Notes under the pieces: model-generated
Told to the model about the DNA's origin: nothing
Databases searched by the model: none
Seen by the model: the letters and a program-made list of their open reading frames with translations, nothing else
Part shown: piece after piece, positions 1 to 64,000 of the stretch
How positions within the stretch are numbered: the stretch's first letter is position 1
How the letters are laid out: each line of letters starts with the position of its first letter
NCBI GenBank assembly: GCA_015689735.1
Contig: WVSP01000001.1
Span: 1,166,001-1,230,000 of the forward strand
From: Rhodobacterales bacterium LSUCC0031
GTDB taxonomy: Bacteria > Pseudomonadota > Alphaproteobacteria > Rhodobacterales > Rhodobacteraceae
Length of the DNA: 64,000 nt
Reading direction: 5' to 3'
Program-made: the position numbers and the translations under genes

Positions 1-277
1 GATCCATTCCTGGACCGTGCCTGCCTTTGGCGTGAAGCAAGACGGCGTTCCGGGCCGTTTGGCCGAGCTGTGGTTCGAGGTCGAGGAAGGCCGCGAAGGC
101 GTCTATTTCGGCCAGTGCTCGGAATTGTGCGGCGTCAACCACGCCTATATGCCGATCACCGTTTTCGCCGTGACGCAGGCCGAATATGACGCTTGGATCA
201 ATGGTGAAGCGCAGGCCTTCTCATCGATCGGTGACATGCGCGCACCAGGCGTGATCGAACTCGCCTCGGTGGAATAA
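1..277 (+). CDS. ctaC: Cytochrome c oxidase subunit II, C-terminal part
   Basis: The reading frame is already open at the left edge, so only the last 91 residues are seen. They form the periplasmic cupredoxin domain that carries the CuA centre and takes electrons from cytochrome c. The CuA ligands are visible: the His of HSWTVP at the very start, then [12 protein letters not shown]. Both cysteines, both histidines and the methionine are present, so the domain should be functional. It is followed by ctaB, ctaG and ctaE, the usual alphaproteobacterial oxidase order. A short Ala/Ser-rich tail follows the cupredoxin fold. The N-terminal membrane helices lie outside the window. Confidence 0.95.
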
Positions 278-280
278 CGC

Positions 281-307
281 GATGGGCCGGGCTTTGACCC
301 GGCCATC
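281..307 (+). other. Stem-loop between ctaC and ctaB
   Basis: GATGGGCCGGG and CCCGGCCATC pair across a six-base loop, with one bulged G. There is no T-run, so this looks like an intercistronic hairpin that stabilises or attenuates the ctaC message rather than a full terminator. Its function is inferred from position only. Confidence 0.45.
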
Positions 308-360
308 CGAAATGCCGGGAAGGACACCCCGGTTGCCAACCCAAGATCAAAGCAGGCGCA

Positions 361-1299
361 ATGACTGACGTAGCGACCAACACCACCATCCAAGCCGCCG
401 AGGGTGAAGCCCGTTTCGGCGATTACGTGCAGTTGCTCAAGCCGCGGGTGATGTCTCTGGTGGTGTTCACGGCGCTTGTCGGTCTGTTTGTCGCGCCGGT
501 TTCCGTCTCTCCCATGGTGGGATTTACGGCGATCTTGTTCATCGCGCTGGGGGCGGGAGCCTCGGGCGCGCTGAATATGTGGTACGACGCCGATATCGAC
601 CGCGTCATGCGCCGCACGGCCAAGCGTCCTGTGCCTGCGGGCAAGGTTGCGCCGGGCGAGGCGCTGTCGCTGGGGCTTTGGCTTTCGGCGATCTCGGTCG
701 CGATGCTGGGGCTGGCGACGAACTGGATGGCGGCGGGACTTTTGGCCTTTACGATCTTTTTCTACGCGGTGATCTACACCATGTGGCTTAAGCGCGCGAC
801 GCCGCAGAACATCGTCATCGGCGGTGCGGCAGGAGCGTTTCCGCCTGTGGTGGGCTGGGTCGCGGCAACCGGCGCGGTCAGCTTTGAGGCGATCTTGATG
901 TTTGGCCTGATCTTCATGTGGACGCCGCCGCATTTCTGGGCGCTCGCGCTGTTCATGAAGTCCGATTACCACGAAGCGCGCGTGCCGATGCTGACGGTGA
1001 CCCATGGCCGGGCCGAGACGCGCCGCCAAATCTTGATTTACACGGTCTTGCTGGTGCCGGTTGCGCTGGGCCTGGGGTTCACCGCCGTGGCGGGTCCTGT
1101 CTATCTGGCCGCCGCTATCGTGCTGAACGCCTTCTTCCTCAAGGGGGCATGGGACATCTGGCGCCGGAATGAGGCGGTTGCCGAGGCCGATGGCTATGCC
1201 ACCGAAAAGCGGTTCTTCCGCTTCTCGCTTTATTATCTGTTCCTGCATTTCGGCGCGCTTCTGGCCGATGCGGGCTTGCGCAGCTGGGGAATGGCCTGA
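361..1299 (+). CDS. ctaB: Protoheme IX farnesyltransferase (heme o synthase)
   Basis: UbiA-superfamily membrane prenyltransferase of 312 residues, the normal family length. It converts heme b to heme o with farnesyl diphosphate, the first step towards heme a for the oxidase encoded around it. The aspartate-rich prenyl-diphosphate motif NMWYDADID lies at residues 72-80, followed by RRTAKRP. Several hydrophobic helices fill the rest. It follows ctaC after 83 bases and shares one base with the next gene, so it is part of the oxidase operon. The paralogous name cyoE applies to quinol oxidase operons; the neighbours here favour ctaB. Confidence 0.95.
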
Positions 1300-1493
1300 T
1301 GCCGATCACGCAAACACATGAGCTGCACAAGCGCCGTTTCGGCCGCAATGTCGGTGTGGCGCTGAGCCTTGTGGGCTTTGCTGCGATCGTGTTCGGCTTG
1401 ACGGTCGCCAAGATCCGCGAAGGGGCCTCGATGGAAGCTTTCGACCATCAGCCGCGCATCTCGATCACGCCCCCGGTGGAGAGCAAGCCATGA
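1299..1493 (+). CDS. Small single-helix membrane protein of the oxidase cluster
   Basis: A 64-residue protein with a basic N-terminus (HKRRFGRN) and one membrane helix at about residues 16-37, followed by a short polar, probably periplasmic tail. Its start codon shares one base with the ctaB stop (TGATG) and its stop overlaps the ctaG start (ATGA), so it is translationally coupled to both. Small proteins at this place are common in Rhodobacteraceae oxidase clusters and are usually listed as CoxF-like or uncharacterised. A role in oxidase assembly is inferred from context only. Confidence 0.8.
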   Translation: MPITQTHELHKRRFGRNVGVALSLVGFAAIVFGLTVAKIREGASMEAFDHQPRISITPPVESKP

Positions 1494-2056
1494 ACGCCAA
1501 CCAAAAGGTGGTCACCAAGCTTTTGAGCGTGATCGTCGTGATGGGCGGCCTGGCTTGGGCATCGGTGCCGTTTTACGATTGGTTTTGTCGTGTCACGGGG
1601 TTCGGCGGCACGACGCAGGTGGCCGAACAAGGCAGCGACACCGTGCTGGACCAGACAATCCGTGTGCGTTTCGACGCAAGCCTCGCCCATGACATGCCGT
1701 GGGAGTTTCGCGCCGTGCAGCCGCATATGGATATCCGCATCGGCGAAACAGGGCTTGCCTTTTACGAGGCCTATAACCCGACCGACAAGCCCGTGGCGGG
1801 AACTGCCTCTTTCAACGTGACGCCCTATGCGACGGGCGGTTATTTCATGAAGATCGCCTGTTTCTGCTTTGAATTGCAGGTCCTGCAACCCGGTGAGCGC
1901 GTCGAGATGCCGGTCAGCTTTTTCGTCGATCCCGCGCTTCTGGACGATGAAGAAGCGCGCGGCGCGCCTGCGATCACCTTATCCTACACCTTTCACGTGA
2001 CCGACATGCCCGAAGATTATGCCGCGTTGGGCGTGACTGCCCGCGTGGCCAACTAG
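1490..2056 (+). CDS. ctaG: Cytochrome c oxidase copper chaperone Cox11/CtaG
   Basis: A 188-residue Cox11-family protein that delivers copper to the CuB site of oxidase subunit I. One N-terminal membrane helix (about residues 10-29) anchors a periplasmic beta domain. The copper-binding pair is visible as C124-F-C126-F, and a further conserved cysteine is at residue 33 (YDWFCRVTG). The start overlaps the previous gene by four bases and ctaE follows 29 bases later. All family hallmarks and the length are normal. Confidence 0.95.
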
Positions 2057-2085
2057 AGAACACCCCCGGACCGAGGACGACACCC

Positions 2086-2904
2086 ATGGCCCATACCAAG
2101 AACCACGACTACCATATCATCAACCCCTCGATCTGGCCGCTGATGGCCGCCGCGGCAGCCTTCGCCATGCTGTTTGGCGCGGTCAACTGGATGCATGACG
2201 GCGCACCCTGGCTGTTCCTGATGGGCTTTGTCGCCACGCTTTACGTCATGTTTGGCTGGTGGGCCGATGTGGTGGCCGAAAGCAATGCGGGCGACCATAC
2301 GCCGGTTGTGCGCATTGGGCTGCGTTACGGCTTCATCATGTTCATCATGTCCGAGATCATGTTCTTCGCGGCATGGTTCTGGGCGTTCTTCAAGCACGCC
2401 ATCTACCCGATGAACACCTATGAGGCCTCGGCCTATATCCCGCCGGAAATCTATGCGGTCGATCCCTTCCACCTGCCGCTGATCAACACGCTCGTGCTGC
2501 TTTTGTCCGGCTGTGCGGTGACATGGTCGCATCATGCGCTCGTGCATGGCGGCCCGCGCAAGGATGTGGCCAATGGTTTGATCATCGGCGTGGTGCTGGG
2601 GGTGATCTTCACCGGCTTGCAGGCCTTTGAATATTACGAGCTGATCGCGCATTACGGCTGGAGCTTTGGCGGCGACAAGTTTTTTGCCACCTTCTTTCTT
2701 GCGACGGGCTTTCACGGTCTGCATGTCGTGATCGGGACGATCTTTCTGTTCGTGTGCTGGCTGCGGGTGCTGAAGGGGCATTTCACCGCCGAGCGCCATA
2801 TCGGCTTCGAGGCCGCCGCATGGTATTGGCACTTCGTCGATGTGGTTTGGCTGTTCCTCTTCTTTGCCGTCTATATCTGGGGACAGGCCGTCATTCTGGG
2901 CTGA
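2086..2904 (+). CDS. ctaE: Cytochrome c oxidase subunit III
   Basis: A 272-residue, seven-helix integral membrane subunit of aa3-type cytochrome c oxidase; it stabilises subunit I and its proton uptake path. The family segments [18 protein letters not shown]-like near residue 90 and [14 protein letters not shown] near the C-terminus are present. A GAGGAC ribosome site lies ahead of the ATG. It is the last structural gene of the cluster; a repeat with two hairpins follows directly, then the SURF1 gene. Subunit I is not in this window, as is usual when its gene is unlinked. Confidence 0.95.
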
Positions 2905-2922
2905 GGATGACGGGCAAGGCAT

Positions 2923-2990
2923 GGGGGGCGCTGCCCCCCGTCACCCGTTTCACGGGTGCCTCCCCCCGGGATATTTTTGAAACGAAGAAG
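2923..2990 (+). repeat. Dispersed intergenic repeat, copy A
   Basis: A stem GGGGGGC/GCCCCCC (2923-2939), a second perfect stem CACCCGT-TTC-ACGGGTG (2942-2958), then the conserved tail TCCCCCCGG plus GATATTTTTGAAACGAAGA. Four more copies occur in the window at 14221, 14412 (reverse), 18252 (reverse) and 37176. This copy lies directly after ctaE in the same orientation, so it may end or protect the oxidase message. Confidence 0.75.
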
Positions 2991-3064
2991 CGGGGCGCGC
3001 GTTAACCTTAACAAGATCTGAAGGGCCTGCCATCGGGGTGGGCCTTTTCTTTGGGAGAGCGGGG

Positions 3065-3754
3065 ATGGGTCGTCTGATCGGGATTTGGGCGCTGGGGCTT
3101 GGTGGCGTGGCCATCTTGCTGTCGCTCGGTATCTGGCAGGTGCAGCGCCTTGCGTGGAAGGAAGGGGTCCTGGCCGAGATCGCGGCACGGATTGCAGCTG
3201 ATCCCGTGGCTCTGCCGCTCGCTCCTGATCCTGAGGCCGATCGTTACCTGCCGGTCACGCTTGCGGGCAGGTTCGATGCACCTTTTGTGCGCGTCTTGGT
3301 GAGCCAGAAGGGGATGGGCGCGGGCTATCGCCTTGTCGCCGCGTTCGAGACCGAGACGGGGCGGCGAGTGTTGGTCGATCGTGGTGTGATCGCGGTCGCG
3401 GTGGAAATGCCGGTGCCATCTCCAGATCGTCCTGTCACGGTCATTGGCAATCTCCATTGGCCCGATGAGCGTGACGGCTTTACCCCTGAGAATGACCTTG
3501 GCGAGAATATCTGGTTTGCCCGCGATGTGGCCGATTTGGCGGTCCATCTTGGTGCTGAGCCGGTTTTGGTGATCGCGCGTGACATCACCCCGCCAGAGCC
3601 GCCGATCACGCCGCTGCCGGTCGGCATTGACAATATTCCCAATGATCATCTGAGCTACGCCGTGACATGGTTTTCACTCGCCCTTGTCTGGATGGGGATG
3701 ACACTGTTCTTGCTCTGGCGTACACGAGCGCCATCAGCAGAGGGGACGGCTTGA
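3065..3754 (+). CDS. SURF1-family oxidase assembly protein
   Basis: A 229-residue SURF1/Shy1 protein that helps insert heme a into oxidase subunit I. It has the family layout: an N-terminal membrane helix (about residues 4-22), a periplasmic domain, and a C-terminal helix (YAVTWFSLALVW). The ATG at 3065 is chosen because GGGAGAGCGGGG precedes it; a GTG at 3038 would add nine residues without a good ribosome site. It ends four bases before thrC, so the oxidase cluster runs into amino-acid and peptidase genes. Loss usually lowers but does not abolish oxidase activity. Confidence 0.9.
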   Translation: MGRLIGIWALGLGGVAILLSLGIWQVQRLAWKEGVLAEIAARIAADPVALPLAPDPEADRYLPVTLAGRFDAPFVRVLVSQKGMGAGYRLVAAFETETGRRVLVDRGVIAVAVEMPVPSPDRPVTVIGNLHWPDERDGFTPENDLGENIWFARDVADLAVHLGAEPVLVIARDITPPEPPITPLPVGIDNIPNDHLSYAVTWFSLALVWMGMTLFLLWRTRAPSAEGTA

Positions 3755-3757
3755 CCG

Positions 3758-5143
3758 ATGCGGTATATCTCGACGCGGGGGCGCGCCCCTGAACTGGGCT
3801 TTGAAGAGGCGATGCTGACCGGGCTTGCCCGTGATGGCGGGCTTTATGTGCCTGCGCAACTGCCGCGTTTTGAAGCCGGTGAGATCGCCGCGATGGCGGG
3901 GCGGTCGTATGAGGAGGTCGCATTCCGGGTCATGCGCCCCTTCATCGGGGATTGTTTTTCTGATCAGGAATTCGGCGACATCATTGCGCGCGCCTATGCG
4001 GGTTTTGGCCATGGGGCGCGCGCGCCGCTGAAGCAGTTGCAGGATAATCATTTCCTGCTGGAGCTGTTCCATGGGCCGACGCTGGCCTTCAAAGATTTCG
4101 CGATGCAGTTGATCGGGCAGATGTTTCAAGCGGCCCTCATGCGCTCGGGCAAGCGCGTAACGATCGTGGGGGCCACGAGTGGCGATACAGGCTCGGCTGC
4201 GATGGAGGCGTTTCGGGGGCTCGAGAATGTCGCTGTCTTCATCCTCTATCCGCATGGGCGGGTGTCGGATGTGCAGCGCCGCCAGATGACCACCGTGTCT
4301 GAGAGTAATGCCCATGCGCTAGCGATCACCGGCACCTTTGATGATGCACAGGCGCGGCTGAAAGACATGTTCAACGATTTCACCTTCCGCGACGAGGTGC
4401 GGCTGGCGGGTGTGAACTCGATCAACTTCGCCCGGGTGCTCGCGCAGGTGGTCTATTATTTCACCGCCGCCGTGTCGCTTGGTGCGCCGCATCGGTCGGT
4501 GAGCTTCACTGTGCCGACGGGCAATTTCGGCGATATCTTCGCGGGCTATCTGGCCAAGAAGATGGGCCTTCCCATCGAACGGCTGGTGGTGGCGACCAAC
4601 CAGAACGACATCTTGCACCGCGCGCTTTCGACGGGAGATTATGTCACCCATGGGGTTGCCCCCTCGATCAGCCCGTCGATGGATATCCAGGTCAGCTCCA
4701 ATTTCGAGCGCGCGCTCTTTGATGCCTATAAGCGCGATGGGGCCGCCGTGGCGCAGCTGATGGATGAGTTGAAGGCGGGCGGGTTCCATATCAGCCAAGG
4801 CGCGCTGGATGTGCTGCGCGCGGATTTCGCCTCCGGCCGCGCATCCGAGGACGACACGGCGGCGATGATCAAGCATGCACGGGGCGAGATGGGGGAACTC
4901 CTCTGCCCCCATTCCGCCGTCGGCGTGCATGTGGCCCAGGATTTCCTTGGGGCCACGCCGATGGTGACGCTGGCGACTGCCCACCCCGCCAAATTCCCCG
5001 ACGCGGTCGCGGCGGCCACGGGCATCCGCCCGGCGCTGCCCGACCGGATGGCCGATCTGTTCGACCGGCCCGAGCGCATGACGCGGGTCGAGAACGATCT
5101 TGCCGCGATTGAAACCCTGATCCGCGAGGCATTGGCCAAGTGA
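3758..5143 (+). CDS. thrC: Threonine synthase
   Basis: A 461-residue PLP enzyme that turns O-phosphohomoserine into threonine. The PLP lysine is K112 in LAFKDF, and the phosphate-binding loop is GATSGDTGSAA. The N-terminal block RGRAPELGFEEAMLTGLARDGGLYVP is the long-chain (yeast/E. coli type) ThrC signature. It starts four bases after the SURF1 gene, and its stop overlaps the GTG start of the M16 peptidase (GTGA), so the two are translationally coupled. SURF1-thrC-M16 is a familiar order in this family of bacteria. Confidence 0.95.
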   Translation: MRYISTRGRAPELGFEEAMLTGLARDGGLYVPAQLPRFEAGEIAAMAGRSYEEVAFRVMRPFIGDCFSDQEFGDIIARAYAGFGHGARAPLKQLQDNHFLLELFHGPTLAFKDFAMQLIGQMFQAALMRSGKRVTIVGATSGDTGSAAMEAFRGLENVAVFILYPHGRVSDVQRRQMTTVSESNAHALAITGTFDDAQARLKDMFNDFTFRDEVRLAGVNSINFARVLAQVVYYFTAAVSLGAPHRSVSFTVPTGNFGDIFAGYLAKKMGLPIERLVVATNQNDILHRALSTGDYVTHGVAPSISPSMDIQVSSNFERALFDAYKRDGAAVAQLMDELKAGGFHISQGALDVLRADFASGRASEDDTAAMIKHARGEMGELLCPHSAVGVHVAQDFLGATPMVTLATAHPAKFPDAVAAATGIRPALPDRMADLFDRPERMTRVENDLAAIETLIREALAK

Positions 5144-6402
5144 GCGTCGAACTTCATACCCTGCCAAACGGGCTGCGCATCGTCACCGAGCATATGCCGG
5201 GGCTTGAATCGGCGGCGTTGGGCCTGTGGGTCTCGGCGGGCGGGCGGCACGAGGCGGTCGATCAAAACGGCATCGCGCATTTCCTCGAGCATATGGCGTT
5301 CAAGGGGACGACGCGGCGCACGGCCCTTCAGATCGCCGAAGAGATCGAGGATGTGGGCGGCTATATCAACGCCTACACAAGTCGCGAGGTCACGGCCTAT
5401 TACGCGCGGGTGCTGAAGGATGACGTTCCCTTGGCGCTCGACCTGATCGCCGATATCGTGCTCAATCCGATCTTCGATCCGCGCGAGATCGAGGTGGAGC
5501 GCGGCGTCATCTTGCAAGAAATCGGACAGGCCGCCGATACGCCCGACGACATCATCTTTGACTGGTTGCAGGAAGTCTCTTACCCCGGCCAAGCCTTGGG
5601 GCGGACCATCCTTGGCCCGGCCGAGCGGGTGCGCGCCTTTGGGAGGGCCGATTTCGACCGCTTTGTGGCCAGCCATTACGGGCCGGGCCAGTTGATCTTG
5701 TCAGCGGCGGGTGCGGTCGATCACGACCAGATCGTGCGGCTGGCCGAGGCGGCCTTTGGGCATTTGCGACCCCGGCCCATGGTGCTGCCGGAGATCGCGC
5801 GTTTTGCGGGCGGTGAGCGCCACGAGGTCAAGGCGTTGGAACAGGCGCATTTCACCTTTGCGCTCGAGGCACCGGGTTACAAATCTGACGCCTATCATAC
5901 AGCACAGATCTATTCCTCGGTGCTGGGTGGCGGCATGTCCTCGCGGCTGTTTCAGGAAATCCGCGAAAAACGGGGGCTGTGCTACACGATTTATGCGCAG
6001 GTCGGCAGCTATGATGACACCGGCATGTTGACGATTTATGCCGGAACCTCGGGCGAGGAATTGCCGGAACTGGTCGGGCTGACGCTCGATGAGGTGAAGC
6101 GCTCGGCTGAGGATATGACGGATGCGGAATTGGCGCGCGCGCGGGCGCAGATGAAGGCGGGGCTGCTGATGGGGCTGGAAAGCCCATCGGCGCGCGCCGA
6201 GCGGCTGGCGCGGTTGGTGGCGGTCTGGAACCGTGTGCCGCCCTTGGCGGAAACCGTGGCCCAAATCGAGGCGGTGACGCTTTCGGGCCTGCGCGACCAT
6301 GCGGAAGGGCTTGTCACATCGGGCCAAGGGGCGATGGCGCTTTATGGGCCGGTTGCGGATGCGCCGCGGCTTGACGCAGTCATGGCACGGTTGGCCGCCT
6401 GA
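5140..6402 (+). CDS. M16 zinc peptidase (processing peptidase-like)
   Basis: A 420-residue pitrilysin-family metallopeptidase, related to the beta subunit of the mitochondrial processing peptidase. The inverted zinc motif H47-F-L-E50-H51 is intact, and the distal glutamates of EIEVERGVILQEI follow. The C-terminal half contains the second, inactive M16 domain with GGGMSSRLFQEIREKRGL. It starts at GTG within the thrC stop and shares one base with the next gene. Its cellular substrate cannot be read from sequence. Confidence 0.92.
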   Translation: MSVELHTLPNGLRIVTEHMPGLESAALGLWVSAGGRHEAVDQNGIAHFLEHMAFKGTTRRTALQIAEEIEDVGGYINAYTSREVTAYYARVLKDDVPLALDLIADIVLNPIFDPREIEVERGVILQEIGQAADTPDDIIFDWLQEVSYPGQALGRTILGPAERVRAFGRADFDRFVASHYGPGQLILSAAGAVDHDQIVRLAEAAFGHLRPRPMVLPEIARFAGGERHEVKALEQAHFTFALEAPGYKSDAYHTAQIYSSVLGGGMSSRLFQEIREKRGLCYTIYAQVGSYDDTGMLTIYAGTSGEELPELVGLTLDEVKRSAEDMTDAELARARAQMKAGLLMGLESPSARAERLARLVAVWNRVPPLAETVAQIEAVTLSGLRDHAEGLVTSGQGAMALYGPVADAPRLDAVMARLAA

Positions 6403-6986
6403 TGCTGTTGCGCAAGCGTCAGCTGAAGCTGGAGACCGAGCGGTTGACGCTTCGCCTGCCGCGGCATGCTGATTTTCGCTCTTGGGTTGGATTGCGCGAA
6501 AGCTCGGCTGATTTCTTGACGCCATGGGAACCAAGCTGGGCCGCCGACCATCTGAGCCGCAAAAGCTTTACCGGCCGGGTCTATTGGGCGCAGCGCGCCT
6601 TGAGCGACGTTACCGCGGTGCCGCTGTTCATTTTTCGCCGTGCGGATGATGCGCTGTTGGGGGCGATCACGCTTGACAATATCCGTCGTGGTCCGGCGCA
6701 GGCGGCGACATTGGGCTATTGGATCGGGGCCATCCATGCCCGCCAAGGCTATATGCGCGAAGCGATCGAGGTCGTGGTTCACTACGCCTATCGGGGGCTT
6801 GACCTGAGCCGGGTCGAGGCTGCTTGCCTGCCCGAAAACGCCGCCTCGCGCGGTGTCTTGGAAAAGTCGGGCTTCAAATACGAAGGTGTGGCGCAAAGCT
6901 ATCTCCAGATTAATGGGCGTTGGCGCAATCACGTCCTATATGCCCATCTGCGCCATGATCGGCGGGGCCGGACCGAGATCGGTTAA
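6402..6986 (+). CDS. GNAT acetyltransferase, RimJ/RimL type
   Basis: A 194-residue GNAT protein of the RimJ/RimL group, which acetylate N-terminal residues of ribosomal or other proteins. The opening LETERLTLRLPRHADF and the acetyl-CoA region GYWIGAIHARQGYMREAI followed by NAASRGVLEKSGF are typical. Its ATG shares one base with the M16 stop (TGATG). In relatives it is often named RimJ; the true substrate is unknown, so no symbol is given. Confidence 0.88.
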   Translation: MLLRKRQLKLETERLTLRLPRHADFRSWVGLRESSADFLTPWEPSWAADHLSRKSFTGRVYWAQRALSDVTAVPLFIFRRADDALLGAITLDNIRRGPAQAATLGYWIGAIHARQGYMREAIEVVVHYAYRGLDLSRVEAACLPENAASRGVLEKSGFKYEGVAQSYLQINGRWRNHVLYAHLRHDRRGRTEIG

Positions 6987-7016
6987 GCCCGCAAAGACAA
7001 ATAACGGACAATGCCG

Positions 7017-8414
7017 ATGAACGATGTCTTGACCCGCCTTGCCAGCTTGATCGATCCCGCCGCGATCCGCGCAGCGGGGCCATCCTATCTGGAGGAACCG
7101 CGCGGGCGCTGGCAGGGCAAGGCGCTGGGCGTGGTCGCGCCTGCCAACCGTGACGAGGTGGCGGCAATCCTGCGGCTGTGTTCCGAAACCGGCACGCCGG
7201 TCATCCCCTATGGTGGCGGCACGGGCCTTGTGGGTGGGCAATTGGCCGAAGACGGCGCGCCGCCGTTGATCTTGTCGCTTGAGCGCATGCGCGCTGTGCG
7301 CAGCTTTGATACCGAAGCAGGCACGATGACCGTCGAGGCGGGCGTGATCTTGCAAGAGATCCATACCAAGGCCGAGGGCGCAGGCTGGATTTTCCCCCTG
7401 ACGCTGGCCAGCCAAGGCTCGGCGCGGTTGGGCGGTTTGCTGGCCACCAATGCGGGCGGCGTCAACGTGCTGCGCTATGGCAATGCGCGCGATCTGGTCT
7501 TGGGGGTCGAGGCGGTGCTGGCCGATGGCACGGTGATCAATACGCTCTCGCCCCTGCGCAAGAACAACATGGGCTATGACCTGCGCCATCTGCTGATCGG
7601 CTCGGAAGGCACGCTAGGGGTGATCACGGCGGCCTCGCTGCGTCTTTTCCCCAAGCCTGCACGGCGAGGGGCGGCGATGATGGTGGTGCCTTCGCCTGAG
7701 GCGGCGCTGGCGCTTTTGAAGATGACGCAGGCCCGCGTGGGCGATGCGCTTTCGGCCTTCGAGTTGATGAGCCAGCAGGGTTTGCTCTTTCTCGACGCGA
7801 TGGGGCCAGAGACGCGCCAACCTTTCGATCCGCGCCCCGACTGGATGTGCCTGATCGACCTTGGGATGGGCGCGGGGGGCGATCCCGAAGCGGCGCTCGA
7901 GGCGCTGTTCGCCGAAGCCTTCGACGCCGGGCTGGTCAGTGACGGTGTGATTGCGCAATCCGAGGGGCAGCGCGCCGAGTTCTGGGCGCTGCGCGAGAAC
8001 ATCCCCGAGGCGAACCGCCGGATCGGCGCGGTCTCGTCACACGATATCTCGGTGCCGGTGGCGATGGTGCCGCGCTTCATTGCCGAGGCACCGTCCCGTA
8101 TTGGCGCAGTGGGAGAGTTTCGGCTGAATTGCTTTGGCCATATGGGTGATGGGAACCTGCACTACAACGTGTTTCCGATGCCCGGAAAATCCCGCGCCGA
8201 CCATGACAACCAGCGATCCGCCATCAAGCGCGCGGTGCATGATCTGGTGGATGCGTTGGGCGGCTCGGTCTCCGCCGAGCATGGGGTGGGGCGGCTCAAG
8301 GTCGATGACCTTGAGCGCTATGGCGACCCCGGCAAGCTGATCGCGATGCGCGCGATCAAGGCAGCACTCGACCCCAAGGGCATCTTGAACCCTGGCGCGG
8401 TCTTGCGCGGTTAG
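7017..8414 (+). CDS. FAD-linked oxidase, GlcD / D-2-hydroxyacid dehydrogenase family
   Basis: A flavoprotein of 465 residues with an N-terminal PCMH FAD-binding domain (PYGGGTGLVGGQ near residue 64) and a C-terminal FAD-oxidase domain with GHMGDGNLHYN and SAEHGVG. Such enzymes oxidise D-lactate, glycolate or D-2-hydroxyglutarate and pass electrons to quinone or ETF. The ATG at 7017 is preferred over 7011 because the CGGA ribosome site is better spaced. No GlcE or GlcF gene is adjacent, so a D-2-hydroxyglutarate or D-lactate dehydrogenase is more likely than a three-subunit glycolate oxidase. Confidence 0.85.
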   Translation: MNDVLTRLASLIDPAAIRAAGPSYLEEPRGRWQGKALGVVAPANRDEVAAILRLCSETGTPVIPYGGGTGLVGGQLAEDGAPPLILSLERMRAVRSFDTEAGTMTVEAGVILQEIHTKAEGAGWIFPLTLASQGSARLGGLLATNAGGVNVLRYGNARDLVLGVEAVLADGTVINTLSPLRKNNMGYDLRHLLIGSEGTLGVITAASLRLFPKPARRGAAMMVVPSPEAALALLKMTQARVGDALSAFELMSQQGLLFLDAMGPETRQPFDPRPDWMCLIDLGMGAGGDPEAALEALFAEAFDAGLVSDGVIAQSEGQRAEFWALRENIPEANRRIGAVSSHDISVPVAMVPRFIAEAPSRIGAVGEFRLNCFGHMGDGNLHYNVFPMPGKSRADHDNQRSAIKRAVHDLVDALGGSVSAEHGVGRLKVDDLERYGDPGKLIAMRAIKAALDPKGILNPGAVLRG

Positions 8415-8491
8415 GGCAGGTGCCGCATTGGAGCCGTTTGCAGGTGCGGCTTGGCCTGTGTGGATCATGTGACCCAAGACCGACTTGCCCG

Positions 8492-9538
8492 TTAGAAGGG
8501 CATGGGGTGTGCTTTGTGGATCTGGTCGATCTCGGCCAATTGCTCAGCTGTCAGCGTCACATCCAGCCCTGCAAGGATATGGGCCAGCTGATCACAGGTC
8601 GTGGCCCCGAAGATCGTTGAGACGGGGAAGGGGCGCTGGACGCTGAAGGCCAGCGCCATGTGGATCGGGTCAAGCCCGTGGCGCCGGGCCATGTCGAGAT
8701 AGGCCGCGACCGCCGGGAACACGCGGTCAGTCTTGCGCCCGCCCAGATCGCCATTGAGCGCCATCCGGCTGCCTTCGGGTAGCGCGCCGTTCTGGTATTT
8801 CCCGGTCAAAAGCCCCGCAGCCAGCGGCGAATAAGCCAAGAGCGTGATCTGTTCATTGACGGCCAACTCGGCCAGATCGGTGTCGTAGAGCCGACAGAGC
8901 AGCGAGTATTCGTTCTGGATCGATTGCACCCGTGGCAGGCCATGGGCGCGGGCGATCTCGAGCCATTGCGCCGTGCCCCACGCGCTTTCGTTGGACAGGG
9001 CGAAATGGCGGATCTTGCCCGCCTTGACGGCGCGATCGGCGGCCTCGAGCACGGATTGCATGTTGGCGCGCGTCGCCGCGCGGTCTTGGGTCGAAGGGTC
9101 ATAGCGCCAGTTCTGGCGGAAATGATAGCTGCCGCGATTGGGCCAATGCAGCTGATAGATATCGATCATATCAGTTTGCAGGCGCGCCAGCGAAGCATCG
9201 AGCGCGGCGGTGAATGTCGCAGGCGTGATGTCTTGGCCTTGACGCACAAAGGCCGCGTTCTTGCCGGTAATCTTGGTGGCGAGCACATATTCGCCGCGCC
9301 GACCGGGGTTTTTGGCGTTCCAGTTGCCCAGCACCGTTTCGGTCAGCCCCACGGTTTCCGGCGTCACCGGGTTGACCGGATACATCTCGGCGGTATCGAC
9401 GATGGTGATGCCTGCATCGCGCGCCATGTCCATCTGGCGATGGGCTTGGTCCTCCGGCGTGTGGGTGCCCCATGTCATCGTGCCAAGGCAGTAATCGGTG
9501 ATCAGGGTGTCGGTCATGCCAAGGGCGATATTGCGCAT
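8492..9538 (-). CDS. Aldo/keto reductase, Tas-like
   Basis: A 348-residue NADP(H)-dependent aldo/keto reductase close to E. coli Tas. The catalytic tetrad is visible as D48 and Y53 (VDTAEMYP), K89 (LATKITG) and H131 (QLHWPNRG). The start at 9538 follows a GAGGAC ribosome site. It is divergent from the ImuA-like gene, with 106 bases between them that carry an SOS box. Physiological substrate unknown. Confidence 0.9.
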   Translation of the reverse strand: MRNIALGMTDTLITDYCLGTMTWGTHTPEDQAHRQMDMARDAGITIVDTAEMYPVNPVTPETVGLTETVLGNWNAKNPGRRGEYVLATKITGKNAAFVRQGQDITPATFTAALDASLARLQTDMIDIYQLHWPNRGSYHFRQNWRYDPSTQDRAATRANMQSVLEAADRAVKAGKIRHFALSNESAWGTAQWLEIARAHGLPRVQSIQNEYSLLCRLYDTDLAELAVNEQITLLAYSPLAAGLLTGKYQNGALPEGSRMALNGDLGGRKTDRVFPAVAAYLDMARRHGLDPIHMALAFSVQRPFPVSTIFGATTCDQLAHILAGLDVTLTAEQLAEIDQIHKAHPMPF

Positions 9539-9613
9539 GGGTCTTCGGTCCTCGTGATCTGTGTTGGGCGGGACACTAGGGGCCGAGGCAGGATGTGCAA
9601 GATCGGGACTTGA

Positions 9614-9628
9614 GAACATAACATGAAC
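9614..9628 (+). promoter_or_regulatory. Probable LexA (SOS) box
   Basis: GAAC-ATAACAT-GAAC matches exactly the alphaproteobacterial LexA operator GAAC-N7-GAAC (reverse complement of GTTC-N7-GTTC). It lies 17 bases upstream of the ImuA-like start and 75 bases from the divergent aldo/keto reductase start. The close distance to a gene of the ImuA/SulA family makes control by LexA likely. Confidence 0.75.
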
Positions 9629-9644
9629 ATGTATCTTGCTTGCC

Positions 9645-10256
9645 ATGGAGATTGCAAAACCCATCGCGCATGGCTTGCACAGCGACCGCCCCGGCGTGCC
9701 GCTTTTGGGCGCATTTCGGCTGGCGGCGGGACGGACGCATGAGATCTGTGGCGCGGCGCGGCGGTGCCTTGCGCTGTGGCTGGCCGCCGAAACGCAGGGG
9801 CCAGTGATCTGGATCAGGCCCGCATGGCACCCCGATCGGCTGCATATGGCCGGTATTCGTGACAGGATCGATCCTGGCCGCCTGCTCAGCATCGATGCCG
9901 AACGCGTCGAAGATTTGCTTTGGGTGATGGAGGAGGCGTTGCGCGCAGGCGCTGTGTCGCTTGTGATTTGCGATCTGCTGGCACCGCCGGGGTTGACCGC
10001 GATCCGGCGGCTGCATCTGGCCGCCGCGGCAGGGGCCGGCGGCGTGGTGCCGCTGGGTCTGGTGCTGACGCCGGGGACGGGCGGCGCGCCGGGGGTAGAA
10101 AGCCGCTGGCAGCTTGAGCCCGACCATCGCCCCGAGGCGCTTGGCTGGCGGCTTGCGCGATTGCGCGCGCGCGATGCCCCACCGGGGGAATGGCCGATTG
10201 CGCATACCCGCGCGGGCCAGCCCGTGATCGCCACGCGCGCAGCAATCCTGGCCTGA
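9645..10256 (+). CDS. ImuA-like protein (RecA/SulA-related)
   Basis: A 203-residue protein resembling ImuA, the RecA-like partner of the ImuB/DnaE2 mutasome. Seen features are the ImuA-style block GRTHEICGAARRCLALWLAAETQG-like region (about residues 25-50) where the Walker A loop is degenerate, a PVIWIRPAW strand, and AIRRLHLAAAAGAG late in the protein. A TTG at 9636 could add three residues, but ATG 9645 is the simpler start. An exact SOS box lies 17 bases upstream. No imuB or dnaE2 follows; the next gene is an MFS transporter. Family assignment is by eye and could be a sister family of ImuA. Confidence 0.6.
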   Translation: MEIAKPIAHGLHSDRPGVPLLGAFRLAAGRTHEICGAARRCLALWLAAETQGPVIWIRPAWHPDRLHMAGIRDRIDPGRLLSIDAERVEDLLWVMEEALRAGAVSLVICDLLAPPGLTAIRRLHLAAAAGAGGVVPLGLVLTPGTGGAPGVESRWQLEPDHRPEALGWRLARLRARDAPPGEWPIAHTRAGQPVIATRAAILA

Positions 10257-10376
10257 AGAAAGGCCATCCCAAGGGCCAAGGCGCAGGAATACGACATCGA
10301 AAGGGTTGAAACGCACCTGCATCCGCGTCACGCAGCACATAGGCAAGATTGCAACCCAAGCACGAACCGAACCCAC

Positions 10377-11591
10377 ATGCGCCTGATCATCTCATTCGCC
10401 GCGCTGTTCCTGTCGGTGCTGCTGTTGCAGCTCTCGACGGGTGGCGTGGGGCCGCTTGATGTCTTGTCGGGCGCGCAGCTTGGCTTCACCAACGGGCAGA
10501 TCGGGCTCTTGGGGTCGGCCCATTTCGCGGGCTTTTTCATCGGCTGTTGGTGGGCGCCGCGAGTCATGGGCGAGGTAGGCCATTCCCGCGCCTTTGCCGC
10601 CTTTACCGCCATGGGGGCCATCGGGCTTTTGGCGCATATGATGTGGGTCGATCCCTATGCTTGGGCCTTGATGCGGGCCGCATCGGGCTTTTGCGTGGCG
10701 GGCTGCTACACGGTGATCGAGGCGTGGTTGCAGGCAAAGACCGACAATGCCAATCGCGGGCGGACGATGGGCACCTATCGGATGGTCGATACCGGCGGGT
10801 CGCTCATCGCGCAGTTGATGATCGGGGTGCTCGCGCCGGCCGAGTACGTTTCCTACAACCTGCTTGCGCTGTTGTGCTGTGCAGCGCTTTTGCCCCTGAC
10901 GCTGACACGCGTGCCGCAACCCGACACGGGCGCGGCACCGCGCTTGCGCCTTGGGCTGGCATGGGGGCTGTCGCCCCTCGCAGTGGTGGGGGTGATCGTC
11001 TCAGGCGTGTCAGGAGCGAGCTTTCGCATGATCGGCCCGCTTTATGGCACCCAAGTGGGCCTGAGCGCCGACCAGATCGGCCTGTTTCTGGCCGCATATG
11101 TCTTGGGTGGGGCCTTTGCGCAATGGCCCGCGGGCTGGCTGGCCGACCGCTATGACCGGCGCCGTGTGCTGGTGGGGTTCTCGCTCTTTTCCATCGCAGG
11201 TTGCGTGATCACCGTGGCGCTGTCGGGGTTCGGCTTGTGGGGCATTTTCATCGCGGCGCTGATTTTTGGGGCTGCGACATTCCCGATCTATTCCATTGCC
11301 GCCGCCCATGCCCATGACTGGGCCGAGGATGCGCAGCGGGTCGAGTTGTCGGCCGCCCTGATGTTCGCCTACGCGCTGGGTGCCATCGCCTCACCGCTTG
11401 TGACATCGGGGCTGATCGCGCTTTACGGGCCATCGGCGCTGTTCACCTTCATCGCCGCTGCCCATGTCGGGCTCTTGGTCTTCGGCATGTTCCGCATGCG
11501 CCGCCGTCCCACGGCCACGCAGCGCAACCCTTATGTTTGGATCCCGCGCACCTCTTTTCTTGTGGGGCGCATCTTTCGCCGCCCACGCTAA
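10377..11591 (+). CDS. MFS transporter, YcaD-like
   Basis: A 404-residue, twelve-helix major facilitator transporter. The N-terminal half has the helix pair seen in YcaD-type permeases and RAASGFCVAGCYTVIEAWLQ, a segment typical of that subgroup; the central loop GWLADRYDRRRVL is the MFS signature between helices 2 and 3 of the second half. Its substrate cannot be predicted. It stands alone, 120 bases after the ImuA-like gene. Confidence 0.85.
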   Translation: MRLIISFAALFLSVLLLQLSTGGVGPLDVLSGAQLGFTNGQIGLLGSAHFAGFFIGCWWAPRVMGEVGHSRAFAAFTAMGAIGLLAHMMWVDPYAWALMRAASGFCVAGCYTVIEAWLQAKTDNANRGRTMGTYRMVDTGGSLIAQLMIGVLAPAEYVSYNLLALLCCAALLPLTLTRVPQPDTGAAPRLRLGLAWGLSPLAVVGVIVSGVSGASFRMIGPLYGTQVGLSADQIGLFLAAYVLGGAFAQWPAGWLADRYDRRRVLVGFSLFSIAGCVITVALSGFGLWGIFIAALIFGAATFPIYSIAAAHAHDWAEDAQRVELSAALMFAYALGAIASPLVTSGLIALYGPSALFTFIAAAHVGLLVFGMFRMRRRPTATQRNPYVWIPRTSFLVGRIFRRPR

Positions 11592-11668
11592 GGGCGATTG
11601 ATCACCGACAAGGCGCGTGGCGTCTCATGCGATAGGCTGTGGCTTGGCTGATAAGCATGGGGGCGAGG

Positions 11669-12415
11669 ATGGACATCCGCTTTGACGGCAAATGCGCAAT
11701 CGTGACGGGCGCCGCATCCGGCATCGGGCTGGCCATCGCGCGGCAACTGGCGGCAAGCGGCGCGCGCGTCGTGCTGGCCGATCTCGACTCCTCCAAGACC
11801 GAGGCCGCAGCACAGGATATCGGCCACGGCGCACGCGCCTTCGTGGTGGATGTGACCAAAGCCGATCAGGTGGCAGCCCTCGTGGCCTTTGCACAGGCCG
11901 AGTGTGGCGCGCTGCATCTGATGGTCAATAATGCCGGGATCGGCGGGCCAATTGCACCTTTGGGCGCGTATGATATCGCCGATTGGCTGAAGGTGATCGA
12001 CGTCAATCTCAATGGTGTCTTCTACGGTATGCGCTACGCCATCCCTGCGATCAAAGCCGCAGGCGGAGGTACGATCGTCAACATCGCCTCGATCCTTGGT
12101 CAAGTGGGCTTCGCAGGCGCGGCGGCCTATACCGCGACCAAGCACGCAATTGTGGGGCTGACCAAAGCGGCAGCCCTTGATCATGCTACCGATGGGATCC
12201 GCATCAATGCCGTGGCGCCGGGTTTCATCCATACGCCCATGGTCGATCAGGGCTTGGATGCGGCGGCACAAGCAGGCATTGCGGCCAAACACGCGCTGGC
12301 CCGGATGGGCGAGCCAGCCGAGGTGGCAGCGCTTGTCTGTTTCCTCTTGTCGGAACGGGCATCTTTCATGACGGGATCATGCCATCTGGTCGATGGCGGC
12401 TACTGCGCGCAATAG
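11669..12415 (+). CDS. Short-chain dehydrogenase/reductase
   Basis: A 248-residue classical SDR. TGAASGIG (13-20) binds the cofactor, NNAG is at 87-90, and the catalytic triad is S141, Y154 and K158 (YTATK). The acidic residue after the second strand (ADLD) favours NAD over NADP. The ATG at 11669 has GGGGGCGAGG directly before it; two earlier in-frame starts lack a ribosome site. Often annotated as 3-oxoacyl-ACP reductase or a sugar/alcohol dehydrogenase; the substrate is not evident. Confidence 0.9.
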   Translation: MDIRFDGKCAIVTGAASGIGLAIARQLAASGARVVLADLDSSKTEAAAQDIGHGARAFVVDVTKADQVAALVAFAQAECGALHLMVNNAGIGGPIAPLGAYDIADWLKVIDVNLNGVFYGMRYAIPAIKAAGGGTIVNIASILGQVGFAGAAAYTATKHAIVGLTKAAALDHATDGIRINAVAPGFIHTPMVDQGLDAAAQAGIAAKHALARMGEPAEVAALVCFLLSERASFMTGSCHLVDGGYCAQ

Positions 12416-12483
12416 CGCCTATCCCTCTGGTCTCGGGGCGCGCGCGGCGCTAAAGGGTGGCCGACACCAGACCGGAGGCCATG

Positions 12484-14205
12484 ATGGCGCGCATCCTGAT
12501 CACCTCGGCGATCCCTTATATCAACGGGATCAAGCACCTTGGAAACCTCGTGGGAAGCCAGCTTCCCGCCGATCTCCATGCCCGCTACATGCGCGCGCGC
12601 GGTGCCGAGGTGTTGTTCCTGTGTGCCACCGATGAACATGGCACCCCCGCGGAACTGGCCGCTGCCAAGGCCGGCAAGCCCGTCGATCAATACTGCGCCG
12701 AGATGTGGGCGGTGCAGGCCGAATTGGCGGAGGGATTCCGGCTCTCTTTCGACCATTTCGGGCGCTCCTCCAGCCCGCAGAACCACCGGCTCACCCAGCA
12801 TTTCGCGGGCCGTTTGGCCGAAGCGGGGCTGATCCGTGAAGTGTCTGAAAAACAGATGTATTCCAATTTCGACGGCCGTTTCCTGCCCGATCGCTACATC
12901 GAGGGGACCTGCCCCAATTGCGGTTACGACAAGGCGCGCGGCGACCAATGCGAGAACTGCACCAAGCAGCTTGACCCGACCGACCTGATCAACCCGCGCT
13001 CGGCCATTTCCGGCAGCACGGATCTCGAGGTGCGCGAGACCAAGCATCTCTACCTGCGCCAATCTGCCATGCGTGATGAACTCAGCGCGTGGATTGACGC
13101 CAAGACCGATTGGCCGGTTCTGACCACTTCGATCGCCAAGAAATGGCTCAATGACGGCGACGGCCTGCAAGATCGCGGCATCACCCGCGACCTCGATTGG
13201 GGCATTCCGGTGAAAAAGGGCGATCAGCCTTGGCCGGGGATGGAGGGCAAGGTCTTCTATGTCTGGTTCGACGCGCCCATCGAATACATCGCCTGCGCCG
13301 CCGAATGGGTCGATGCGGGCAAGGGTGCCGATTGGGAGCGCTGGTGGCGCACCGACAAGGGCGCGGGAGACGTGCGCTATGTTCAGTTCATGGGCAAGGA
13401 CAACGTGCCTTTCCATACGCTGAGCTTTCCCGCCACGATCCTCGGTGCTAATTTTGACGGCACCGAGCCGTGGAAGCTCGTCGATTACATCAAGTCCTTC
13501 AATTACCTGAATTACGACGGCGGCCAGTTCAGCACCTCCCAAGGGCGCGGCGTCTTCATGGACCAAGCGCTGTCCATTCTGCCCGCCGATTACTGGCGCT
13601 GGTGGCTCTTGAGCCATGCGCCCGAAACCTCGGACAGCGAGTTCACATGGGAGGCGTTCCAGCAGGATGTGAACAAGGACCTGGCCGATGTGCTTGGCAA
13701 TTTCGTGAGCCGCATCACCAAGTTCTGCCGGTCGAAATTCGGCGAGGCGGTGCCCGCGGGCGGTGCGTATGGCCCGCAGGAGACCGCGCTGATCGCGGAT
13801 CTGGCGGCGCGCCTCGCGCGGTATCAGGCGCATATGGATGCAATCGAAATCCGCAAGGCTGCGGCCGAGCTGCGCGCGATCTGGGTGGCGGGCAATGAAT
13901 ATCTGCAAGCGGCGGGGCCTTGGACCGTCTATAAGGAAGACCCTGACCGCGCCGCCGCGATGACGCGTTTCGCGCTGAACCTGATCCCCTTCTATGCCGG
14001 GCTGTCGGCGCCCTTCATCCCGGATGCCGCGGCCACGATGGCGGGTGCGATGGGGGTAGATGTCGTTTGGCCCGAGAGTGCTGCGGATGCCATGCATATG
14101 CTCGCACCGGGCCATGCCTTCACCGTGCCTGAGGTGATGTTTGCCAAGATCGACGATGACACGCGCGCTGGATGGGCCGCGCAATTCGCGGGCATCCGGG
14201 GCTGA
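12484..14205 (+). CDS. metG: Methionyl-tRNA synthetase
   Basis: A 573-residue class I synthetase that charges tRNA-Met. It has the HIGH-type motif HLGN (18-21), a zinc knuckle with C143, C146, C156 and C159, and the [18 protein letters not shown] approach to the signature loop. The KMSKS loop reads QFSTSQ (348-353), which lacks the usual lysines. The anticodon-binding domain follows; the optional C-terminal tRNA-binding OB domain is absent. ATG 12484 is chosen over 12481 for spacing to GGAG. A repeat copy follows its stop. Confidence 0.93.
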
Positions 14206-14220
14206 CGGCAAAGGGCGCAT

Positions 14221-14282
14221 GGGGGGCCAGCCCCCCGTCGCGTGCCGCGACTCCCCCCGGAGTATTTGTGAAGCAAAGAGGG
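14221..14282 (+). repeat. Dispersed intergenic repeat, copy B
   Basis: GGGGGGC/GCCCCCC stem (14221-14236), then a perfect GTCGCG-TGC-CGCGAC stem (14237-14251), then TCCCCCCGG and the tail AGTATTTGTGAAGCAAAGAG. It lies 16 bases after the metG stop in the same orientation, the place expected for a terminator or 3' processing element. Confidence 0.75.
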
Positions 14283-14345
14283 CCCTTCAGCCTTTCTTAA
14301 CCTTTCTCCCGTTAGGGTCGCGGTGCGGTACAGGCTGGAGAGCTG

Positions 14346-14465
14346 ATGACCGCAAGCGAAGATGGTGCGCCCTTTGCCAAGTCCCGCTGGAACCAGGTGA
14401 GGGGCGCGCTATCGCATCTTTGCTTTCCAAATACTCCCGCCGGAGGCCCCGGTCGGCACCACTAG
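14346..14465 (+). CDS. Possible 39-residue small protein
   Basis: A short frame begins at ATG 14346 after GGAGAGCTG and encodes MTASEDGAPFAKSRWNQVRG, then runs through the reverse repeat copy at 14412-14460 before stopping. The first half looks like ordinary coding sequence, while the second half is only the repeat read in frame. It could be a small gene whose tail was replaced by the repeat, or chance. No family recognised. Confidence 0.25.
   Translation: MTASEDGAPFAKSRWNQVRGALSHLCFPNTPAGGPGRHH
14412..14460 (-). repeat. Dispersed intergenic repeat, copy E (reverse)
   Basis: Read on the minus strand it gives GGGGCCTCCGGCGGGAGTAT and then TTTGGAAAGCAAAGATG, the same tail as copies B and D but with a short GGCCTCCGGC stem in place of the long one. 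It lies 17 bases after the end of the XRE gene, in that gene's direction, so metG and the XRE gene each end in their own copy. Confidence 0.7.
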
Positions 14466-14477
14466 CCTTGCCCTTGC

Positions 14478-15344
14478 CTATGTGTCCAAAGCCGCCCGCA
14501 AGGCGCGCAGATGCGCGGGCACCGCACGCGCTGAGATCGCAGCCTCGCGCACCAGCCAATCGAAATGTTGGCTCAAGGTTCGCACCCGGTCTCGGTCGCG
14601 AAAGGCGAGGAAATGCTGGCCCAGATAAATCACTGCCATCTTGGGGCCAAAGACGGTCACGGGTGCCGACCATAGCTGGCGCGCATCAAAGAGGAAAATG
14701 CGCAGGCTGGGGTAGAACTGCGCGTAGATCTCCAAGAGCCAATCCAGCTGCGCGCGGCGGATCTCGGCGTCGAGGCCCGCATAGTACCCTTCCGCGCGGG
14801 CAAAGCTTTCGACCTCGTGCAGCGCGATGGCGATCTCGTAATCGCTTTCGGAAAGGCGCATCCAGTCCAGCCGCTCGGCGGCGGCATCAATCGCGGCATC
14901 GGGTCTGCGATGGGTGACGGGGGCGTATTCCCAGCGTAGCATCGCATTGGTTTTCAACATATCGGGCAGGGTCGCTGGCACATGGCGGATCTTGTACCCT
15001 TCGGCCTCGCGATGCCAGGCGAAGATCTGATCATCAAGGCCGGTTGCCCGCCCCGTCTCCGAGATCGAGAAAGAGCTGTCGAGCAGCGCGCCTGCCTGCT
15101 CGGGGCGGTTGGTCAGCCCCAAGAGCCAATCGGCGGACACATCAAGCGCTTGCGCGCAGGCCGCCACGACATGACCGCCGGGCATGCGGGTGTCGCCCGC
15201 GGCGAGCATCTGCGTGACAGTCGAGCGATCAACGCCGACCGCGCGGGCAAGGCCCGCCCGGCTCATCCCCGATGTCATCAGCGCGACGGAGAGCCGGTCG
15301 CGAAAGGTCGCGGCTACGCGACGTTTGTCGGATAAAATCTGCAT
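14478..15344 (-). CDS. XRE-family regulator with long C-terminal domain
   Basis: A 288-residue regulator. Residues about 15-75 form an XRE helix-turn-helix (SRAGLARAVGVDRSTVTQML). The C-terminal two thirds contain LLEIYAQFYPSLRIFLFDAR and MAVIYLGQHFLAFRD and match no ligand domain I can name. It is divergent from the fatty-acid desaturase, so it may control that gene. The intergenic region holds an 11-base palindrome. Confidence 0.8.
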   Translation of the reverse strand: MQILSDKRRVAATFRDRLSVALMTSGMSRAGLARAVGVDRSTVTQMLAAGDTRMPGGHVVAACAQALDVSADWLLGLTNRPEQAGALLDSSFSISETGRATGLDDQIFAWHREAEGYKIRHVPATLPDMLKTNAMLRWEYAPVTHRRPDAAIDAAAERLDWMRLSESDYEIAIALHEVESFARAEGYYAGLDAEIRRAQLDWLLEIYAQFYPSLRIFLFDARQLWSAPVTVFGPKMAVIYLGQHFLAFRDRDRVRTLSQHFDWLVREAAISARAVPAHLRALRAALDT

Positions 15345-15357
15345 TGTTTAAAATACT

Positions 15358-15368
15358 CAACGATGTTG
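15358..15368. promoter_or_regulatory. Candidate operator between XRE and desaturase genes
   Basis: CAAC-GAT-GTTG is a perfect palindrome 14 bases upstream of the XRE start in an AT-rich stretch. Its size and place suit autoregulation by the XRE protein. This is inference from position and symmetry. Confidence 0.35.
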
Positions 15369-15462
15369 CATTTATGGAGAGAAAACCCTGACTGCGCGCT
15401 AAATTCAAGATCACATAAAGATGATCTGCCGGGCCAATCCGGTTCCAAGGATCGAGGGATCC

Positions 15463-16365
15463 ATGCCCATACGGGTCGAATGGCCAACGCTGGCTTTGAT
15501 CGCCGCGAGCTATGTTGCGCTTTTGATTGGTCTGTTTTGGCTTCCCAAGGTCAGTCTCGTCTTGGCGGTCGGTCTGTTGATCTTGGTGATCGCCCTGCAA
15601 TCCTCGCTTCAGCACGAGGTTTTGCACGGCCACCCTTTTGGGCGGCCTTGGCTTGATGCGACCTTGGTCTTTGCCTCGTTCAATCTTTTCGTGCCTTATA
15701 TGCGCTTTCGCGACACGCATCTGGCCCATCATCACGACGCCAATCTGACCGATCCCTACGACGATCCCGAGTCCGCCTATCTCGATCCGGCGGTTTGGGT
15801 GCGGTTGCCGCATTGGCAGAAAACCTTGCTTGGCGCCAATAACACGCTTGTAGGACGCGTTATTCTTGGTCCGTTGATTGGCCAGATTGCCTTCATGGCG
15901 AGCGAATGGCGCGCGATCCGGGGCGGCGACAGGGCCGTGCTTCGGGCGTGGTTATGGCATATACCTCCAACGGCCGCCTTGGTGGCGCTGGTGCTCGTTT
16001 CGCCCTTGTCGCTCACGGCCTATCTTGCCGCCTGTTACGGTGGGTTGGGGCTGCTCAAGATCAGGACTTATCTTGAACATCAGGCCCATGATCGCGCCTC
16101 GGGGCGCACCGCCATCGTCGAGGATCGCGGCCTTTTGGCCTTTCTCTTCCTCAACAACAACCTGCATGTGGTCCATCACATGCATCCCCGCCTGCCTTGG
16201 TATCGGCTACCCGCACACTACCGGGCCAATCGCGACCGCTATCTCAGGCGCAATGGCGGCTATGCGTACACGAACTATGCCGAGGTCGCACGTCGCCATC
16301 TCTGGACCGCCAAGGAGCCGGTGCCACATCCGCACTACCCTGGCCCTGCCACGATGCAAAAATGA
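15463..16365 (+). CDS. Fatty-acid desaturase family protein
   Basis: A 300-residue membrane di-iron enzyme. All three histidine boxes are visible: H51EVLH55GH57, H86LAHHH, and HVVHHMH near the C-terminus. The family includes fatty-acid and carotenoid desaturases or hydroxylases. ATG 15463 is preceded by GAGG; an in-frame ATG at 15421 would add 14 non-membrane residues and is less likely. Divergent from an XRE regulator, which suggests dedicated control. Confidence 0.88.
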   Translation: MPIRVEWPTLALIAASYVALLIGLFWLPKVSLVLAVGLLILVIALQSSLQHEVLHGHPFGRPWLDATLVFASFNLFVPYMRFRDTHLAHHHDANLTDPYDDPESAYLDPAVWVRLPHWQKTLLGANNTLVGRVILGPLIGQIAFMASEWRAIRGGDRAVLRAWLWHIPPTAALVALVLVSPLSLTAYLAACYGGLGLLKIRTYLEHQAHDRASGRTAIVEDRGLLAFLFLNNNLHVVHHMHPRLPWYRLPAHYRANRDRYLRRNGGYAYTNYAEVARRHLWTAKEPVPHPHYPGPATMQK

Positions 16366-16402
16366 TTTGCAGCCGCACTGCTTAGGGCGCATGTGAGCGC
16401 CC

Positions 16403-17317
16403 ATGCCCCTTTGGATTGTCGCCACCGTTTTTGCCGCTTTCATGCAGAACCTGCGGTTCTTGCTGCAACGGCATTTGCGCGTGACGACACTCTCGACGAT
16501 GGGCGCGACTTGGGCGCGGTTTGCTTTTGCCATGCCCTTCGTGGCACTCGCGCTCGTGATCTGGGTCATGGTGACGGGGCAGGCTTTGCCCCAGACGACG
16601 CCTGACTTTTGGGGCTATGCCGTCACGGGCGCGATCGCGCAGATGTTGGCGACCGCCTGTGTCGTTGCCTTATTTGGACGGCGGAACTTCGCAGTCGGTG
16701 TCACCTTGTGCAAGACCGAGGTGATCCTGACCGCGCTGATCGGTCTTGTCGTGCTGGGCGAGGCTGTGTCGCGCAACGCGGTATTGGCGATCGCGATTGG
16801 ATTTGTCGCCGTGATCTTGTTGTCCGATCCGCCCAAATCTGATGTCGCCTTGCCTGTGCGGGCGCGGATTTTCAATGCGGCCTCAGGCTTTGGGTTGATG
16901 TCGGGGCTGTTGTTCGGCGTCTCGGCTGTGTGCTACCGGGGCGCGACGCTGAGCCTGATCGGTGGGGATGAGGTGCTGCGCGCGGCGACCGCGCTCTTGA
17001 CCGCGACCTGTGTGCAGACACTGTCGCTGGGGTTGTGGCTGGCATGGCGCGAGGCAGGCCAGATGGCACGTGTTATGACCGCATGGCGCGTCTCGGCTCT
17101 GGTCGGCTTCACCTCTATGCTGGGCAGTCTTGGCTGGTTCACCGCCTTTGCGCTGCAAACGGCGGCCTATGTTAAGGCGCTGGGTCAGGTGGAGCTGGTA
17201 TTTACCTTCCTTTTCTCAGTGTTCTGGCTGCGTGAACGCTCGAGCGGCAAAGAGATCGCGGGGCTTGTCCTATTGGTCGCCTCACTCTTGTTGATTTTCT
17301 TGGGAGAGGTCGCATGA
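16403..17317 (+). CDS. EamA/DMT-family permease
   Basis: A 304-residue, ten-helix drug/metabolite transporter with two EamA repeats. The central loop (about residues 135-160) separates the halves, and the second half ends in VELVFTFLFSVFWLRERSSGKEI, a usual EamA helix 9-10 junction. The stop overlaps the start of the next transporter gene by four bases. Substrate unknown. Confidence 0.85.
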   Translation: MPLWIVATVFAAFMQNLRFLLQRHLRVTTLSTMGATWARFAFAMPFVALALVIWVMVTGQALPQTTPDFWGYAVTGAIAQMLATACVVALFGRRNFAVGVTLCKTEVILTALIGLVVLGEAVSRNAVLAIAIGFVAVILLSDPPKSDVALPVRARIFNAASGFGLMSGLLFGVSAVCYRGATLSLIGGDEVLRAATALLTATCVQTLSLGLWLAWREAGQMARVMTAWRVSALVGFTSMLGSLGWFTAFALQTAAYVKALGQVELVFTFLFSVFWLRERSSGKEIAGLVLLVASLLLIFLGEVA

Positions 17318-18246
17318 TCGCCATCGCGCTCGCGATCGCACCGATTTTCCTACTGATTGTTACGGGCTACGCCTTGCGCCGGGGCGGTATCCCTTCCGAG
17401 GAGTTTTGGCTTCTCAATGACCGCTTGGTCTATTTCGTCTTGATGCCCGCCCTGTTTTTCGTCCGCATTTCCGAGGCTGATCTTTCCGATCCCGACCTGA
17501 TCCCCTTTGCCACGACGCTATATGGTGGGTTTTTCGCGGCTGTGGCTGCTGGCACGGTGGCGGCGGTCATGCTGCGCTATCCCGGCCCACAGGCGACCTC
17601 CATCCTGCAAGGGGCGGGGCGGTTCAATACCTTTATCGCGCTTGCCGTGGCCGAGGCGCTCTACGGTCATCCCGCGCTGCAATTGGCGGTGCTGGGCGCG
17701 GCGGTCTTGGTGCCGGTGGTCAATTTGACCGTAGTGGGGCTATTTGCGGTGCTGCTGCCGCGTCCGGGTGGGTCGGTCGTGCTGGGGGCTCTGCGCAGCC
17801 TTGCGACAAATCCCCTGATCCTCGCGATCTTGACTGCTGGTGCGGTCAATAAGCTGGGCGTGGCACCTATCCCTGTGCTGCAAGAGACGCTCGCGGTTTT
17901 GGGCCAAGCGGCGCTGCCGATCATGCTGCTCTGCGTCGGCGCCAGCTTGAAGCTGCGCGGGTTACAGGCCGAATTGGCCCCGATGGCGCTGGCGGCGTTT
18001 GGCAAGCTTGCTCTGTTTCCCGCCGTGATTCTTGGGTTGGCCTTGGCGCTTGATCTGCCGCCACTGACGGCACAGGTGGCCTTGATCTACGGCGCATTGC
18101 CCACGGGGGTAGCGGCCTATACGCTTGCGCGACAGCTTGGCGGCGATGCGCCGCTTATGGCTGCGATGATCACGGTCCAAACCCTTTTGGCCTTTGCGGT
18201 CATGCCATTGTGGTTGTCGTTTGGGGCCTATGTTTTCGGGCTTTAG
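17314..18246 (+). CDS. AEC-family (auxin efflux carrier) transporter
   Basis: A 310-residue membrane protein of the AEC family, whose bacterial members export or import small organic acids such as malate. The N-terminal half has LNDRLVYFVLMPALFF and the second half has LPIMLLCVGASLKL, both typical. It is coupled to the preceding DMT gene by an ATGA overlap, so the two transporters are probably made together. A reverse repeat copy lies between its stop and the convergent NUDIX gene. Confidence 0.87.
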   Translation: MIAIALAIAPIFLLIVTGYALRRGGIPSEEFWLLNDRLVYFVLMPALFFVRISEADLSDPDLIPFATTLYGGFFAAVAAGTVAAVMLRYPGPQATSILQGAGRFNTFIALAVAEALYGHPALQLAVLGAAVLVPVVNLTVVGLFAVLLPRPGGSVVLGALRSLATNPLILAILTAGAVNKLGVAPIPVLQETLAVLGQAALPIMLLCVGASLKLRGLQAELAPMALAAFGKLALFPAVILGLALALDLPPLTAQVALIYGALPTGVAAYTLARQLGGDAPLMAAMITVQTLLAFAVMPLWLSFGAYVFGL

Positions 18247-18251
18247 GCTAC

Positions 18252-18309
18252 GGTCCTCCCTTCATTTTTCTACAAATACGCTGGGGGAGGCGAGGGGCCG
18301 TTCCCCCAC
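18252..18309 (-). repeat. Dispersed intergenic repeat, copy D (reverse)
   Basis: On the minus strand: an imperfect GGGGGAACGGCCCC hairpin, TCCCCCAGC, then GTATTTGTAGAAAAATGAAG. It lies 35 bases after the NUDIX stop in that gene's direction and in the convergent gap with the AEC gene. It is the most diverged of the five copies. Confidence 0.65.
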
Positions 18310-18344
18310 AGGTCGGCCCGCCAAAGGCGGGTCGAAAAGGCCTT

Positions 18345-19040
18345 TCACAACCGCCAGAAGCGGCTGATCTCGGTGCGGTTGTCGAAAAATGGCACACCTG
18401 TTGCCGCCCGCCCTTCAAGATGGGCGGCCAGTTCGGCTAACACCACCTCGGTAATGAAGGGCATATCGAGCCCGCGTACCATGTCGAGCGGCACCCATTG
18501 CAGATGGCCCAGCTCATCCTCGGCCCGGCTCAGATCATCGGGGTCGCAGCGCAGGTTTTCGGCCGCGACAACGAAGAAGCGCGCATCGAAGCGGCGCGGG
18601 CGGCCGGGCGGCGTGATCGCGCGAAACAGGAACCGCGCGGCTGCGCCATCGGGCAAATGCCCCGTCGCGATATAGCCGCGCCATCCCTTGGGGGCCTCCA
18701 TCGCCTGGGCGCGGGGGTCGGCTGCGCCGACCAAAAGCCCGGTTTCTTCCCATAATTCGCGCGTGGCCGCCGCGATCAATGCCGCCGGGGAGAGATCGCT
18801 GTCTTGTGCCAATGCGGCCGCGCATGCAGGGCGCGGCGGGGTGGCAAGGGGAATTGCATGGTCAACCGCATCCACCGCGCCGCCCGGAAAGACGAATTTC
18901 GACGGCAAAAAGGCCGCGTCCTTGCCGCGCTGGCCCATCAAGACGCGTGGCCGGGTGGCACCATCACGGAGCACGATCACGGTGGCCGCATCGCGAATGG
19001 CGCTTTTGTCGGTCAAAACCCGTGCATCCGCTTGGCCCAT
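18345..19040 (-). CDS. NUDIX hydrolase
   Basis: A 231-residue NUDIX protein of the larger NUDT7/NUDT19-like kind. The Nudix box is split by an insertion: GGAVD around residue 50 and, after a loop, RELWEETGLLVG. Long loops of this sort are typical of acyl-CoA or related pyrophosphatases. The start at 19040 is preceded by GGGAG and lies 28 bases inside the end of the DUF983 gene, so the two are coupled. Confidence 0.85.
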   Translation of the reverse strand: MGQADARVLTDKSAIRDAATVIVLRDGATRPRVLMGQRGKDAAFLPSKFVFPGGAVDAVDHAIPLATPPRPACAAALAQDSDLSPAALIAAATRELWEETGLLVGAADPRAQAMEAPKGWRGYIATGHLPDGAAARFLFRAITPPGRPRRFDARFFVVAAENLRCDPDDLSRAEDELGHLQWVPLDMVRGLDMPFITEVVLAELAAHLEGRAATGVPFFDNRTEISRFWRL

Positions 19041-19414
19041 TGCACTCCCACGATCAGCCCTTTGAACCGCGGTAGCAAGAACAGCGCCATCGCAACCACG
19101 CCGAGCGAAAAGCTCACCGCCAATACCCAAGGATCTGGCCGCCATAGGTCATAGGCAAACAGTTGCAGGGTCCCCATCACCTTGGCGGTGAGCAGGATCG
19201 ACAGGTAAGCAGGCCCATCATCGGCACGCGCATGGCTGAGGTCCTCGCCGCATTGTGCGCAGCGCGCCACAAGCTTGAGGTAACCTTGGAACAACGCCCC
19301 CTCACCACAGGATGGGCAACGCCCGCGCATCCCCTTGGCGATGGCAGGTAGGAAGGGGCGGTCAGGCGGGCCGGGCAGAAATGCGGGGCGCAGGGTGGGA
19401 TCGGTCTTTTGCAT
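19013..19414 (-). CDS. DUF983 membrane protein with zinc ribbon
   Basis: A 133-residue DUF983 protein. An N-terminal zinc ribbon (CPSCG, then CAQCG) precedes two membrane helices. The family is frequent in alphaproteobacteria and has no settled function. Start chosen at 19414 (MQKTDP), since the residues upstream look non-coding. Its 3' end overlaps the NUDIX gene by 28 bases. Confidence 0.85.
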   Translation of the reverse strand: MQKTDPTLRPAFLPGPPDRPFLPAIAKGMRGRCPSCGEGALFQGYLKLVARCAQCGEDLSHARADDGPAYLSILLTAKVMGTLQLFAYDLWRPDPWVLAVSFSLGVVAMALFLLPRFKGLIVGVQWAKRMHGF

Positions 19415-19545
19415 GTTCCTTAGATGCGGCGCGCGGCTCGATAGGTCCAGTGCATCCATGTCGCGGGGGAGAAAAAACTTGCGACGGAAAACCTGAGGCC
19501 GCGCGTGAAAGCTTCATAGACACGCTGCACACAGGAGATTTGCAC

Positions 19546-20040
19546 ATGCTGACGCTTAAGACAGGTACATTGGCGCTTTTGATCCCGCTGGCGCTGGCCT
19601 TGCCCGCCATGGCCGATCAGCCGATGCGCGGCGCGATGGGTTTTTCACAGATGGACCAAAACGGCGACGGCGCGATCACGCGCGACGAGATGCAAGCCGG
19701 ACCTGCGGCAATCCTTGCCGGTGCCGATACAGACGGCGATGGCGCGCTCAGCCGTGAAGAATTGATCGCCGCCTCTACTGCCCGGATGGCCCAGAACGTG
19801 GATCGGATGCTGGAACGCGCCGATGGCAATGGGGATGGCCTGCTCAGCGCCGAGGAAATCGCTGCCATGCAAGATGGGCGGCGCGAGACACGCATGGCGC
19901 GGATGTTTGACCGTCTCGATGCCGACGGCAATGGCAGCTTGAGCGCTGAGGAGCTGGAACAGGCAAGGGCGCGCATGGAACGCCGTGGTAGTGGCGCGCA
20001 AGGCGAACGCCGTGGTGGCCATGGCTTTTGGCGTGGCTAA
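19546..20040 (+). CDS. Exported EF-hand calcium-binding protein
   Basis: A 164-residue protein with a signal peptide (cleavage near ALPAMA-DQ, residue 23) and four EF-hand loops: D37-E48, D61-E72, D93-E104 and D125-E136. All four keep acidic residues at positions 1 and 12 and a glycine at 6, so calcium binding is likely. The C-terminus is rich in Arg and Gly. AGGAG precedes the ATG. It lies 75 bases upstream of an ECF sigma gene and two membrane or periplasmic proteins, which suggests a shared envelope-sensing role. Confidence 0.88.
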   Translation: MLTLKTGTLALLIPLALALPAMADQPMRGAMGFSQMDQNGDGAITRDEMQAGPAAILAGADTDGDGALSREELIAASTARMAQNVDRMLERADGNGDGLLSAEEIAAMQDGRRETRMARMFDRLDADGNGSLSAEELEQARARMERRGSGAQGERRGGHGFWRG

Positions 20041-20115
20041 GCGGACAGGGCGATTGCGCGGCCAAGGTCATGGGCCGCGCATTCCCCTTGGCGCCGTGTG
20101 GCGCTAGGTTAACCT

Positions 20116-20703
20116 ATGTCCGGCGATCCGCCCACATATGACACGCTCAGCGATGGGGCGTTGATGGTTCTCTTCGCCAATGGCGATCCCGGGGCCGCGC
20201 GGGTCTTGACTGCGCGGCTTTTGCCGCGCGCGCTTGGCCATGCCGCACGTGTCTTGGGCGACCGTGCCGAAGCCGAAGATATCGCCCAAGAGGCGATGTT
20301 GCGGCTGTGGCGTGCGGCCGCTGAGTGGCGGCAAGACGGCCCGGCCACACCGGCGACATGGCTTTACCGCGTGGTCGCCAATCTTTGCACCGACCGTCTG
20401 CGCAAGGCAGGACAAAGCACGCTAACAGACGAGGCTGACCGCTATCGCGATACGCGCCCGAGCGTCGAAGTGCAGATGATCGCGGGCGACCGTATGGCGG
20501 CCTTGGATGCCGCCTTGGCATGTCTGCCCGAGCGGCAGCGCCAAGCGGTTGTCCTGCGCCATATCGAGGGGCTGTCGAACCCTGAGATTGCGATGATACT
20601 GGATCTGGGCGTTGAGGCCGTCGAAAGCCTGACCGCCCGCGGCAAGCGCGCGCTCGCTGCTGCGCTTGCCACCAAAAAGGAGGCTTTGGGCTATGAAACC
20701 TGA
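20116..20703 (+). CDS. ECF RNA polymerase sigma factor
   Basis: A 195-residue group 4 sigma factor with region 2 (DRAEAEDIAQEAMLRLWRAA, about residues 50-75) and region 4 (LPERQRQAVVLRHIEGLSNP, about 136-160). Its 3' end overlaps the next gene by 11 bases, and that product is a membrane protein in the place of an anti-sigma factor. The same overlap style continues to a periplasmic sensor-like gene. Target promoters cannot be read from this window. Confidence 0.9.
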   Translation: MSGDPPTYDTLSDGALMVLFANGDPGAARVLTARLLPRALGHAARVLGDRAEAEDIAQEAMLRLWRAAAEWRQDGPATPATWLYRVVANLCTDRLRKAGQSTLTDEADRYRDTRPSVEVQMIAGDRMAALDAALACLPERQRQAVVLRHIEGLSNPEIAMILDLGVEAVESLTARGKRALAAALATKKEALGYET

Positions 20704-21067
20704 GCAATACGACGACGCGATTGACCAGCTTTTGCACAATGCCCGTGATGCGACGCCTGTCACCACGATGCTCGCGGCGCGGGTGCTGGCCGATGCCGCG
20801 AGGGTGCAAGCCGACGCTGCTGCCCATGCGCAGGCCCCAACCCGAGCGCCACGCCGCTTTGGATGGTGGAGCGAGATGCGCGTGGCCTTAGGTGGTTGGC
20901 CGGGCCTGTCAGGCGTCACTTTGGCCGCGTTTGCCGGTTTGGCGTTGGGGATTGTGGCACCTGATCTGGTGGACGGCCTGTCAGGTGGCCAGATCGGGAT
21001 TTGGACAGGCGATCTTGGGTCGCTGCCCGAAATCGGGCTGTTATGGGAGGAGGCGAGCGATGTCTGA
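20693..21067 (+). CDS. Single-helix membrane protein, possible anti-sigma factor
   Basis: A 124-residue protein. The N-terminal 60 residues are hydrophilic and Ala-rich (cytoplasmic if this is an anti-sigma factor), followed by one membrane helix at about residues 67-90 and a short tail. No ZAS zinc motif (HxxxCxxC) is visible. It overlaps the sigma gene by 11 bases and the following gene by 8, so all three are made together. The anti-sigma role is inferred from gene order. Confidence 0.7.
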   Translation: MKPEQYDDAIDQLLHNARDATPVTTMLAARVLADAARVQADAAAHAQAPTRAPRRFGWWSEMRVALGGWPGLSGVTLAAFAGLALGIVAPDLVDGLSGGQIGIWTGDLGSLPEIGLLWEEASDV

Positions 21068-21539
21068 ACAGGTGAAATCCGGGCGCGGCTTGAAGATCGC
21101 ACTGGCCATGTCGCTGGCGCTGAACCTCGCCGTCGCGGGCTTGGTCTTGGGTGCGATGATCGGCTTTGGCCCGCGGGCCGATCGCGATGATCCACGGTTG
21201 CGTGCCTTGGGCCTTGGCCCCTTTGCCATCGCGCTCTCGCGCGAGGATCGGGCAGGCTTTGCCGCGCGGATTGACCGCGAAAGCCTCGGCGCAGAGCGGC
21301 GCAGCTTGGGGGTGGGCTTGCGTCAATTGGGCGAGGCGTTGCGCGCAGATCCCTTTGACCGCACCGCCGCCGAGGCCGCCTTGGCGCGCATGCGGGCAGC
21401 AACCGCCACGCTGCAAGGTGTCAGTCACACGGCCTTGCTTGATCAGATCGCGCAAATGCCCCCAGCCGAGCGCGCAGTCTTGGCCGACCGCCTTGGGCGG
21501 GCTTTGCGCCGCATGGGTGGGCATCGCGACGCGCGGTAA
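21060..21539 (+). CDS. Periplasmic heavy-metal-sensor-like protein (ZraP/CnrX type)
   Basis: A 159-residue protein with an N-terminal membrane helix (about residues 12-34) and a helical periplasmic part with LRQLGEALRADPFDRTAAEA and a final MPPAERAVLADRL. This is the periplasmic heavy-metal-sensor layout of CnrX/ZraP/CpxP relatives. Metal-binding His and Cys residues are few, so the ligand is open. It closes the EF-hand/sigma/membrane-protein cluster. Confidence 0.75.
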   Translation: MSEQVKSGRGLKIALAMSLALNLAVAGLVLGAMIGFGPRADRDDPRLRALGLGPFAIALSREDRAGFAARIDRESLGAERRSLGVGLRQLGEALRADPFDRTAAEAALARMRAATATLQGVSHTALLDQIAQMPPAERAVLADRLGRALRRMGGHRDAR

Positions 21540-21543
21540 GGTG

Positions 21544-22926
21544 TCAGGCTGCGCTGAGCGGGGCCAACGTAACCTTGTCACGGCCACGGGATTTCGCGCC
21601 GTAAAGTGCAGCATCCGCATGGGCGATCAAGCTTTGTGCAGTGTCCCCCCCTGCGGGCGTAGAGAGCGCAAGCCCGATGCTGATCGTCACCGACAGCGGC
21701 GGTGTGTCGCCACGCAAGATGAACGCGGTTTCGCCGATGGTCGCGCGCAGCCGTTCGGCGCAATCAAGCGCCATGGAGCTGTCACCCTCGGGCAGAGCCA
21801 CGAGAAACTCCTCGCCCCCGATGCGCGCGATCAGGTCCGAGCTACGCAGCTGCGCGCGGAGCCGTCGCGCGACAAGGTTGAGCACTCGGTCACCTACCGG
21901 ATGGCCGAAACGGTCGTTGATTTGCTTGAAATAGTCGATGTCGAGCAACATCACCGCAACGCCGCGCCCGGTCTGTGCGATCATCCGCTCAAGCTGGAAT
22001 ATCGCGTAGCGGCGGTTATACAGGCCCGTAAGGCTATCGGTCACCGCCATTTCAAGACCTGCTTCAACCGAAGCGCGCAGCCGGTCGGCTTGGCGTTTGC
22101 GGTCAAGCTGGGTGCGGATGCGCAGTGCCAATTCCTGTGCATCGAAGCTGTCATAAAGAATGTCATGCGCGCCCAAATCAAGCGCAATGGCCGCGCGTTC
22201 GCTGTCACCTTCCGGCAAGATCATCACGCTGGCCGCATTGCGCGTGCCGGGCCGCGATCGCAGATCGGAGAGGAGCCGCAACCCCTCATTGCGATGGGTC
22301 AGATCGGCGGCGATCACGAAAACATCGGGCGCGTCACCCTCGTCATGGCCGAAACCGGTCAAGGCTGCGTCACGCGGCAGCACCGACACCTCGCCGCCCA
22401 AACGGTCATCAAGGGCGGTCTTCCACAAGACCGCGCCCTTTGGCCCCGGCGCGATCAAAGCGATGCGCCCGGCCTTTTGGGGGGCGGTGAAATGGGCCAC
22501 AGCCTCGGCGAAACCAAGCGCCGACGCGCCGCGCTTGCGCAATTCACGCGCCGTGTCGCGGGCGCGCAAAAGCGAACGAACCCGCGCCAAGAGCGTCATC
22601 TCATCAACGGGCTTGGTCAGGAAATCATCTGCCCCCGCCTCGAGCCCCGCCATCTTGTTGTCGCGATCGGCGATCGCAGTGATCAAGATGATCGGGATAT
22701 CGGCGGTCTCGGGGTCGGTTTTCAGCTGCCTGCAAACATCAAGGCCCGACATGTCGGGCATGACCACATCGAGCAAGATGAGATCTGGCTGTGTCTCACG
22801 CGCGGCAATCAGGGCTTTGGCCCCGCAATCGGCCTGATCAACGGCATAGCAGGCTGAGGCCAGCTTGACCTTCATCACGATGCGGTTCGTGGCCACATCG
22901 TCAACGACTAGAATTCGCCCTGTCAT
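21544..22926 (-). CDS. pleD: PleD-type response regulator diguanylate cyclase
   Basis: A 460-residue protein with REC-REC-GGDEF order, as in PleD. REC1 is intact (acidic pair at 9-10, phospho-acceptor D53, K105). REC2 (about 145-270) has lost the acidic pocket and is probably an adaptor. The cyclase motif is GGEEF near residue 370, with an RSSD inhibitory site five residues before it, so it should make c-di-GMP under product inhibition. No divK is adjacent. It converges on the metal-sensor gene four bases away and is divergent from the DUF3572 gene. Confidence 0.9.
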   Translation of the reverse strand: MTGRILVVDDVATNRIVMKVKLASACYAVDQADCGAKALIAARETQPDLILLDVVMPDMSGLDVCRQLKTDPETADIPIILITAIADRDNKMAGLEAGADDFLTKPVDEMTLLARVRSLLRARDTARELRKRGASALGFAEAVAHFTAPQKAGRIALIAPGPKGAVLWKTALDDRLGGEVSVLPRDAALTGFGHDEGDAPDVFVIAADLTHRNEGLRLLSDLRSRPGTRNAASVMILPEGDSERAAIALDLGAHDILYDSFDAQELALRIRTQLDRKRQADRLRASVEAGLEMAVTDSLTGLYNRRYAIFQLERMIAQTGRGVAVMLLDIDYFKQINDRFGHPVGDRVLNLVARRLRAQLRSSDLIARIGGEEFLVALPEGDSSMALDCAERLRATIGETAFILRGDTPPLSVTISIGLALSTPAGGDTAQSLIAHADAALYGAKSRGRDKVTLAPLSAA

Positions 22927-23016
22927 GCGCGCCTCTCACCAGATACTCAACATCGATGCCCTGATCGCCGCCAAATGTGGGACCGATCACAGTATAGGCA
23001 TGTTTTGGGCTGGAAT

Positions 23017-23036
23017 GGTTAACAAACTCTTTAACC
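23017..23036. promoter_or_regulatory. Inverted repeat between pleD and DUF3572
   Basis: GGTTAA-N8-TTAACC is a perfect inverted repeat in the divergent promoter region. TTAACC resembles a CtrA half-site, but the spacing is eight rather than the seven bases of the full CtrA site TTAA-N7-TTAA. Regulator unknown. Confidence 0.35.
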
Positions 23037-23054
23037 ACATGATGGAAATTGGGG

Positions 23055-23333
23055 ATGAAACAAGAAATTGCTGAAATCCGCGCGATGGGAATGTTGGCCT
23101 GGCTGGCCGCGCAAGACGACCTTTTCCCCGTGTTCTTAGGCGCGACCGGGGTCAGCGAGGGTGACGTGCGCGCCCGCGCGGGCGAGGTGGAGTTCCTCGC
23201 CTCGGTGGTGGATTTCGTGATGATGGACGACGCTTGGGTGATCGCTTGCGCCGCCGATCAAGGCTGGCCCCCGCAAGAGATCATGGCGATCCGCATGGCA
23301 CTTCCGGGTGGTGATTTGCCCGCCTGGACCTGA
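23055..23333 (+). CDS. DUF3572 protein
   Basis: A 92-residue acidic protein matching the alphaproteobacterial DUF3572 family, with the pattern AWLAAQDDLFPVFLGATGV then FLASVVDFVMMDDAWV. Helical, with no membrane segment or signal peptide. In relatives it is often next to pleD, as here. Function unknown. ATG 23055 is used; an upstream TTG at 23049 would add two residues. Confidence 0.8.
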   Translation: MKQEIAEIRAMGMLAWLAAQDDLFPVFLGATGVSEGDVRARAGEVEFLASVVDFVMMDDAWVIACAADQGWPPQEIMAIRMALPGGDLPAWT

Positions 23334-23343
23334 AGTGGCCGGC

Positions 23344-23787
23344 TTAGGGTAGCTCGTCTGCGGCGAGCTTGGCCAAAAGCGCGCGCAGCACATCAAGCTC
23401 GTCAATGCTCAGTTTAGCGTGGAAATGCTGTGCGGCCGCACGGCACATCGGCAGGGCTGCGTTGAACTGTGCGAGACCCTTTTCGGTCAGCTCCACCTCG
23501 GTCGTGCGCCGGTCGTCGCGGCCCATCTTGCGCGCGATCAGGCCATTGCTTTCCAGCGCCCGCAAGGCGCGCGACGTTGCCGTGCGATCGATGCCAACGA
23601 AATTGGCGATGTCTGAGGGGTTCTTCTTGCCTTCCTCGGCGACGGCGACAATCACGCACCACTCAACACGGGTTATCCCGAAGCGGCGCAAATTCCCCTC
23701 GACCCGGCGTTCGACGATGCGCGCCGTGCGGGAGATATGGTGGCCGACACTGTCATGAAGGCCGAACTTTTGTCGTGTACCGTCCAT
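23344..23787 (-). CDS. MarR-family transcriptional regulator
   Basis: A 147-residue winged-helix regulator. The recognition part is NPSDIANFVGIDRTATSRAL and the wing contains MGRDDRRTTEVELTEKG, both standard for MarR. It is convergent with DUF3572 and divergent from the HAD gene, 117 bases away. Effector and targets unknown. Confidence 0.87.
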   Translation of the reverse strand: MDGTRQKFGLHDSVGHHISRTARIVERRVEGNLRRFGITRVEWCVIVAVAEEGKKNPSDIANFVGIDRTATSRALRALESNGLIARKMGRDDRRTTEVELTEKGLAQFNAALPMCRAAAQHFHAKLSIDELDVLRALLAKLAADELP

Positions 23788-23904
23788 CGTGATCCCGCGC
23801 TATAAGCGCTCACAGATGCGCTGTCACCTCTTTTTGCTTTCATGGGCAGCCACTGACGTAGAGCGATAACCGAAACGACAACGATCACTGGGGCAGGATG
23901 TGCA

Positions 23905-24597
23905 ATGATCAAGGGTCTTCTCTTCGACAAGGACGGCACGCTGTTCGATTTCCAGCAAAGCTGGGGTGGCTGGGCGCATGATCTGATCATGACCCTGGCA
24001 GCGGATGATGATGCACGTTTCGCCCGCCTGACCGATGTCTTGGGCTATGATGCGCCAAATCGCGTGTTTTTTCCCCATAGCTTGGTAATCGCCGGGACGG
24101 CCCGCGATCAGGCCGAGGCTTTGGCGCCGCATCTGCCCGGCCGTGATCTTGACGCGCTCGAGGTCTGGTTGGCCGAGGCCGCGCGCAGCGCCGCGATGGT
24201 CCCCGCTGTGCCGCTCAAGCCTTTGCTGAACGCATTCCTGCAAGAGGGTTTTTCCTTGGGCATTGCTACAAATGACGCCGAGGCCGCCGCCCGCCGTCAA
24301 TTGGAACTGGCCGAGATCACCGACCTTTTTCACTTTATCGCAGGGTATGATTCGGGCTTTGGTGCCAAGCCGCTTCCCGGCATGTGTCTTGGCTTTGCTT
24401 CTGCCTGCGACCTGGATCCGGCGCATTGCGTGATGGTGGGCGACAGCCTCCATGACCTTGAGGCAGGGCGCGCTGCTGGCATGCGGGTTGTGGCTGTGTT
24501 GACGGGTGTGGCGACCGCAGCCGATCTCGCCCCCCATGCCGATGTCGTGTTGCGCGATATTGGCCAATTGCCCGGCTGGCTCGCCAGCTTGGGCTAG
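23905..24597 (+). CDS. HAD-family hydrolase, phosphoglycolate phosphatase-like
   Basis: A 230-residue HAD phosphatase. Motif I is FDKDGTL (residues 7-13), and motif IV is MVGDSLHDLEAG. The helical cap lies at about residues 20-100. It resembles Gph, but with QSWGGWAHDL rather than the usual Gph cap, so the substrate is uncertain. GGGGCAGG precedes the ATG. Confidence 0.85.
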   Translation: MIKGLLFDKDGTLFDFQQSWGGWAHDLIMTLAADDDARFARLTDVLGYDAPNRVFFPHSLVIAGTARDQAEALAPHLPGRDLDALEVWLAEAARSAAMVPAVPLKPLLNAFLQEGFSLGIATNDAEAAARRQLELAEITDLFHFIAGYDSGFGAKPLPGMCLGFASACDLDPAHCVMVGDSLHDLEAGRAAGMRVVAVLTGVATAADLAPHADVVLRDIGQLPGWLASLG

Positions 24598-24722
24598 GCG
24601 CGGCCCAGTGTGCGGATTGTGAAAATGCGACCGCCCATGTCGGAGATGGGCAATCTGTTACTCCTCCGATGCGGTCATTTGAGCCCCAATCCGACACAAA
24701 ACGCCCCGGAAAGATAGTTCGC

Positions 24723-26282
24723 ATGACCGATGATACCACGACCCGTCGCCGCCGTTCGGGGGGCCGCGCGGCCAACACCGCCCGCAGCAGCGCGCACGCG
24801 ATCGAGCAGACGCCATGGCGCGTGCCGCGCAACATCGACCGCCCGACCGAGCCCATGCCCCATGAGGGCGTGCTGGCGATCCATGATGGTGCGATGCGGG
24901 TACTGTCCGATATCGGGGTCGAGTTCCTCAATGAGGATGCGCTCGCCCATCTCAAGCGTGCTGGCTGCAAGATCGAGGGGCAGACCGTCCGCTTCGACCG
25001 CCATTTCGTTGAAGAGATGGTGGCCAAGGCGCCGCCCTCCTTCACGCTGACGCCGCGCAACCCGGAAAAACGCATCATCATCGGGGATGGTCATATCGTG
25101 TTCGGCAATGTCTCGTCGCCGCCCAATGCCTGGGATCTGGCACGCGGCAAGCGGCCCGGCGATCTGGAAACCTATCGCGAATTCATCAAGCTGACGCAGT
25201 ATTTCAACTGTATCCATTTCGCGGGTGGCTACCCGGTGGAACCCGTCGATGTTCATGCGGGCGTGCGGCATCTCGATTGCCTGTTCGACAAGCTGACGCT
25301 GACCGACAAGGTGGTGCATGCCTATTCGCTTGGCCCCGAGCGGGTCGAGGATGTGATGGAGATGGTACGCATCGCGGGCGGGCTGTCCCATGCCGAGTTC
25401 GACGCCACCCCGCGCATGTACACCAACATCAATTCGGTCAGCCCGCTCAAGCATGACTGGCCGATGCTCGACGGTGCCATGCGGCACGCCAAGCGGGGCC
25501 AGCCTGTGGTGGTGACACCCTTCACCTTGGCAGGTGCCATGGCGCCGGTGACGCTGTCAGGGGCCGTGATGCTCTCGATCGTCGAGGCCTTGGCCGCGAT
25601 TGCGCTGCTCCAATGGATCGCGCCGGGCTGCCCGGTGGCGATCGGTACCTTCACCTCGAATGTTGACATGAAATCGGGCGCGCCTGCTTTCGGCACGCCG
25701 GAATATATCCGCGCCACCCAGATGACCGGCCAGATGGCGCGGTTTTATGGCCTGCCGCTGCGTTCATCGGGGGTATGCGCGGCCAATGTCCCGGACGGCC
25801 AATCGATGTGGGAGACGATGAATTCGCTGTGGGCCGCGGTCCAGTCAGGCACCAACATGGTCTATCACGCGGCCGGCTGGCTCGAGGGCGGTCTGATCGC
25901 CAGCCCCGAGAAATTCGTGATGGATTGCGAAGTCTTGCAGCAATTCCAACGCTATATGGAGCCGCAGATCCTTGGCACCGCCGAGGCCGATCTTGCCATT
26001 GCCGCCATTGCCGAGGTTGGCCCCGGCGGGCATTACTTCGGCTGCCAACACACCCAAGACCGCTATCAGGAGGCATTTTATAGCCCCTTCTTGTCGGATT
26101 GGCGCAATTTCGAGGCGTGGCAGAACGCGGGTAGCCTTTGGAGTGCCGAACGCGCCCATGGTGTTTACAAGCGCATCTTGGACGAATTCGAAGCCCCACC
26201 AATGGATCCTGCCATCCGCGAAGAGCTGACCGCTTTCGTCGCCCGGCGCAAAGCCGAGGGCGGCGCGCCGACCGATTTCTAA
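24723..26282 (+). CDS. MttB-superfamily methyltransferase without pyrrolysine
   Basis: A 519-residue protein of the trimethylamine methyltransferase (MttB) superfamily. The frame is open throughout with no in-frame TAG, so it lacks the pyrrolysine of true MttB. Such proteins demethylate quaternary amines such as glycine betaine or proline betaine and pass the methyl group to a corrinoid protein. The first 35 residues are Arg-rich and look disordered. No corrinoid protein or reductive activase is adjacent. The hairpin terminator at 26299 follows. Confidence 0.85.
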   Translation: MTDDTTTRRRRSGGRAANTARSSAHAIEQTPWRVPRNIDRPTEPMPHEGVLAIHDGAMRVLSDIGVEFLNEDALAHLKRAGCKIEGQTVRFDRHFVEEMVAKAPPSFTLTPRNPEKRIIIGDGHIVFGNVSSPPNAWDLARGKRPGDLETYREFIKLTQYFNCIHFAGGYPVEPVDVHAGVRHLDCLFDKLTLTDKVVHAYSLGPERVEDVMEMVRIAGGLSHAEFDATPRMYTNINSVSPLKHDWPMLDGAMRHAKRGQPVVVTPFTLAGAMAPVTLSGAVMLSIVEALAAIALLQWIAPGCPVAIGTFTSNVDMKSGAPAFGTPEYIRATQMTGQMARFYGLPLRSSGVCAANVPDGQSMWETMNSLWAAVQSGTNMVYHAAGWLEGGLIASPEKFVMDCEVLQQFQRYMEPQILGTAEADLAIAAIAEVGPGGHYFGCQHTQDRYQEAFYSPFLSDWRNFEAWQNAGSLWSAERAHGVYKRILDEFEAPPMDPAIREELTAFVARRKAEGGAPTDF

Positions 26283-26298
26283 GCCTTCGGCGCGAAAC

Positions 26299-26320
26299 GG
26301 GGCGAATGGCCCCATTTTTG
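26299..26320 (+). terminator. Rho-independent terminator after MttB-like gene
   Basis: GGGGC-GAATG-GCCCC followed by ATTTTTG, 16 bases after the stop codon. Stem of five GC pairs with a T-run. Confidence 0.7.
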
Positions 26321-26411
26321 CCCTGATTGGTCAAGGTTGCGTTTACGCTTGCCGCATAAGCCTGCGGCCCATGGCGCAGTCTGCGCTTGGGCAAATTGCG
26401 AGGCTTGGACG

Positions 26412-27002
26412 ATGCATGGCATGGTCAACCGCGCCCTTCAGGGCTTTTTGACGACGACCTATGGCGACGCAGTCTGGGCCGAGGTGCGCCGCCAAGCGGG
26501 GCTTCCCTTCGATGACTTCGAAGCGATGCTCAGCTATCCCGATGCGATGACGACAGCCTGTTTCGGGGCCGCTGCCCATGTCTTGGGCAAAGATCATGCC
26601 ACGGTGTTGGAGGATTTCGGCATCTGGCTTGTGACCGATCATCATCTTGAACCTGTGCGGCGGCTGTTGCGATTCTCGGGGGCGCGTTTCCACGATTTTC
26701 TACACGCGCTCGAGGATCTCGCCGAACGCGGGCGGCTGGTCTTGCCCAACCTTGATTTGCCGCGCATCACTGTGGCGCAGGGGGATGAAGGGCGCTTTGT
26801 GATCGACGCGGTGTGGCCGGTGCCGGGGGCAGGCGCGATCTTGATGGGGTGTCTACGCGCGATGGCCGATGATTACGGCACATTGGCCTTTGTCGGGCTT
26901 GGGCGCGCGGCCGATGACGCAAGCGAGCGGTTGGAAGTTCAGCTGTTCGATGCGGCCTTTACCAAGGGCCGACGCTTTGAGCTTGGGCAGGTGCGCGCAT
27001 GA
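26412..27002 (+). CDS. H-NOX (HNOB) protein lacking the usual heme ligand
   Basis: A 196-residue protein that opens with MHGMVNRALQGFL, the classical H-NOX start, and keeps the length and helix pattern of the family, whose members bind heme and sense NO or O2. Aligned by eye to Shewanella H-NOX, the proximal heme histidine position is A104 (EDLAERG), and the Y-x-S-x-R heme-propionate motif is replaced by V134-W-P-V-P138. All three hallmark contacts are therefore absent. The stop overlaps the start of the cyclase gene (ATGA). It may be a heme-free sensor or a structural partner of that enzyme. Confidence 0.8.
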   Translation: MHGMVNRALQGFLTTTYGDAVWAEVRRQAGLPFDDFEAMLSYPDAMTTACFGAAAHVLGKDHATVLEDFGIWLVTDHHLEPVRRLLRFSGARFHDFLHALEDLAERGRLVLPNLDLPRITVAQGDEGRFVIDAVWPVPGAGAILMGCLRAMADDYGTLAFVGLGRAADDASERLEVQLFDAAFTKGRRFELGQVRA

Positions 27003-28099
27003 ATGTCTCGAAGACGCTTTTGCAGTGTGGTGACGCGCTGGATCGTTTATTGCCGATGCATCTGTGGATTGGCGTGGATGCGAAGGTCGTCCGCGCAGGC
27101 CCCACTTTGGCGAAGATGGTAGGGCGGGGCGATCTTCGGGGGCAGCCGGCCTTTGGGCTGATCACGATCCGCCACCCCGCCCCGGTTGCCGGTGTCGCAG
27201 CGCTTTGCGCCTTGTCGGGACAGCGCCTTGGGCTGGTTCTGACGGATTCCCCGGACATGCCCTTGCGCGCGGTGGCCGTCGCCTTGCCCGATGCGGCGGG
27301 GGTTATACTTGATTTGTCGCTGGGCCTGTCGTTTGCACGGGCGGTTGCGGCCTTTGGGCTGACGCTGCGTGATTTCTCGCCTTGCGACCAAACGATCGAG
27401 CTCTTGTATCTGCACGAGGCCAACAGCGCGACAACCACTCTGTCACAGCATTTGACCGCGCGGTTGCAACATGCCCGTCTCGAGGCGCAGACGCAGGCCA
27501 TGACCGACCCCCTTACGGGCTTGGCCAATCGCCGCGCGATGGATGCCGAGATCAGCCGCGCCTTGGCCGATCATGCCCATGATTTCGCCCTGTTGCAGAT
27601 CGATCTTGACCTGTTTAAGCGGGTCAATGACAGCCTTGGCCATGCGGCAGGTGACGCCGTGCTTGAGCGGGTCGCCCAAGTGCTGCGCCAACATCTGCGC
27701 TTGGGTGACATGGCCGCCCGAGTGGGTGGCGACGAGTTTCTCGTGTTGATCTACGATTGCTCGGATGACACGGAACTTGGGCGGATCGCCACACGGCTGA
27801 TCGCCGCCTGCGAGGTGCCGATCAGCTATCGTGGTCAATTGTGCCGGATCTCTGCATCGATCGGGATTGCCACCGTTGCACATTCGACGCAACGCCCTGA
27901 TCTTGAGGGGCTAATAGCTGATGCCGATGCGGCGCTTTATGCCGCTAAGCGCGCTGGGCGGGGGCGCTACGCCTTGCATGGCGGCACCACGGTTGTGGAA
28001 TGCTCTGCGGTGCCGATGATGCGTGGGCGGCGGGCCAATGACCCTCCACAGGGCGGGTTTCGACGCCGCCAGGATGACAGGGTGCCGCGCCCCGATTGA
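26999..28099 (+). CDS. HNOBA-GGDEF diguanylate cyclase
   Basis: A 366-residue protein. Residues about 5-140 resemble the HNOBA (H-NOX-associated, PAS-like) domain: LLPMHLWIGVDAKVVRAGP and LDLSLGLSFARAVAAFGLT. A helical linker (about 140-170) leads to a GGDEF domain with intact GGDEF at 243-247 and an RLGD inhibitory site at 234-237. With the coupled H-NOX gene this makes a split version of the HNOB-HNOBA-cyclase layout of soluble guanylate cyclase, but with c-di-GMP as output. To my knowledge an H-NOX/diguanylate cyclase pair is known from Dinoroseobacter shibae. Confidence 0.87.
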   Translation: MNVSKTLLQCGDALDRLLPMHLWIGVDAKVVRAGPTLAKMVGRGDLRGQPAFGLITIRHPAPVAGVAALCALSGQRLGLVLTDSPDMPLRAVAVALPDAAGVILDLSLGLSFARAVAAFGLTLRDFSPCDQTIELLYLHEANSATTTLSQHLTARLQHARLEAQTQAMTDPLTGLANRRAMDAEISRALADHAHDFALLQIDLDLFKRVNDSLGHAAGDAVLERVAQVLRQHLRLGDMAARVGGDEFLVLIYDCSDDTELGRIATRLIAACEVPISYRGQLCRISASIGIATVAHSTQRPDLEGLIADADAALYAAKRAGRGRYALHGGTTVVECSAVPMMRGRRANDPPQGGFRRRQDDRVPRPD

Positions 28100-28154
28100 G
28101 GCGGACCGGCCGCGCGCTACGTCTTGTCGGGCCGTACCCATCCAAGGCAGGCCG

Positions 28155-29474
28155 ATGACAGACCAACCCGATTTCCCCGTCCGCGCCGTGCCGTCAGGCC
28201 GCTTTGCACGCGCCCAGCATATTGGCGGACTGGCCACAGGGCTTGTAGGCGGCATCGCGATGTCAGGTGCGGCAGCCTTGCTCAAGGGGCAGCGGCCGCG
28301 CCTGTCTGATTTGGTGATGACACCGCGCAATGTTGCGCGGCTGACCGCACGGCTTTCGGAGATGCGCGGCGCTGCAATGAAGCTTGGCCAGCTTTTGTCG
28401 ATGGAGGCGGGTGAACTGCTGTCGCCTGAGCTAGAGGCGGTCCTTGCCCGTTTGCGTGCAGGCGCCCATGTCATGCCGCCTGCGCAGTTGAAAACGGTGC
28501 TTGCCGATAGCTATGGCACTGATTTCCGTACCCTGTTTCGAAGCTTCGATACACGGCCACTGGCCGCCGCCTCGATCGGGCAGGTGCATCGTGCCTTGAC
28601 GCCGGACGGGCAGCCCTTGGCCGTCAAGCTGCAATATCCCGGTGTGCGCGCCGCCATCGATAGCGATCTCGACAATGTGGCTGCGCTGATCCGCTGGTCG
28701 GGGCTATGGCCGCGCGAGCTTGACCTCGCCCCGCTGTTGGCCGAGGCGCGGGCGCAATTGCACGAAGAAGCCGATTATGACCGCGAGGGGGCAGCGCTGG
28801 TGCGTTTCGGCACGCTGTTGGCGGATGACCCGCGTTTTGTCGTTCCCGCCCATGACGCGCATCGCAGCCGGCCCAACGCGCTTGCGATGGGCTTTGTTGC
28901 ATCCGAACCGATCGAGCGGCTGGCCGATGCGCCCCCCGCTATCCGCGATGCGGCCGTTGCCGCCTTGATCGAACTGTGCCTCAAGGAACTGTTCACCTTT
29001 CGCGTCATGCAGACCGACCCCAATTTCGCCAACTACCGCTGGAACCCCGAAACGGGGCAAATCCTGCTGCTCGATTTTGGTGCAACGCGCGAGATTTCTC
29101 TCGAAATGTCGGTGGCTTATCGCGCGCTGTTGCGCGCAGGGTTGGCCAATGACCGGGCCGCAATCTTGGCTGCTTTGGCGCGGATCGGCTTCATCAAGCC
29201 CGATCTGAATGCCCGCCACCATGCTGTGATCCTTGACATGGCCGAGATGGGGTTCGCCGTGCTGCGCGGGCCTAAGCCGTTCGATTTTCGTGACAATGAT
29301 CTCGCCGACCGCTTGCGCGCGCGGGGCATGGAGATCGGTGGCGAGCGGGAGTTATGGCACCTTCCGCCGCCCGAAACCTTGTTTTTGCAGCGCAAGATCG
29401 GGGGGCTTTACCTTTTGGCGACACGGCTTGGCGCGCGGGTCGATGTGGCGGCGCTGGTGCGCCGCTTCGCCTAA
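28155..29474 (+). CDS. ABC1/COQ8-type atypical kinase
   Basis: A 439-residue UbiB-superfamily protein. It has the KxGQ motif (K76LGQ79), the Ala-rich loop AAASIGQVH, QTDPNFANY and DFGATRE. QTDPN and AAAS make it closer to mitochondrial COQ8/ADCK3 than to E. coli UbiB; no C-terminal membrane helices are seen. COQ8 proteins support ubiquinone synthesis, probably as ATPases. It starts 55 bases after the cyclase gene; ATG 28155 is chosen because the upstream frame belongs to the cyclase region. Confidence 0.87.
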   Translation: MTDQPDFPVRAVPSGRFARAQHIGGLATGLVGGIAMSGAAALLKGQRPRLSDLVMTPRNVARLTARLSEMRGAAMKLGQLLSMEAGELLSPELEAVLARLRAGAHVMPPAQLKTVLADSYGTDFRTLFRSFDTRPLAAASIGQVHRALTPDGQPLAVKLQYPGVRAAIDSDLDNVAALIRWSGLWPRELDLAPLLAEARAQLHEEADYDREGAALVRFGTLLADDPRFVVPAHDAHRSRPNALAMGFVASEPIERLADAPPAIRDAAVAALIELCLKELFTFRVMQTDPNFANYRWNPETGQILLLDFGATREISLEMSVAYRALLRAGLANDRAAILAALARIGFIKPDLNARHHAVILDMAEMGFAVLRGPKPFDFRDNDLADRLRARGMEIGGERELWHLPPPETLFLQRKIGGLYLLATRLGARVDVAALVRRFA

Positions 29475-29547
29475 GCTTCATGCCCTGATCTTGACCTTGG
29501 CGCATGTTCACGCGACAGCTTGCCCAGCCGAGGAGGGAGGCCAAATC

Positions 29548-30378
29548 ATGACAAACCCCTGTATCATCTGTGTTGCGATCACCGGGTCGGTGCCGCGCAA
29601 GGAAGACAATCCGGCCGTGCCGATCAGCATCGCCGAACAGGTCGAAAGCACCCATGAAGCCTATGAGGCGGGGGCCTCGATCGTGCATGCCCATGTGCGG
29701 ATGGAGGATCAGACACCCACCGCGGACCCGGCACGGTTTGCACGGCTCAAAGAGGAACTGGCCAAGCATTGCCCGGATATGATCGTGCAATTCTCGACCG
29801 GGGGGCGTTCTGGGGCGGGGCGCGAACGGGGGGGCATGTTGTCCTTGGGGCCGGATATGGCCTCGCTCACGGTGGGGTCGAACAATTTCCCCACGCGGGT
29901 CTATGAGAACAGCCCCGATCTGGTGGATTGGCTGGCCTCTGAAATGCGCAAGTACAACGTGAAACCCGAGATAGAAGCCTTTGATCTCAGTCATATTTTT
30001 CAAGCAGCCAAGATGCAGGCCGATGGCCGCCTCAAGGGGCCGCTTTACGTGCAATTCGTGATGGGTGTGAAAAACGCCATGCCCGCCGACAAGCGCAGTT
30101 TCGACTTTTTTGTCGAGACCCTCGGTCGGCTCGCTCCCGATGCACAGTGGTGCGCGGCGGGTATTGGGCGTCATCAGATCGAGGTGAATGAATGGTGCGT
30201 GGCATCGGGCGGGCATTGCCGCACTGGGCTTGAAGACAATGTCCGCATCGACCGCGAGACGCTGGCCCCGTCGAATGCCGCGCTAGTGCGGCGGGTGGTG
30301 GCTCTTTGTGAGCGCTATGAGCGCCCTGTCGCTACGGCGGCTCAGGCGCGCAGGATCCTCGGGCTCAGGGCCGCGTGA
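29548..30378 (+). CDS. BKACE-family beta-keto acid cleavage enzyme
   Basis: A 276-residue zinc enzyme of the 3-keto-5-aminohexanoate cleavage (BKACE, former DUF849) family, which condenses beta-keto acids with acetyl-CoA. The zinc ligands are visible as H47-A-H49 and E229 in RTGLEDN. A strong AGGAGGGAGG ribosome site precedes the ATG. The substrate differs widely within the family; dehydrocarnitine is one possibility. It converges on a tripartite tricarboxylate transporter, which may bring in a related acid, but this is only suggestive. Confidence 0.88.
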   Translation: MTNPCIICVAITGSVPRKEDNPAVPISIAEQVESTHEAYEAGASIVHAHVRMEDQTPTADPARFARLKEELAKHCPDMIVQFSTGGRSGAGRERGGMLSLGPDMASLTVGSNNFPTRVYENSPDLVDWLASEMRKYNVKPEIEAFDLSHIFQAAKMQADGRLKGPLYVQFVMGVKNAMPADKRSFDFFVETLGRLAPDAQWCAAGIGRHQIEVNEWCVASGGHCRTGLEDNVRIDRETLAPSNAALVRRVVALCERYERPVATAAQARRILGLRAA

Positions 30379-30380
30379 GC

Positions 30381-30416
30381 GGTGGGGCTGGTAGCCGGTT
30401 GTCCGGCGACCAGCCA
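30381..30416. terminator. Bidirectional hairpin between BKACE and tctA
   Basis: GCTGGT-A-GCCGG, loop TTGT, CCGGC-G-ACCAGC, with flanking GGTG/CACC and a two-base bulge. It sits in the 46-base gap between convergent genes and suits termination from both sides, although no T-run follows. Confidence 0.6.
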
Positions 30417-30424
30417 CCAGCGCA

Positions 30425-31942
30425 CTATTCCCCGATGGCCGGTGTCGCTTTCTTGCGTCGAAAAAGCTTGAGCGCGGGCAGCAAGATCAAGATGATCGCG
30501 ATCACTGTGATTGGTCCCGCCACGGGCCGAGTGAAAAAGATCATCGGATCGCCCGAGGACAAAAGCAGGGATTGGCGCAATGTGGGTTCCGCAATGGGGC
30601 CGAGCACGATGGCCAGCACGGCCGGTGCAAGCGGGTAATCCAATCGCCGCAGGACCAACGCCCCGAAGCCGAAAATCAGGATCAGCCAGATATCGAACAT
30701 GTCGCGCGTCGCAGCATAGCCGCCCACGATCGACAGCACGAAAATCATCGGTGCCAGAATGGTAAAGGGCATTCGCAGCATCCAGATGAACACCGGGATA
30801 AAGGCAAGGTTGATGAACAAGGCCGCCATGTTCGAGATGTAGAACGACCCGATCAGGCCCCAGACGAACTCCGTCTCATCCACGAAAAGCCGCGGTCCGG
30901 GGACCAGCCCCCAGATCACCATGCCACCCAGCAAGATCGCCGTGGTTGGTGAGCCGGGGATCCCCAATGTCAACATCGGCAGCATTGACCCCGTCGAGGC
31001 CGAGTTATTGGCCGCCTCTGGCGCGGCGACGCCGTCAACGCTGCCACGCCCGAACTTCTCTGGGTTGCGCGATGTCATCTTGGCCACGCCATAAGACATG
31101 AGCGAGGCGGGTGTGGCGCCTGCGGCGGGCAAGATGCCGACAAAGAACCCAAGGAACGAACCGATGGCTGTCCCCTTCCAGCCCTCGCGCAGGGCTGTGC
31201 GTGCATCCGATGCCATGCCGCGCGCGGTCATTTTGGGGGTGTTATTCTCAACCTCGCCACGGGTTTGCTCGATCGTCCAGAGCATCTCGCCGATGCCATA
31301 GACGCCTATGGCCAGCACCAGAAAGCCGATCCCTTGCAGAAAGGCGTTGATGTCGAACAGCACCAAACGCGGCGCGCCCGAAATCTGATCGAACCCAATC
31401 GCGCCCAGAACAAGACCAAGGCAGATCGACAGGATCGTTTTCGGAATGTCCTCGCCGCCCAAGCCCACGAAAGTGGCGAAGGCCAAGAGCATCAGGGCAA
31501 AAATCTCAGGTGGGCCAAAGGACAGCGCCACGCTGGCCAGCACAGGCGCAAAGCCTGTGAAGATGATATTAGCCACCGACCCGCCGATGAAGGAGGCGAT
31601 GGCGGCTGTTACCAGGGCAAGGCTTGCTTGCCCTTTCAGCGCCATGGGCCGCCCGTCAAAGGTGGTCGCCACCGCCGTCGATGCGCCGGGTATGCCCAGC
31701 GTCACCGATGAGATCGCGCCGCCATACATCGCGCCATAATAGATTGCGGCGAGGAAAATAATCGCGCCGCTTGGCGGCACGAGGAAGGTGATCGGCAGCA
31801 AGATCGCCACGCCATTGACCGACCCCAAGCCGGGCATGGCCCCGATGAAAAGACCGACGGTCACGCCCGCGATGATCAACAGAAGGTTGAGGGGTTGCAG
31901 CGCGATCAGCATGCCATCCCCGAGAAGGGCTAGAATTTCCAT
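30425..31942 (-). CDS. tctA: Tripartite tricarboxylate transporter, large membrane subunit TctA
   Basis: A 505-residue membrane protein with about ten to twelve helices, typical of TctA. The family blocks PGLGSVNGVAILLP near the N-terminus and GSVDGVAAPEAANNSASTGS in the middle are present. It is the last gene of a tctC-tctB-tctA operon on the minus strand, starting 12 bases after tctB. The family carries citrate and other carboxylates; the substrate here is not known. Confidence 0.93.
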   Translation of the reverse strand: MEILALLGDGMLIALQPLNLLLIIAGVTVGLFIGAMPGLGSVNGVAILLPITFLVPPSGAIIFLAAIYYGAMYGGAISSVTLGIPGASTAVATTFDGRPMALKGQASLALVTAAIASFIGGSVANIIFTGFAPVLASVALSFGPPEIFALMLLAFATFVGLGGEDIPKTILSICLGLVLGAIGFDQISGAPRLVLFDINAFLQGIGFLVLAIGVYGIGEMLWTIEQTRGEVENNTPKMTARGMASDARTALREGWKGTAIGSFLGFFVGILPAAGATPASLMSYGVAKMTSRNPEKFGRGSVDGVAAPEAANNSASTGSMLPMLTLGIPGSPTTAILLGGMVIWGLVPGPRLFVDETEFVWGLIGSFYISNMAALFINLAFIPVFIWMLRMPFTILAPMIFVLSIVGGYAATRDMFDIWLILIFGFGALVLRRLDYPLAPAVLAIVLGPIAEPTLRQSLLLSSGDPMIFFTRPVAGPITVIAIILILLPALKLFRRKKATPAIGE

Positions 31943-31954
31943 GATGCGATGCGC

Positions 31955-32458
31955 CTAGTAGATGATGTCATAAAGGAAATCGAACACCGGGTCGGTGAAC
32001 GACATGCCCGTGGGCATGGTGATCCGCATCATGCCTTCGAAGAAAAAGAAGAAAAGCAAGGGCGTGGCGAGTGAAAGCGTCAAGCTCAGCGCTAGCGAAT
32101 GGCGGCCGAGAAACCACAAATAATAGAACAAGAACACAGCAACCGCGCCATACATAGAGATGATCTCGATCAGTGCGATGAACCCGATCAGGCCACCCCC
32201 GACGAAAACCATGGTCCGCCAGCCATGCCCGTCAAGAAACGGCTCATCCGAACGCGAGGGCGGGCTTGTCTGCCGCCACCAGTTGAGCGCGATCATCGCG
32301 CAGCAAATCAGCATGATGCCCGAGAGCCAAAAGGGCCAGGCACCGCCGCCTGGCCCTTGGCCGCGAATGAAGCCGATGGGCAATTCGGCGCTCTTGACCA
32401 TCAGATAGATGGAAAAGAGCGCCAACACCCCGGCTGTCAGGATTTCGCCGTAGCGCAT
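31955..32458 (-). CDS. tctB: Tripartite tricarboxylate transporter, small membrane subunit TctB
   Basis: A 167-residue, four-helix protein in the tctB position. It contains IRGQGPGGGAWPFWLSG, a family hallmark after the first helix, and a C-terminal FFFFFEGMMRITMP. It lies between tctC and tctA with short gaps on both sides. Confidence 0.9.
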   Translation of the reverse strand: MRYGEILTAGVLALFSIYLMVKSAELPIGFIRGQGPGGGAWPFWLSGIMLICCAMIALNWWRQTSPPSRSDEPFLDGHGWRTMVFVGGGLIGFIALIEIISMYGAVAVFLFYYLWFLGRHSLALSLTLSLATPLLFFFFFEGMMRITMPTGMSFTDPVFDFLYDIIY

Positions 32459-32497
32459 GTTTTCGTCTCGTTCTTCGAGGTGCGGTTGCCCGCGTGC

Positions 32498-33469
32498 TTA
32501 GCCGTCAAGCCGCGACAGCAAGACACGATGGCTTTCGACCTGTGTATTCCAGTAGGCGCGCTGCCCATCGGCATCCATCCACAAGGGCGCAAGGCTTTCG
32601 GATTGGAGATAGCCCTGCCATTCCTCGCTTTCATAGACCTTGGTGAAGAGGTCGCGGTAATAAGCGGCGGCTTCATCGGACATGCCTGGCGCGCCGACAA
32701 CGGCCCGCTGGTTGTAATACGAGAATTCATGGCCCAGCTCACGGATGGTCGGCACATCGGGATAGGCCGGCAAACGCTCGTCCGAGAAGGCGAGAAGCGG
32801 CACGAAATTGCCTGCCTCGTAAAAACCCTTGGCTTCTGCGGGGTTGTTGACGGTCGCCATGATTTGTTGACCGGCCAGATCACGCGCGACAGCACCGCCG
32901 CCATCATAGGGGATATACTTGATATCCAGGCCATAGGCGCCCGACATGAAGGCGATCACGATCGAGTCTTCTTGACCCGTCCCGGTGCCGCCCATGACGA
33001 ATTCACCGTTCATGGCGCGGGCTTGTGCCAAGAAACCTTCGAAATCTGTGATGCCGCTATCGACATGCATCCACAGCACGAAAGGATCGACGCCCATCAT
33101 CGCAATCGGCGTGAATGTTTGGATATCGATGCCCAGATTGGCTTGGCGCAGCGGCGTGGTGAAGAAAGAGTTGAGTGTCACCAAGAGCGTGTGGTCAGGG
33201 TCCGAGGCTGCGTTGACATGCAGCAGTGCCTCTGCACCCGAGCCGCCACCCTTGTTGTTCGGCACCAAGGGCCGCGAGGTCATGTCATGCTGCTCGGCCA
33301 CCGATTGGATGAACCGCGCGATCTGGTCAGCGCCGCCGCCGGGGCCAGCCATGATGACGAAATCGATGGGGCGGCGCGGTTCCCATTCTTGGGCCATGGC
33401 TGCCATCGGTGTGATTGCAAGCAGTCCAGCGCAGGACAGTTGCAGAAGTGCGCGCTTTGTAATCGACAT
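32498..33469 (-). CDS. tctC: Tripartite tricarboxylate transporter, binding protein TctC
   Basis: A 323-residue periplasmic binding protein with a signal peptide (cleavage after MAAMA, about residue 26). The Bug-family signature PIDFVIMAGPGGGADQIAR and the late FGYL-equivalent SDERLPAYPDVPTIRELG are seen. AGGAGG precedes the start at 33469. First gene of the operon; the upstream AT-rich region carries a palindrome at 33581 that could bind a regulator. Confidence 0.92.
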   Translation of the reverse strand: MSITKRALLQLSCAGLLAITPMAAMAQEWEPRRPIDFVIMAGPGGGADQIARFIQSVAEQHDMTSRPLVPNNKGGGSGAEALLHVNAASDPDHTLLVTLNSFFTTPLRQANLGIDIQTFTPIAMMGVDPFVLWMHVDSGITDFEGFLAQARAMNGEFVMGGTGTGQEDSIVIAFMSGAYGLDIKYIPYDGGGAVARDLAGQQIMATVNNPAEAKGFYEAGNFVPLLAFSDERLPAYPDVPTIRELGHEFSYYNQRAVVGAPGMSDEAAAYYRDLFTKVYESEEWQGYLQSESLAPLWMDADGQRAYWNTQVESHRVLLSRLDG

Positions 33470-33580
33470 CAAACATCCTCCTTGTTCGGAATTGCGGCAC
33501 CGACCAAGGGTCAGGCGGCGCGTCGATGGAGAGAGAACTAAATTACAAAGATCACACTTCAAGAAAAATTTTATTTCGCG

Positions 33581-33597
33581 TTGAAATTAAATTTCAA
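33581..33597. promoter_or_regulatory. AT-rich palindrome upstream of tctC
   Basis: TTGAAAT-TAA-ATTTCAA is a perfect inverted repeat 112 bases upstream of tctC and overlapping the last codon of the stress-protein gene. The surrounding 60 bases are unusually AT-rich for this genome. It could be an operator for the transporter or a weak terminator for the gene before it. Confidence 0.4.
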
Positions 33598-34448
33598 TGC
33601 GCCATCACGATGGGTAATTTTGCTTTATCAACAACAGACTGGGTGTTGCCGCCAAACAGTGTTTCGCGCTCATGACTCTGGCCGTAGGCCCCCATGATCA
33701 GTAATCCGGCCCCCAATTCTTCGGTTTTCTCAAGCAAGGCGAGGCCGGGATTGCGCGCCTCGAAATGGAGGATCTGTGCCGCGATCCCACGCAGCCGATA
33801 GTAATCTTGCAACTCTTCGGCCGAGGCGCCATGCGCCTCGCCGCGACCGACGGCAAGGATCGTGACCTGATCGGCGCGTGTCGCAAGATCAAGCGTCAGT
33901 GCCACCGCGCGCGCCGCTTCGAGCGAGCCATTCCAGCCGATGGTGATCCGCGCGCCAAAATCAGCGGCCTCGGTCATGTCGGCCGGGCACATCAAGACCG
34001 GGCGGCCGGTCTGAAAAAGTGCAGCCTTGAGGGCGCTATTGCCAAGGTTTCGGTCTCGCTGGGGTTTTTCAACCACGACAAGATCGGCCAAACGCCCGTT
34101 ATGCTTGACGATATCGGGGGTGCGACCGAATTCTTCGACGAAAGCGACGCTGGCACGGCTGCCATCGGGTTGATCGGTTTCGTGCAAATCCAACTTTTGT
34201 GCCAAGACATGCAGCGCATCGCGCAGGGCGGTTTCTTGCTGATCGGCAAGCTGCGCCGCTTGGGCGAGGATCGTGTCGCGTGCGAAGCTTGGCAGCGGAA
34301 TGCCATGTGGCACCATATCCTCGGGGCGAGCGCGGCAGTGGGCGACGACGATATGCGCCTTGTGGCGATGGGCCAATGCGGCGGCATGGGCCAAGGCTGA
34401 TTGGCCCATGGCATCGCCCCCTACGGGGACCAAGATCCGTGCAAGCAT
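33594..34448 (-). CDS. Universal stress protein, tandem UspA domains
   Basis: A 284-residue protein with two Usp domains. The C-terminal one has the ATP-binding pattern MGAYGQSHERETLFGG and the N-terminal one opens LARILVPVGGDAMGQSAL. GGAGG precedes the start at 34448. It lies between malate synthase G and the tct operon on the same strand, but is separated from both by long gaps, so it is probably its own unit. Confidence 0.88.
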   Translation of the reverse strand: MLARILVPVGGDAMGQSALAHAAALAHRHKAHIVVAHCRARPEDMVPHGIPLPSFARDTILAQAAQLADQQETALRDALHVLAQKLDLHETDQPDGSRASVAFVEEFGRTPDIVKHNGRLADLVVVEKPQRDRNLGNSALKAALFQTGRPVLMCPADMTEAADFGARITIGWNGSLEAARAVALTLDLATRADQVTILAVGRGEAHGASAEELQDYYRLRGIAAQILHFEARNPGLALLEKTEELGAGLLIMGAYGQSHERETLFGGNTQSVVDKAKLPIVMAH

Positions 34449-34613
34449 CCTTTTTCCTCCCTGCGCGGCACGCATGATGCGGCGTGCGGCTGACCTGTTT
34501 GGAAAAGGGTATAGCGCGATGCGTAGGAAATCCCGCCATTTTCGGTGATCTGCGCATGCCATCGGCGTTGCCACACCCGGCTGCAATCGCGAAAGTTGCA
34601 AGGTTTCAGGGGT

Positions 34614-34649
34614 TTGGGCGAAAATCGCCAATGGCTGATTTTCGCCCAA
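34614..34649. repeat. 36-base near-perfect palindrome
   Basis: Outer arms TTGGGCGAAAATC (34614-34626) and GATTTTCGCCCAA (34637-34649) match perfectly; the inner GCCA and TGGC pair as well, leaving one A as the loop and one T bulge. It lies in the 233-base gap between glcB and the stress-protein gene. Nothing else is evident in that gap. It may end the glcB message or bind a protein. Confidence 0.7.
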
Positions 34650-34681
34650 TGCCGTGGGTTTTTGCGCGCTTGGCGCGCCCT

Positions 34682-36826
34682 TTACGCGGCCTTGAGTTCC
34701 AAGCGCCGGGCATGCAGCACCGGCTCGGTATAGCCCGAGGGCTGTTCACGGCCCTTGAAAACCAAATCGCAAGCGGCGGCAAAAGCGATGCCGTTAAAGC
34801 CGGGGGCCATCGGGACATAGGTTGGGTCACCCGCATTTTGGCGGTCAACCACGGCGGCCATACGGCGCATGATTTCCATCACCTGCACCTCGCTGACGAC
34901 ACCGTGATGCAGCCAGTTGGCGATATGCTGGGCCGAGATACGGCAGGTCGCGCGATCCTCCATCAGGGCCACATCGTTGATGTCCGGCACCTTGGAACAA
35001 CCCACACCCGCATCGATCCAGCGCACGACATAGCCCAGGATCCCTTGGGCATTGTTTTCCACCTCTCGGGTGATCTGCGCCTCGGACCAGCGCTGGTAGC
35101 TGGCCATGGGGATATCGAGGAGTGCGGTGACATAGGCACGCCGGCCACCGGCCAAGAGCTTTTCTTGTACGGCCGCGACGTTCACCTGGTGATAATGCAG
35201 CGCATGCAGTGTGGCGGCTGTTGGCGAGGGGACCCAGGCGCAATTTGCACCCGCGCGGGGATGTTCGATCTTGATCTCGAGCATCTCGGCCATGGCGTCG
35301 GGCTTGGCCCACATGCCCTTGCCGATCTGCGCGCGCCCGCGCAGGCCGCATTCCAGACCGATATCGACATTCTGGTTCTCATAGGCCGCGATCCAGCTCT
35401 TGCGCTTGATGAAATCCTTGCGGCTAAAGGGTCCTGCCTCCATCGAGGTGTGGATCTCGTCGCCAGTGCGATCGAGGAACCCGGTGTTGATGAAGGCCAC
35501 GCGATGCTTGGCCGCGCGGATACATTCCTTGAGGTTGACAGATGTGCGGCGTTCCTCGTCCATCACGCCCAGCTTGACCGTGTAGCGCGGTAGGCCCAAC
35601 ACCTCCTCGACGCGGGTAAAGGTCTCGTCGGCAAAGGCGACTTCTTCAGGCCCGTGCATCTTGGGCTTCACGACATAAACCGATCCCGCATGGCTATTGC
35701 GCAGACCAACATCCTTTTGCAGGTCATGCATGGCGATCAACACGGTGATCATCGCGTCCATCAACCCTTCATAGGCTTCGGACCCATCGTCGAGATGGAT
35801 CGCGGGGTTGGTCATTAGGTGGCCGACATTGCGCACCAGCATCAGCGCGCGGCCCTTCACCTGCATCGGCTTTCCGTCCGGGGAGAGATAATCGAGATCA
35901 GGCGCAAGCGCGCGTGTCATCATCTGCCCGCCCTTTTCGAAGGTTTCCGACAGATCGCCCTGCATCAACCCCAGCCAGTTGCCGTAGGCCAAGACCTTGT
36001 CCTCGGCATCGACGCAAGCGACCGAATCCTCGCAATCCATGATCGCGCTGACAGCAGATTCCATGCGGATATCGGCAAGGCCCGCCTGATCGCGCGACCC
36101 GATCGGATGGGTGCGGTCAAAGACCAGCTCCACATGCAAGCCGTTATTGACCAGAAGAACGCGGCTCGGTGCCTTGGGGTGACCGGAAAAGCCTGCGAAT
36201 TTCGCAGGCGTTTCCAGCGGCTTGTCGTCGATCAGCAATTGGCCCTTGTCGACGTAATAGCGCTGTGCATCGGCATGGCTATGCCCCTCGATCGGAAAGG
36301 CTTGATCAAGAAAGACGCGCGCGCGCGCCACGACGCGCGCACCGCGACCGCGATCATAAGGGCCTGGTTTGGGCAAATTGCCCATCGCATCGGTGCCGTA
36401 GAAGGCATCGTAAAGGCTGCCCCAGCGGGCATTGGCGGCGTTCAGCGCAAAACGTGCATTGGTGATCGGCACGACCAGCTGGGGGCCGGCCACGGTCGCG
36501 ATCTCGGGGTCGATCTTGCTGGTGTCGATCGAGAATGCTTCGCCCTCGGGCAGGAGGTAGCCAATCTCGCGCAGAAAGGATTGATAGGCCTCACCATCAT
36601 GGGGTTGGCCGCGATGTGCGATGTGCCACGCGTCGATCTTGCCTTGAAGCATCTCGCGCTTTTCGAGGAGCGCCGCGTTGCGGGGGTCGAGGTCATGGAG
36701 CAGGGCGGAAAATCCCTCCCAGAACAGGGAAGGATCGATGCCGGTGCCGGGAAGGGCGCGTGTCTCGATGAAGTCTGCCAATTGCGTTGCCACGTGCAGT
36801 CTGGCGCGTTTCACACTGCTTGCCAT
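34682..36826 (-). CDS. glcB: Malate synthase G
   Basis: A 714-residue enzyme that condenses glyoxylate with acetyl-CoA to malate, for growth on acetate, glycolate or related compounds. The length (E. coli GlcB has 723) and the blocks [16 protein letters not shown] and [15 protein letters not shown] identify the G isoform. The start at 36826 (MASSVKRAR) follows AGGGAC. It stands alone on the minus strand; no isocitrate lyase is nearby. Confidence 0.95.
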
Positions 36827-36928
36827 TGCGATGTCCCTTTTGTCTGATGACCGCCCTGTATTCCGATGCATACCGGGCGCTTGCGCAGCGGATTACGGAA
36901 AAAGTTTCCGATCGGCAACAGGGGGTGG

Positions 36929-37138
36929 TCAGATTTTTTGACCGCGCGGCCGCTGAAGGCCCTCGCGGCCCTGCGATAACGGGGTCTTGCCCGGCTTGCC
37001 CGAGGTATTGCGGCAGCGATCTGAGCAATAGCGGACATCGTCCCAGCATTTCTCCCACTTCTTGCGCCAAGCAAAAGGGCGCCCGCAGGTGACGCAGGTC
37101 TTGTGAGGGAGATCGGATTTCTTGCGCATGCGAGCCAT
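36929..37138 (-). CDS. DUF2256 zinc-finger-like small protein
   Basis: A 69-residue basic protein with four cysteines, KTCVTCGRPF and RYCSDRCR, around WRKKWEKCWDDV, which is the DUF2256 pattern. In many genomes this family sits beside cryptochrome/photolyase genes, as it does here (about 100 bases after the photolyase end). It may bind zinc; function unknown. Confidence 0.85.
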   Translation of the reverse strand: MARMRKKSDLPHKTCVTCGRPFAWRKKWEKCWDDVRYCSDRCRNTSGKPGKTPLSQGREGLQRPRGQKI

Positions 37139-37175
37139 GTGAGCGCATCTAGGGGCGATCGGCGTGACGGCCAGT

Positions 37176-37240
37176 GGGGGCTCTGCCCCCGCCGCGCGCA
37201 GGCGCGCGCCTCCCCCGGGATATTTTTGAAACGAAGAAGG
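37176..37240 (+). repeat. Dispersed intergenic repeat, copy C
   Basis: GGGGGC-TCT-GCCCCC stem (37176-37190), a GC-rich near-palindrome, then TCCCCCGG and GATATTTTTGAAACGAAGA, almost identical in its tail to copy A, 34 kb away. Unlike the other copies it is opposite to the flanking genes, lying between photolyase and DUF2256. Confidence 0.75.
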
Positions 37241-37241
37241 C

Positions 37242-38759
37242 CTAGAGATCGAAGCGCAACTGTCCTTGAGGGACAGCGGGGGGGCGGCGTTTTCTTGGGG
37301 CGCGATCATCGACGAAGTGGCGCGATTTGCGGCTCGCATGGCGGGTGATCAGCATTGCTGCCTCTTGCTGGAAGCCGTGGCCTGTGCGCACGGCCCAGAT
37401 CGTATCGCGGGCATGGCGGGCGGCGGCCGCGATATCGACGATGGGTTCAGGGTAGGTTTTGCCGAGGATGCGCGCGGCATTTGGCGCGGTCCAAGGGCTA
37501 TGGATATGGGCGTCTGGCAGGTCTGCGAGTTCAGGGCACCAGCGGCGGGTAAAGGCGCCTGCCGGATCTTGGTCATGGCCTTGCTTGACGGGGTTGTAAA
37601 TGCGCGGCGTGTTCATGCCTGTGGTGCCAGATTGCATCTGCATTTGCGGCCAATGGATGCCGGGCTCAAAGTCCGTGAAGCGGCGCGCGAGGATCGGGCC
37701 GGTGGCGCGCCAGTCGAGCCAGAGGTGGTAGCTGGCAAATGAGACAAGCATGGCGCGCATGCGGAAATTCAGCCAGCCCGTGGCGATGAGCGACCGCATG
37801 CAGGCATCGATGAAGGGGATGCCGGTTTCGCCCGTGGACCATGCGGCAAGGCGCGCGGGATCGGGGGTGTCAGGGCGCAGGCCGTCATAGGCGCGATGCA
37901 GGTTGCGCACCTCTAGATCGGGCTGATCTTCGAGTTTTTGCATGAAGTGATCGCGCCATGCCAGCCGTGCGGTAAAGCTTTGCGTGTTCGCGACCCCGAT
38001 CGGGTGGGGGGCTGTGCGGCCGAGATGATGGAGCGTTTCACGGCTGCTGATGATGCCCCATGCGAGGTGGGGCGAAAGGCGGGAACAGGCGTTTTCGCCT
38101 GCCAAGGGCGATGACATGGCGCGACGATAGACGTGACCGCGCTGCGTGAGAAAGCTATTGAGCAAGGCGTGTGCAGCGGGTCGGCCACCCTTTTGACGCT
38201 GGGGGCAGGGGTCGGGGGGCAGGCCCAGATCGCGCGCATTGGGGATGGGGCCGGGATCGCATGGCAGGGCTTGCAAGGCGGCCGGTAGGGGCAGGGGCGG
38301 CATGGCCATGGCCCGGTCACGCCGTGCAGCCCAGCCATCGCGATTGGACCGACCACGCGTAATGCCCGGTTGGGGTATCTCTTGCCATATGATCCCAGAG
38401 GCGCGCGCCCAAGCTGCAATGGCGCGGTCACGCGCATAGCTCCAGCCATTGCCGGTCTCTTCATGACTGTAGATCAGCTTGATGCCCGTCCGGGTGCAAA
38501 GCGTGGCAAGCACCTGTTGCGCGGGGCCTTGGCGAATGATCAGGGGCGCGCCCAAGGCGGCGAGATCCAAGCGCAAGGCGGCGAGGCTTTCGGCCACGAA
38601 TTCCCATTGCCGGGCGCTGGCATCGGCCTGCGCCCAAGCGGCGGGATCGGCGATGAAGAGCGGCAGCACGCGGCCGCCCCGCGCTGCGGCCTCGGCGAGT
38701 GCGGGGTTGTCGGCAACCCGGAGGTCGCGCTTGAACCAAACAAGAACATCCTGACCCAT
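37242..38759 (-). CDS. Cryptochrome/photolyase family protein
   Basis: A 505-residue flavoprotein with an N-terminal antenna-binding domain (VLVWFKRDLRVADNPAL) and a C-terminal FAD domain (IPFIDACMRSLIATGWLNFRMR and WPQMQMQSGTTGMN). RIYNPVKQGHDQDPAG marks the subgroup common in marine alphaproteobacteria. It probably repairs UV pyrimidine dimers with light. The C-terminus is basic. The start at 38759 is the first Met ahead of the antenna fold. Divergent from pepN. Confidence 0.88.
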   Translation of the reverse strand: MGQDVLVWFKRDLRVADNPALAEAAARGGRVLPLFIADPAAWAQADASARQWEFVAESLAALRLDLAALGAPLIIRQGPAQQVLATLCTRTGIKLIYSHEETGNGWSYARDRAIAAWARASGIIWQEIPQPGITRGRSNRDGWAARRDRAMAMPPLPLPAALQALPCDPGPIPNARDLGLPPDPCPQRQKGGRPAAHALLNSFLTQRGHVYRRAMSSPLAGENACSRLSPHLAWGIISSRETLHHLGRTAPHPIGVANTQSFTARLAWRDHFMQKLEDQPDLEVRNLHRAYDGLRPDTPDPARLAAWSTGETGIPFIDACMRSLIATGWLNFRMRAMLVSFASYHLWLDWRATGPILARRFTDFEPGIHWPQMQMQSGTTGMNTPRIYNPVKQGHDQDPAGAFTRRWCPELADLPDAHIHSPWTAPNAARILGKTYPEPIVDIAAAARHARDTIWAVRTGHGFQQEAAMLITRHASRKSRHFVDDRAPRKRRPPAVPQGQLRFDL

Positions 38760-38864
38760 GACCAGGCACATAGCGGCACTTGCGGCGCTGTCAAAGGGGG
38801 GTGCTTGCGGTGCGGGGCAGGCCGCCCTAGCCTGCGCGCGCATGCCGAACCGGAGGGACCGCCC

Positions 38865-41480
38865 ATGTCGCAGGCCGCGCCGCACCAGACCTATCTCGCC
38901 GATTATCGCCCGCCTGCCTATCTAGTCGATCACGTGCATTTGACATTTCGCTTGACGGCCAAAGGCACGCGCGTCGTGTCGCGTATCCGTTTTCGGGCAA
39001 ACCCGGCCGGCGATGGTGGCGATCTGTGGCTCGATGGCGAGGGGCTGGCCTTGATCGGGGCAGCCATCGACGGGGTGGCGTTGATGGCGGGGGATTACCT
39101 GATCACGGGCGCGGGCCTGCGGGTGGCTGCCGCGCGGTTGCCCGCGCGAGACTTCACTTGGGAGGCCGAAGTCGCGATCGACCCTGCCGCCAATACCGCG
39201 CTTGAGGGGCTTTACCTGTCAAATGGCATGTTCTGCACCCAATGCGAGGCCGAGGGGTTTCGCAAGATCACTTACTATCCCGACCGTCCCGATGTGATGG
39301 CGCCGTTTGATGTGCGCATTGAAAGCGATCTGCCGGTCTTGTTGTCGAACGGCAATCCGGCGGGGCAGGGACCGGGATGGGCCGAATGGCACGATCCCTG
39401 GCCCAAGCCCGCCTATCTGTTCGCGCTGGTGGCCGGTGACCTATTGGCGCATGCCGATCACTTTACCACGATGGAGGGGCGCGATGTGGCGCTCAATATC
39501 TGGGTGCGTCCGGGTGACGAAGGAAAATGCAGCTATGCGATGGATGCGCTCAAGCGGTCGATGGTGTGGGATGAGGAGGTCTATGGCCGCGCTTATGACT
39601 TGGATATTTTCAATATCGTGGCGGTCGATGATTTCAATATGGGCGCGATGGAGAATAAGGGGTTGAACATTTTCAACTCTAAATTCGTTTTGGCCAGCCC
39701 CGAGACCGCCACCGATCGCGATTATGAATTCATCGAGAGCATCGTGGCGCATGAGTATTTTCATAATTGGACCGGCAATCGCGTCACCTGTCGTGACTGG
39801 TTCCAGCTTTGTCTGAAAGAGGGGCTGACGGTGTTTCGCGACCAGCAGTTCAGCGCAGATGCGCGCTCGGCCCCGGTGCAGCGTATCGCCGATGTGATGC
39901 AGCTGCGCGCGCGCCAATTCCGCGAGGATGCCGGCCCCTTGGCCCATAATGTCCGCCCCGAAGCCTATGCCGAAATCAATAATTTCTACACCGCGACGGT
40001 CTATGAAAAGGGGGCCGAGGTCATTGGCATGCTGCGCCGTTTGGTCGGAGCGCAGACCTATCGCGCAGCGCTGGACCTTTATTTCGAACGCCATGATGGT
40101 CAGGCTTGCACGATCGAGGATTGGCTGGCTGTCTTTGCCGAGGTCTCGGGCCGCGACCTGTCACAGTTCAAGCTCTGGTACGCGCAAGCCGGCACACCGC
40201 GCCTATCGGCGGCATGGGCGCGCGATGATGAGCGGTTCACGCTCACGCTGCGCCAAGAGGTGCCGCCGACACCCGGCCAGCCGCAGAAATCGCCCATGGT
40301 GATCCCCGTCGCGCTGGGGCTATTGGATCAGGACGGGGTCGAGATCTTGCCCGAGACCTTGGTCGTGCTCGATCAGGCCGAGGCGGTGATCCCTTTCGAT
40401 CTGTCCGCGCTTTGTCAGGCCGTGGGCCGCGCGCTGCCCGATCGCGTGATCCCCTCGCTGTTGCGCGGGTTCTCGGCGCCGGTGATCCTCGATGCGCCCT
40501 TGTCGCGGGATGATCGGTTGGTGCTGTTGGCCCATGACAGCGACCGCTTCAACCGCTGGGAGGCGGGGCGGATGCTGATCCGCGAGACGCTTCTGGCGAT
40601 GCTTTCGGGGGGCGCGCCGGACCCGGCCCTTTTCGCGGCGCTTGGGCATGTTTTGCGCGATGAGGGGGTCGATCCGGCCTTTCGGGCGCTGATCCTGGCG
40701 CTGCCATCTGAGGATGATCTGGCCCAAGCTGCCCATGAGGGTGGGGTCGTGCCTGACCCGGTCATGATCCATGCGGTGCGGCGGCGGTTCCAGATTGCCA
40801 TGGCCACGGCCCTAGCCCCCGATCTGGGCGCCCTCTACGCGGTGATGGAATCGGGTGCGGCCTATGCCCCCGATGCCGATCAGGCAGCCCGGCGCGCCTT
40901 GCGCAACGCCGCTCTACATCTGTTGACGCTGGTCGAGGGGCCCGCGCGCGCGCGCGCCCATTACGATGCCGCAAGCAACATGACCGATGAGATCGCGGCG
41001 CTGACCGCCTTGCTCGAGATCGAAGAGGATGCGGTCGCGGATCGGTTCCTTGACCGTTGGCAGGATGATCGTCTTGTTATGGACAAATGGTTTATGGCGC
41101 GGGTCAGCCATGCCGCGCCGTCACGCGCTGTGGCGGTGGCGCGCGAATTGTCGGCGCATCCGCTGTTTGACTGGACCAATCCCAACCGCTTCCGCGCGCT
41201 GATTGGGGGGCTGACGGCGGGCAATCCGGCAGGGTTTCACGACCCAAGCGGGGCGGGCTATGACTTTGTCGCGGAATGGCTTATCAAGCTCGATGCGCGC
41301 AACCCGCAGACCGCCGCCCGCATGTCCACCGCTTTCGAGACGTGGCGGCGCTATGATGCAGACAGGCAGGCGATGATCCTGGGCGTGCTTGACCGCATCG
41401 CCGCACAGCCGGGTTTGAGCCGCGATCTGGCCGAGATGGTCGGGCGCATGCGCGCGGCCGGAAAGGGTGGGGCCGGTTGA
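38865..41480 (+). CDS. pepN: Aminopeptidase N
   Basis: An 871-residue M1 zinc aminopeptidase. GAMENKG begins near residue 260 and the zinc motif H296-E-Y-F-H300-NW follows; the distal Glu is in LKEGLTVFRDQQF. The four-domain length is that of E. coli PepN. The frame remains open far upstream, but ATG 38865 with CGGAGGG is the only start consistent with the family. It takes amino acids from peptide N-termini in the cytoplasm. Confidence 0.95.
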   Translation: MSQAAPHQTYLADYRPPAYLVDHVHLTFRLTAKGTRVVSRIRFRANPAGDGGDLWLDGEGLALIGAAIDGVALMAGDYLITGAGLRVAAARLPARDFTWEAEVAIDPAANTALEGLYLSNGMFCTQCEAEGFRKITYYPDRPDVMAPFDVRIESDLPVLLSNGNPAGQGPGWAEWHDPWPKPAYLFALVAGDLLAHADHFTTMEGRDVALNIWVRPGDEGKCSYAMDALKRSMVWDEEVYGRAYDLDIFNIVAVDDFNMGAMENKGLNIFNSKFVLASPETATDRDYEFIESIVAHEYFHNWTGNRVTCRDWFQLCLKEGLTVFRDQQFSADARSAPVQRIADVMQLRARQFREDAGPLAHNVRPEAYAEINNFYTATVYEKGAEVIGMLRRLVGAQTYRAALDLYFERHDGQACTIEDWLAVFAEVSGRDLSQFKLWYAQAGTPRLSAAWARDDERFTLTLRQEVPPTPGQPQKSPMVIPVALGLLDQDGVEILPETLVVLDQAEAVIPFDLSALCQAVGRALPDRVIPSLLRGFSAPVILDAPLSRDDRLVLLAHDSDRFNRWEAGRMLIRETLLAMLSGGAPDPALFAALGHVLRDEGVDPAFRALILALPSEDDLAQAAHEGGVVPDPVMIHAVRRRFQIAMATALAPDLGALYAVMESGAAYAPDADQAARRALRNAALHLLTLVEGPARARAHYDAASNMTDEIAALTALLEIEEDAVADRFLDRWQDDRLVMDKWFMARVSHAAPSRAVAVARELSAHPLFDWTNPNRFRALIGGLTAGNPAGFHDPSGAGYDFVAEWLIKLDARNPQTAARMSTAFETWRRYDADRQAMILGVLDRIAAQPGLSRDLAEMVGRMRAAGKGGAG

Positions 41481-41516
41481 CGCTGGCTTTGAATATGTGT
41501 GGAGAGATGAAGGGGA

Positions 41517-42284
41517 TCAGGCGCGCATCTGGGCGATGCCCCAGACGAGCGCGATCAAGATGGGCTGATGGATGAGATAGACCAAAAGGCTGTTGCGCCC
41601 CGCCCAGAGCAGAGGGCGCACCGATCCGGGCGGCTGCCAGAGCGCAAGCCTGCCCCATAATCCCGCGCGCGCCATCAGTTTGGCCGTGGCCAACCCCAAA
41701 AGAAACGGCGCAAGCCACGGGAAAAGCGGCACATAATCCACCGAACGGATGCTTGTCGCCTGTAGCCCCGTCCACCATAGCCAAGCCGGGTCGAACAGTG
41801 CAAAGCGCATATGCTGGGGCAGCCAGAAAACCACGATTGCTAGGGTCATCAGCACCGCAATCGGCAATCGGAGCAGCGCCAAGCCCACGAGGCTTGCCGC
41901 CGCAATCGCGTGCAGGATACCGAAAAAGATAAAGGCGTCTGGCATGGCGATCATCGTGGCGAGCGTGATCGCACAGGCGGCGGCGATCAGCCCGGCCAAG
42001 CGCCGCAAAAAGCCCGACCAGCGGATCGCCCTGCCATGGGCCAGCCAAAGGCTGATGCCCGCGAGAAACAGGAAGCTGCCCGCCGTGAGATAGGCAAGCC
42101 ATCGCCAGCCCGGTTGCATCGCCGTATCAGGCGCGATCAGGCCAAAGAGGGCCAGATCAAACACAAGGTGAAACACGGCCATCGTGACCAGCGCACATGC
42201 GCGCGCAAGGTCAAGGGCCGCGATCCGAGCGGCGGCGCGGGCGGGCGGGACAAGATCAGCAGTCGGCGGTCGCGCGTATTGCAT
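41517..42284 (-). CDS. DUF1624 heparan-alpha-glucosaminide acetyltransferase-like protein
   Basis: A 255-residue, seven- to eight-helix membrane protein of the DUF1624/HGSNAT-like family. RIAALDLARACALVTMAVFHLVFDL at the N-terminus and LLWAGRNSLLVYLIHQP at the C-terminus are the family marks. Related proteins move acyl groups across membranes, but the substrate is unknown. It converges on pepN, 36 bases away. Confidence 0.8.
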   Translation of the reverse strand: MQYARPPTADLVPPARAAARIAALDLARACALVTMAVFHLVFDLALFGLIAPDTAMQPGWRWLAYLTAGSFLFLAGISLWLAHGRAIRWSGFLRRLAGLIAAACAITLATMIAMPDAFIFFGILHAIAAASLVGLALLRLPIAVLMTLAIVVFWLPQHMRFALFDPAWLWWTGLQATSIRSVDYVPLFPWLAPFLLGLATAKLMARAGLWGRLALWQPPGSVRPLLWAGRNSLLVYLIHQPILIALVWGIAQMRA

Positions 42285-42419
42285 ATCGCCACGCTAACAA
42301 TCGCAACGCGCAAAGCCCATCGTGGTTGTGCGATCCAACCGATTGTCGTGACGATTTCGCGTGGGGCCGTGTCTGTTTGACCATGCAGGCACCTGGATAG
42401 CGGTGCCGTTTGAGCGGCT

Positions 42420-43028
42420 TTAGCCTTGGCAATAGGGCTGTTGGCGCACCCAATTGCGGATATCTTCGCGCTTGCGGGCTTGGCTGGGATGCAATGGCCC
42501 CCAATCGGCGGCGACCCCTCGCCTGCCATGTGCGATGACCCCGTCGCGCGGCACGGTCTCGGCCCAGATGCGCAGGGCGCAGCTGACATTCGCCGCCCCA
42601 TCAAGAAGCGCCTGACCGCTAGTGGCTTGACAGCCATAGCCCTCTGCGGTGGCCGGGCTGATCTGCACAAGGCCATACCAGCGCCCGCCGCCGCCAATCG
42701 CGGTCTCGGTCCAGGTGCTTTCATGGCGTGCAAGCGACGACATCAACCCAAGCCAAAAAGCGGAACGTGCGGGCTTGTCGGCCTCAGGATAGGCGGGGCA
42801 CCACATGTCGATATCTTCTGGCACAGTCTCCGGCAGGACGGCAGCGTGGCTCTCGAGAGCGGCAAGCCCAGCCACCTCCCATGCCTCGGCTTGCGGCACA
42901 TGATCCCAGCGCATTGGGAAACGTTCATCATTCAGCCCGCGGGTGCTGTAGTTCTGACCCGTGACGCAACCCGAGAGCAGCAGCAAGGCCAGCGCCGCGC
43001 GGGCGGTGTTCTTGAAGATGTTGGTCAT
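42420..43028 (-). CDS. Lytic transglycosylase-like lipoprotein
   Basis: A 202-residue lipoprotein with a lipobox LLSGC near residue 21. The catalytic region SSLARHESTWTE and GRWYGLVQISPATAEGYGC matches the transglycosylase (SLT) fold, with the Glu of HEST as the likely general acid. It would cut peptidoglycan from the outer membrane side. It is divergent from gatB; the 217 bases between hold no other feature I can see. Confidence 0.83.
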   Translation of the reverse strand: MTNIFKNTARAALALLLLSGCVTGQNYSTRGLNDERFPMRWDHVPQAEAWEVAGLAALESHAAVLPETVPEDIDMWCPAYPEADKPARSAFWLGLMSSLARHESTWTETAIGGGGRWYGLVQISPATAEGYGCQATSGQALLDGAANVSCALRIWAETVPRDGVIAHGRRGVAADWGPLHPSQARKREDIRNWVRQQPYCQG

Positions 43029-43245
43029 CAGGAGCGTTGCATATCTTTCGTGGTGGCGCAGAGCTGACAGCGGTGTGTGACCGGCGCGGGCGCGTCAAGG
43101 CAACAGGAGAAGTGAAATTAGCCTCATTTGGGCGATATCTTGCCGAACGATTGCCGCATCTTTCCCCATCGCTCTGACCGCGCCGCCCCTTGCCCCGAAA
43201 GCGCCACTGACCTAAACGCGTGGCGTGACGTGACGGAGGCCCAGC

Positions 43246-44760
43246 ATGCTCGACCTGACCTACGAGACCCCCAAGCCCAAGGTGATTGCGGGCGCCAAGC
43301 ATGATTGGGAACTGGTGATCGGCATGGAGGTGCATGCCCAGGTTTCCTCGCAGTCCAAGCTTTTCTCGGGCGCCTCGACCCGCTTCGGGGCCGAACCCAA
43401 TGCCAATGTGGCCTTCGTCGATGCGGGCATGCCGGGCATGCTGCCGGTGATCAACGAATATTGCGTGGCCCAGGCGGTGCGCACGGGCCTGGGGCTGAAG
43501 GCCGCGATCCATCTGCGCTCGGCCTTTGACCGCAAGAATTATTTCTACCCCGATCTGCCGCAGGGCTACCAGATTTCCCAGCTCTACCACCCCATCGTGG
43601 GCGAGGGCGAGGTGCTGGTCGAGATGGGCGATGGTTCCGCGCGCCTTGTCCGCATCGAGCGTATTCACCTGGAACAGGATGCGGGCAAGTCGATCCATGA
43701 CATGGACCCGGCACTTTCCTTCGTCGATCTGAATCGCACGGGCGTGGCCTTGATGGAGATCGTCAGCCGCCCCGACATCCGCGGACCCGAGGAAGCGGCG
43801 GCCTATGTCGCGAAACTGCGCCAGATCATGCTCTATCTCGGCACCTGTGACGGCAACATGCAAAACGGCAATCTGCGCGCCGATGTGAACGTCTCTGTCT
43901 GTCTGCCGGGCGCCTATGAACGCTACCAGGCGACACAGGATTTCAGCCATCTCGGCACGCGCTGCGAGATCAAGAACATGAATTCGCTGCGTTTCATCCA
44001 ACAAGCCATCGAGTATGAGGCGCGCCGCCAGATCGCCATTCTTGAGGCGGGCGGCAAGGTCGATCAGGAAACCCGCCTCTATGATCCCGACAAGGGCGAG
44101 ACGCGGTCGATGCGCTCCAAGGAAGAGGCGCATGATTACCGCTACTTCCCCGATCCCGATCTTCTGCCGCTCGAGATCGAACAGGCTTGGGTCGATGACA
44201 TCGCGGCCGCCTTGCCGGAACTGCCCGATGCGAAAAAGGCCCGCTTCATCGGCGATTACGGCCTGTCGGATTACGATGCGAGCGTGCTCACCGCCGATCT
44301 GGATGCCGCGCATTTCTTCGAGGCCGTGGTGGTCGAGGCGGGCGATGGCAAGATGGCGGCCAACTGGGTCATCAACGAGCTGTTCGGCCGCCTGAAAAAG
44401 GACGAGGCCGACATCACCCAAAGCCCCGTCAGCCCCGCGCAATTGGGCGGCATCATCCGGCTCATCAAATCGGGCGACATCTCGGGCAAGATCGCCAAGG
44501 ATGTCTTCGAGATCGTCTTCACCGAAGGCGGCGATCCAGCCGAGATCGTCGCGGCGCGTGGCCTGAAACAGGTGACAGACACCGGCGCGATCGAGGCCGC
44601 GGTGGACGCGATCATCGCCGCCAACCCCGATCAGGTCGAAAAGGCCAAACAGAACCCCAAGCTTGCGGGCTGGTTCGTCGGTCAGGTGATGAAGGCGACA
44701 GGCGGCAAGGCCAACCCGGCGGCGGTCAACGCCTTGGTCAGCGCCAAGCTGGGGCTCTGA
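43246..44760 (+). CDS. gatB: Aspartyl/glutamyl-tRNA amidotransferase subunit B
   Basis: A 504-residue GatB, which with GatA and GatC turns Glu-tRNA(Gln) or Asp-tRNA(Asn) into the amide form. The kinase-like core has [22 protein letters not shown] and [19 protein letters not shown]; the C-terminal helical and YqeY-like domains (about residue 340 onward) bind tRNA. Length is normal. gatA and gatC are not in the window. GGAGG precedes the ATG. Confidence 0.96.
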
Positions 44761-44776
44761 GGGCGGCGTGCAGCAG

Positions 44777-44932
44777 TTAGCCCGCTGGCACCTTGTCGGT
44801 CGATAGGCCCGCCGCGGGGTTCGTGGGGCTGCACAGATCGTCTGACAAGCGGGCGCAATCCGTGCGCGTGCGATCGCAGGCTGCCAAGCCCAAAATGCTG
44901 ATAAAGACGAGCGGGATGAGCGACGCTTTCAT
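44777..44932 (-). CDS. Small lipoprotein
   Basis: A 51-residue protein with a short signal peptide and lipobox ILGLAAC (Cys at about residue 18), followed by a Cys-containing tail (DCARLSDDLC). GGAGGACC precedes the start. It converges on gatB, 16 bases away. No family recognised. Confidence 0.7.
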   Translation of the reverse strand: MKASLIPLVFISILGLAACDRTRTDCARLSDDLCSPTNPAAGLSTDKVPAG

Positions 44933-45046
44933 GGTGGGTCCTCCGACTAGGGCGCGACCCGCGATAGGGCTGCGCGCATTACGACACGCAGCCAAGCATT
45001 GCATGAGATCACGCGCGGACGCCTTGACCACGATCATTGGCGAAAT

Positions 45047-45070
45047 GGGGCGGGCGTGTCACTCCGCCCC
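45047..45070 (-). terminator. Terminator after aspC
   Basis: Seven-pair stem GGGGCGG/CCGCCCC with a ten-base loop, located 8 bases after the aminotransferase stop; on the minus strand it is followed by ATTTC. A short T-run makes this a modest terminator. Confidence 0.5.
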
Positions 45071-45077
45071 GTTCAGG

Positions 45078-46313
<1,236 letters not shown>

Positions 46314-46394
46314 TCAGGGCTTCGGGTGGTCTTTTTGTCGGCACAGCATTAGGGTGCCATCACGTCGCGATCAAGCCGAGAAGGGGAGAGCGAG

Positions 46395-46799
46395 ATGACA
46401 ACCGATGTAGAACATGGTCCGGGCTGGTATGATGCCGATACCGCCACCTTGGGCGATCGCATTACCGGCGCACGCGAGGCCAGCGGCCTGAGCCAATCGG
46501 AACTTGCCCGGCGCCTGGGCGTCAAGCTTGCCACGATCCGCACATGGGAAAACGATCAGGCCGAACCGCGCGCCAACAAGCTGCAAATGCTCGCGGGCAT
46601 GTTGAATGTGTCGATCATGTGGCTGTTGACGGGCAGGGGTGACGGGCTCGACGGCCCCGAAGAGCATGCGACATTGCCTGATGATCTGGTGGCGCTTCTT
46701 GATGAATTGCGCCAAACACGGCTGGAACAGGCGCGGCTTGCAGACCGCATGGGCCGACTTGAAAAGCGGCTGCGCCTTGCGTTGAGCCAAGGGGTGTAA
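46395..46799 (+). CDS. XRE-family regulator with coiled-coil tail
   Basis: A 134-residue protein with an XRE helix-turn-helix (GLSQSELARRLGVKLATIRTWEN, about residues 30-52) and a helical tail with heptads (LDELRQTRLEQARLADRMGRLEKRL). Five bases separate it from sdhE. Targets unknown; the tail probably drives dimer formation. Confidence 0.87.
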   Translation: MTTDVEHGPGWYDADTATLGDRITGAREASGLSQSELARRLGVKLATIRTWENDQAEPRANKLQMLAGMLNVSIMWLLTGRGDGLDGPEEHATLPDDLVALLDELRQTRLEQARLADRMGRLEKRLRLALSQGV

Positions 46800-46804
46800 G
46801 GGCG

Positions 46805-47080
46805 ATGGAAACACGCGAGATCAGGTTGAAGCGACTGAAAATGCGCGCAGGTCACCGCGGGATCAAGGAAATGGATTTGATTCTTGGTGGATGGGCTGCG
46901 CGCAATCTCGATACGGCTGATGATGCCACGCTTGACGCCTTCGAGGCGCTGATGGCCGAGGCCGATCAAGATCTTTATGCGTGGGTCAGCGGCCAAGCCG
47001 AGGCACCCGCACTGTTGCAGCCTTTCTTGGCGGTGCTCGCCGCCGATATCGATGCGGTGCAAAATTCGGTCGCGCGTTAA
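46805..47080 (+). CDS. sdhE: Succinate dehydrogenase flavinylation factor SdhE
   Basis: A 91-residue SdhE/SDH5 protein, which helps attach FAD to succinate dehydrogenase. The RGxxE motif is present in HRGIKEMDLILGGWA (about residues 18-32). It follows the XRE gene closely and is not linked to the sdh genes here. Confidence 0.92.
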   Translation: METREIRLKRLKMRAGHRGIKEMDLILGGWAARNLDTADDATLDAFEALMAEADQDLYAWVSGQAEAPALLQPFLAVLAADIDAVQNSVAR

Positions 47081-47138
47081 CGCAATCTTGGCGATTCAAC
47101 GTGCAAACCGGGGCAAAGCATAAGATGCGGAGCCCATG

Positions 47139-47636
47139 ATGAGTATGCACGCGCCATTCGCGACAACGTCCCGATCCGGATTTCTGGTCGGCTATTTGGA
47201 GTCTTTGTCATTGGTGGAGCGTTTGCACCGCCTGTTGCTCGATGTCATCAAGGATGAGTTCGAGCGCTTGGGCATTCTCGACATCAATGCCGTGCAAGCG
47301 CTTTTGCTTTTCAACATTGGTGAACACGAGGTCACGGCAGGCGAGCTAAAGACCCGCGGCTATTACCAAGGCTCCAACGTTTCCTATAATCTCAAGAAAC
47401 TTGTGGAAACAGGCTACATGCACCACCAGCGCTGCGAGATTGACCGCCGTTCTGTGCGCGTGCGTCTTACCGAAAAGGGCCGCAATGTGCGTGATATCGT
47501 CGGCAAGCTGTTTGTCCGTCACGCCGAGGGGCTTGAGAAGAACGGGGTGCTGAACCTCGACGCGCTCGATCGGATCAGCCATTCGCTCAAACGGATTGAA
47601 CGTTATTGGTCCGATCAGATCCGCTATATCTACTAA
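47139..47636 (+). CDS. ldtR: LdtR-type winged-helix regulator
   Basis: A 165-residue MarR-superfamily protein closely matching LdtR of alphaproteobacteria: DEFERLGILDINAVQALLLFNIG-like N-terminal helices and YYQGSNVSYNLKKLVETGYM as recognition helix, then the wing CEIDRRSVRVRLTEKG. LdtR controls an L,D-transpeptidase and osmotic stress genes in Liberibacter. ATG 47139 is chosen over 47136 for spacing to GGAG. It converges on ccmG. Confidence 0.87.
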   Translation: MSMHAPFATTSRSGFLVGYLESLSLVERLHRLLLDVIKDEFERLGILDINAVQALLLFNIGEHEVTAGELKTRGYYQGSNVSYNLKKLVETGYMHHQRCEIDRRSVRVRLTEKGRNVRDIVGKLFVRHAEGLEKNGVLNLDALDRISHSLKRIERYWSDQIRYIY

Positions 47637-47650
47637 AAGCGTGCGCGGTA

Positions 47651-48250
47651 TCAGTTTGTTTGGCGCGCGGCCTCTCCCGGCAAAAGGGGTAAGGTATGCC
47701 CTGCCGCTTCAAGTGTGGGACGGATCTGGCCATTGAGCGCGCGCTCGGTCACAGGACCACGAAAATGCAGCACGACGGTGCCAGTATCATCGATGAAGAA
47801 GGTCTCGGGCATGGCGACCACGCCCCAATTGGCCCCGTTGCGCGCTTGCTCATCGCGCCCGATCAAATCATAGGGGTTGCCCAGCTCATCAAGAAAACCA
47901 AGTGCTTGGTCGATCCTGTCGCGATAGTTCACGCCATAAAGCGGCACGCCGGCTTCGGCCAACGCGGTCAGCACTGGGTGTTCGGCGCGGCATGGTGGGC
48001 ACCAGCTGGCAAAGAAATTCACCATGATCAGCCCATGTCCCTCAAGCGCATCACGCGTCAAAAGCGCACTCTGCCCCAAGGGCTGGAGGTCAAGATCAGG
48101 CGCCGCGCGCCCCTGCTGCGCCGAGGGGAGGGCTTGGGTATCCACCCCCTGTTGCAGCGCGTTTTGATTGTTCATCAGCTGGTAACCCGCGATGCCGAAG
48201 AACCCCGCCGTCAAGGCAAAGGGCAGCACCATGAGCCAATTGACCTTCAT
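47651..48250 (-). CDS. ccmG: Cytochrome c biogenesis thioredoxin CcmG/DsbE
   Basis: A 199-residue membrane-anchored thioredoxin that reduces the heme-binding cysteines of apocytochrome c. N-terminal membrane helix (about residues 5-25), active site W83-C84-P-P-C87, and the family cis-Pro in VVAMPETFFID. Its start overlaps the ccmD stop by four bases. Last gene of ccmABCDG on the minus strand. Confidence 0.94.
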   Translation of the reverse strand: MKVNWLMVLPFALTAGFFGIAGYQLMNNQNALQQGVDTQALPSAQQGRAAPDLDLQPLGQSALLTRDALEGHGLIMVNFFASWCPPCRAEHPVLTALAEAGVPLYGVNYRDRIDQALGFLDELGNPYDLIGRDEQARNGANWGVVAMPETFFIDDTGTVVLHFRGPVTERALNGQIRPTLEAAGHTLPLLPGEAARQTN

Positions 48251-48402
48251 GCGCTGCGGTCCCGGCGGCTTTCGACCGCCTCCAGCCGCGCGCGCACCCG
48301 CCGCGCCTGCCAGATCGATCCAAGGATCAGAACGGCCAGCAACCCGAGCGTCACCGCATATGATGACAGCACATAAACCGCGTACTGGCCAAGGTCAGGC
48401 AT
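48247..48402 (-). CDS. ccmD: Heme exporter protein CcmD
   Basis: A 51-residue protein with one membrane helix (VYVLSSYAVTLGLLAVLIL) and a basic cytoplasmic tail (ARRVRARLEAVESRRDRS), the CcmD pattern. It helps release holo-CcmE from CcmABC. It starts three bases after the ccmC stop and overlaps ccmG by four bases. Confidence 0.9.
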   Translation of the reverse strand: MPDLGQYAVYVLSSYAVTLGLLAVLILGSIWQARRVRARLEAVESRRDRSA

Positions 48403-48405
48403 CGC

Positions 48406-49137
48406 TCACCCCATTCTTTCTTGTGCGATCAGCGCCTTCAGGCGGCGGGCGCGGATTTCTGTCTGGGTGCGGTAAAGCACCAATGCCAGGAACAAAAACC
48501 CAAAGCCGCATAGCGCGATCACCAGCGGATACCAAAACACATTCGAGATATTTTGCTCCTTGTCCAACGACAGTGTCGCACCTTGGTGCAGGCCTTGGTT
48601 CCAGAACAAAAGCGCATAGCGCGAGATCACGGCGAAAACCGACCCCACAAGGCACAAGACCGATGTCAGGTCAGCCGCGCTATCGGGGTTCTCGATCGCC
48701 TCCCACAGCGCCATGTAGCCAAGGTAGAACAAGAACAGGATCAGGAACGAGGTCAACCGCGGATCCCATTCCCACCATGTCCCCCACATCGGCTGGCCCC
48801 AAAGCGCACCTGTTGCCAGCGCGATCACGGTAAAGACCATACCCACGGGGGCCGCGGCCTTGGCGGCAAGCGCGCTCACATGGTGGCGACGGATCACCCA
48901 GATCAGCGAGGCCACCAGCATCATCAGCCACGCATTCACCGCCATGATCGCCGATGGCACATGGATATAGATGATTTTCACCGTCGATCCCTGACGGAAA
49001 TCGTCGGGCGTGAAGAAGAACCCCCAGACCAAGCCGGTGACGAGACACAGCGCCGCCAATCCCGCCGTCCAAGGCAGCAGGAAGGCCGAGGTTGCCATGA
49101 ATTTGCGCGGGTTCGCGTATTCCCAGATCGAGTTCAT
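48406..49137 (-). CDS. ccmC: Heme exporter protein CcmC
   Basis: A 243-residue, six-helix member of the heme-handling protein family that loads heme onto CcmE. The WWD motif is clear in WGTWWEWDPRLTS, and conserved His residues flank it in IIYIHVPSA and RYALLFWNQGLHQG. Located between ccmB (55 bases upstream) and ccmD. Confidence 0.95.
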   Translation of the reverse strand: MNSIWEYANPRKFMATSAFLLPWTAGLAALCLVTGLVWGFFFTPDDFRQGSTVKIIYIHVPSAIMAVNAWLMMLVASLIWVIRRHHVSALAAKAAAPVGMVFTVIALATGALWGQPMWGTWWEWDPRLTSFLILFLFYLGYMALWEAIENPDSAADLTSVLCLVGSVFAVISRYALLFWNQGLHQGATLSLDKEQNISNVFWYPLVIALCGFGFLFLALVLYRTQTEIRARRLKALIAQERMG

Positions 49138-49192
49138 GGGCGAAACTTAGACAGGGCCGTTGGCGCTCACAATGGGTCAGAGGCGCGCGCCC

Positions 49193-49849
49193 CTAGCGCA
49201 GATTGACGCGGAGGGCGGCCGCCGCCGCAAATGGCAAAATCGCCAAACTGCCCAGCGTGATCCCCGCCACCAGCAACAAGGGTGTCAGCGCCTCTTGGCC
49301 CGCGGCCCCGCGCACCACGCAGAGCGCGCCGAAAATCAGCGTCGGCATGTAGAGCGGCAAGACGAGCAGCGACAGCAACAGCCCGCCGCGCTTGATCCCC
49401 ACGGTCAGCGCCGCGCCAAATGTGCCGATCGCCGACAGCGCAGGCGTACCAAGCAAAAGCGAGGCGACAAGCCACGGATAGGCCGCGCCGGGCAGGTTCA
49501 GCAACACCCCCAAGACGGGAGCCGCCACCACCAGCGGCAGGCCAGTGGTCAACCAATGCGCAAGCGCCTTGATCGCGGCCAACCCCTCCAGCGGGACAGG
49601 CGAGGTGGCGATCAGGTCAAGCGTGCCATCCTCCCAATCAAGCTGAAAAATCCGGTCCAGCGACAAGAGACACGCCAAAAGCGCGCCCAGCCACAAGATC
49701 CCCGGCGCGATCGTGGCCAGAACCCCCGTCTGCGGCCCGACGCCAAACGGTACGAGCGTGGCGAAAATCAGGAAAAACGCCAAGGACAGGCCAAAGCCAC
49801 CACCGGCGCGCAAGGCCAGCATCAGATCGCGTTTGAGCAGCGCGATCAT
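49193..49849 (-). CDS. ccmB: Heme exporter membrane subunit CcmB
   Basis: A 218-residue, six-helix ABC membrane subunit. The segment ERIFQ-like in [18 protein letters not shown] is typical of CcmB. It works with CcmA to release heme-loaded CcmE. The start overlaps the ccmA stop by four bases. Confidence 0.93.
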
Positions 49850-50466
49850 CCCATCGCCTCGGCAAAGGGGTCGTCGGCGCGGATGCGTTTGGCGACAAAA
49901 GGCGTGATATCAAACGTTTGCGCCGCAGGCAGGCCCAGGTCGATATGGGTGGCGATGACTGCCGATCCCCCAGCGGCCAGATGCGCGGTCACGGCGGCGG
50001 CGAAACGGGCGACGTTTTCCGCGTCAAGCGAGACGGTCGGCTCGTCCAGACACCAGATGGGCCGCCCCGTCACCAACAGCCGCGCCAGTGACAGCCGCCG
50101 CTTCTGTCCCGCCGACATCTCGCCCGCGCGGCGGTCAAGCAGCGGCCCGAGGTGAAAGGCCTCGACCGCCGGGCCGATATCGCCCTGACCAAAGGCCCCG
50201 GCCCAAAAGGCGAGGTTCTCAGCCACGCTCAGCTGCGCCTTCAACCCATCCGCGTGGGCAGCATAGGCGATGGCATCGGGGGCGGCGGTGATCGTCCCGG
50301 CCAAGGGCGGCGTCAGCCCGGCCAGCGTGCGCAACAGCGTGGTCTTGCCCGCCCCGTTGGCCCCGCGCAGGATCAACGCCTCGCCCGGCGCGACGGCGAA
50401 TGTCACCCCGGCAAGGATCTGGGCCGGCCCACGGGCGCAAGCCAAATTTTCGACGCGCAAACTCAT
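49846..50466 (-). CDS. ccmA: Heme exporter ATP-binding subunit CcmA
   Basis: A 206-residue ABC ATPase. Walker A is GANGAGKT (35-42), the signature is [15 protein letters not shown] and Walker B is WCLDEP. The start at 50466 gives the normal CcmA N-terminus; a longer frame upstream has no ribosome site. First gene of the ccmABCDG operon, divergent from the methyltransferase gene. Confidence 0.94.
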
Positions 50467-50637
50467 GGCGTGATCGGTAGCCCAAAGGGCAGGGCAGGGG
50501 AAGACCGCGTCGCGTGTGATTGCCCAAGACCATAACCCCTTGGCCAAGTGCGCAAGCTTTGTTTAACCTTGCAGCGTGTAAATGGGGTCGGTCCCGGCAG
50601 CGGTGGGGCCTTGTGTAACGAGTGGGGGCGTGGGGCG

Positions 50638-52245
50638 ATGAACCACCTGTATTATGGCGACAATCTCAATGTTCTGCGCGATCTGCCCGCTGACCATGTC
50701 GATCTGATCTATCTCGATCCGCCCTTCAATTCGAACGCGGGCTATAACCAGCTGTTCAAGGCCCCCGACGGCTCAGGCAGCACCGCCCAGATCGAGGCGT
50801 TCAATGACACATGGCATTGGGGCGACACCGCCGAAGATGCCTATCAAGCGGTGCGCCGCAGCCCCAATGCCGCCGCCGCCCAAATGCTGGGTGCCATGCG
50901 CAGTTTCTTGGGCGAGAATGACATGATGGCCTATCTCGCCATGATGGCGGTGCGGCTGATCGAACTGCACCGGGTGCTCAAGCCCACGGGGAGCCTCTAT
51001 CTCCACTGCGATCCGACGGCGAGCCATTATTTGAAGATCATGCTCGATGCGGTGTTTGGGGCGCGATATTTTGGCAGTGAAATTATTTGGCAACGAAGCC
51101 AAGCAAAAGGTTTGGCTTTCACACGTTTTGCAAACTGCCACGACACAATTTTGCGCTACACAAAAAGTGACCGATGGACGTGGAACGCGCAGTATGCTGC
51201 GTACACTGAGGAATATACCGACAAGTTCTATCGGCATATTGAACCAAAAACCGGTCGTCGCTACGCGCTGGATAACCTCGCCAACCCAAACACCAACCGT
51301 CCAAATCTTACCTATGAATTCATGGGCGTTACTCGCGTGTGGCGTTGGACAAGGGAAAGAATGGAGAAAGCACTTGACGATGGGCTCATCCATCAATCTA
51401 GCGCCGGATCTGTGCCACGATTGAAGCGATATTTGGATGAACAAGAAGGTGTACCCATTTCGACAATCTGGACTGATGTTCCCTTTCTTTCCGGGCAAGC
51501 CCAAGAACGCCTCGGCTACCCCACCCAAAAACCCGTGGCGCTGCTCGAGCGTATCCTGAGCGCCTCTTCCAACCTCGGCGATGTGGTGCTTGACCCCTTC
51601 TGCGGCTGCGGCACCACGGTGCATGCCGCCGAAAAGCTGGGCCGGAAATGGATCGGCATCGATGTCACCCATCTGGCCATCGGGCTGATCGAAAAGCGCC
51701 TGCGCGATGCGTTCCCCGATGTGCAATTCACCACCCATGGCGTGCCGCAAGATATTCACGCCGCCCGCGATTTGGCGGGCAGGGGCCGCGACAACGGCAA
51801 TTATTATTTCGAGTTCGAAAAATGGGCGCTGTCGCTGATCGACGCCCAGCCCGGCAACCTGTCGAAAAAGGGCGCCGACAAGGGGATCGATGGCAATCTG
51901 TGGTTCGGCAAGACGGGGCGGGCCATCGTCTCGGTCAAGGCGGGCGAGAATATCGGGGTCGGCATGGTGCGTGATCTGCGCGGTGTAATCGAACGCGAAA
52001 AGGCCGATCTAGGCGTGTTGCTGACCCTCAACCCGCCCAAATCCACCATGATCGCAGAGGCCGCCGCCGCAGGCCAACATACGGAACCGGGCTTTACCCC
52101 CGTGCCGCGTATCCAGATCGTCACCATCGAGGACGCCATGCGCCTGCGCGAACGCGCCGTGCAGCTTCCCGCCCGCCGCGCCGACAGCTTCCGCCGCGCC
52201 CCCCGCGAGGAGGATCGCGGCGCGCAAGGCCAGCTTGGGCTGTGA
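50638..52245 (+). CDS. DNA methyltransferase fused to an Mrr-like nuclease domain
   Basis: A 535-residue fusion. The N-terminal 375 residues form a beta-class amino-methyltransferase: DPPF at 27-30 comes before FCGCGTT at 321, and the target-recognition region lies between. Residues about 386-510 resemble a PD-(D/E)xK/Mrr-type nuclease: GIDG with D418 and VSVK with K434, with Ser in place of the usual acidic or Gln residue. The segment 51061-51480, covering the recognition region, is about 48 percent GC by hand count against about 62 percent after it, and its codons differ. This suggests an imported recognition domain. Probably a single-chain restriction-modification protein. Confidence 0.85.
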
Positions 52246-52321
52246 GCCGCCCATATTGCCGCCCCTGCGCCGCTGCGCTAAGGAGCGCGCGACCACTCGC
52301 AGACAGCATATCGAGGTTTCC

Positions 52322-53062
52322 ATGGCCGGCCATTCCAAATGGGCGAATATCCAACACCGCAAGGGCAAGCAGGATGCCGCCCGCTCCAAGCTGTTTTCCA
52401 AGCTTGCCAAGGAGATCACCGTGGCCGCCAAGATGGGCGATCCCGACCCCGACAAGAACCCGCGCCTGCGCCTTGCGGTGAAAGAGGCGAAATCAAGCTC
52501 TGTCCCCAAGGATGTGATCGACCGCGCGATCAAGAAATCCATGGGGGGCGATGCCGAGAATTACGACGAGATCCGCTACGAGGGTTACGGCCCCGGCGGC
52601 GTGGCCGTGATGGTCGAGGCGATGACCGATAACCGCAACCGCACCGCTTCGAATGTGCGCTCGCTCTTTGGCAAGCATGGCGGCAACCTGGGCGAGACGA
52701 ACTCGGTCGCCTTTATGTTCGAGCGCAAAGGGCAGGTGCTTTACCCTGCGCGCGTGGGCGATGCCGACACGGTGATGATGGCCGCCATCGAGGCGGGCGC
52801 GGAGGATGTTGAAAGCAGCGAAGATGGTCATGTCGTCTGGTGTGCCGACACTGATCTGGCAGAGGTGTCAACCGCGCTCGAGGCGGCATTGGGCGAGTCG
52901 GAAAGCACCAAGCTGGTCTGGCGCCCCAGCAATACCACCGAGCTTGGCCTTGAAGATGCGCAAAAGCTGATGAAGCTGATCGATGCGCTGGAAGATGATG
53001 ATGACGTGCAAACCGTCACCGCCAATTTCGAAGTCTCGGACGCCGTGATGGCTCAGTTGTGA
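52322..53062 (+). CDS. yebC: YebC/TACO1-family transcription/translation factor
   Basis: A 246-residue YebC protein, opening [20 protein letters not shown], as all members do. Long classed as a transcription regulator; recent work on the family supports a role in translation of polyproline stretches. The length and three-domain fold are normal. A weak hairpin follows. Confidence 0.95.
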
Positions 53063-53080
53063 TCTGACCCAAACGCAGCC

Positions 53081-53100
53081 AGCGCCCCGTGATTGGCGCT
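53081..53100 (+). terminator. Weak hairpin after yebC
   Basis: AGCGCC, an eight-base loop, then GGCGCT followed by TAAAGG. Placed 18 bases after the stop; no T-run, so termination is uncertain. Confidence 0.4.
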
Positions 53101-53163
53101 TAAAGGAAGTGCAGTGCATCGTGAGGGGCGCGCAGCCCCTTGACCGAAGCCCCTTCACATCCG

Positions 53164-53179
53164 GTATGCAATCGCATAC
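53164..53179. promoter_or_regulatory. Candidate operator upstream of acnA
   Basis: GTATGC-AATC-GCATAC is a perfect inverted repeat 103 bases upstream of the aconitase start. Symmetry, spacing and place suit a dimeric regulator such as a GntR-type protein. The regulator is not known. Confidence 0.45.
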
Positions 53180-53282
53180 AATAATGTCGCAGCCCCCAGT
53201 TTGGCCTTGAACCACAAGGCGCTGGGTGGCAATCGCGATGCAAGATGACGACCCCCACATGATCGGATGAAGGGAGGCTTTG

Positions 53283-55982
53283 ATGCCCATTACCGTCGGC
53301 CACGATACTGCCAAAACGCGGCGCACGCTCAACATCGGTGACAAGAGCTATGCCTATTATTCCATCGCGGCCGCCGAGGCTGCGGGTTTGGGCGATTTTT
53401 CCCGCCTGCCTGCCGCACTCAAGGTTGTGTTGGAGAACATGCTGCGGTTCGAGGATGGCAAGACCGTTTCGGTTGACGACATCAAGGCGTTTTCGGATTG
53501 GGGAAAGCTGGGCGGGCAAAACCCGCGCGAGATTGCATATCGCCCTGCGCGGGTCTTGATGCAGGATTTCACCGGGGTTCCAGCAGTCGTTGACTTGGCC
53601 GCGATGCGCGACGGGATCAAGGCGCTTGGCGGCGATCCGCAAAAGATCAACCCCCTCAACCCTGTCGATCTGGTCATCGACCATTCGGTGATGATCGACG
53701 AATTCGGCAATCCGCGCGCCTTCCAGATGAATGTGGATCGTGAATACGAGCGCAACATGGAGCGCTACACCTTCCTGAAATGGGGCCAGTCGGCCTTCGA
53801 CAATTTCCGCGTCGTTCCCCCCGGCACCGGCATCTGCCATCAGGTGAACCTTGAATACCTGTCCAAGACCATCTGGTCGGACAAGGATCAGACGGGTCAG
53901 ATCGTGGCCTATCCCGACACGCTGGTCGGCACCGACAGCCACACCACCATGGTCAACGGCGCGGCCGTGCTTGGCTGGGGTGCGGGCGGGATCGAGGCCG
54001 AGGCCGCGATGCTGGGCCAGCCCATCTCGATGCTCATCCCCGAGGTGATCGGCTTCGAACTGACAGGTTCGATGGTCGAAGGCACCACCGGCACCGATCT
54101 GGTGCTGAAGGTCGTGGAAATGCTGCGCAAGAAGGGCGTGGTCGAGAAATTCGTGGAATTCTACGGCGAGGGTCTTGACCGCCTGCCGCTGGCCGACCGC
54201 GCGACCATCGCCAATATGGCCCCCGAATACGGCGCGACATGTGGCTTTTTCCCAGTCGATAACGAAACGCTGCGTTACCTGCGCAACACCGGCCGCGACG
54301 AGGCGACCGTGGCACTGGTCGAGGCCTATGCCAAGGAAAACGGCATGTGGCGCGGGGCGGATTACCGGCCGATCTACACCGACACCCTTAGCCTCGACAT
54401 GGGCAGCATCGTGCCGGCAATCTCGGGCCCCAAGCGGCCGCAAGACTATGTCGCCCTGTCCAATGCCAAAGCCGCCTTCACCCGCGAGATGGAGGCGACC
54501 TTCAAGCGCCCGATGGGCAAGCAAGTGCTGGTCGACGGCGAAGACTACACCATGGAATCGGGCAAGGTTGTGATCGCGGCGATCACATCCTGCACCAACA
54601 CCTCGAACCCGTACGTGATGATCGGTGCGGGCCTTGTCGCGCAAAAGGCCAATGCGCTTGGCCTGACGCGCAAGCCTTGGGTCAAGACGTCGCTTGCGCC
54701 CGGCTCTCAGGTCGTGTCCGCCTATCTGGAGGCCGCTGGCCTGCAAGACGATCTGGATGCCATCGGCTTCAACCTTGTGGGCTATGGCTGCACCACCTGC
54801 ATCGGCAATTCCGGCCCGCTTCAGCCCGAGATTTCCAAGGCGATCGCCGAGGGCGATCTGGTCGCCACTGCCGTGCTCTCGGGTAATCGCAACTTCGAGG
54901 GCCGCATCAGCCCTGATGTGCGCGCCAACTACCTGGCCAGCCCGCCGTTGGTCGTGGCCTATGCCATTGCTGGCACGATGGATATCGATCTGGCCAATGA
55001 CCCGATCGCCCAAACCCCCGATGGCCGCGATGTCTATCTGCGCGACATCTGGCCAACCACGGCAGAAGTGGCCGAAACCGTCGAGCGCACCGTGACGCGC
55101 GCGGCCTTCCAGACCAAATACGCCGATGTCTTCAAGGGCGATGAGAAGTGGCAGGGCGTTCAGGTTCCCCAGCAGGAGGTCTATGACTGGCCCGCTGCCT
55201 CGACCTACATCCAGAACCCGCCCTATTTCCAAGGGATGAAGGCTGAACCCGGCACCATCTCGAATATCGAGGGCGCGCGCGTTCTGGCGATGCTGGGCGA
55301 CATGATCACCACCGACCACATCAGCCCGGCGGGATCGTTCAAGGAAAACACGCCCGCAGGTAAGTATCTGACCGATCGTCAGGTACCTGCGCGCGAGTTC
55401 AACTCCTATGGGGCGCGGCGCGGCAACCATCAGATCATGATGCGCGGCACCTTCGCCAATATCCGCATCAAGAACGAGGTGCTCGATGGCGTCGAGGGCG
55501 GCTATACGCTTGGACCCGACGGACAGCAGACATCGATCTATGACGCGGCCATGGCCTATCAGGCGGCGGGCATCCCGCTGGTGATCTTTGCAGGCGAGCA
55601 ATATGGCGCGGGCTCGAGCCGCGACTGGGCGGCCAAGGGCACGGCGCTTCTGGGCGTCAAGGCCGTGATCGCCGAGAATTTCGAGCGTATCCACCGCTCG
55701 AACCTCGTGGGCATGGGCGTCATCCCGTTTGAGTTCACCGGCGGCGACACGCGCAAATCGCTGGGGCTGAAGGGCGACGAGACGGTCGATATCCATGGGC
55801 TCGACACGATCCAACCGCTGCAAGAGGTGCCCTGCACCATCACCTACGGCGATGGCACGGTGAAGACGATCCAGATCAAATGCCGGATCGATACGGCGGT
55901 CGAGATCGAATATATTGAGCACGGCGGCGTGTTGCACTATGTGCTGCGCAACCTCGCCAAGGCACCTGTCGCGGCCGAGTGA
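53283..55982 (+). CDS. acnA: Aconitate hydratase A
   Basis: An 899-residue aconitase/IRP-type enzyme of the citric acid and glyoxylate cycles. The 4Fe-4S ligands are C437 (TSCTNTSNP), C503 and C506 (GCTTCIGNSG). The swivel domain has the typical ARVLAMLGDMITTDHISPAG start. GAAGGGAGG precedes ATG 53283. A strong terminator follows. Confidence 0.96.
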   Translation: MPITVGHDTAKTRRTLNIGDKSYAYYSIAAAEAAGLGDFSRLPAALKVVLENMLRFEDGKTVSVDDIKAFSDWGKLGGQNPREIAYRPARVLMQDFTGVPAVVDLAAMRDGIKALGGDPQKINPLNPVDLVIDHSVMIDEFGNPRAFQMNVDREYERNMERYTFLKWGQSAFDNFRVVPPGTGICHQVNLEYLSKTIWSDKDQTGQIVAYPDTLVGTDSHTTMVNGAAVLGWGAGGIEAEAAMLGQPISMLIPEVIGFELTGSMVEGTTGTDLVLKVVEMLRKKGVVEKFVEFYGEGLDRLPLADRATIANMAPEYGATCGFFPVDNETLRYLRNTGRDEATVALVEAYAKENGMWRGADYRPIYTDTLSLDMGSIVPAISGPKRPQDYVALSNAKAAFTREMEATFKRPMGKQVLVDGEDYTMESGKVVIAAITSCTNTSNPYVMIGAGLVAQKANALGLTRKPWVKTSLAPGSQVVSAYLEAAGLQDDLDAIGFNLVGYGCTTCIGNSGPLQPEISKAIAEGDLVATAVLSGNRNFEGRISPDVRANYLASPPLVVAYAIAGTMDIDLANDPIAQTPDGRDVYLRDIWPTTAEVAETVERTVTRAAFQTKYADVFKGDEKWQGVQVPQQEVYDWPAASTYIQNPPYFQGMKAEPGTISNIEGARVLAMLGDMITTDHISPAGSFKENTPAGKYLTDRQVPAREFNSYGARRGNHQIMMRGTFANIRIKNEVLDGVEGGYTLGPDGQQTSIYDAAMAYQAAGIPLVIFAGEQYGAGSSRDWAAKGTALLGVKAVIAENFERIHRSNLVGMGVIPFEFTGGDTRKSLGLKGDETVDIHGLDTIQPLQEVPCTITYGDGTVKTIQIKCRIDTAVEIEYIEHGGVLHYVLRNLAKAPVAAE

Positions 55983-56005
55983 TCTTGCCTGTACAATGGG
56001 CTGAG

Positions 56006-56031
56006 AAAGGGCGCCTGCGGGCGCCCTTTTT
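56006..56031 (+). terminator. Rho-independent terminator after acnA
   Basis: AAAGGGCGCC, loop TGCG, GGCGCCCTTT and further T residues: ten pairs and a T-run, 23 bases after the stop. Confidence 0.9.
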
Positions 56032-56256
56032 GCATCTTGGGGTCACGGCCTTCTGGCGCGCGCCGTACGCGCTAGGCTTGCCGGATCGACTGCAGTCCAC
56101 CGCTCAAGCGGTAGGCGGCTTGGTATCAAGAACGTATCGGACAAGTCGGTCTTGGGGGCAGCGCATATGGATCAAAAAAGCTTGCCCTTTGAGATCCGCG
56201 ATATGATGATTTACGACATGTGGCGATCGGTTTTTTCTGTGCAGCGAGTGTGTGCC

Positions 56257-56493
56257 ATGGGCGAAATTTCAGTGACATTGTCAGCGGATATGGTCGCCGC
56301 TCTGCGCAAGCGGGTGCGCTTTGACAGCGATGCGGATATCGCGGCCTTCGTGGCCGATGCGGTGGCGGTCTATGCCCAGCTTGGCGCGCTGACCCAGACA
56401 CCGGGCCAGTTGATCTGGCAGCCCGAGGAGGGGCCGCCCCGGCGCCTGCGTCTGCCGGGCGATGCAGGCGCCGCCGATCAGGTCACACGGTAG
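56257..56493 (+). CDS. Possible ribbon-helix-helix protein
   Basis: A 78-residue frame. MGEISVTLSADMVAALRKRV followed by FDSDADIAAFVADAVAVYAQ looks like a ribbon-helix-helix DNA-binding fold of the ParD/CopG kind. An in-frame ATG at 56167 with GGGGG upstream would add 30 residues of unlike character, so the true start is open. No toxin partner is next to it; the FG-GAP/Hint gene follows 21 bases later and may be in the same unit. Confidence 0.5.
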   Translation: MGEISVTLSADMVAALRKRVRFDSDADIAAFVADAVAVYAQLGALTQTPGQLIWQPEEGPPRRLRLPGDAGAADQVTR

Positions 56494-56514
56494 ATCGGTA
56501 AAGGAGTAAGCGGT

Positions 56515-58770
56515 ATGGGTTACAAGTTTCTTTCCGAGGAAGCGCGCGACGAGAGCGGCTTTTCCGTCGCCACGCTCGGCGATATCGACGGCGATGGTCT
56601 GGCTGATTTCCTGATCGGGGCGCAACGTGGCGACGGGATCGGGAATGCCGAAACCTGGTCGGGCAGCACCTATCTGATCAAGGGCGCCGATCTGCCCGCG
56701 CTCGATCTGGCCGATGGCACAAGCGATGGCGTCATCAATCTGGGCTTCGTGCGCAGTGTCGGCACCTCCTACGAAATCGTCGGTGAGGATCAGGGCGATT
56801 TCACCGCGCGCAGCATCAGCTCTGCCGGCGATGTGGATGGCGACGGGCGCGACGATATCCTCATCGGCGCGTCGGGCGCGGACGGTATCGGCAATGCCGA
56901 ATCTTCGTCCGGCGGCGCCTATCTGATCATGGCCGCCGATCTTGCAGCACTTGACGGCGCCGATGGCGCGACCGATGGCATCATCGATCTGGGCCAAGTC
57001 GCGGCGACGGGCGGCTCGTATGAGTTCGTCGGAAAGGATCAATTCGACGGGGCCGGCGAAGTTGTCAGGTCCGCCGGCGATGTGGATGGGGACGGGCGCG
57101 CCGATCTGTTGATCAGCGCCCGCGAGGACTCTCCGGGTGCCAATTTCTACCTAATCAAGGCCTCCGACCTCATCGCACTGGATCAGGCCGATGGCACGGC
57201 CGACGGCATCATCAATCTTGGCACCGTGGCGGCCACCGGCACTTCCTACAAATTTGTCGGAGACGGTGGCCTTCTCTTCAGGGCCAGTTCCGCAGGCGAT
57301 ATCGACAATGACGGGCAGGCCGATCTGCTGCTCGGTGATCCGAATTGGCAAGATATGCGCGGCGCCGCCTATCTCATCAATGCCAATGACCTTGCCGCGC
57401 TGGATCTGGCCGATGGCACGGTGGATGGTGTCATCCGAGTGGCCAATGTCGCGGCGACCGGCACCTCCTATCAGTTCGTGGGGCGGGGGGATGACGACCG
57501 GGCCGGCTGGTCGGTCAGTTCCGCAGGCGATGTGGATGGCGACGGGAAGGACGATCTGCTGATCGGGGCCTATCTGGCCGATGGCTCCGGCCTTCTCGGC
57601 TTCATGTCCGGCGTGACCTACCTCGTCAATGCCAATGATCTTGTCGCTCTCGATGCGGTCGATGGATCGACGGACGGCATCATCAATCTGAGCAGCATTT
57701 CGACTCCCGTCCTCCAGGGCACGGGCGCGTCCTATCGGTTCATCGGGGATCGCGATGACCATGTCGGCTGGTCAGTCAGCGCGACGGGCGATGTGAATGG
57801 CGACGGTCTTGCCGATTTCCTGATCGGCGCCCCTCGGGCCGACGGGATCGGCAATGCCGCGTCGAATGTCGGCAGCGCTTACCTCATCAGCGGCGCCGAT
57901 CTTGTCTCCCTCGATACGGCCGACGGGAATGTGAACGGCATCATCGACCTCGACAATGTGGCGGCGACCGGCACCTCCTACGAGTTCATCGGGCCGAACA
58001 ACAATGATAATGCCGGGTTTTCCGTCAGCGCGGCGGGCGATGTCGATGGGGATGGGCTGGATGATCTGTTGATCGGGGCCGTCCAGAACGGAAGTCTCGG
58101 ATCGAATCAGATCGACACGACCTACCTGATCGAGGCCGACCGGCTTGCCTTCTACGACGGTCTCGACGGCGCGGTGGACGGGATCATCCACCTCGCCAAT
58201 GTCTCGTGCTTTTTGACCGGCACCCGCATCGCCACGCCCGGCGGCCCGGTTGCCGTCGAGCGGTTGGGGCCGGGCGATCTGGTGCTGACGGCGGATGGCC
58301 GGGCGGTGCCTGTGCGCTTCAACCTGCGCCAGAACGTTTCCACCCGCTTCGGCCCGCCCGAGCGGCTGATGCCCGTGCGGCTGCGGGCGGGGGCCTTGGG
58401 CCAAGGCCTGCCCGTGCGCGATCTGGTGCTGACCGCCGATCACGCGCTGATGATCGATGGCCTGCTGATCAATGCGGGTGCTCTGGTGAACGGGTCGAGC
58501 ATCGACCGCGTGCCGCTCAAGGAACTTGGCGAAAGCTTCACCGTCTACCACATCGAGACGGAGGCCCATGATCTGATCCTCGCCGAAGGCACGCCTGCCG
58601 AGACCTTCATCGACTATGCCGGGCGGCAGACCTTCGACAACTACGCCGACTACCTCGCGCTTCACGGCGGGGATCGGATGATCCCCGAGAACCCCGCCCC
58701 CCGCGTCACCAGCGCCCGCATGCTCCCCCCCGCCCTTAAGGCGCGGCTCGGGCTTGAGCGCGCGGCATGA
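56515..58770 (+). CDS. FG-GAP repeat protein with C-terminal Hint domain
   Basis: A 751-residue protein with no signal peptide. Seven FG-GAP/VCBS-like units, each with a D-x-D/N-x-D-G calcium loop, begin at bases 56581, 56830, 57079, 57298, 57529, 57790 and 58039 (period 73-87 residues); each unit also carries a YLI...ADL.ALD.ADG...DGII stretch. From C565 (SCFLTGTRIATPGGPVAVERL) to about residue 700 is a Hedgehog/intein-type Hint_2 domain with TADHALMI. Such domains are frequent in large secreted Rhodobacteraceae proteins and may process or attach the chain. Secretion without a signal peptide suggests a type I system, but no export genes are here. Confidence 0.85.
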   Translation: MGYKFLSEEARDESGFSVATLGDIDGDGLADFLIGAQRGDGIGNAETWSGSTYLIKGADLPALDLADGTSDGVINLGFVRSVGTSYEIVGEDQGDFTARSISSAGDVDGDGRDDILIGASGADGIGNAESSSGGAYLIMAADLAALDGADGATDGIIDLGQVAATGGSYEFVGKDQFDGAGEVVRSAGDVDGDGRADLLISAREDSPGANFYLIKASDLIALDQADGTADGIINLGTVAATGTSYKFVGDGGLLFRASSAGDIDNDGQADLLLGDPNWQDMRGAAYLINANDLAALDLADGTVDGVIRVANVAATGTSYQFVGRGDDDRAGWSVSSAGDVDGDGKDDLLIGAYLADGSGLLGFMSGVTYLVNANDLVALDAVDGSTDGIINLSSISTPVLQGTGASYRFIGDRDDHVGWSVSATGDVNGDGLADFLIGAPRADGIGNAASNVGSAYLISGADLVSLDTADGNVNGIIDLDNVAATGTSYEFIGPNNNDNAGFSVSAAGDVDGDGLDDLLIGAVQNGSLGSNQIDTTYLIEADRLAFYDGLDGAVDGIIHLANVSCFLTGTRIATPGGPVAVERLGPGDLVLTADGRAVPVRFNLRQNVSTRFGPPERLMPVRLRAGALGQGLPVRDLVLTADHALMIDGLLINAGALVNGSSIDRVPLKELGESFTVYHIETEAHDLILAEGTPAETFIDYAGRQTFDNYADYLALHGGDRMIPENPAPRVTSARMLPPALKARLGLERAA

Positions 58771-58791
58771 GGGCGAGGGAACGAAAGTAAC

Positions 58792-58819
58792 GGGGGCGCC
58801 CGGAGGCGCCTCTTTTTTT
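58792..58819 (+). terminator. Rho-independent terminator after the Hint protein
   Basis: GGCGCC, loop CGGA, GGCGCC, then TCTTTTTTT, with two or three further pairs at the base. Clear terminator 22 bases after the stop. Confidence 0.88.
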
Positions 58820-58943
58820 GTTATCTGGCCTCTTGGCCACAAGAGATGGCAACTGTAACGCTGGTCGCAAAGGCTTGATTGGTCTGTGGTGTCATGAGGC
58901 GCTAATTACACAGAGCGCAACTTTGGCAGGAGCGAGCAAGACG

Positions 58944-59660
58944 ATGCGGATGAAAGGTGCTGCGACTTTGGCCTCAGGTCTGATTGCGCTTTGGGCAGCC
59001 GCGGCCGCCCCGGCGCAAGAGAGGCACGGCCCGGTGGTGGTGGAGCTTTTCACCTCGCAGGGGTGTTCGGCTTGTCCGCCCGCCGATGCGCTCTTGGGTG
59101 AGTTGGCGCAGCATGACGATGTGATCGCCTTGGCACTGCATGTCGATTACTGGGACTATATCGGCTGGCGCGATACCTTCGCCCAACCCGCCTTTACCGC
59201 GCGCCAGCATGGCTATGGTCAAGCGGTGGGTTCGACCGTTGTTTACACACCGCAGATGATCGTGGGTGGGCATGACCGGGTGGTGGGTGTGCGGCCCATG
59301 GCAATCTCTGCGCTGGTTCAGACCCATCATGCGACCCCCGATCCGATCGCGATCGTGGTTGCCGCCGATGGGGATGGCTTTTCCGTTGAAGCGCGCAGCC
59401 TCGGTGATCCGCCCGTGGGGCGCATGGTGGTGCAAGTCGTCACCTATCGCCCCCATGCCGAGGTCAATATCGCTCATGGTGAACGGGCCGGCACCGTTAG
59501 CGAACATTTCAATGTCGTCACCTCGTGGCAGGAGGTTGGCGAATGGGATGGGCAGTCGCCCATGCGCTTTCGCGTCCTCCCGCAACAAGATGACCCTCAT
59601 GTCGTGATCGTGCAGCAAGCGGGTTTTGGCCCGATCCTCGCGGCGGCCCGGTTGGATTGA
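58944..59660 (+). CDS. DUF1223 secreted thioredoxin-like protein
   Basis: A 238-residue protein with a signal peptide (cleavage near APAQE, about residue 25) and a thioredoxin-like domain whose motif is GCSACPP (CxxC). ELFTSQGCSACPPADALL is the DUF1223 signature. Members are periplasmic and of unknown role, possibly thiol oxidation. AGGAG lies before ATG 58944. It converges on the acyltransferase gene, 32 bases away. Confidence 0.85.
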   Translation: MRMKGAATLASGLIALWAAAAAPAQERHGPVVVELFTSQGCSACPPADALLGELAQHDDVIALALHVDYWDYIGWRDTFAQPAFTARQHGYGQAVGSTVVYTPQMIVGGHDRVVGVRPMAISALVQTHHATPDPIAIVVAADGDGFSVEARSLGDPPVGRMVVQVVTYRPHAEVNIAHGERAGTVSEHFNVVTSWQEVGEWDGQSPMRFRVLPQQDDPHVVIVQQAGFGPILAAARLD

Positions 59661-59692
59661 GCCGGTTTGCAACCACCCCACCTGTGTGTGTT

Positions 59693-60598
59693 CTATTGGG
59701 GGCTTGGGGCGTTGAAATAGGCCTTCACCCGGTGCGGTTTCCACCGCCGATGGATCCAAAGCCACTGCGCCGGACATGCGCGCACCCGCGCGGCCAGGCT
59801 GTCATTGAGTTCTTGGGTCATCGTCACCGCATCGCTATGCGGGATCGGGGCCTCGATCTGGACATCGAAATCAAGACCGTTCTTTAGCCGTTCGGCATAG
59901 ATCGGTACCAAGAGCGCATTGTATTTCAACGCCATTTCCGCGGCCGATAGTGCCGTGGGCGCAGGCTGCCCGAGGAAGTCGAGCAGCGCCCCTTGGGCCA
60001 CATACTGATCGATCAAGATCGCGCCTTGGCCCCCTTCACGCAGGGTTTTGACAAAGCCTGCCAGCCCGCGCCGGTCGCGCGGAAAGGCCGCCCCGCCCAC
60101 CCCCTCGACCGATGCGATGTAATGCGCATTTGAAAACGGGTTGTTCATCAGCCGGTAAAGACCGCCCATCGCATAGCCGCGCACATTCATTGCCGCACGC
60201 GCCGCTTGGTAATTTCCAAAATGCCCCGAGACGAAAAGGATCGGGCGCCGCTGGGCAAGTGCTGCCTCGCAGGCGGCCAATCCCGGCCCATGCGGCACCC
60301 ATGCCTTGGCGCGGGCAAGTTGGTCTGCGGTGGAATAATTCTCGATCGTCACCCGCCCGAAATTGTCCAGCACCGCGGCGGTGATCGCGCGCCGCTCGTC
60401 GGCTGTCAGGTGCGGAAAGATCCAAGCCAGCTGTTCATCGGCCCGCTTGGCATAGCCCGCGATGCCACCCACAGCCCGCAAGATGGCCCCCATCAACGGC
60501 ACACGCCACCCATAAGGCAAGCGCAGCGCGACCCACAACAGGCCACGCACAGCGCGATCGACGAGCCAGTCAAGCCAGAGGCGGCGGGGTTTTGCCAT
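59693..60598 (-). CDS. LpxL/HtrB-like acyltransferase with altered catalytic motif
   Basis: A 301-residue lysophospholipid/lipid A acyltransferase (LpxL/HtrB superfamily) with an N-terminal membrane helix. The catalytic motif H-x4-D/E reads H126-FGNY-Q131, so the acidic partner is replaced by Gln, and the codon is CAA. Other features, such as PILFVSGHFGN and ALLIDQYV, are normal. It may act in lipid A or ornithine-lipid acylation, or have lost activity. It precedes no lipid A gene here. Confidence 0.8.
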   Translation of the reverse strand: MAKPRRLWLDWLVDRAVRGLLWVALRLPYGWRVPLMGAILRAVGGIAGYAKRADEQLAWIFPHLTADERRAITAAVLDNFGRVTIENYSTADQLARAKAWVPHGPGLAACEAALAQRRPILFVSGHFGNYQAARAAMNVRGYAMGGLYRLMNNPFSNAHYIASVEGVGGAAFPRDRRGLAGFVKTLREGGQGAILIDQYVAQGALLDFLGQPAPTALSAAEMALKYNALLVPIYAERLKNGLDFDVQIEAPIPHSDAVTMTQELNDSLAARVRACPAQWLWIHRRWKPHRVKAYFNAPSPQ

Positions 60599-60632
60599 GC
60601 GATCCTTCGGGTTGTCAGCCTGTCGCGGGTGC

Positions 60633-61514
60633 TCAGGCTGGGGTCACGGCACGGATGCGAGTTTCGCGATGCCAGACATAAACCCCGGCCCCCACGATCA
60701 CAAGCGCGCCGATCCATGTCGGCGTATCGGGGCGCTCGCCAAAGGCGAAAAAGCCCCAAAAGCTGGCAAAGATCACGCCCGCATAGCTGAATGGGGCGAC
60801 AGCGCCCGCCTCGGCGATGGTCAGCGCGCGGATGAGCAGGAATTGACCCGTTGCACCAATCGCGCCCAAGCCAAGAAAGATCGCCCAATCCCCCGTGCGC
60901 GGCGCTTGCCACACGGGGATTGCCAAAGTGCTTGCCACCAAGGTCCCGATCATCGCGGTATAGAGGAATGATGTCAGCACTGGCTCATCGCGGCCCAAGA
61001 AACGGGTCGCGAGCGCACAGCCAGACAAAAAGACCCCTGCCAAGAGCGGCAATAGCGCCGTGAGCGTAAAGACCTCTGATCCAGGCCGGATCACGATCAG
61101 GGCACCACAAAGGGCCGCCACGATCCCCAAGATACGCCTTGGCCCCAACCCCTCGCGGAGCACGATGGCCGCCCCAAGCATCAAGAGCATTGGATGCACC
61201 TGCATCACCGCCGTGGCTGCGGCTATGTCCATGCGGTTGATCGCGGTAAAAAAGCTGTAGGTCGCGGCAAACAGGAAGGCAGAGCGCAGCAATTGCAGCC
61301 CGATATGGCGGGTGCGCAAAAGCAGCCCAAGGCGGGGTGCCAAGACCAGCGCCGCGACAAGCATCATCCCCGCATAGCGCGCCCAGACGACTTGGATCGG
61401 ATCATAGCGCGTCATCAGCATCTTGGCGGTGGCATCCATCGCCGAGAATAGGAAGATCGCGCAGAGCATCAGCAAGATGCCTTGCGCCACCGGTGTGAAG
61501 CGCGCCAGGGGCAT
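60633..61514 (-). CDS. EamA/DMT-family permease
   Basis: A 293-residue, ten-helix permease with two EamA repeats, opening AQGILLMLCAIFLFSAMDATAK, a very common form in Rhodobacteraceae. Its start codon shares one base with the stop of the TIGR01244-family gene (TAATG), so the two are translationally coupled. The acyltransferase gene follows after 34 bases and may be in the same transcript. Substrate unknown. Confidence 0.87.
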   Translation of the reverse strand: MPLARFTPVAQGILLMLCAIFLFSAMDATAKMLMTRYDPIQVVWARYAGMMLVAALVLAPRLGLLLRTRHIGLQLLRSAFLFAATYSFFTAINRMDIAAATAVMQVHPMLLMLGAAIVLREGLGPRRILGIVAALCGALIVIRPGSEVFTLTALLPLLAGVFLSGCALATRFLGRDEPVLTSFLYTAMIGTLVASTLAIPVWQAPRTGDWAIFLGLGAIGATGQFLLIRALTIAEAGAVAPFSYAGVIFASFWGFFAFGERPDTPTWIGALVIVGAGVYVWHRETRIRAVTPA

Positions 61515-61945
61515 TAGCCCCGCTGGGCTGCCAGCGCCTCCAGCTGTGGGCGCAGCCACGCAAGTTGATAGCCCCATGCCTCGCCACGCGCGATGATCTC
61601 ATCAGTGGGCAAATCGCCTGCCTGACCCAGCGCCCAGACCAGCGTCGAGCGGTTACCCGAGGCGCAATACGCGATGACCGGCCCTTCGGCTGCGTCGATC
61701 GCGTCGCGTTGTTCGTCGACATTATCCATCGTCATCTGGCCGCCGATTACGGGGTTGAAGACGAAGTGTAGTCCTGCGGCCTCGGCCGCGGCTTGCATCG
61801 CGGCAGCCTGAAGCGCGGCGGGATTTTCGCCATCGGGGCGATTGCAGATCACGGTGGTAAAACCCGCATCCGCCAAGGCGGCCATATCGGTTGGCGCAAG
61901 TTGCGGGGCGACACTATAGCTGTCGGTGATCTGGCGCAGATCCAT
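61514..61945 (-). CDS. TIGR01244-family phosphatase/sulfur-transferase-like protein
   Basis: A 143-residue protein of the TIGR01244 (Blh-like, DSP-fold) family. The active-site loop is C94-ASGNR99-S, the Cys-x5-Arg pattern of protein tyrosine phosphatases and related sulfur-handling proteins. Relatives are tied to sulfide and beta-lactamase-fold persulfide dioxygenases. It is coupled to a DMT permease and faces a perfect FNR box 67 bases upstream. Confidence 0.82.
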   Translation of the reverse strand: MDLRQITDSYSVAPQLAPTDMAALADAGFTTVICNRPDGENPAALQAAAMQAAAEAAGLHFVFNPVIGGQMTMDNVDEQRDAIDAAEGPVIAYCASGNRSTLVWALGQAGDLPTDEIIARGEAWGYQLAWLRPQLEALAAQRG

Positions 61946-62012
61946 TGTCAGGGCTCCTTGGCATGTGCTGAGCCCCTTTTGCCTGAAGCTGCGGGCAAGG
62001 AAAAGACCACCT

Positions 62013-62026
62013 TGATGCATATCAAG
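62013..62026. promoter_or_regulatory. Perfect FNR/FnrL box
   Basis: TTGAT-GCAT-ATCAA is the exact consensus TTGAT-N4-ATCAA, within the longer palindrome CCTTGATGCATATCAAGG. It lies between divergent genes: 61 bases from the DksA-like start and 67 from the TIGR01244 start. A site at -41.5 would give plausible leaders on either side. Confidence 0.85.
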
Positions 62027-62086
62027 GCCGATCGGCGTCCAAGCGCATAGGTTGATCGCATCCTGACACCGTAGGCAGAGGATGCG

Positions 62087-62404
62087 ATGACCGATCTTGC
62101 CACACGCCGCGCCCAGCTTGAGGGGCGCCTCGCGGCGTTAATGGGGCGCTTGCGCGCGCTTGATGCCGAACTGGACAGCCATCAATCCAAGGATTGGGAG
62201 GAGTTGGCGCTCGAGCGCGAAGGCGACGAAGTATTGGAGAAGCTCGGCCAATCGGGCGAGGTGGAAATGGCGCGTATCCACGCGGCCTTGGCGCGGATGG
62301 ACCGAGGCGATTACGGGGTTTGCGTGCGTTGCGGTGCCAAGATCACGGAACAGCGCCTCGACCTGTTACCGCACACCCCGTTTTGCCCTCGCTGCGCAAG
62401 CTAG
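62087..62404 (+). CDS. DksA/TraR-family zinc-finger protein
   Basis: A 105-residue protein with a helical coiled-coil N-terminus and a C-terminal C4 zinc finger: C79-VR-C82 and C100-PR-C103. The fold is that of DksA/TraR proteins, which bind RNA polymerase through the secondary channel. The length is shorter than DksA (about 150), nearer to TraR-like forms. A perfect FNR box upstream suggests control by oxygen. Confidence 0.87.
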   Translation: MTDLATRRAQLEGRLAALMGRLRALDAELDSHQSKDWEELALEREGDEVLEKLGQSGEVEMARIHAALARMDRGDYGVCVRCGAKITEQRLDLLPHTPFCPRCAS

Positions 62405-62615
62405 GGGTGCGAGGTGGCGCGCAGATCCGACCGTGAAGGGCCGCGCAGTGACCGCGGCATGCGCCAGTCAATCGCAGCCTTGCTTTTGTCGCCGCGCATG
62501 GGCCAAGCGGTCGCGCGCCGATTGCTTGCATCGCCCGCACGGTCTGCGTGGATCATCCCGCGCGGCGGTACATGTTATGGAACTTGCCTCTCCGATATGG
62601 CCGTGCCGACAGGGT
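62405..62615. other. Non-coding gap between DksA-like gene and pdxA
   Basis: Convergent gap of 211 bases. Overlapping short frames exist on the plus strand but lack a clear ribosome site or family resemblance. No hairpin with a T-run and no repeat copy was seen. In many bacteria ksgA follows pdxA, and it is missing here. Confidence 0.5.
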
Positions 62616-63596
62616 TCACTTGCCCCGCGCTGCTGCCATTTGTGCGGCCATTTCAAGTGCAGCGATAAAGCTGGTCGGATCGGCGCATCCGGTTCCGGCG
62701 ATATCGAAGGCTGTTCCATGATCGGGTGAGGTGCGGATAAAGGGCAGCCCCAGCGTGACATTCACGCCACCAGCAAAATCAATCGTTTTGATCGGGATCA
62801 GGGCTTGGTCATGATACATGGCAATGGCCGCGTCATATTGGGCGCGCGCACCGGCATGAAACATGGTGTCGGCGGAATGTGGGCCGCTAAGATTCAAGCC
62901 CTCGGCCCGCAGCGCAGCGATGACGGGGGTGATCAACCGCTCTTCCTCGTGGCCCATCGTCCCGCCTTCTCCGGCATGGGGGTTTAACCCTGCGATGGCG
63001 ATGCGCGGGGCAGGGATGGCGAAATCTCGGCGCAGCGCTGCATGCGTAATGCGGATCGTGTCGATCAATAGCCTTGCATTGAGTGCCGCCGGCACATCGG
63101 CCAGCGGGATATGGATCGTGGCAGGCACGACACGCAGTGCCGGACAGGCTAGCATCATCACCACGCTCTCGATACCCGCCAGATGGGCCAGATACTCGGT
63201 ATGGCCGGGAAAGGCGAACCCAGCCCCCTCCTTGAGCGCTTTCTTGTTGATCGGCAGCGTCGTCAACGCCGATGCCTCGCCGCGCGTCACCAGATCGACA
63301 CCGCGCGCGATCGCGGCGATCACAGCGGCGGCGTTTGCAGGTGCGGGCTGGCCCGCAATGGCTGGGGCAGGGAATTCTTGGTGCAGAACCGGCAAGCCGC
63401 GCATGGCGGCATTGGCGGTGTCAGCGGGGCGCGAAATCGCGACGATCGGTGCGCCGAAAGCAGCGAGATGCGCAAGATCACCGATGACGAAAAACGGGAG
63501 CCGCGCGCCCAAGCCTTGCCATGCCTTGACGGCGATCTCCGGGCCAATGCCTGCGGGTTCACCGATGCTGACGGCGATCGGGGCGGGAACGGTCAT
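62616..63596 (-). CDS. pdxA: 4-hydroxythreonine-4-phosphate dehydrogenase
   Basis: A 326-residue PdxA, which oxidises 4-phosphohydroxy-L-threonine in vitamin B6 synthesis. The opening IAVSIGEPAGIGPEI, the metal-binding GHTEYLA and AMYHDQALIPIK are conserved. The start at 63596 is one base after the stop of the surA-like gene, the usual surA-pdxA order. Frames upstream of that Met belong to surA. Confidence 0.93.
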   Translation of the reverse strand: MTVPAPIAVSIGEPAGIGPEIAVKAWQGLGARLPFFVIGDLAHLAAFGAPIVAISRPADTANAAMRGLPVLHQEFPAPAIAGQPAPANAAAVIAAIARGVDLVTRGEASALTTLPINKKALKEGAGFAFPGHTEYLAHLAGIESVVMMLACPALRVVPATIHIPLADVPAALNARLLIDTIRITHAALRRDFAIPAPRIAIAGLNPHAGEGGTMGHEEERLITPVIAALRAEGLNLSGPHSADTMFHAGARAQYDAAIAMYHDQALIPIKTIDFAGGVNVTLGLPFIRTSPDHGTAFDIAGTGCADPTSFIAALEMAAQMAAARGK

Positions 63597-63597
63597 T

Positions 63598-64000
63598 TCA
63601 GTTATAGGTGATGATGGCGTCGGCGCGCAGCTCTTCCAACAACGCCCTAGCCTCGGCTTCCAACTGAATGGCAAAAAGCCTTTGACGCACGGCTTCGATC
63701 TCGCCTTCGGGGGGGGTGATGCTTCGCGCACACAAGATCACCGCCGTTGTGGTGCCAGCCTCTCCGAGGGTCAGCCCGATCTCACCGGCATCGAGTGTTG
63801 CCAAGACCATCGCGATATCGGTCGGGATCGCCGAAAGCGGTTGGTCTTGGCGTGTGAATGCACCCGGGCGCAGTGCGTAAAGATCGTTGCATTGATCGAT
63901 ATCCGCGCGCAGGGCTGTGATCGCGGCTTGCCCTTCCTCGGTCTGTTGCGCGGGCAAGGTCAGCGTCGCATAATCAAGCGAGGCGGCCACGGGCGCACGG
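63598..64000 (-). CDS. surA: SurA-like peptidyl-prolyl isomerase, C-terminal part
   Basis: The frame runs off the right edge of the window. The last 133 residues contain a parvulin-like strand-helix region (IPTDIAMVLATLDAGEIG...) and a helical end (RLFAIQLEAEARALLEELRAD). Together with direct coupling to pdxA this fits SurA, the periplasmic outer-membrane-protein chaperone. The N-terminus is not seen. Confidence 0.75.
   Translation of the reverse strand, partial: RAPVAASLDYATLTLPAQQTEEGQAAITALRADIDQCNDLYALRPGAFTRQDQPLSAIPTDIAMVLATLDAGEIGLTLGEAGTTTAVILCARSITPPEGEIEAVRQRLFAIQLEAEARALLEELRADAIITYN

Follow-up and report, generated by a model that had tools for sequence, protein, structure and literature searches.

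According to a 2022 review, the proximal histidine is absolutely conserved in H-NOX groups 1-4 (PMC8738867). Group 5 of the same source, seeded on Paracoccus denitrificans, is described as retaining this residue in less than 10% of its members, most of which have proline instead; it lacks conserved cysteines and keeps the glycine hinges, and the authors ask how sensing works. MTTB, HAD and GGDEF appear among the neighbor families abbreviated in a figure legend of the review. For P. denitrificans, Kumar & Spiro reported in 2017 that the H-NOX protein, like that of R. sphaeroides, has no axial histidine and that its gene hnoX overlaps the GGDEF gene dgcA (the Pden_3719/3720 pair). Their hnoX mutant underproduced biofilm, a mutant devoid of both cyclases overproduced it, and NO was proposed to stimulate the inhibition of DgcA by H-NOX (PMC5588039). 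In a 2025 paper on the hnox mutant, direct measurement of c-di-GMP in this species failed because the levels were below detection (PMC12582929).

In Dinoroseobacter shibae, H-NOX is reported on the basis of a direct assay to be a heme NO sensor that inhibits Dgc1 in its NO-bound form (PMC8846402), and it is cited elsewhere as an NO-dependent inhibitor of Dgc1 (PMC7232146). Expression of hnox and dgc1 is reportedly induced in the quorum-sensing program of this organism, and hnox is lowered in CtrA phosphorelay mutants of D. shibae and Phaeobacter inhibens. Rupture of the iron-histidine bond is thought to be required for the activation of H-NOX by NO, and the NO-bound H-NOX of Caulobacter leaves its kinase uninhibited (PMC12329717). 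Binding of NO thus does not yield an active state in all systems. A precedent for heme-independent signaling is the H-NOX of V. cholerae, described as a heme-free redox sensor with a three-cysteine zinc site, whose relatives keep the histidine (PMC7108781). On the effect of mutating the histidine away, no paper naming H103G together with H-NOX was found in the literature searched, and among PDB sequences related to a canonical protein two Shewanella NMR entries were uninformative on this point.

Here we analyze a gene pair in a window of 64,000 nucleotides from Rhodobacterales bacterium LSUCC0031, which is best explained as the H-NOX/DgcA module of Rhodobacterales in its group 5 form. A sequence-only reading had placed a pair of genes at 26412-28099, and both reading frames were found as placed. 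The first, hnoX (26412..27002, + strand), encodes an H-NOX (HNOB) protein of 196 amino acids, recognized by its HNOB match, its alignment to Alr2278 and a family profile. The second (26999..28099, + strand) overlaps it by 4 nt on the same strand and encodes a DgcA-like diguanylate cyclase of 366 amino acids, built of an N-terminal HNOBA-like domain, a linker and a GGDEF domain. As in P. denitrificans, the two genes overlap and the H-NOX has no axial histidine.

An MTTB-family methyltransferase gene (24669..26282, + strand; E 1.9e-219) lies upstream of hnoX, and MTTB, HAD and GGDEF genes are all present within the window. Among the loci L002-L081 with at least 2.5 kb of upstream sequence, an MTTB homologue is found in 43 of 74 and a HAD homologue in 45 of 74. 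We regard the MTTB gene as a common neighbor and do not think that it is part of the pair. Downstream of the cyclase gene lie genes for an ABC1 kinase and a BKACE protein, as well as a TctABC transporter set on the other strand. A response regulator joining a receiver to a GGDEF domain is encoded at 21544-22926 (- strand), about 3.5 kb from hnoX. Genome-wide there are two GGDEF matches, both within the window, namely the H-NOX-linked cyclase and this receiver-GGDEF protein, and one EAL match, which lies elsewhere. Two cyclases, one of them H-NOX-linked, are reported for P. denitrificans (PMC5588039) and for D. shibae as well.

That the first gene encodes an H-NOX protein is confirmed by the Pfam alignment: HNOB (PF07700), whose cut-off is 25.5 bits, covers residues 2-154 with E 4.4e-20 and 72.7 bits and is the only Pfam family to match at E <= 1. 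In a phmmer search of PDB sequences the protein is matched to Nostoc Alr2278 (4iah, 2o09), without gaps over residues 33-120, and Ala104 (codon 26721..26723, + strand) comes to lie opposite the histidine of the Alr2278 segment 'NLDNLHARVGLSFPQL', the proximal heme ligand position of canonical H-NOX proteins. A profile built from 32 family members gives the same register and extends the match through the second half of the protein. The sequence-only reading of this position thus holds, and neither alignment places a conserved histidine there. An alternative register with His98 (FLHAL) as the ligand was rejected, as the shift would break the gap-free match and the column carries histidine in only 60 of 108 rows.

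The residues of the YxSxR motif clasp the heme propionates in canonical H-NOX proteins. In the same family profile the residues at the Alr2278 motif do not match it, and the alignment of 156 distinct sequences assigns its positions in the window protein to A133-x-W135-x-V137, within codons 133-137 (A-V-W-P-V; 26808..26822, + strand). The motif had been read as absent, which is correct, and as replaced by the string V-W-P-V-P, which lies one residue too far to the right. Of the four heme-site residues (H, Y, S, R), not one is thus left in the window protein. The hinge glycines are present as G70 and G146, which we read from the alignment as the probable counterparts of the two-glycine hinge described for H-NOX (PMC8738867); they are identical in 102/102 group 5 and 41/41 canonical rows. 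The protein contains two cysteines (50 and 147), neither in a conserved cysteine column, unlike the three-cysteine zinc site described for V. cholerae (PMC7108781), and a zinc-cysteine redox model was discarded because of these two cysteines in 196 amino acids and the lack of a conserved cysteine column. While the loss of the ligand and of YxSxR is plain from the alignment, that the protein is free of heme is what its sequence suggests.

To the canonical proteins and the β1 subunit of sGC the family remains recognizably related, since its profile matches Alr2278 (4iae, E 2.4e-26) and sGC (6jt0, E 1.1e-16), and the window protein shares the glycine hinges and P117 with them, yet it has neither the proximal histidine nor YxSxR. 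The sequence-only reading had likened the pair to a split animal sGC. This comparison stands for the order of the domains and fails for the output, because the GGDEF domain is encoded by a separate gene, in place of a class III cyclase domain in the same chain.

The family alignment comprises 163 loci with 156 distinct sequences. For the tree and the counts 143 rows were used, 102 of group 5 and 41 canonical, leaving out fragments or odd rows (L055, L077, L080, L081, L129, L130 and L133) as well as short ones (L019, L074-L076, L078 and L079), some of which are shortened by the chosen start; counts over 108 rows add these six short rows to the 102. Group 5 rows were selected mostly by similarity to the window protein, with L131, L132 and L134 coming from the class-wide HNOB search, and canonical rows by HNOB match in class-wide and family-wide searches, the latter contributing its best-scoring 30. 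All counts therefore refer to the distinct sequences of the sample and not to a random draw. In a quick tree without bootstrap, the branch that separates the 102 from the 41 rows has an SH-aLRT value of 96.

Position 104 is histidine in 41/41 canonical rows, a figure that is not unbiased because the HNOB score itself favors histidine. In group 5 it is absent from 96 of the 102 proteins: Pro occurs in 65, Gly in 10, His in 6 (also 6/108), Ala in 5, Ser in 5, Asn in 3, Asp in 2, Arg in 2, and Glu, Tyr, Gln and Lys in one each, making 12 different letters overall. The six histidines agree with the figure of less than 10% given in the review (PMC8738867). Compared with the proline that is most common there, the window protein has Ala104 together with Trp135. 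The motif behaves similarly, with Tyr in 41/41, Ser in 41/41 and Arg in 40/41 canonical rows and with Tyr in 3/102, Ser in 13/102 and Arg in 6/102 group 5 rows. Counted per protein, 77 of the 102 group 5 rows keep none of the four residues, 22 keep one and 3 keep two. The loss of the heme ligand, first described as a feature of one protein, thus turns out to be the common state of its group in Rhodobacterales. On the group tree H104 needs at least five changes. Within group 5, Pro104 occurs without Trp135 in 60/65 rows and a residue other than proline with Trp135 in 31/37. The rows with H104 all carry Trp135 (6/6), and the independent pairs or changes are too few to test a link between positions 104 and 135.

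A different set of positions is fixed. D68, R87, G90, A152, D153, D154, Y155, G156 and L158 are invariant in 102/102 group 5 rows, R84 and R106 are kept in 101/102 and E67 in 100/102. The densest part of this set is a family signature at codons 150-158 (AMADDYGTL; 26859..26885, + strand), in which A152-G156 and L158 are identical in every group 5 row. At these frozen positions the canonical proteins are variable or mostly have another residue, such as Glu at 106 (31/41) and Phe at 155 (33/41). G70, P117 and G146, on the other hand, are identical in all rows of both kinds. These patterns indicate a constraint on fold and hinge that is common to both, and in group 5 a heme site that is free to vary next to a new, partly charged set that is frozen. 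The frozen residues may make up a surface of contact with the cyclase.

Some Paracoccus homologues are shorter. L074 misses 19 residues of the distal lobe, corresponding to residues 30-48 that the window protein keeps, and L075, L076, L078 and L079 are shortened as judged by match length alone (492-513 nt versus 588); P. denitrificans itself lies outside the named loci. The CtrA site TTAA-N7-TTAA was found upstream of 0/111 distinct group 5 genes (shuffling predicts 0.06), and control by CtrA is therefore not visible by this motif.

In the cyclase, both functional sites proposed from the sequence are intact, with GGDEF at residues 243-247 and the RLGD I-site at 234-237, and the GGDEF domain is matched at E 1.1e-43 (Pfam). 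The HNOBA domain (PF07701) reaches 22.5 bits, 0.9 under the cut-off of 23.4, and it is matched at E <= 0.01 by 25 of 32 aligned cyclases, that of the window included. The coupling of a sensor without heme ligand to a GGDEF cyclase with a weakly matching HNOBA domain is supported. All 32 aligned H-NOX family members match HNOB at E <= 1. A cyclase homologue lies directly downstream on the same strand in 116 of 119 group 5 loci (near-copies of one genome included), and every match, starting ahead of residue 60 of the window cyclase, takes in part of its N-terminal domain. Among these 116 cyclases, 113 have GG(D/E)EF and an RxxD I-site. The three loci without a downstream cyclase are L066, at a contig end, and L055 and L081, where the hnoX frame is cut short; the latter two, both from Ascidiaceihabitans, may reflect gene loss or an assembly error. 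Since both the pairing and the substitution recur across the family, they are not due to chance.

Canonical loci match the window cyclase (E <= 1e-3, anywhere in the locus) in 6 of 44 cases, L117, L119, L120, L135, L138 and L143, where the GGDEF part may suffice for the match and adjacency is not implied. L119, L135, L138 and L143 belong to the window's own family and have the histidine and YxSxR, so that in this family the layout may also occur with a heme-bearing H-NOX.

The window H-NOX is widespread in Rhodobacteraceae. A homologue is found in 287 of 394 sampled family genomes at E <= 0.001, of which at least two (G004 and G294) are matched only by a canonical protein. HNOB itself is matched in 296 of the 394, compared with 18 of 385 genomes in the class-wide sample, five of them from the same family, the window's genome included. 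The closest relatives come from Roseicyclus-like Rhodobacterales, with a best identity of 82%. Among the HNOB matches listed, 41 score at least 114 bits, one each in 41 genomes, a set not to be equated with the 41 canonical alignment rows, and the next one scores 106. Thirty of these 41 genomes also contain, among the matches listed, one to the window protein at E <= 3e-27. The two canonical-only genomes fall short of this level (E 1e-10 and 4e-15), so both kinds of H-NOX seem to coexist in the 30.

The D. shibae protein requires a closer look. Genome G395 belongs to the same genus as the Dinoroseobacter locus L033, and the 6 kb tested on one of its contigs are 100% identical, at the same coordinates, to the D. 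shibae DFL 12 plasmid NC_009955.1; as other D. shibae strains match too, G395 is D. shibae, either DFL 12 itself or a strain nearly identical to it. The one H-NOX match in this genome, L115, has the sequence 'GLDDLHDRARLAVP' and the proximal histidine, with H, C, W and R at the positions of the histidine and of YxSxR. Being the only H-NOX match in G395, L115 is taken to be the protein assayed in print. It falls into the same clade of the tree as the window protein and is one of the six histidine-bearing rows among the 102. The reported NO-responsive heme protein (PMC8846402) thus bears the histidine where the window protein has Ala104, and its behavior towards NO is no guide to the majority without histidine, the window protein included. 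In the literature searched, no statement of the D. shibae H-NOX as a histidine-bearing exception was found.

How could an H-NOX without the ligand act? We consider it probable, though far from settled, that the window H-NOX works on the cyclase without heme, as a regulatory subunit and probably an inhibitor. Having lost its heme site but kept the fold and the two hinge glycines, the protein would bind the N-terminal, HNOBA-like part of the cyclase whose gene overlaps its own, and would set, most likely lower, the c-di-GMP output. Inhibition is suggested by analogy with the genetics of P. denitrificans, where the H-NOX has no histidine, the biofilm phenotypes are known and inhibition of DgcA was proposed (PMC5588039). 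As NO presumably activates canonical H-NOX proteins by breaking the iron-histidine bond, a protein without this histidine is not switchable that way. Our own idea is that it may be permanently active, as if NO were bound, with its amount as the means of control; alternatively, another signal may switch it. In favor of the heme-independent subunit we count the absence of all four heme residues in the window protein, the freezing of another residue set, the 12 letters at position 104, the pairing in 116/119 loci, the apparent coexistence with canonical proteins in 30 genomes and the low dN/dS. The latter lies between 0.066 and 0.212 in 15 close pairs, all without histidine, that were picked by hand and include two with dS above 1, and at 0.15 between the window protein and its nearest relative. 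From low dN/dS, frozen residues and a free heme site it follows that the protein is under selection for a function independent of the heme ligands. On the other side stand the inhibition of Dgc1 by the NO-bound D. shibae heme protein, although that protein keeps its histidine (PMC8846402), the proposal that NO acts through the Paracoccus H-NOX without histidine (PMC5588039), the at least five changes of H104, which leave some role of the position possible in places, the failed direct measurement of c-di-GMP in P. denitrificans (PMC12582929), the uninhibited kinase of Caulobacter (PMC12329717), and the N-terminal His2, which could be another heme ligand.

Another explanation is that the protein continues to bind heme and to respond to NO, either through a different iron ligand such as His2 or with no ligand from the protein at all, and that its NO-bound form inhibits the cyclase as reported for D. 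shibae. His2 is found in 90 of 108 group 5 rows, where canonical proteins have Lys (33/41) or Tyr (6/41), and may be an alternative ligand or a lineage habit. Fold, P117 and hinge glycines are kept, and a direct assay lists the D. shibae protein as a heme NO sensor (PMC8846402). Nonetheless, that protein keeps H104 and is hence no model for the window, where all three YxSxR residues are lost as well. Besides the heme site, the group 5 alignment has no invariant His or Cys column, His2 being the fullest; cysteine reaches at least 40% of the rows only at C133 (49/108), where the window protein has alanine. Moreover, a search for NO sources that covered cytochrome-cd1 nitrite reductase (PF02239) and copper nitrite reductase (TIGR02376) gave no match at E <= 0.001 in the source genome, and neither was there a FIST match, so that NosP was set aside; these absences are tentative because the assembly is 96% complete. 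We therefore regard retained heme sensing as unlikely.

The emptied pocket might instead bind another small molecule, such as a lipid, a quinone or a quorum signal, and switch through the same hinge. The frozen glycines agree with this, and the reported quorum-sensing induction in D. shibae, together with the CtrA phosphorelay effect there and in Phaeobacter inhibens, would be consistent with an input from metabolism or quorum sensing. On the other hand, the heme-site positions are degenerate and not re-fixed on a new consensus, the Paracoccus protein L074 dispenses with 19 distal-lobe residues, and no ligand is known, which makes this reading quite improbable. A functionless, decaying relic is largely refuted and has a very small chance of being true: the lost heme site and the two truncated hnoX frames of one genus (L055 and L081) would suit it, but the dN/dS values, the signature identical in 102/102 rows, the conservation of the pairing in 116 of 119 loci and the deletion phenotype of P. 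denitrificans (PMC5588039) all speak for a working protein.

The observation that started this analysis is correct and of a known but unexplained kind. Loss of the histidine is already in print, in the work of Kumar & Spiro (PMC5588039) and in group 5 of the 2022 review (PMC8738867), with which the window protein shares the missing histidine, the lack of a conserved cysteine and the adjoining GGDEF gene. What is new is that heme-site positions are free to change in a group where another, partly charged set has become fixed, that both kinds of H-NOX apparently coexist in 30 genomes among the matches listed, and that the NO sensor reported for the group is a histidine-bearing exception, with 6 of 102 proteins keeping the histidine.

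In a wider view, one H-NOX clade, found in about seven of ten sampled family genomes, may have turned from a heme NO sensor into a heme-independent subunit of a cyclase, with release of the heme site and fixation of a new, partly charged network (E67, D68, R84, R87, R106, D153 and D154); claims of NO sensing would then rest on the histidine-bearing D. shibae exception. We give this scenario an even chance. The H-NOX proteins of Paracoccus and roseobacters have been modeled as NO sensors acting on c-di-GMP (PMC8846402, PMC7232146, PMC5588039, PMC12582929), and the D. shibae data on NO should not be carried over to the proteins without histidine. Members with and without the histidine offer a natural comparison for the role of H-NOX without heme. 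If most of the latter indeed hold no heme in that way, the input of the module would be an open question in hundreds of genomes. In the source genome only two GGDEF proteins were found, and one of them would be under the control of this module.
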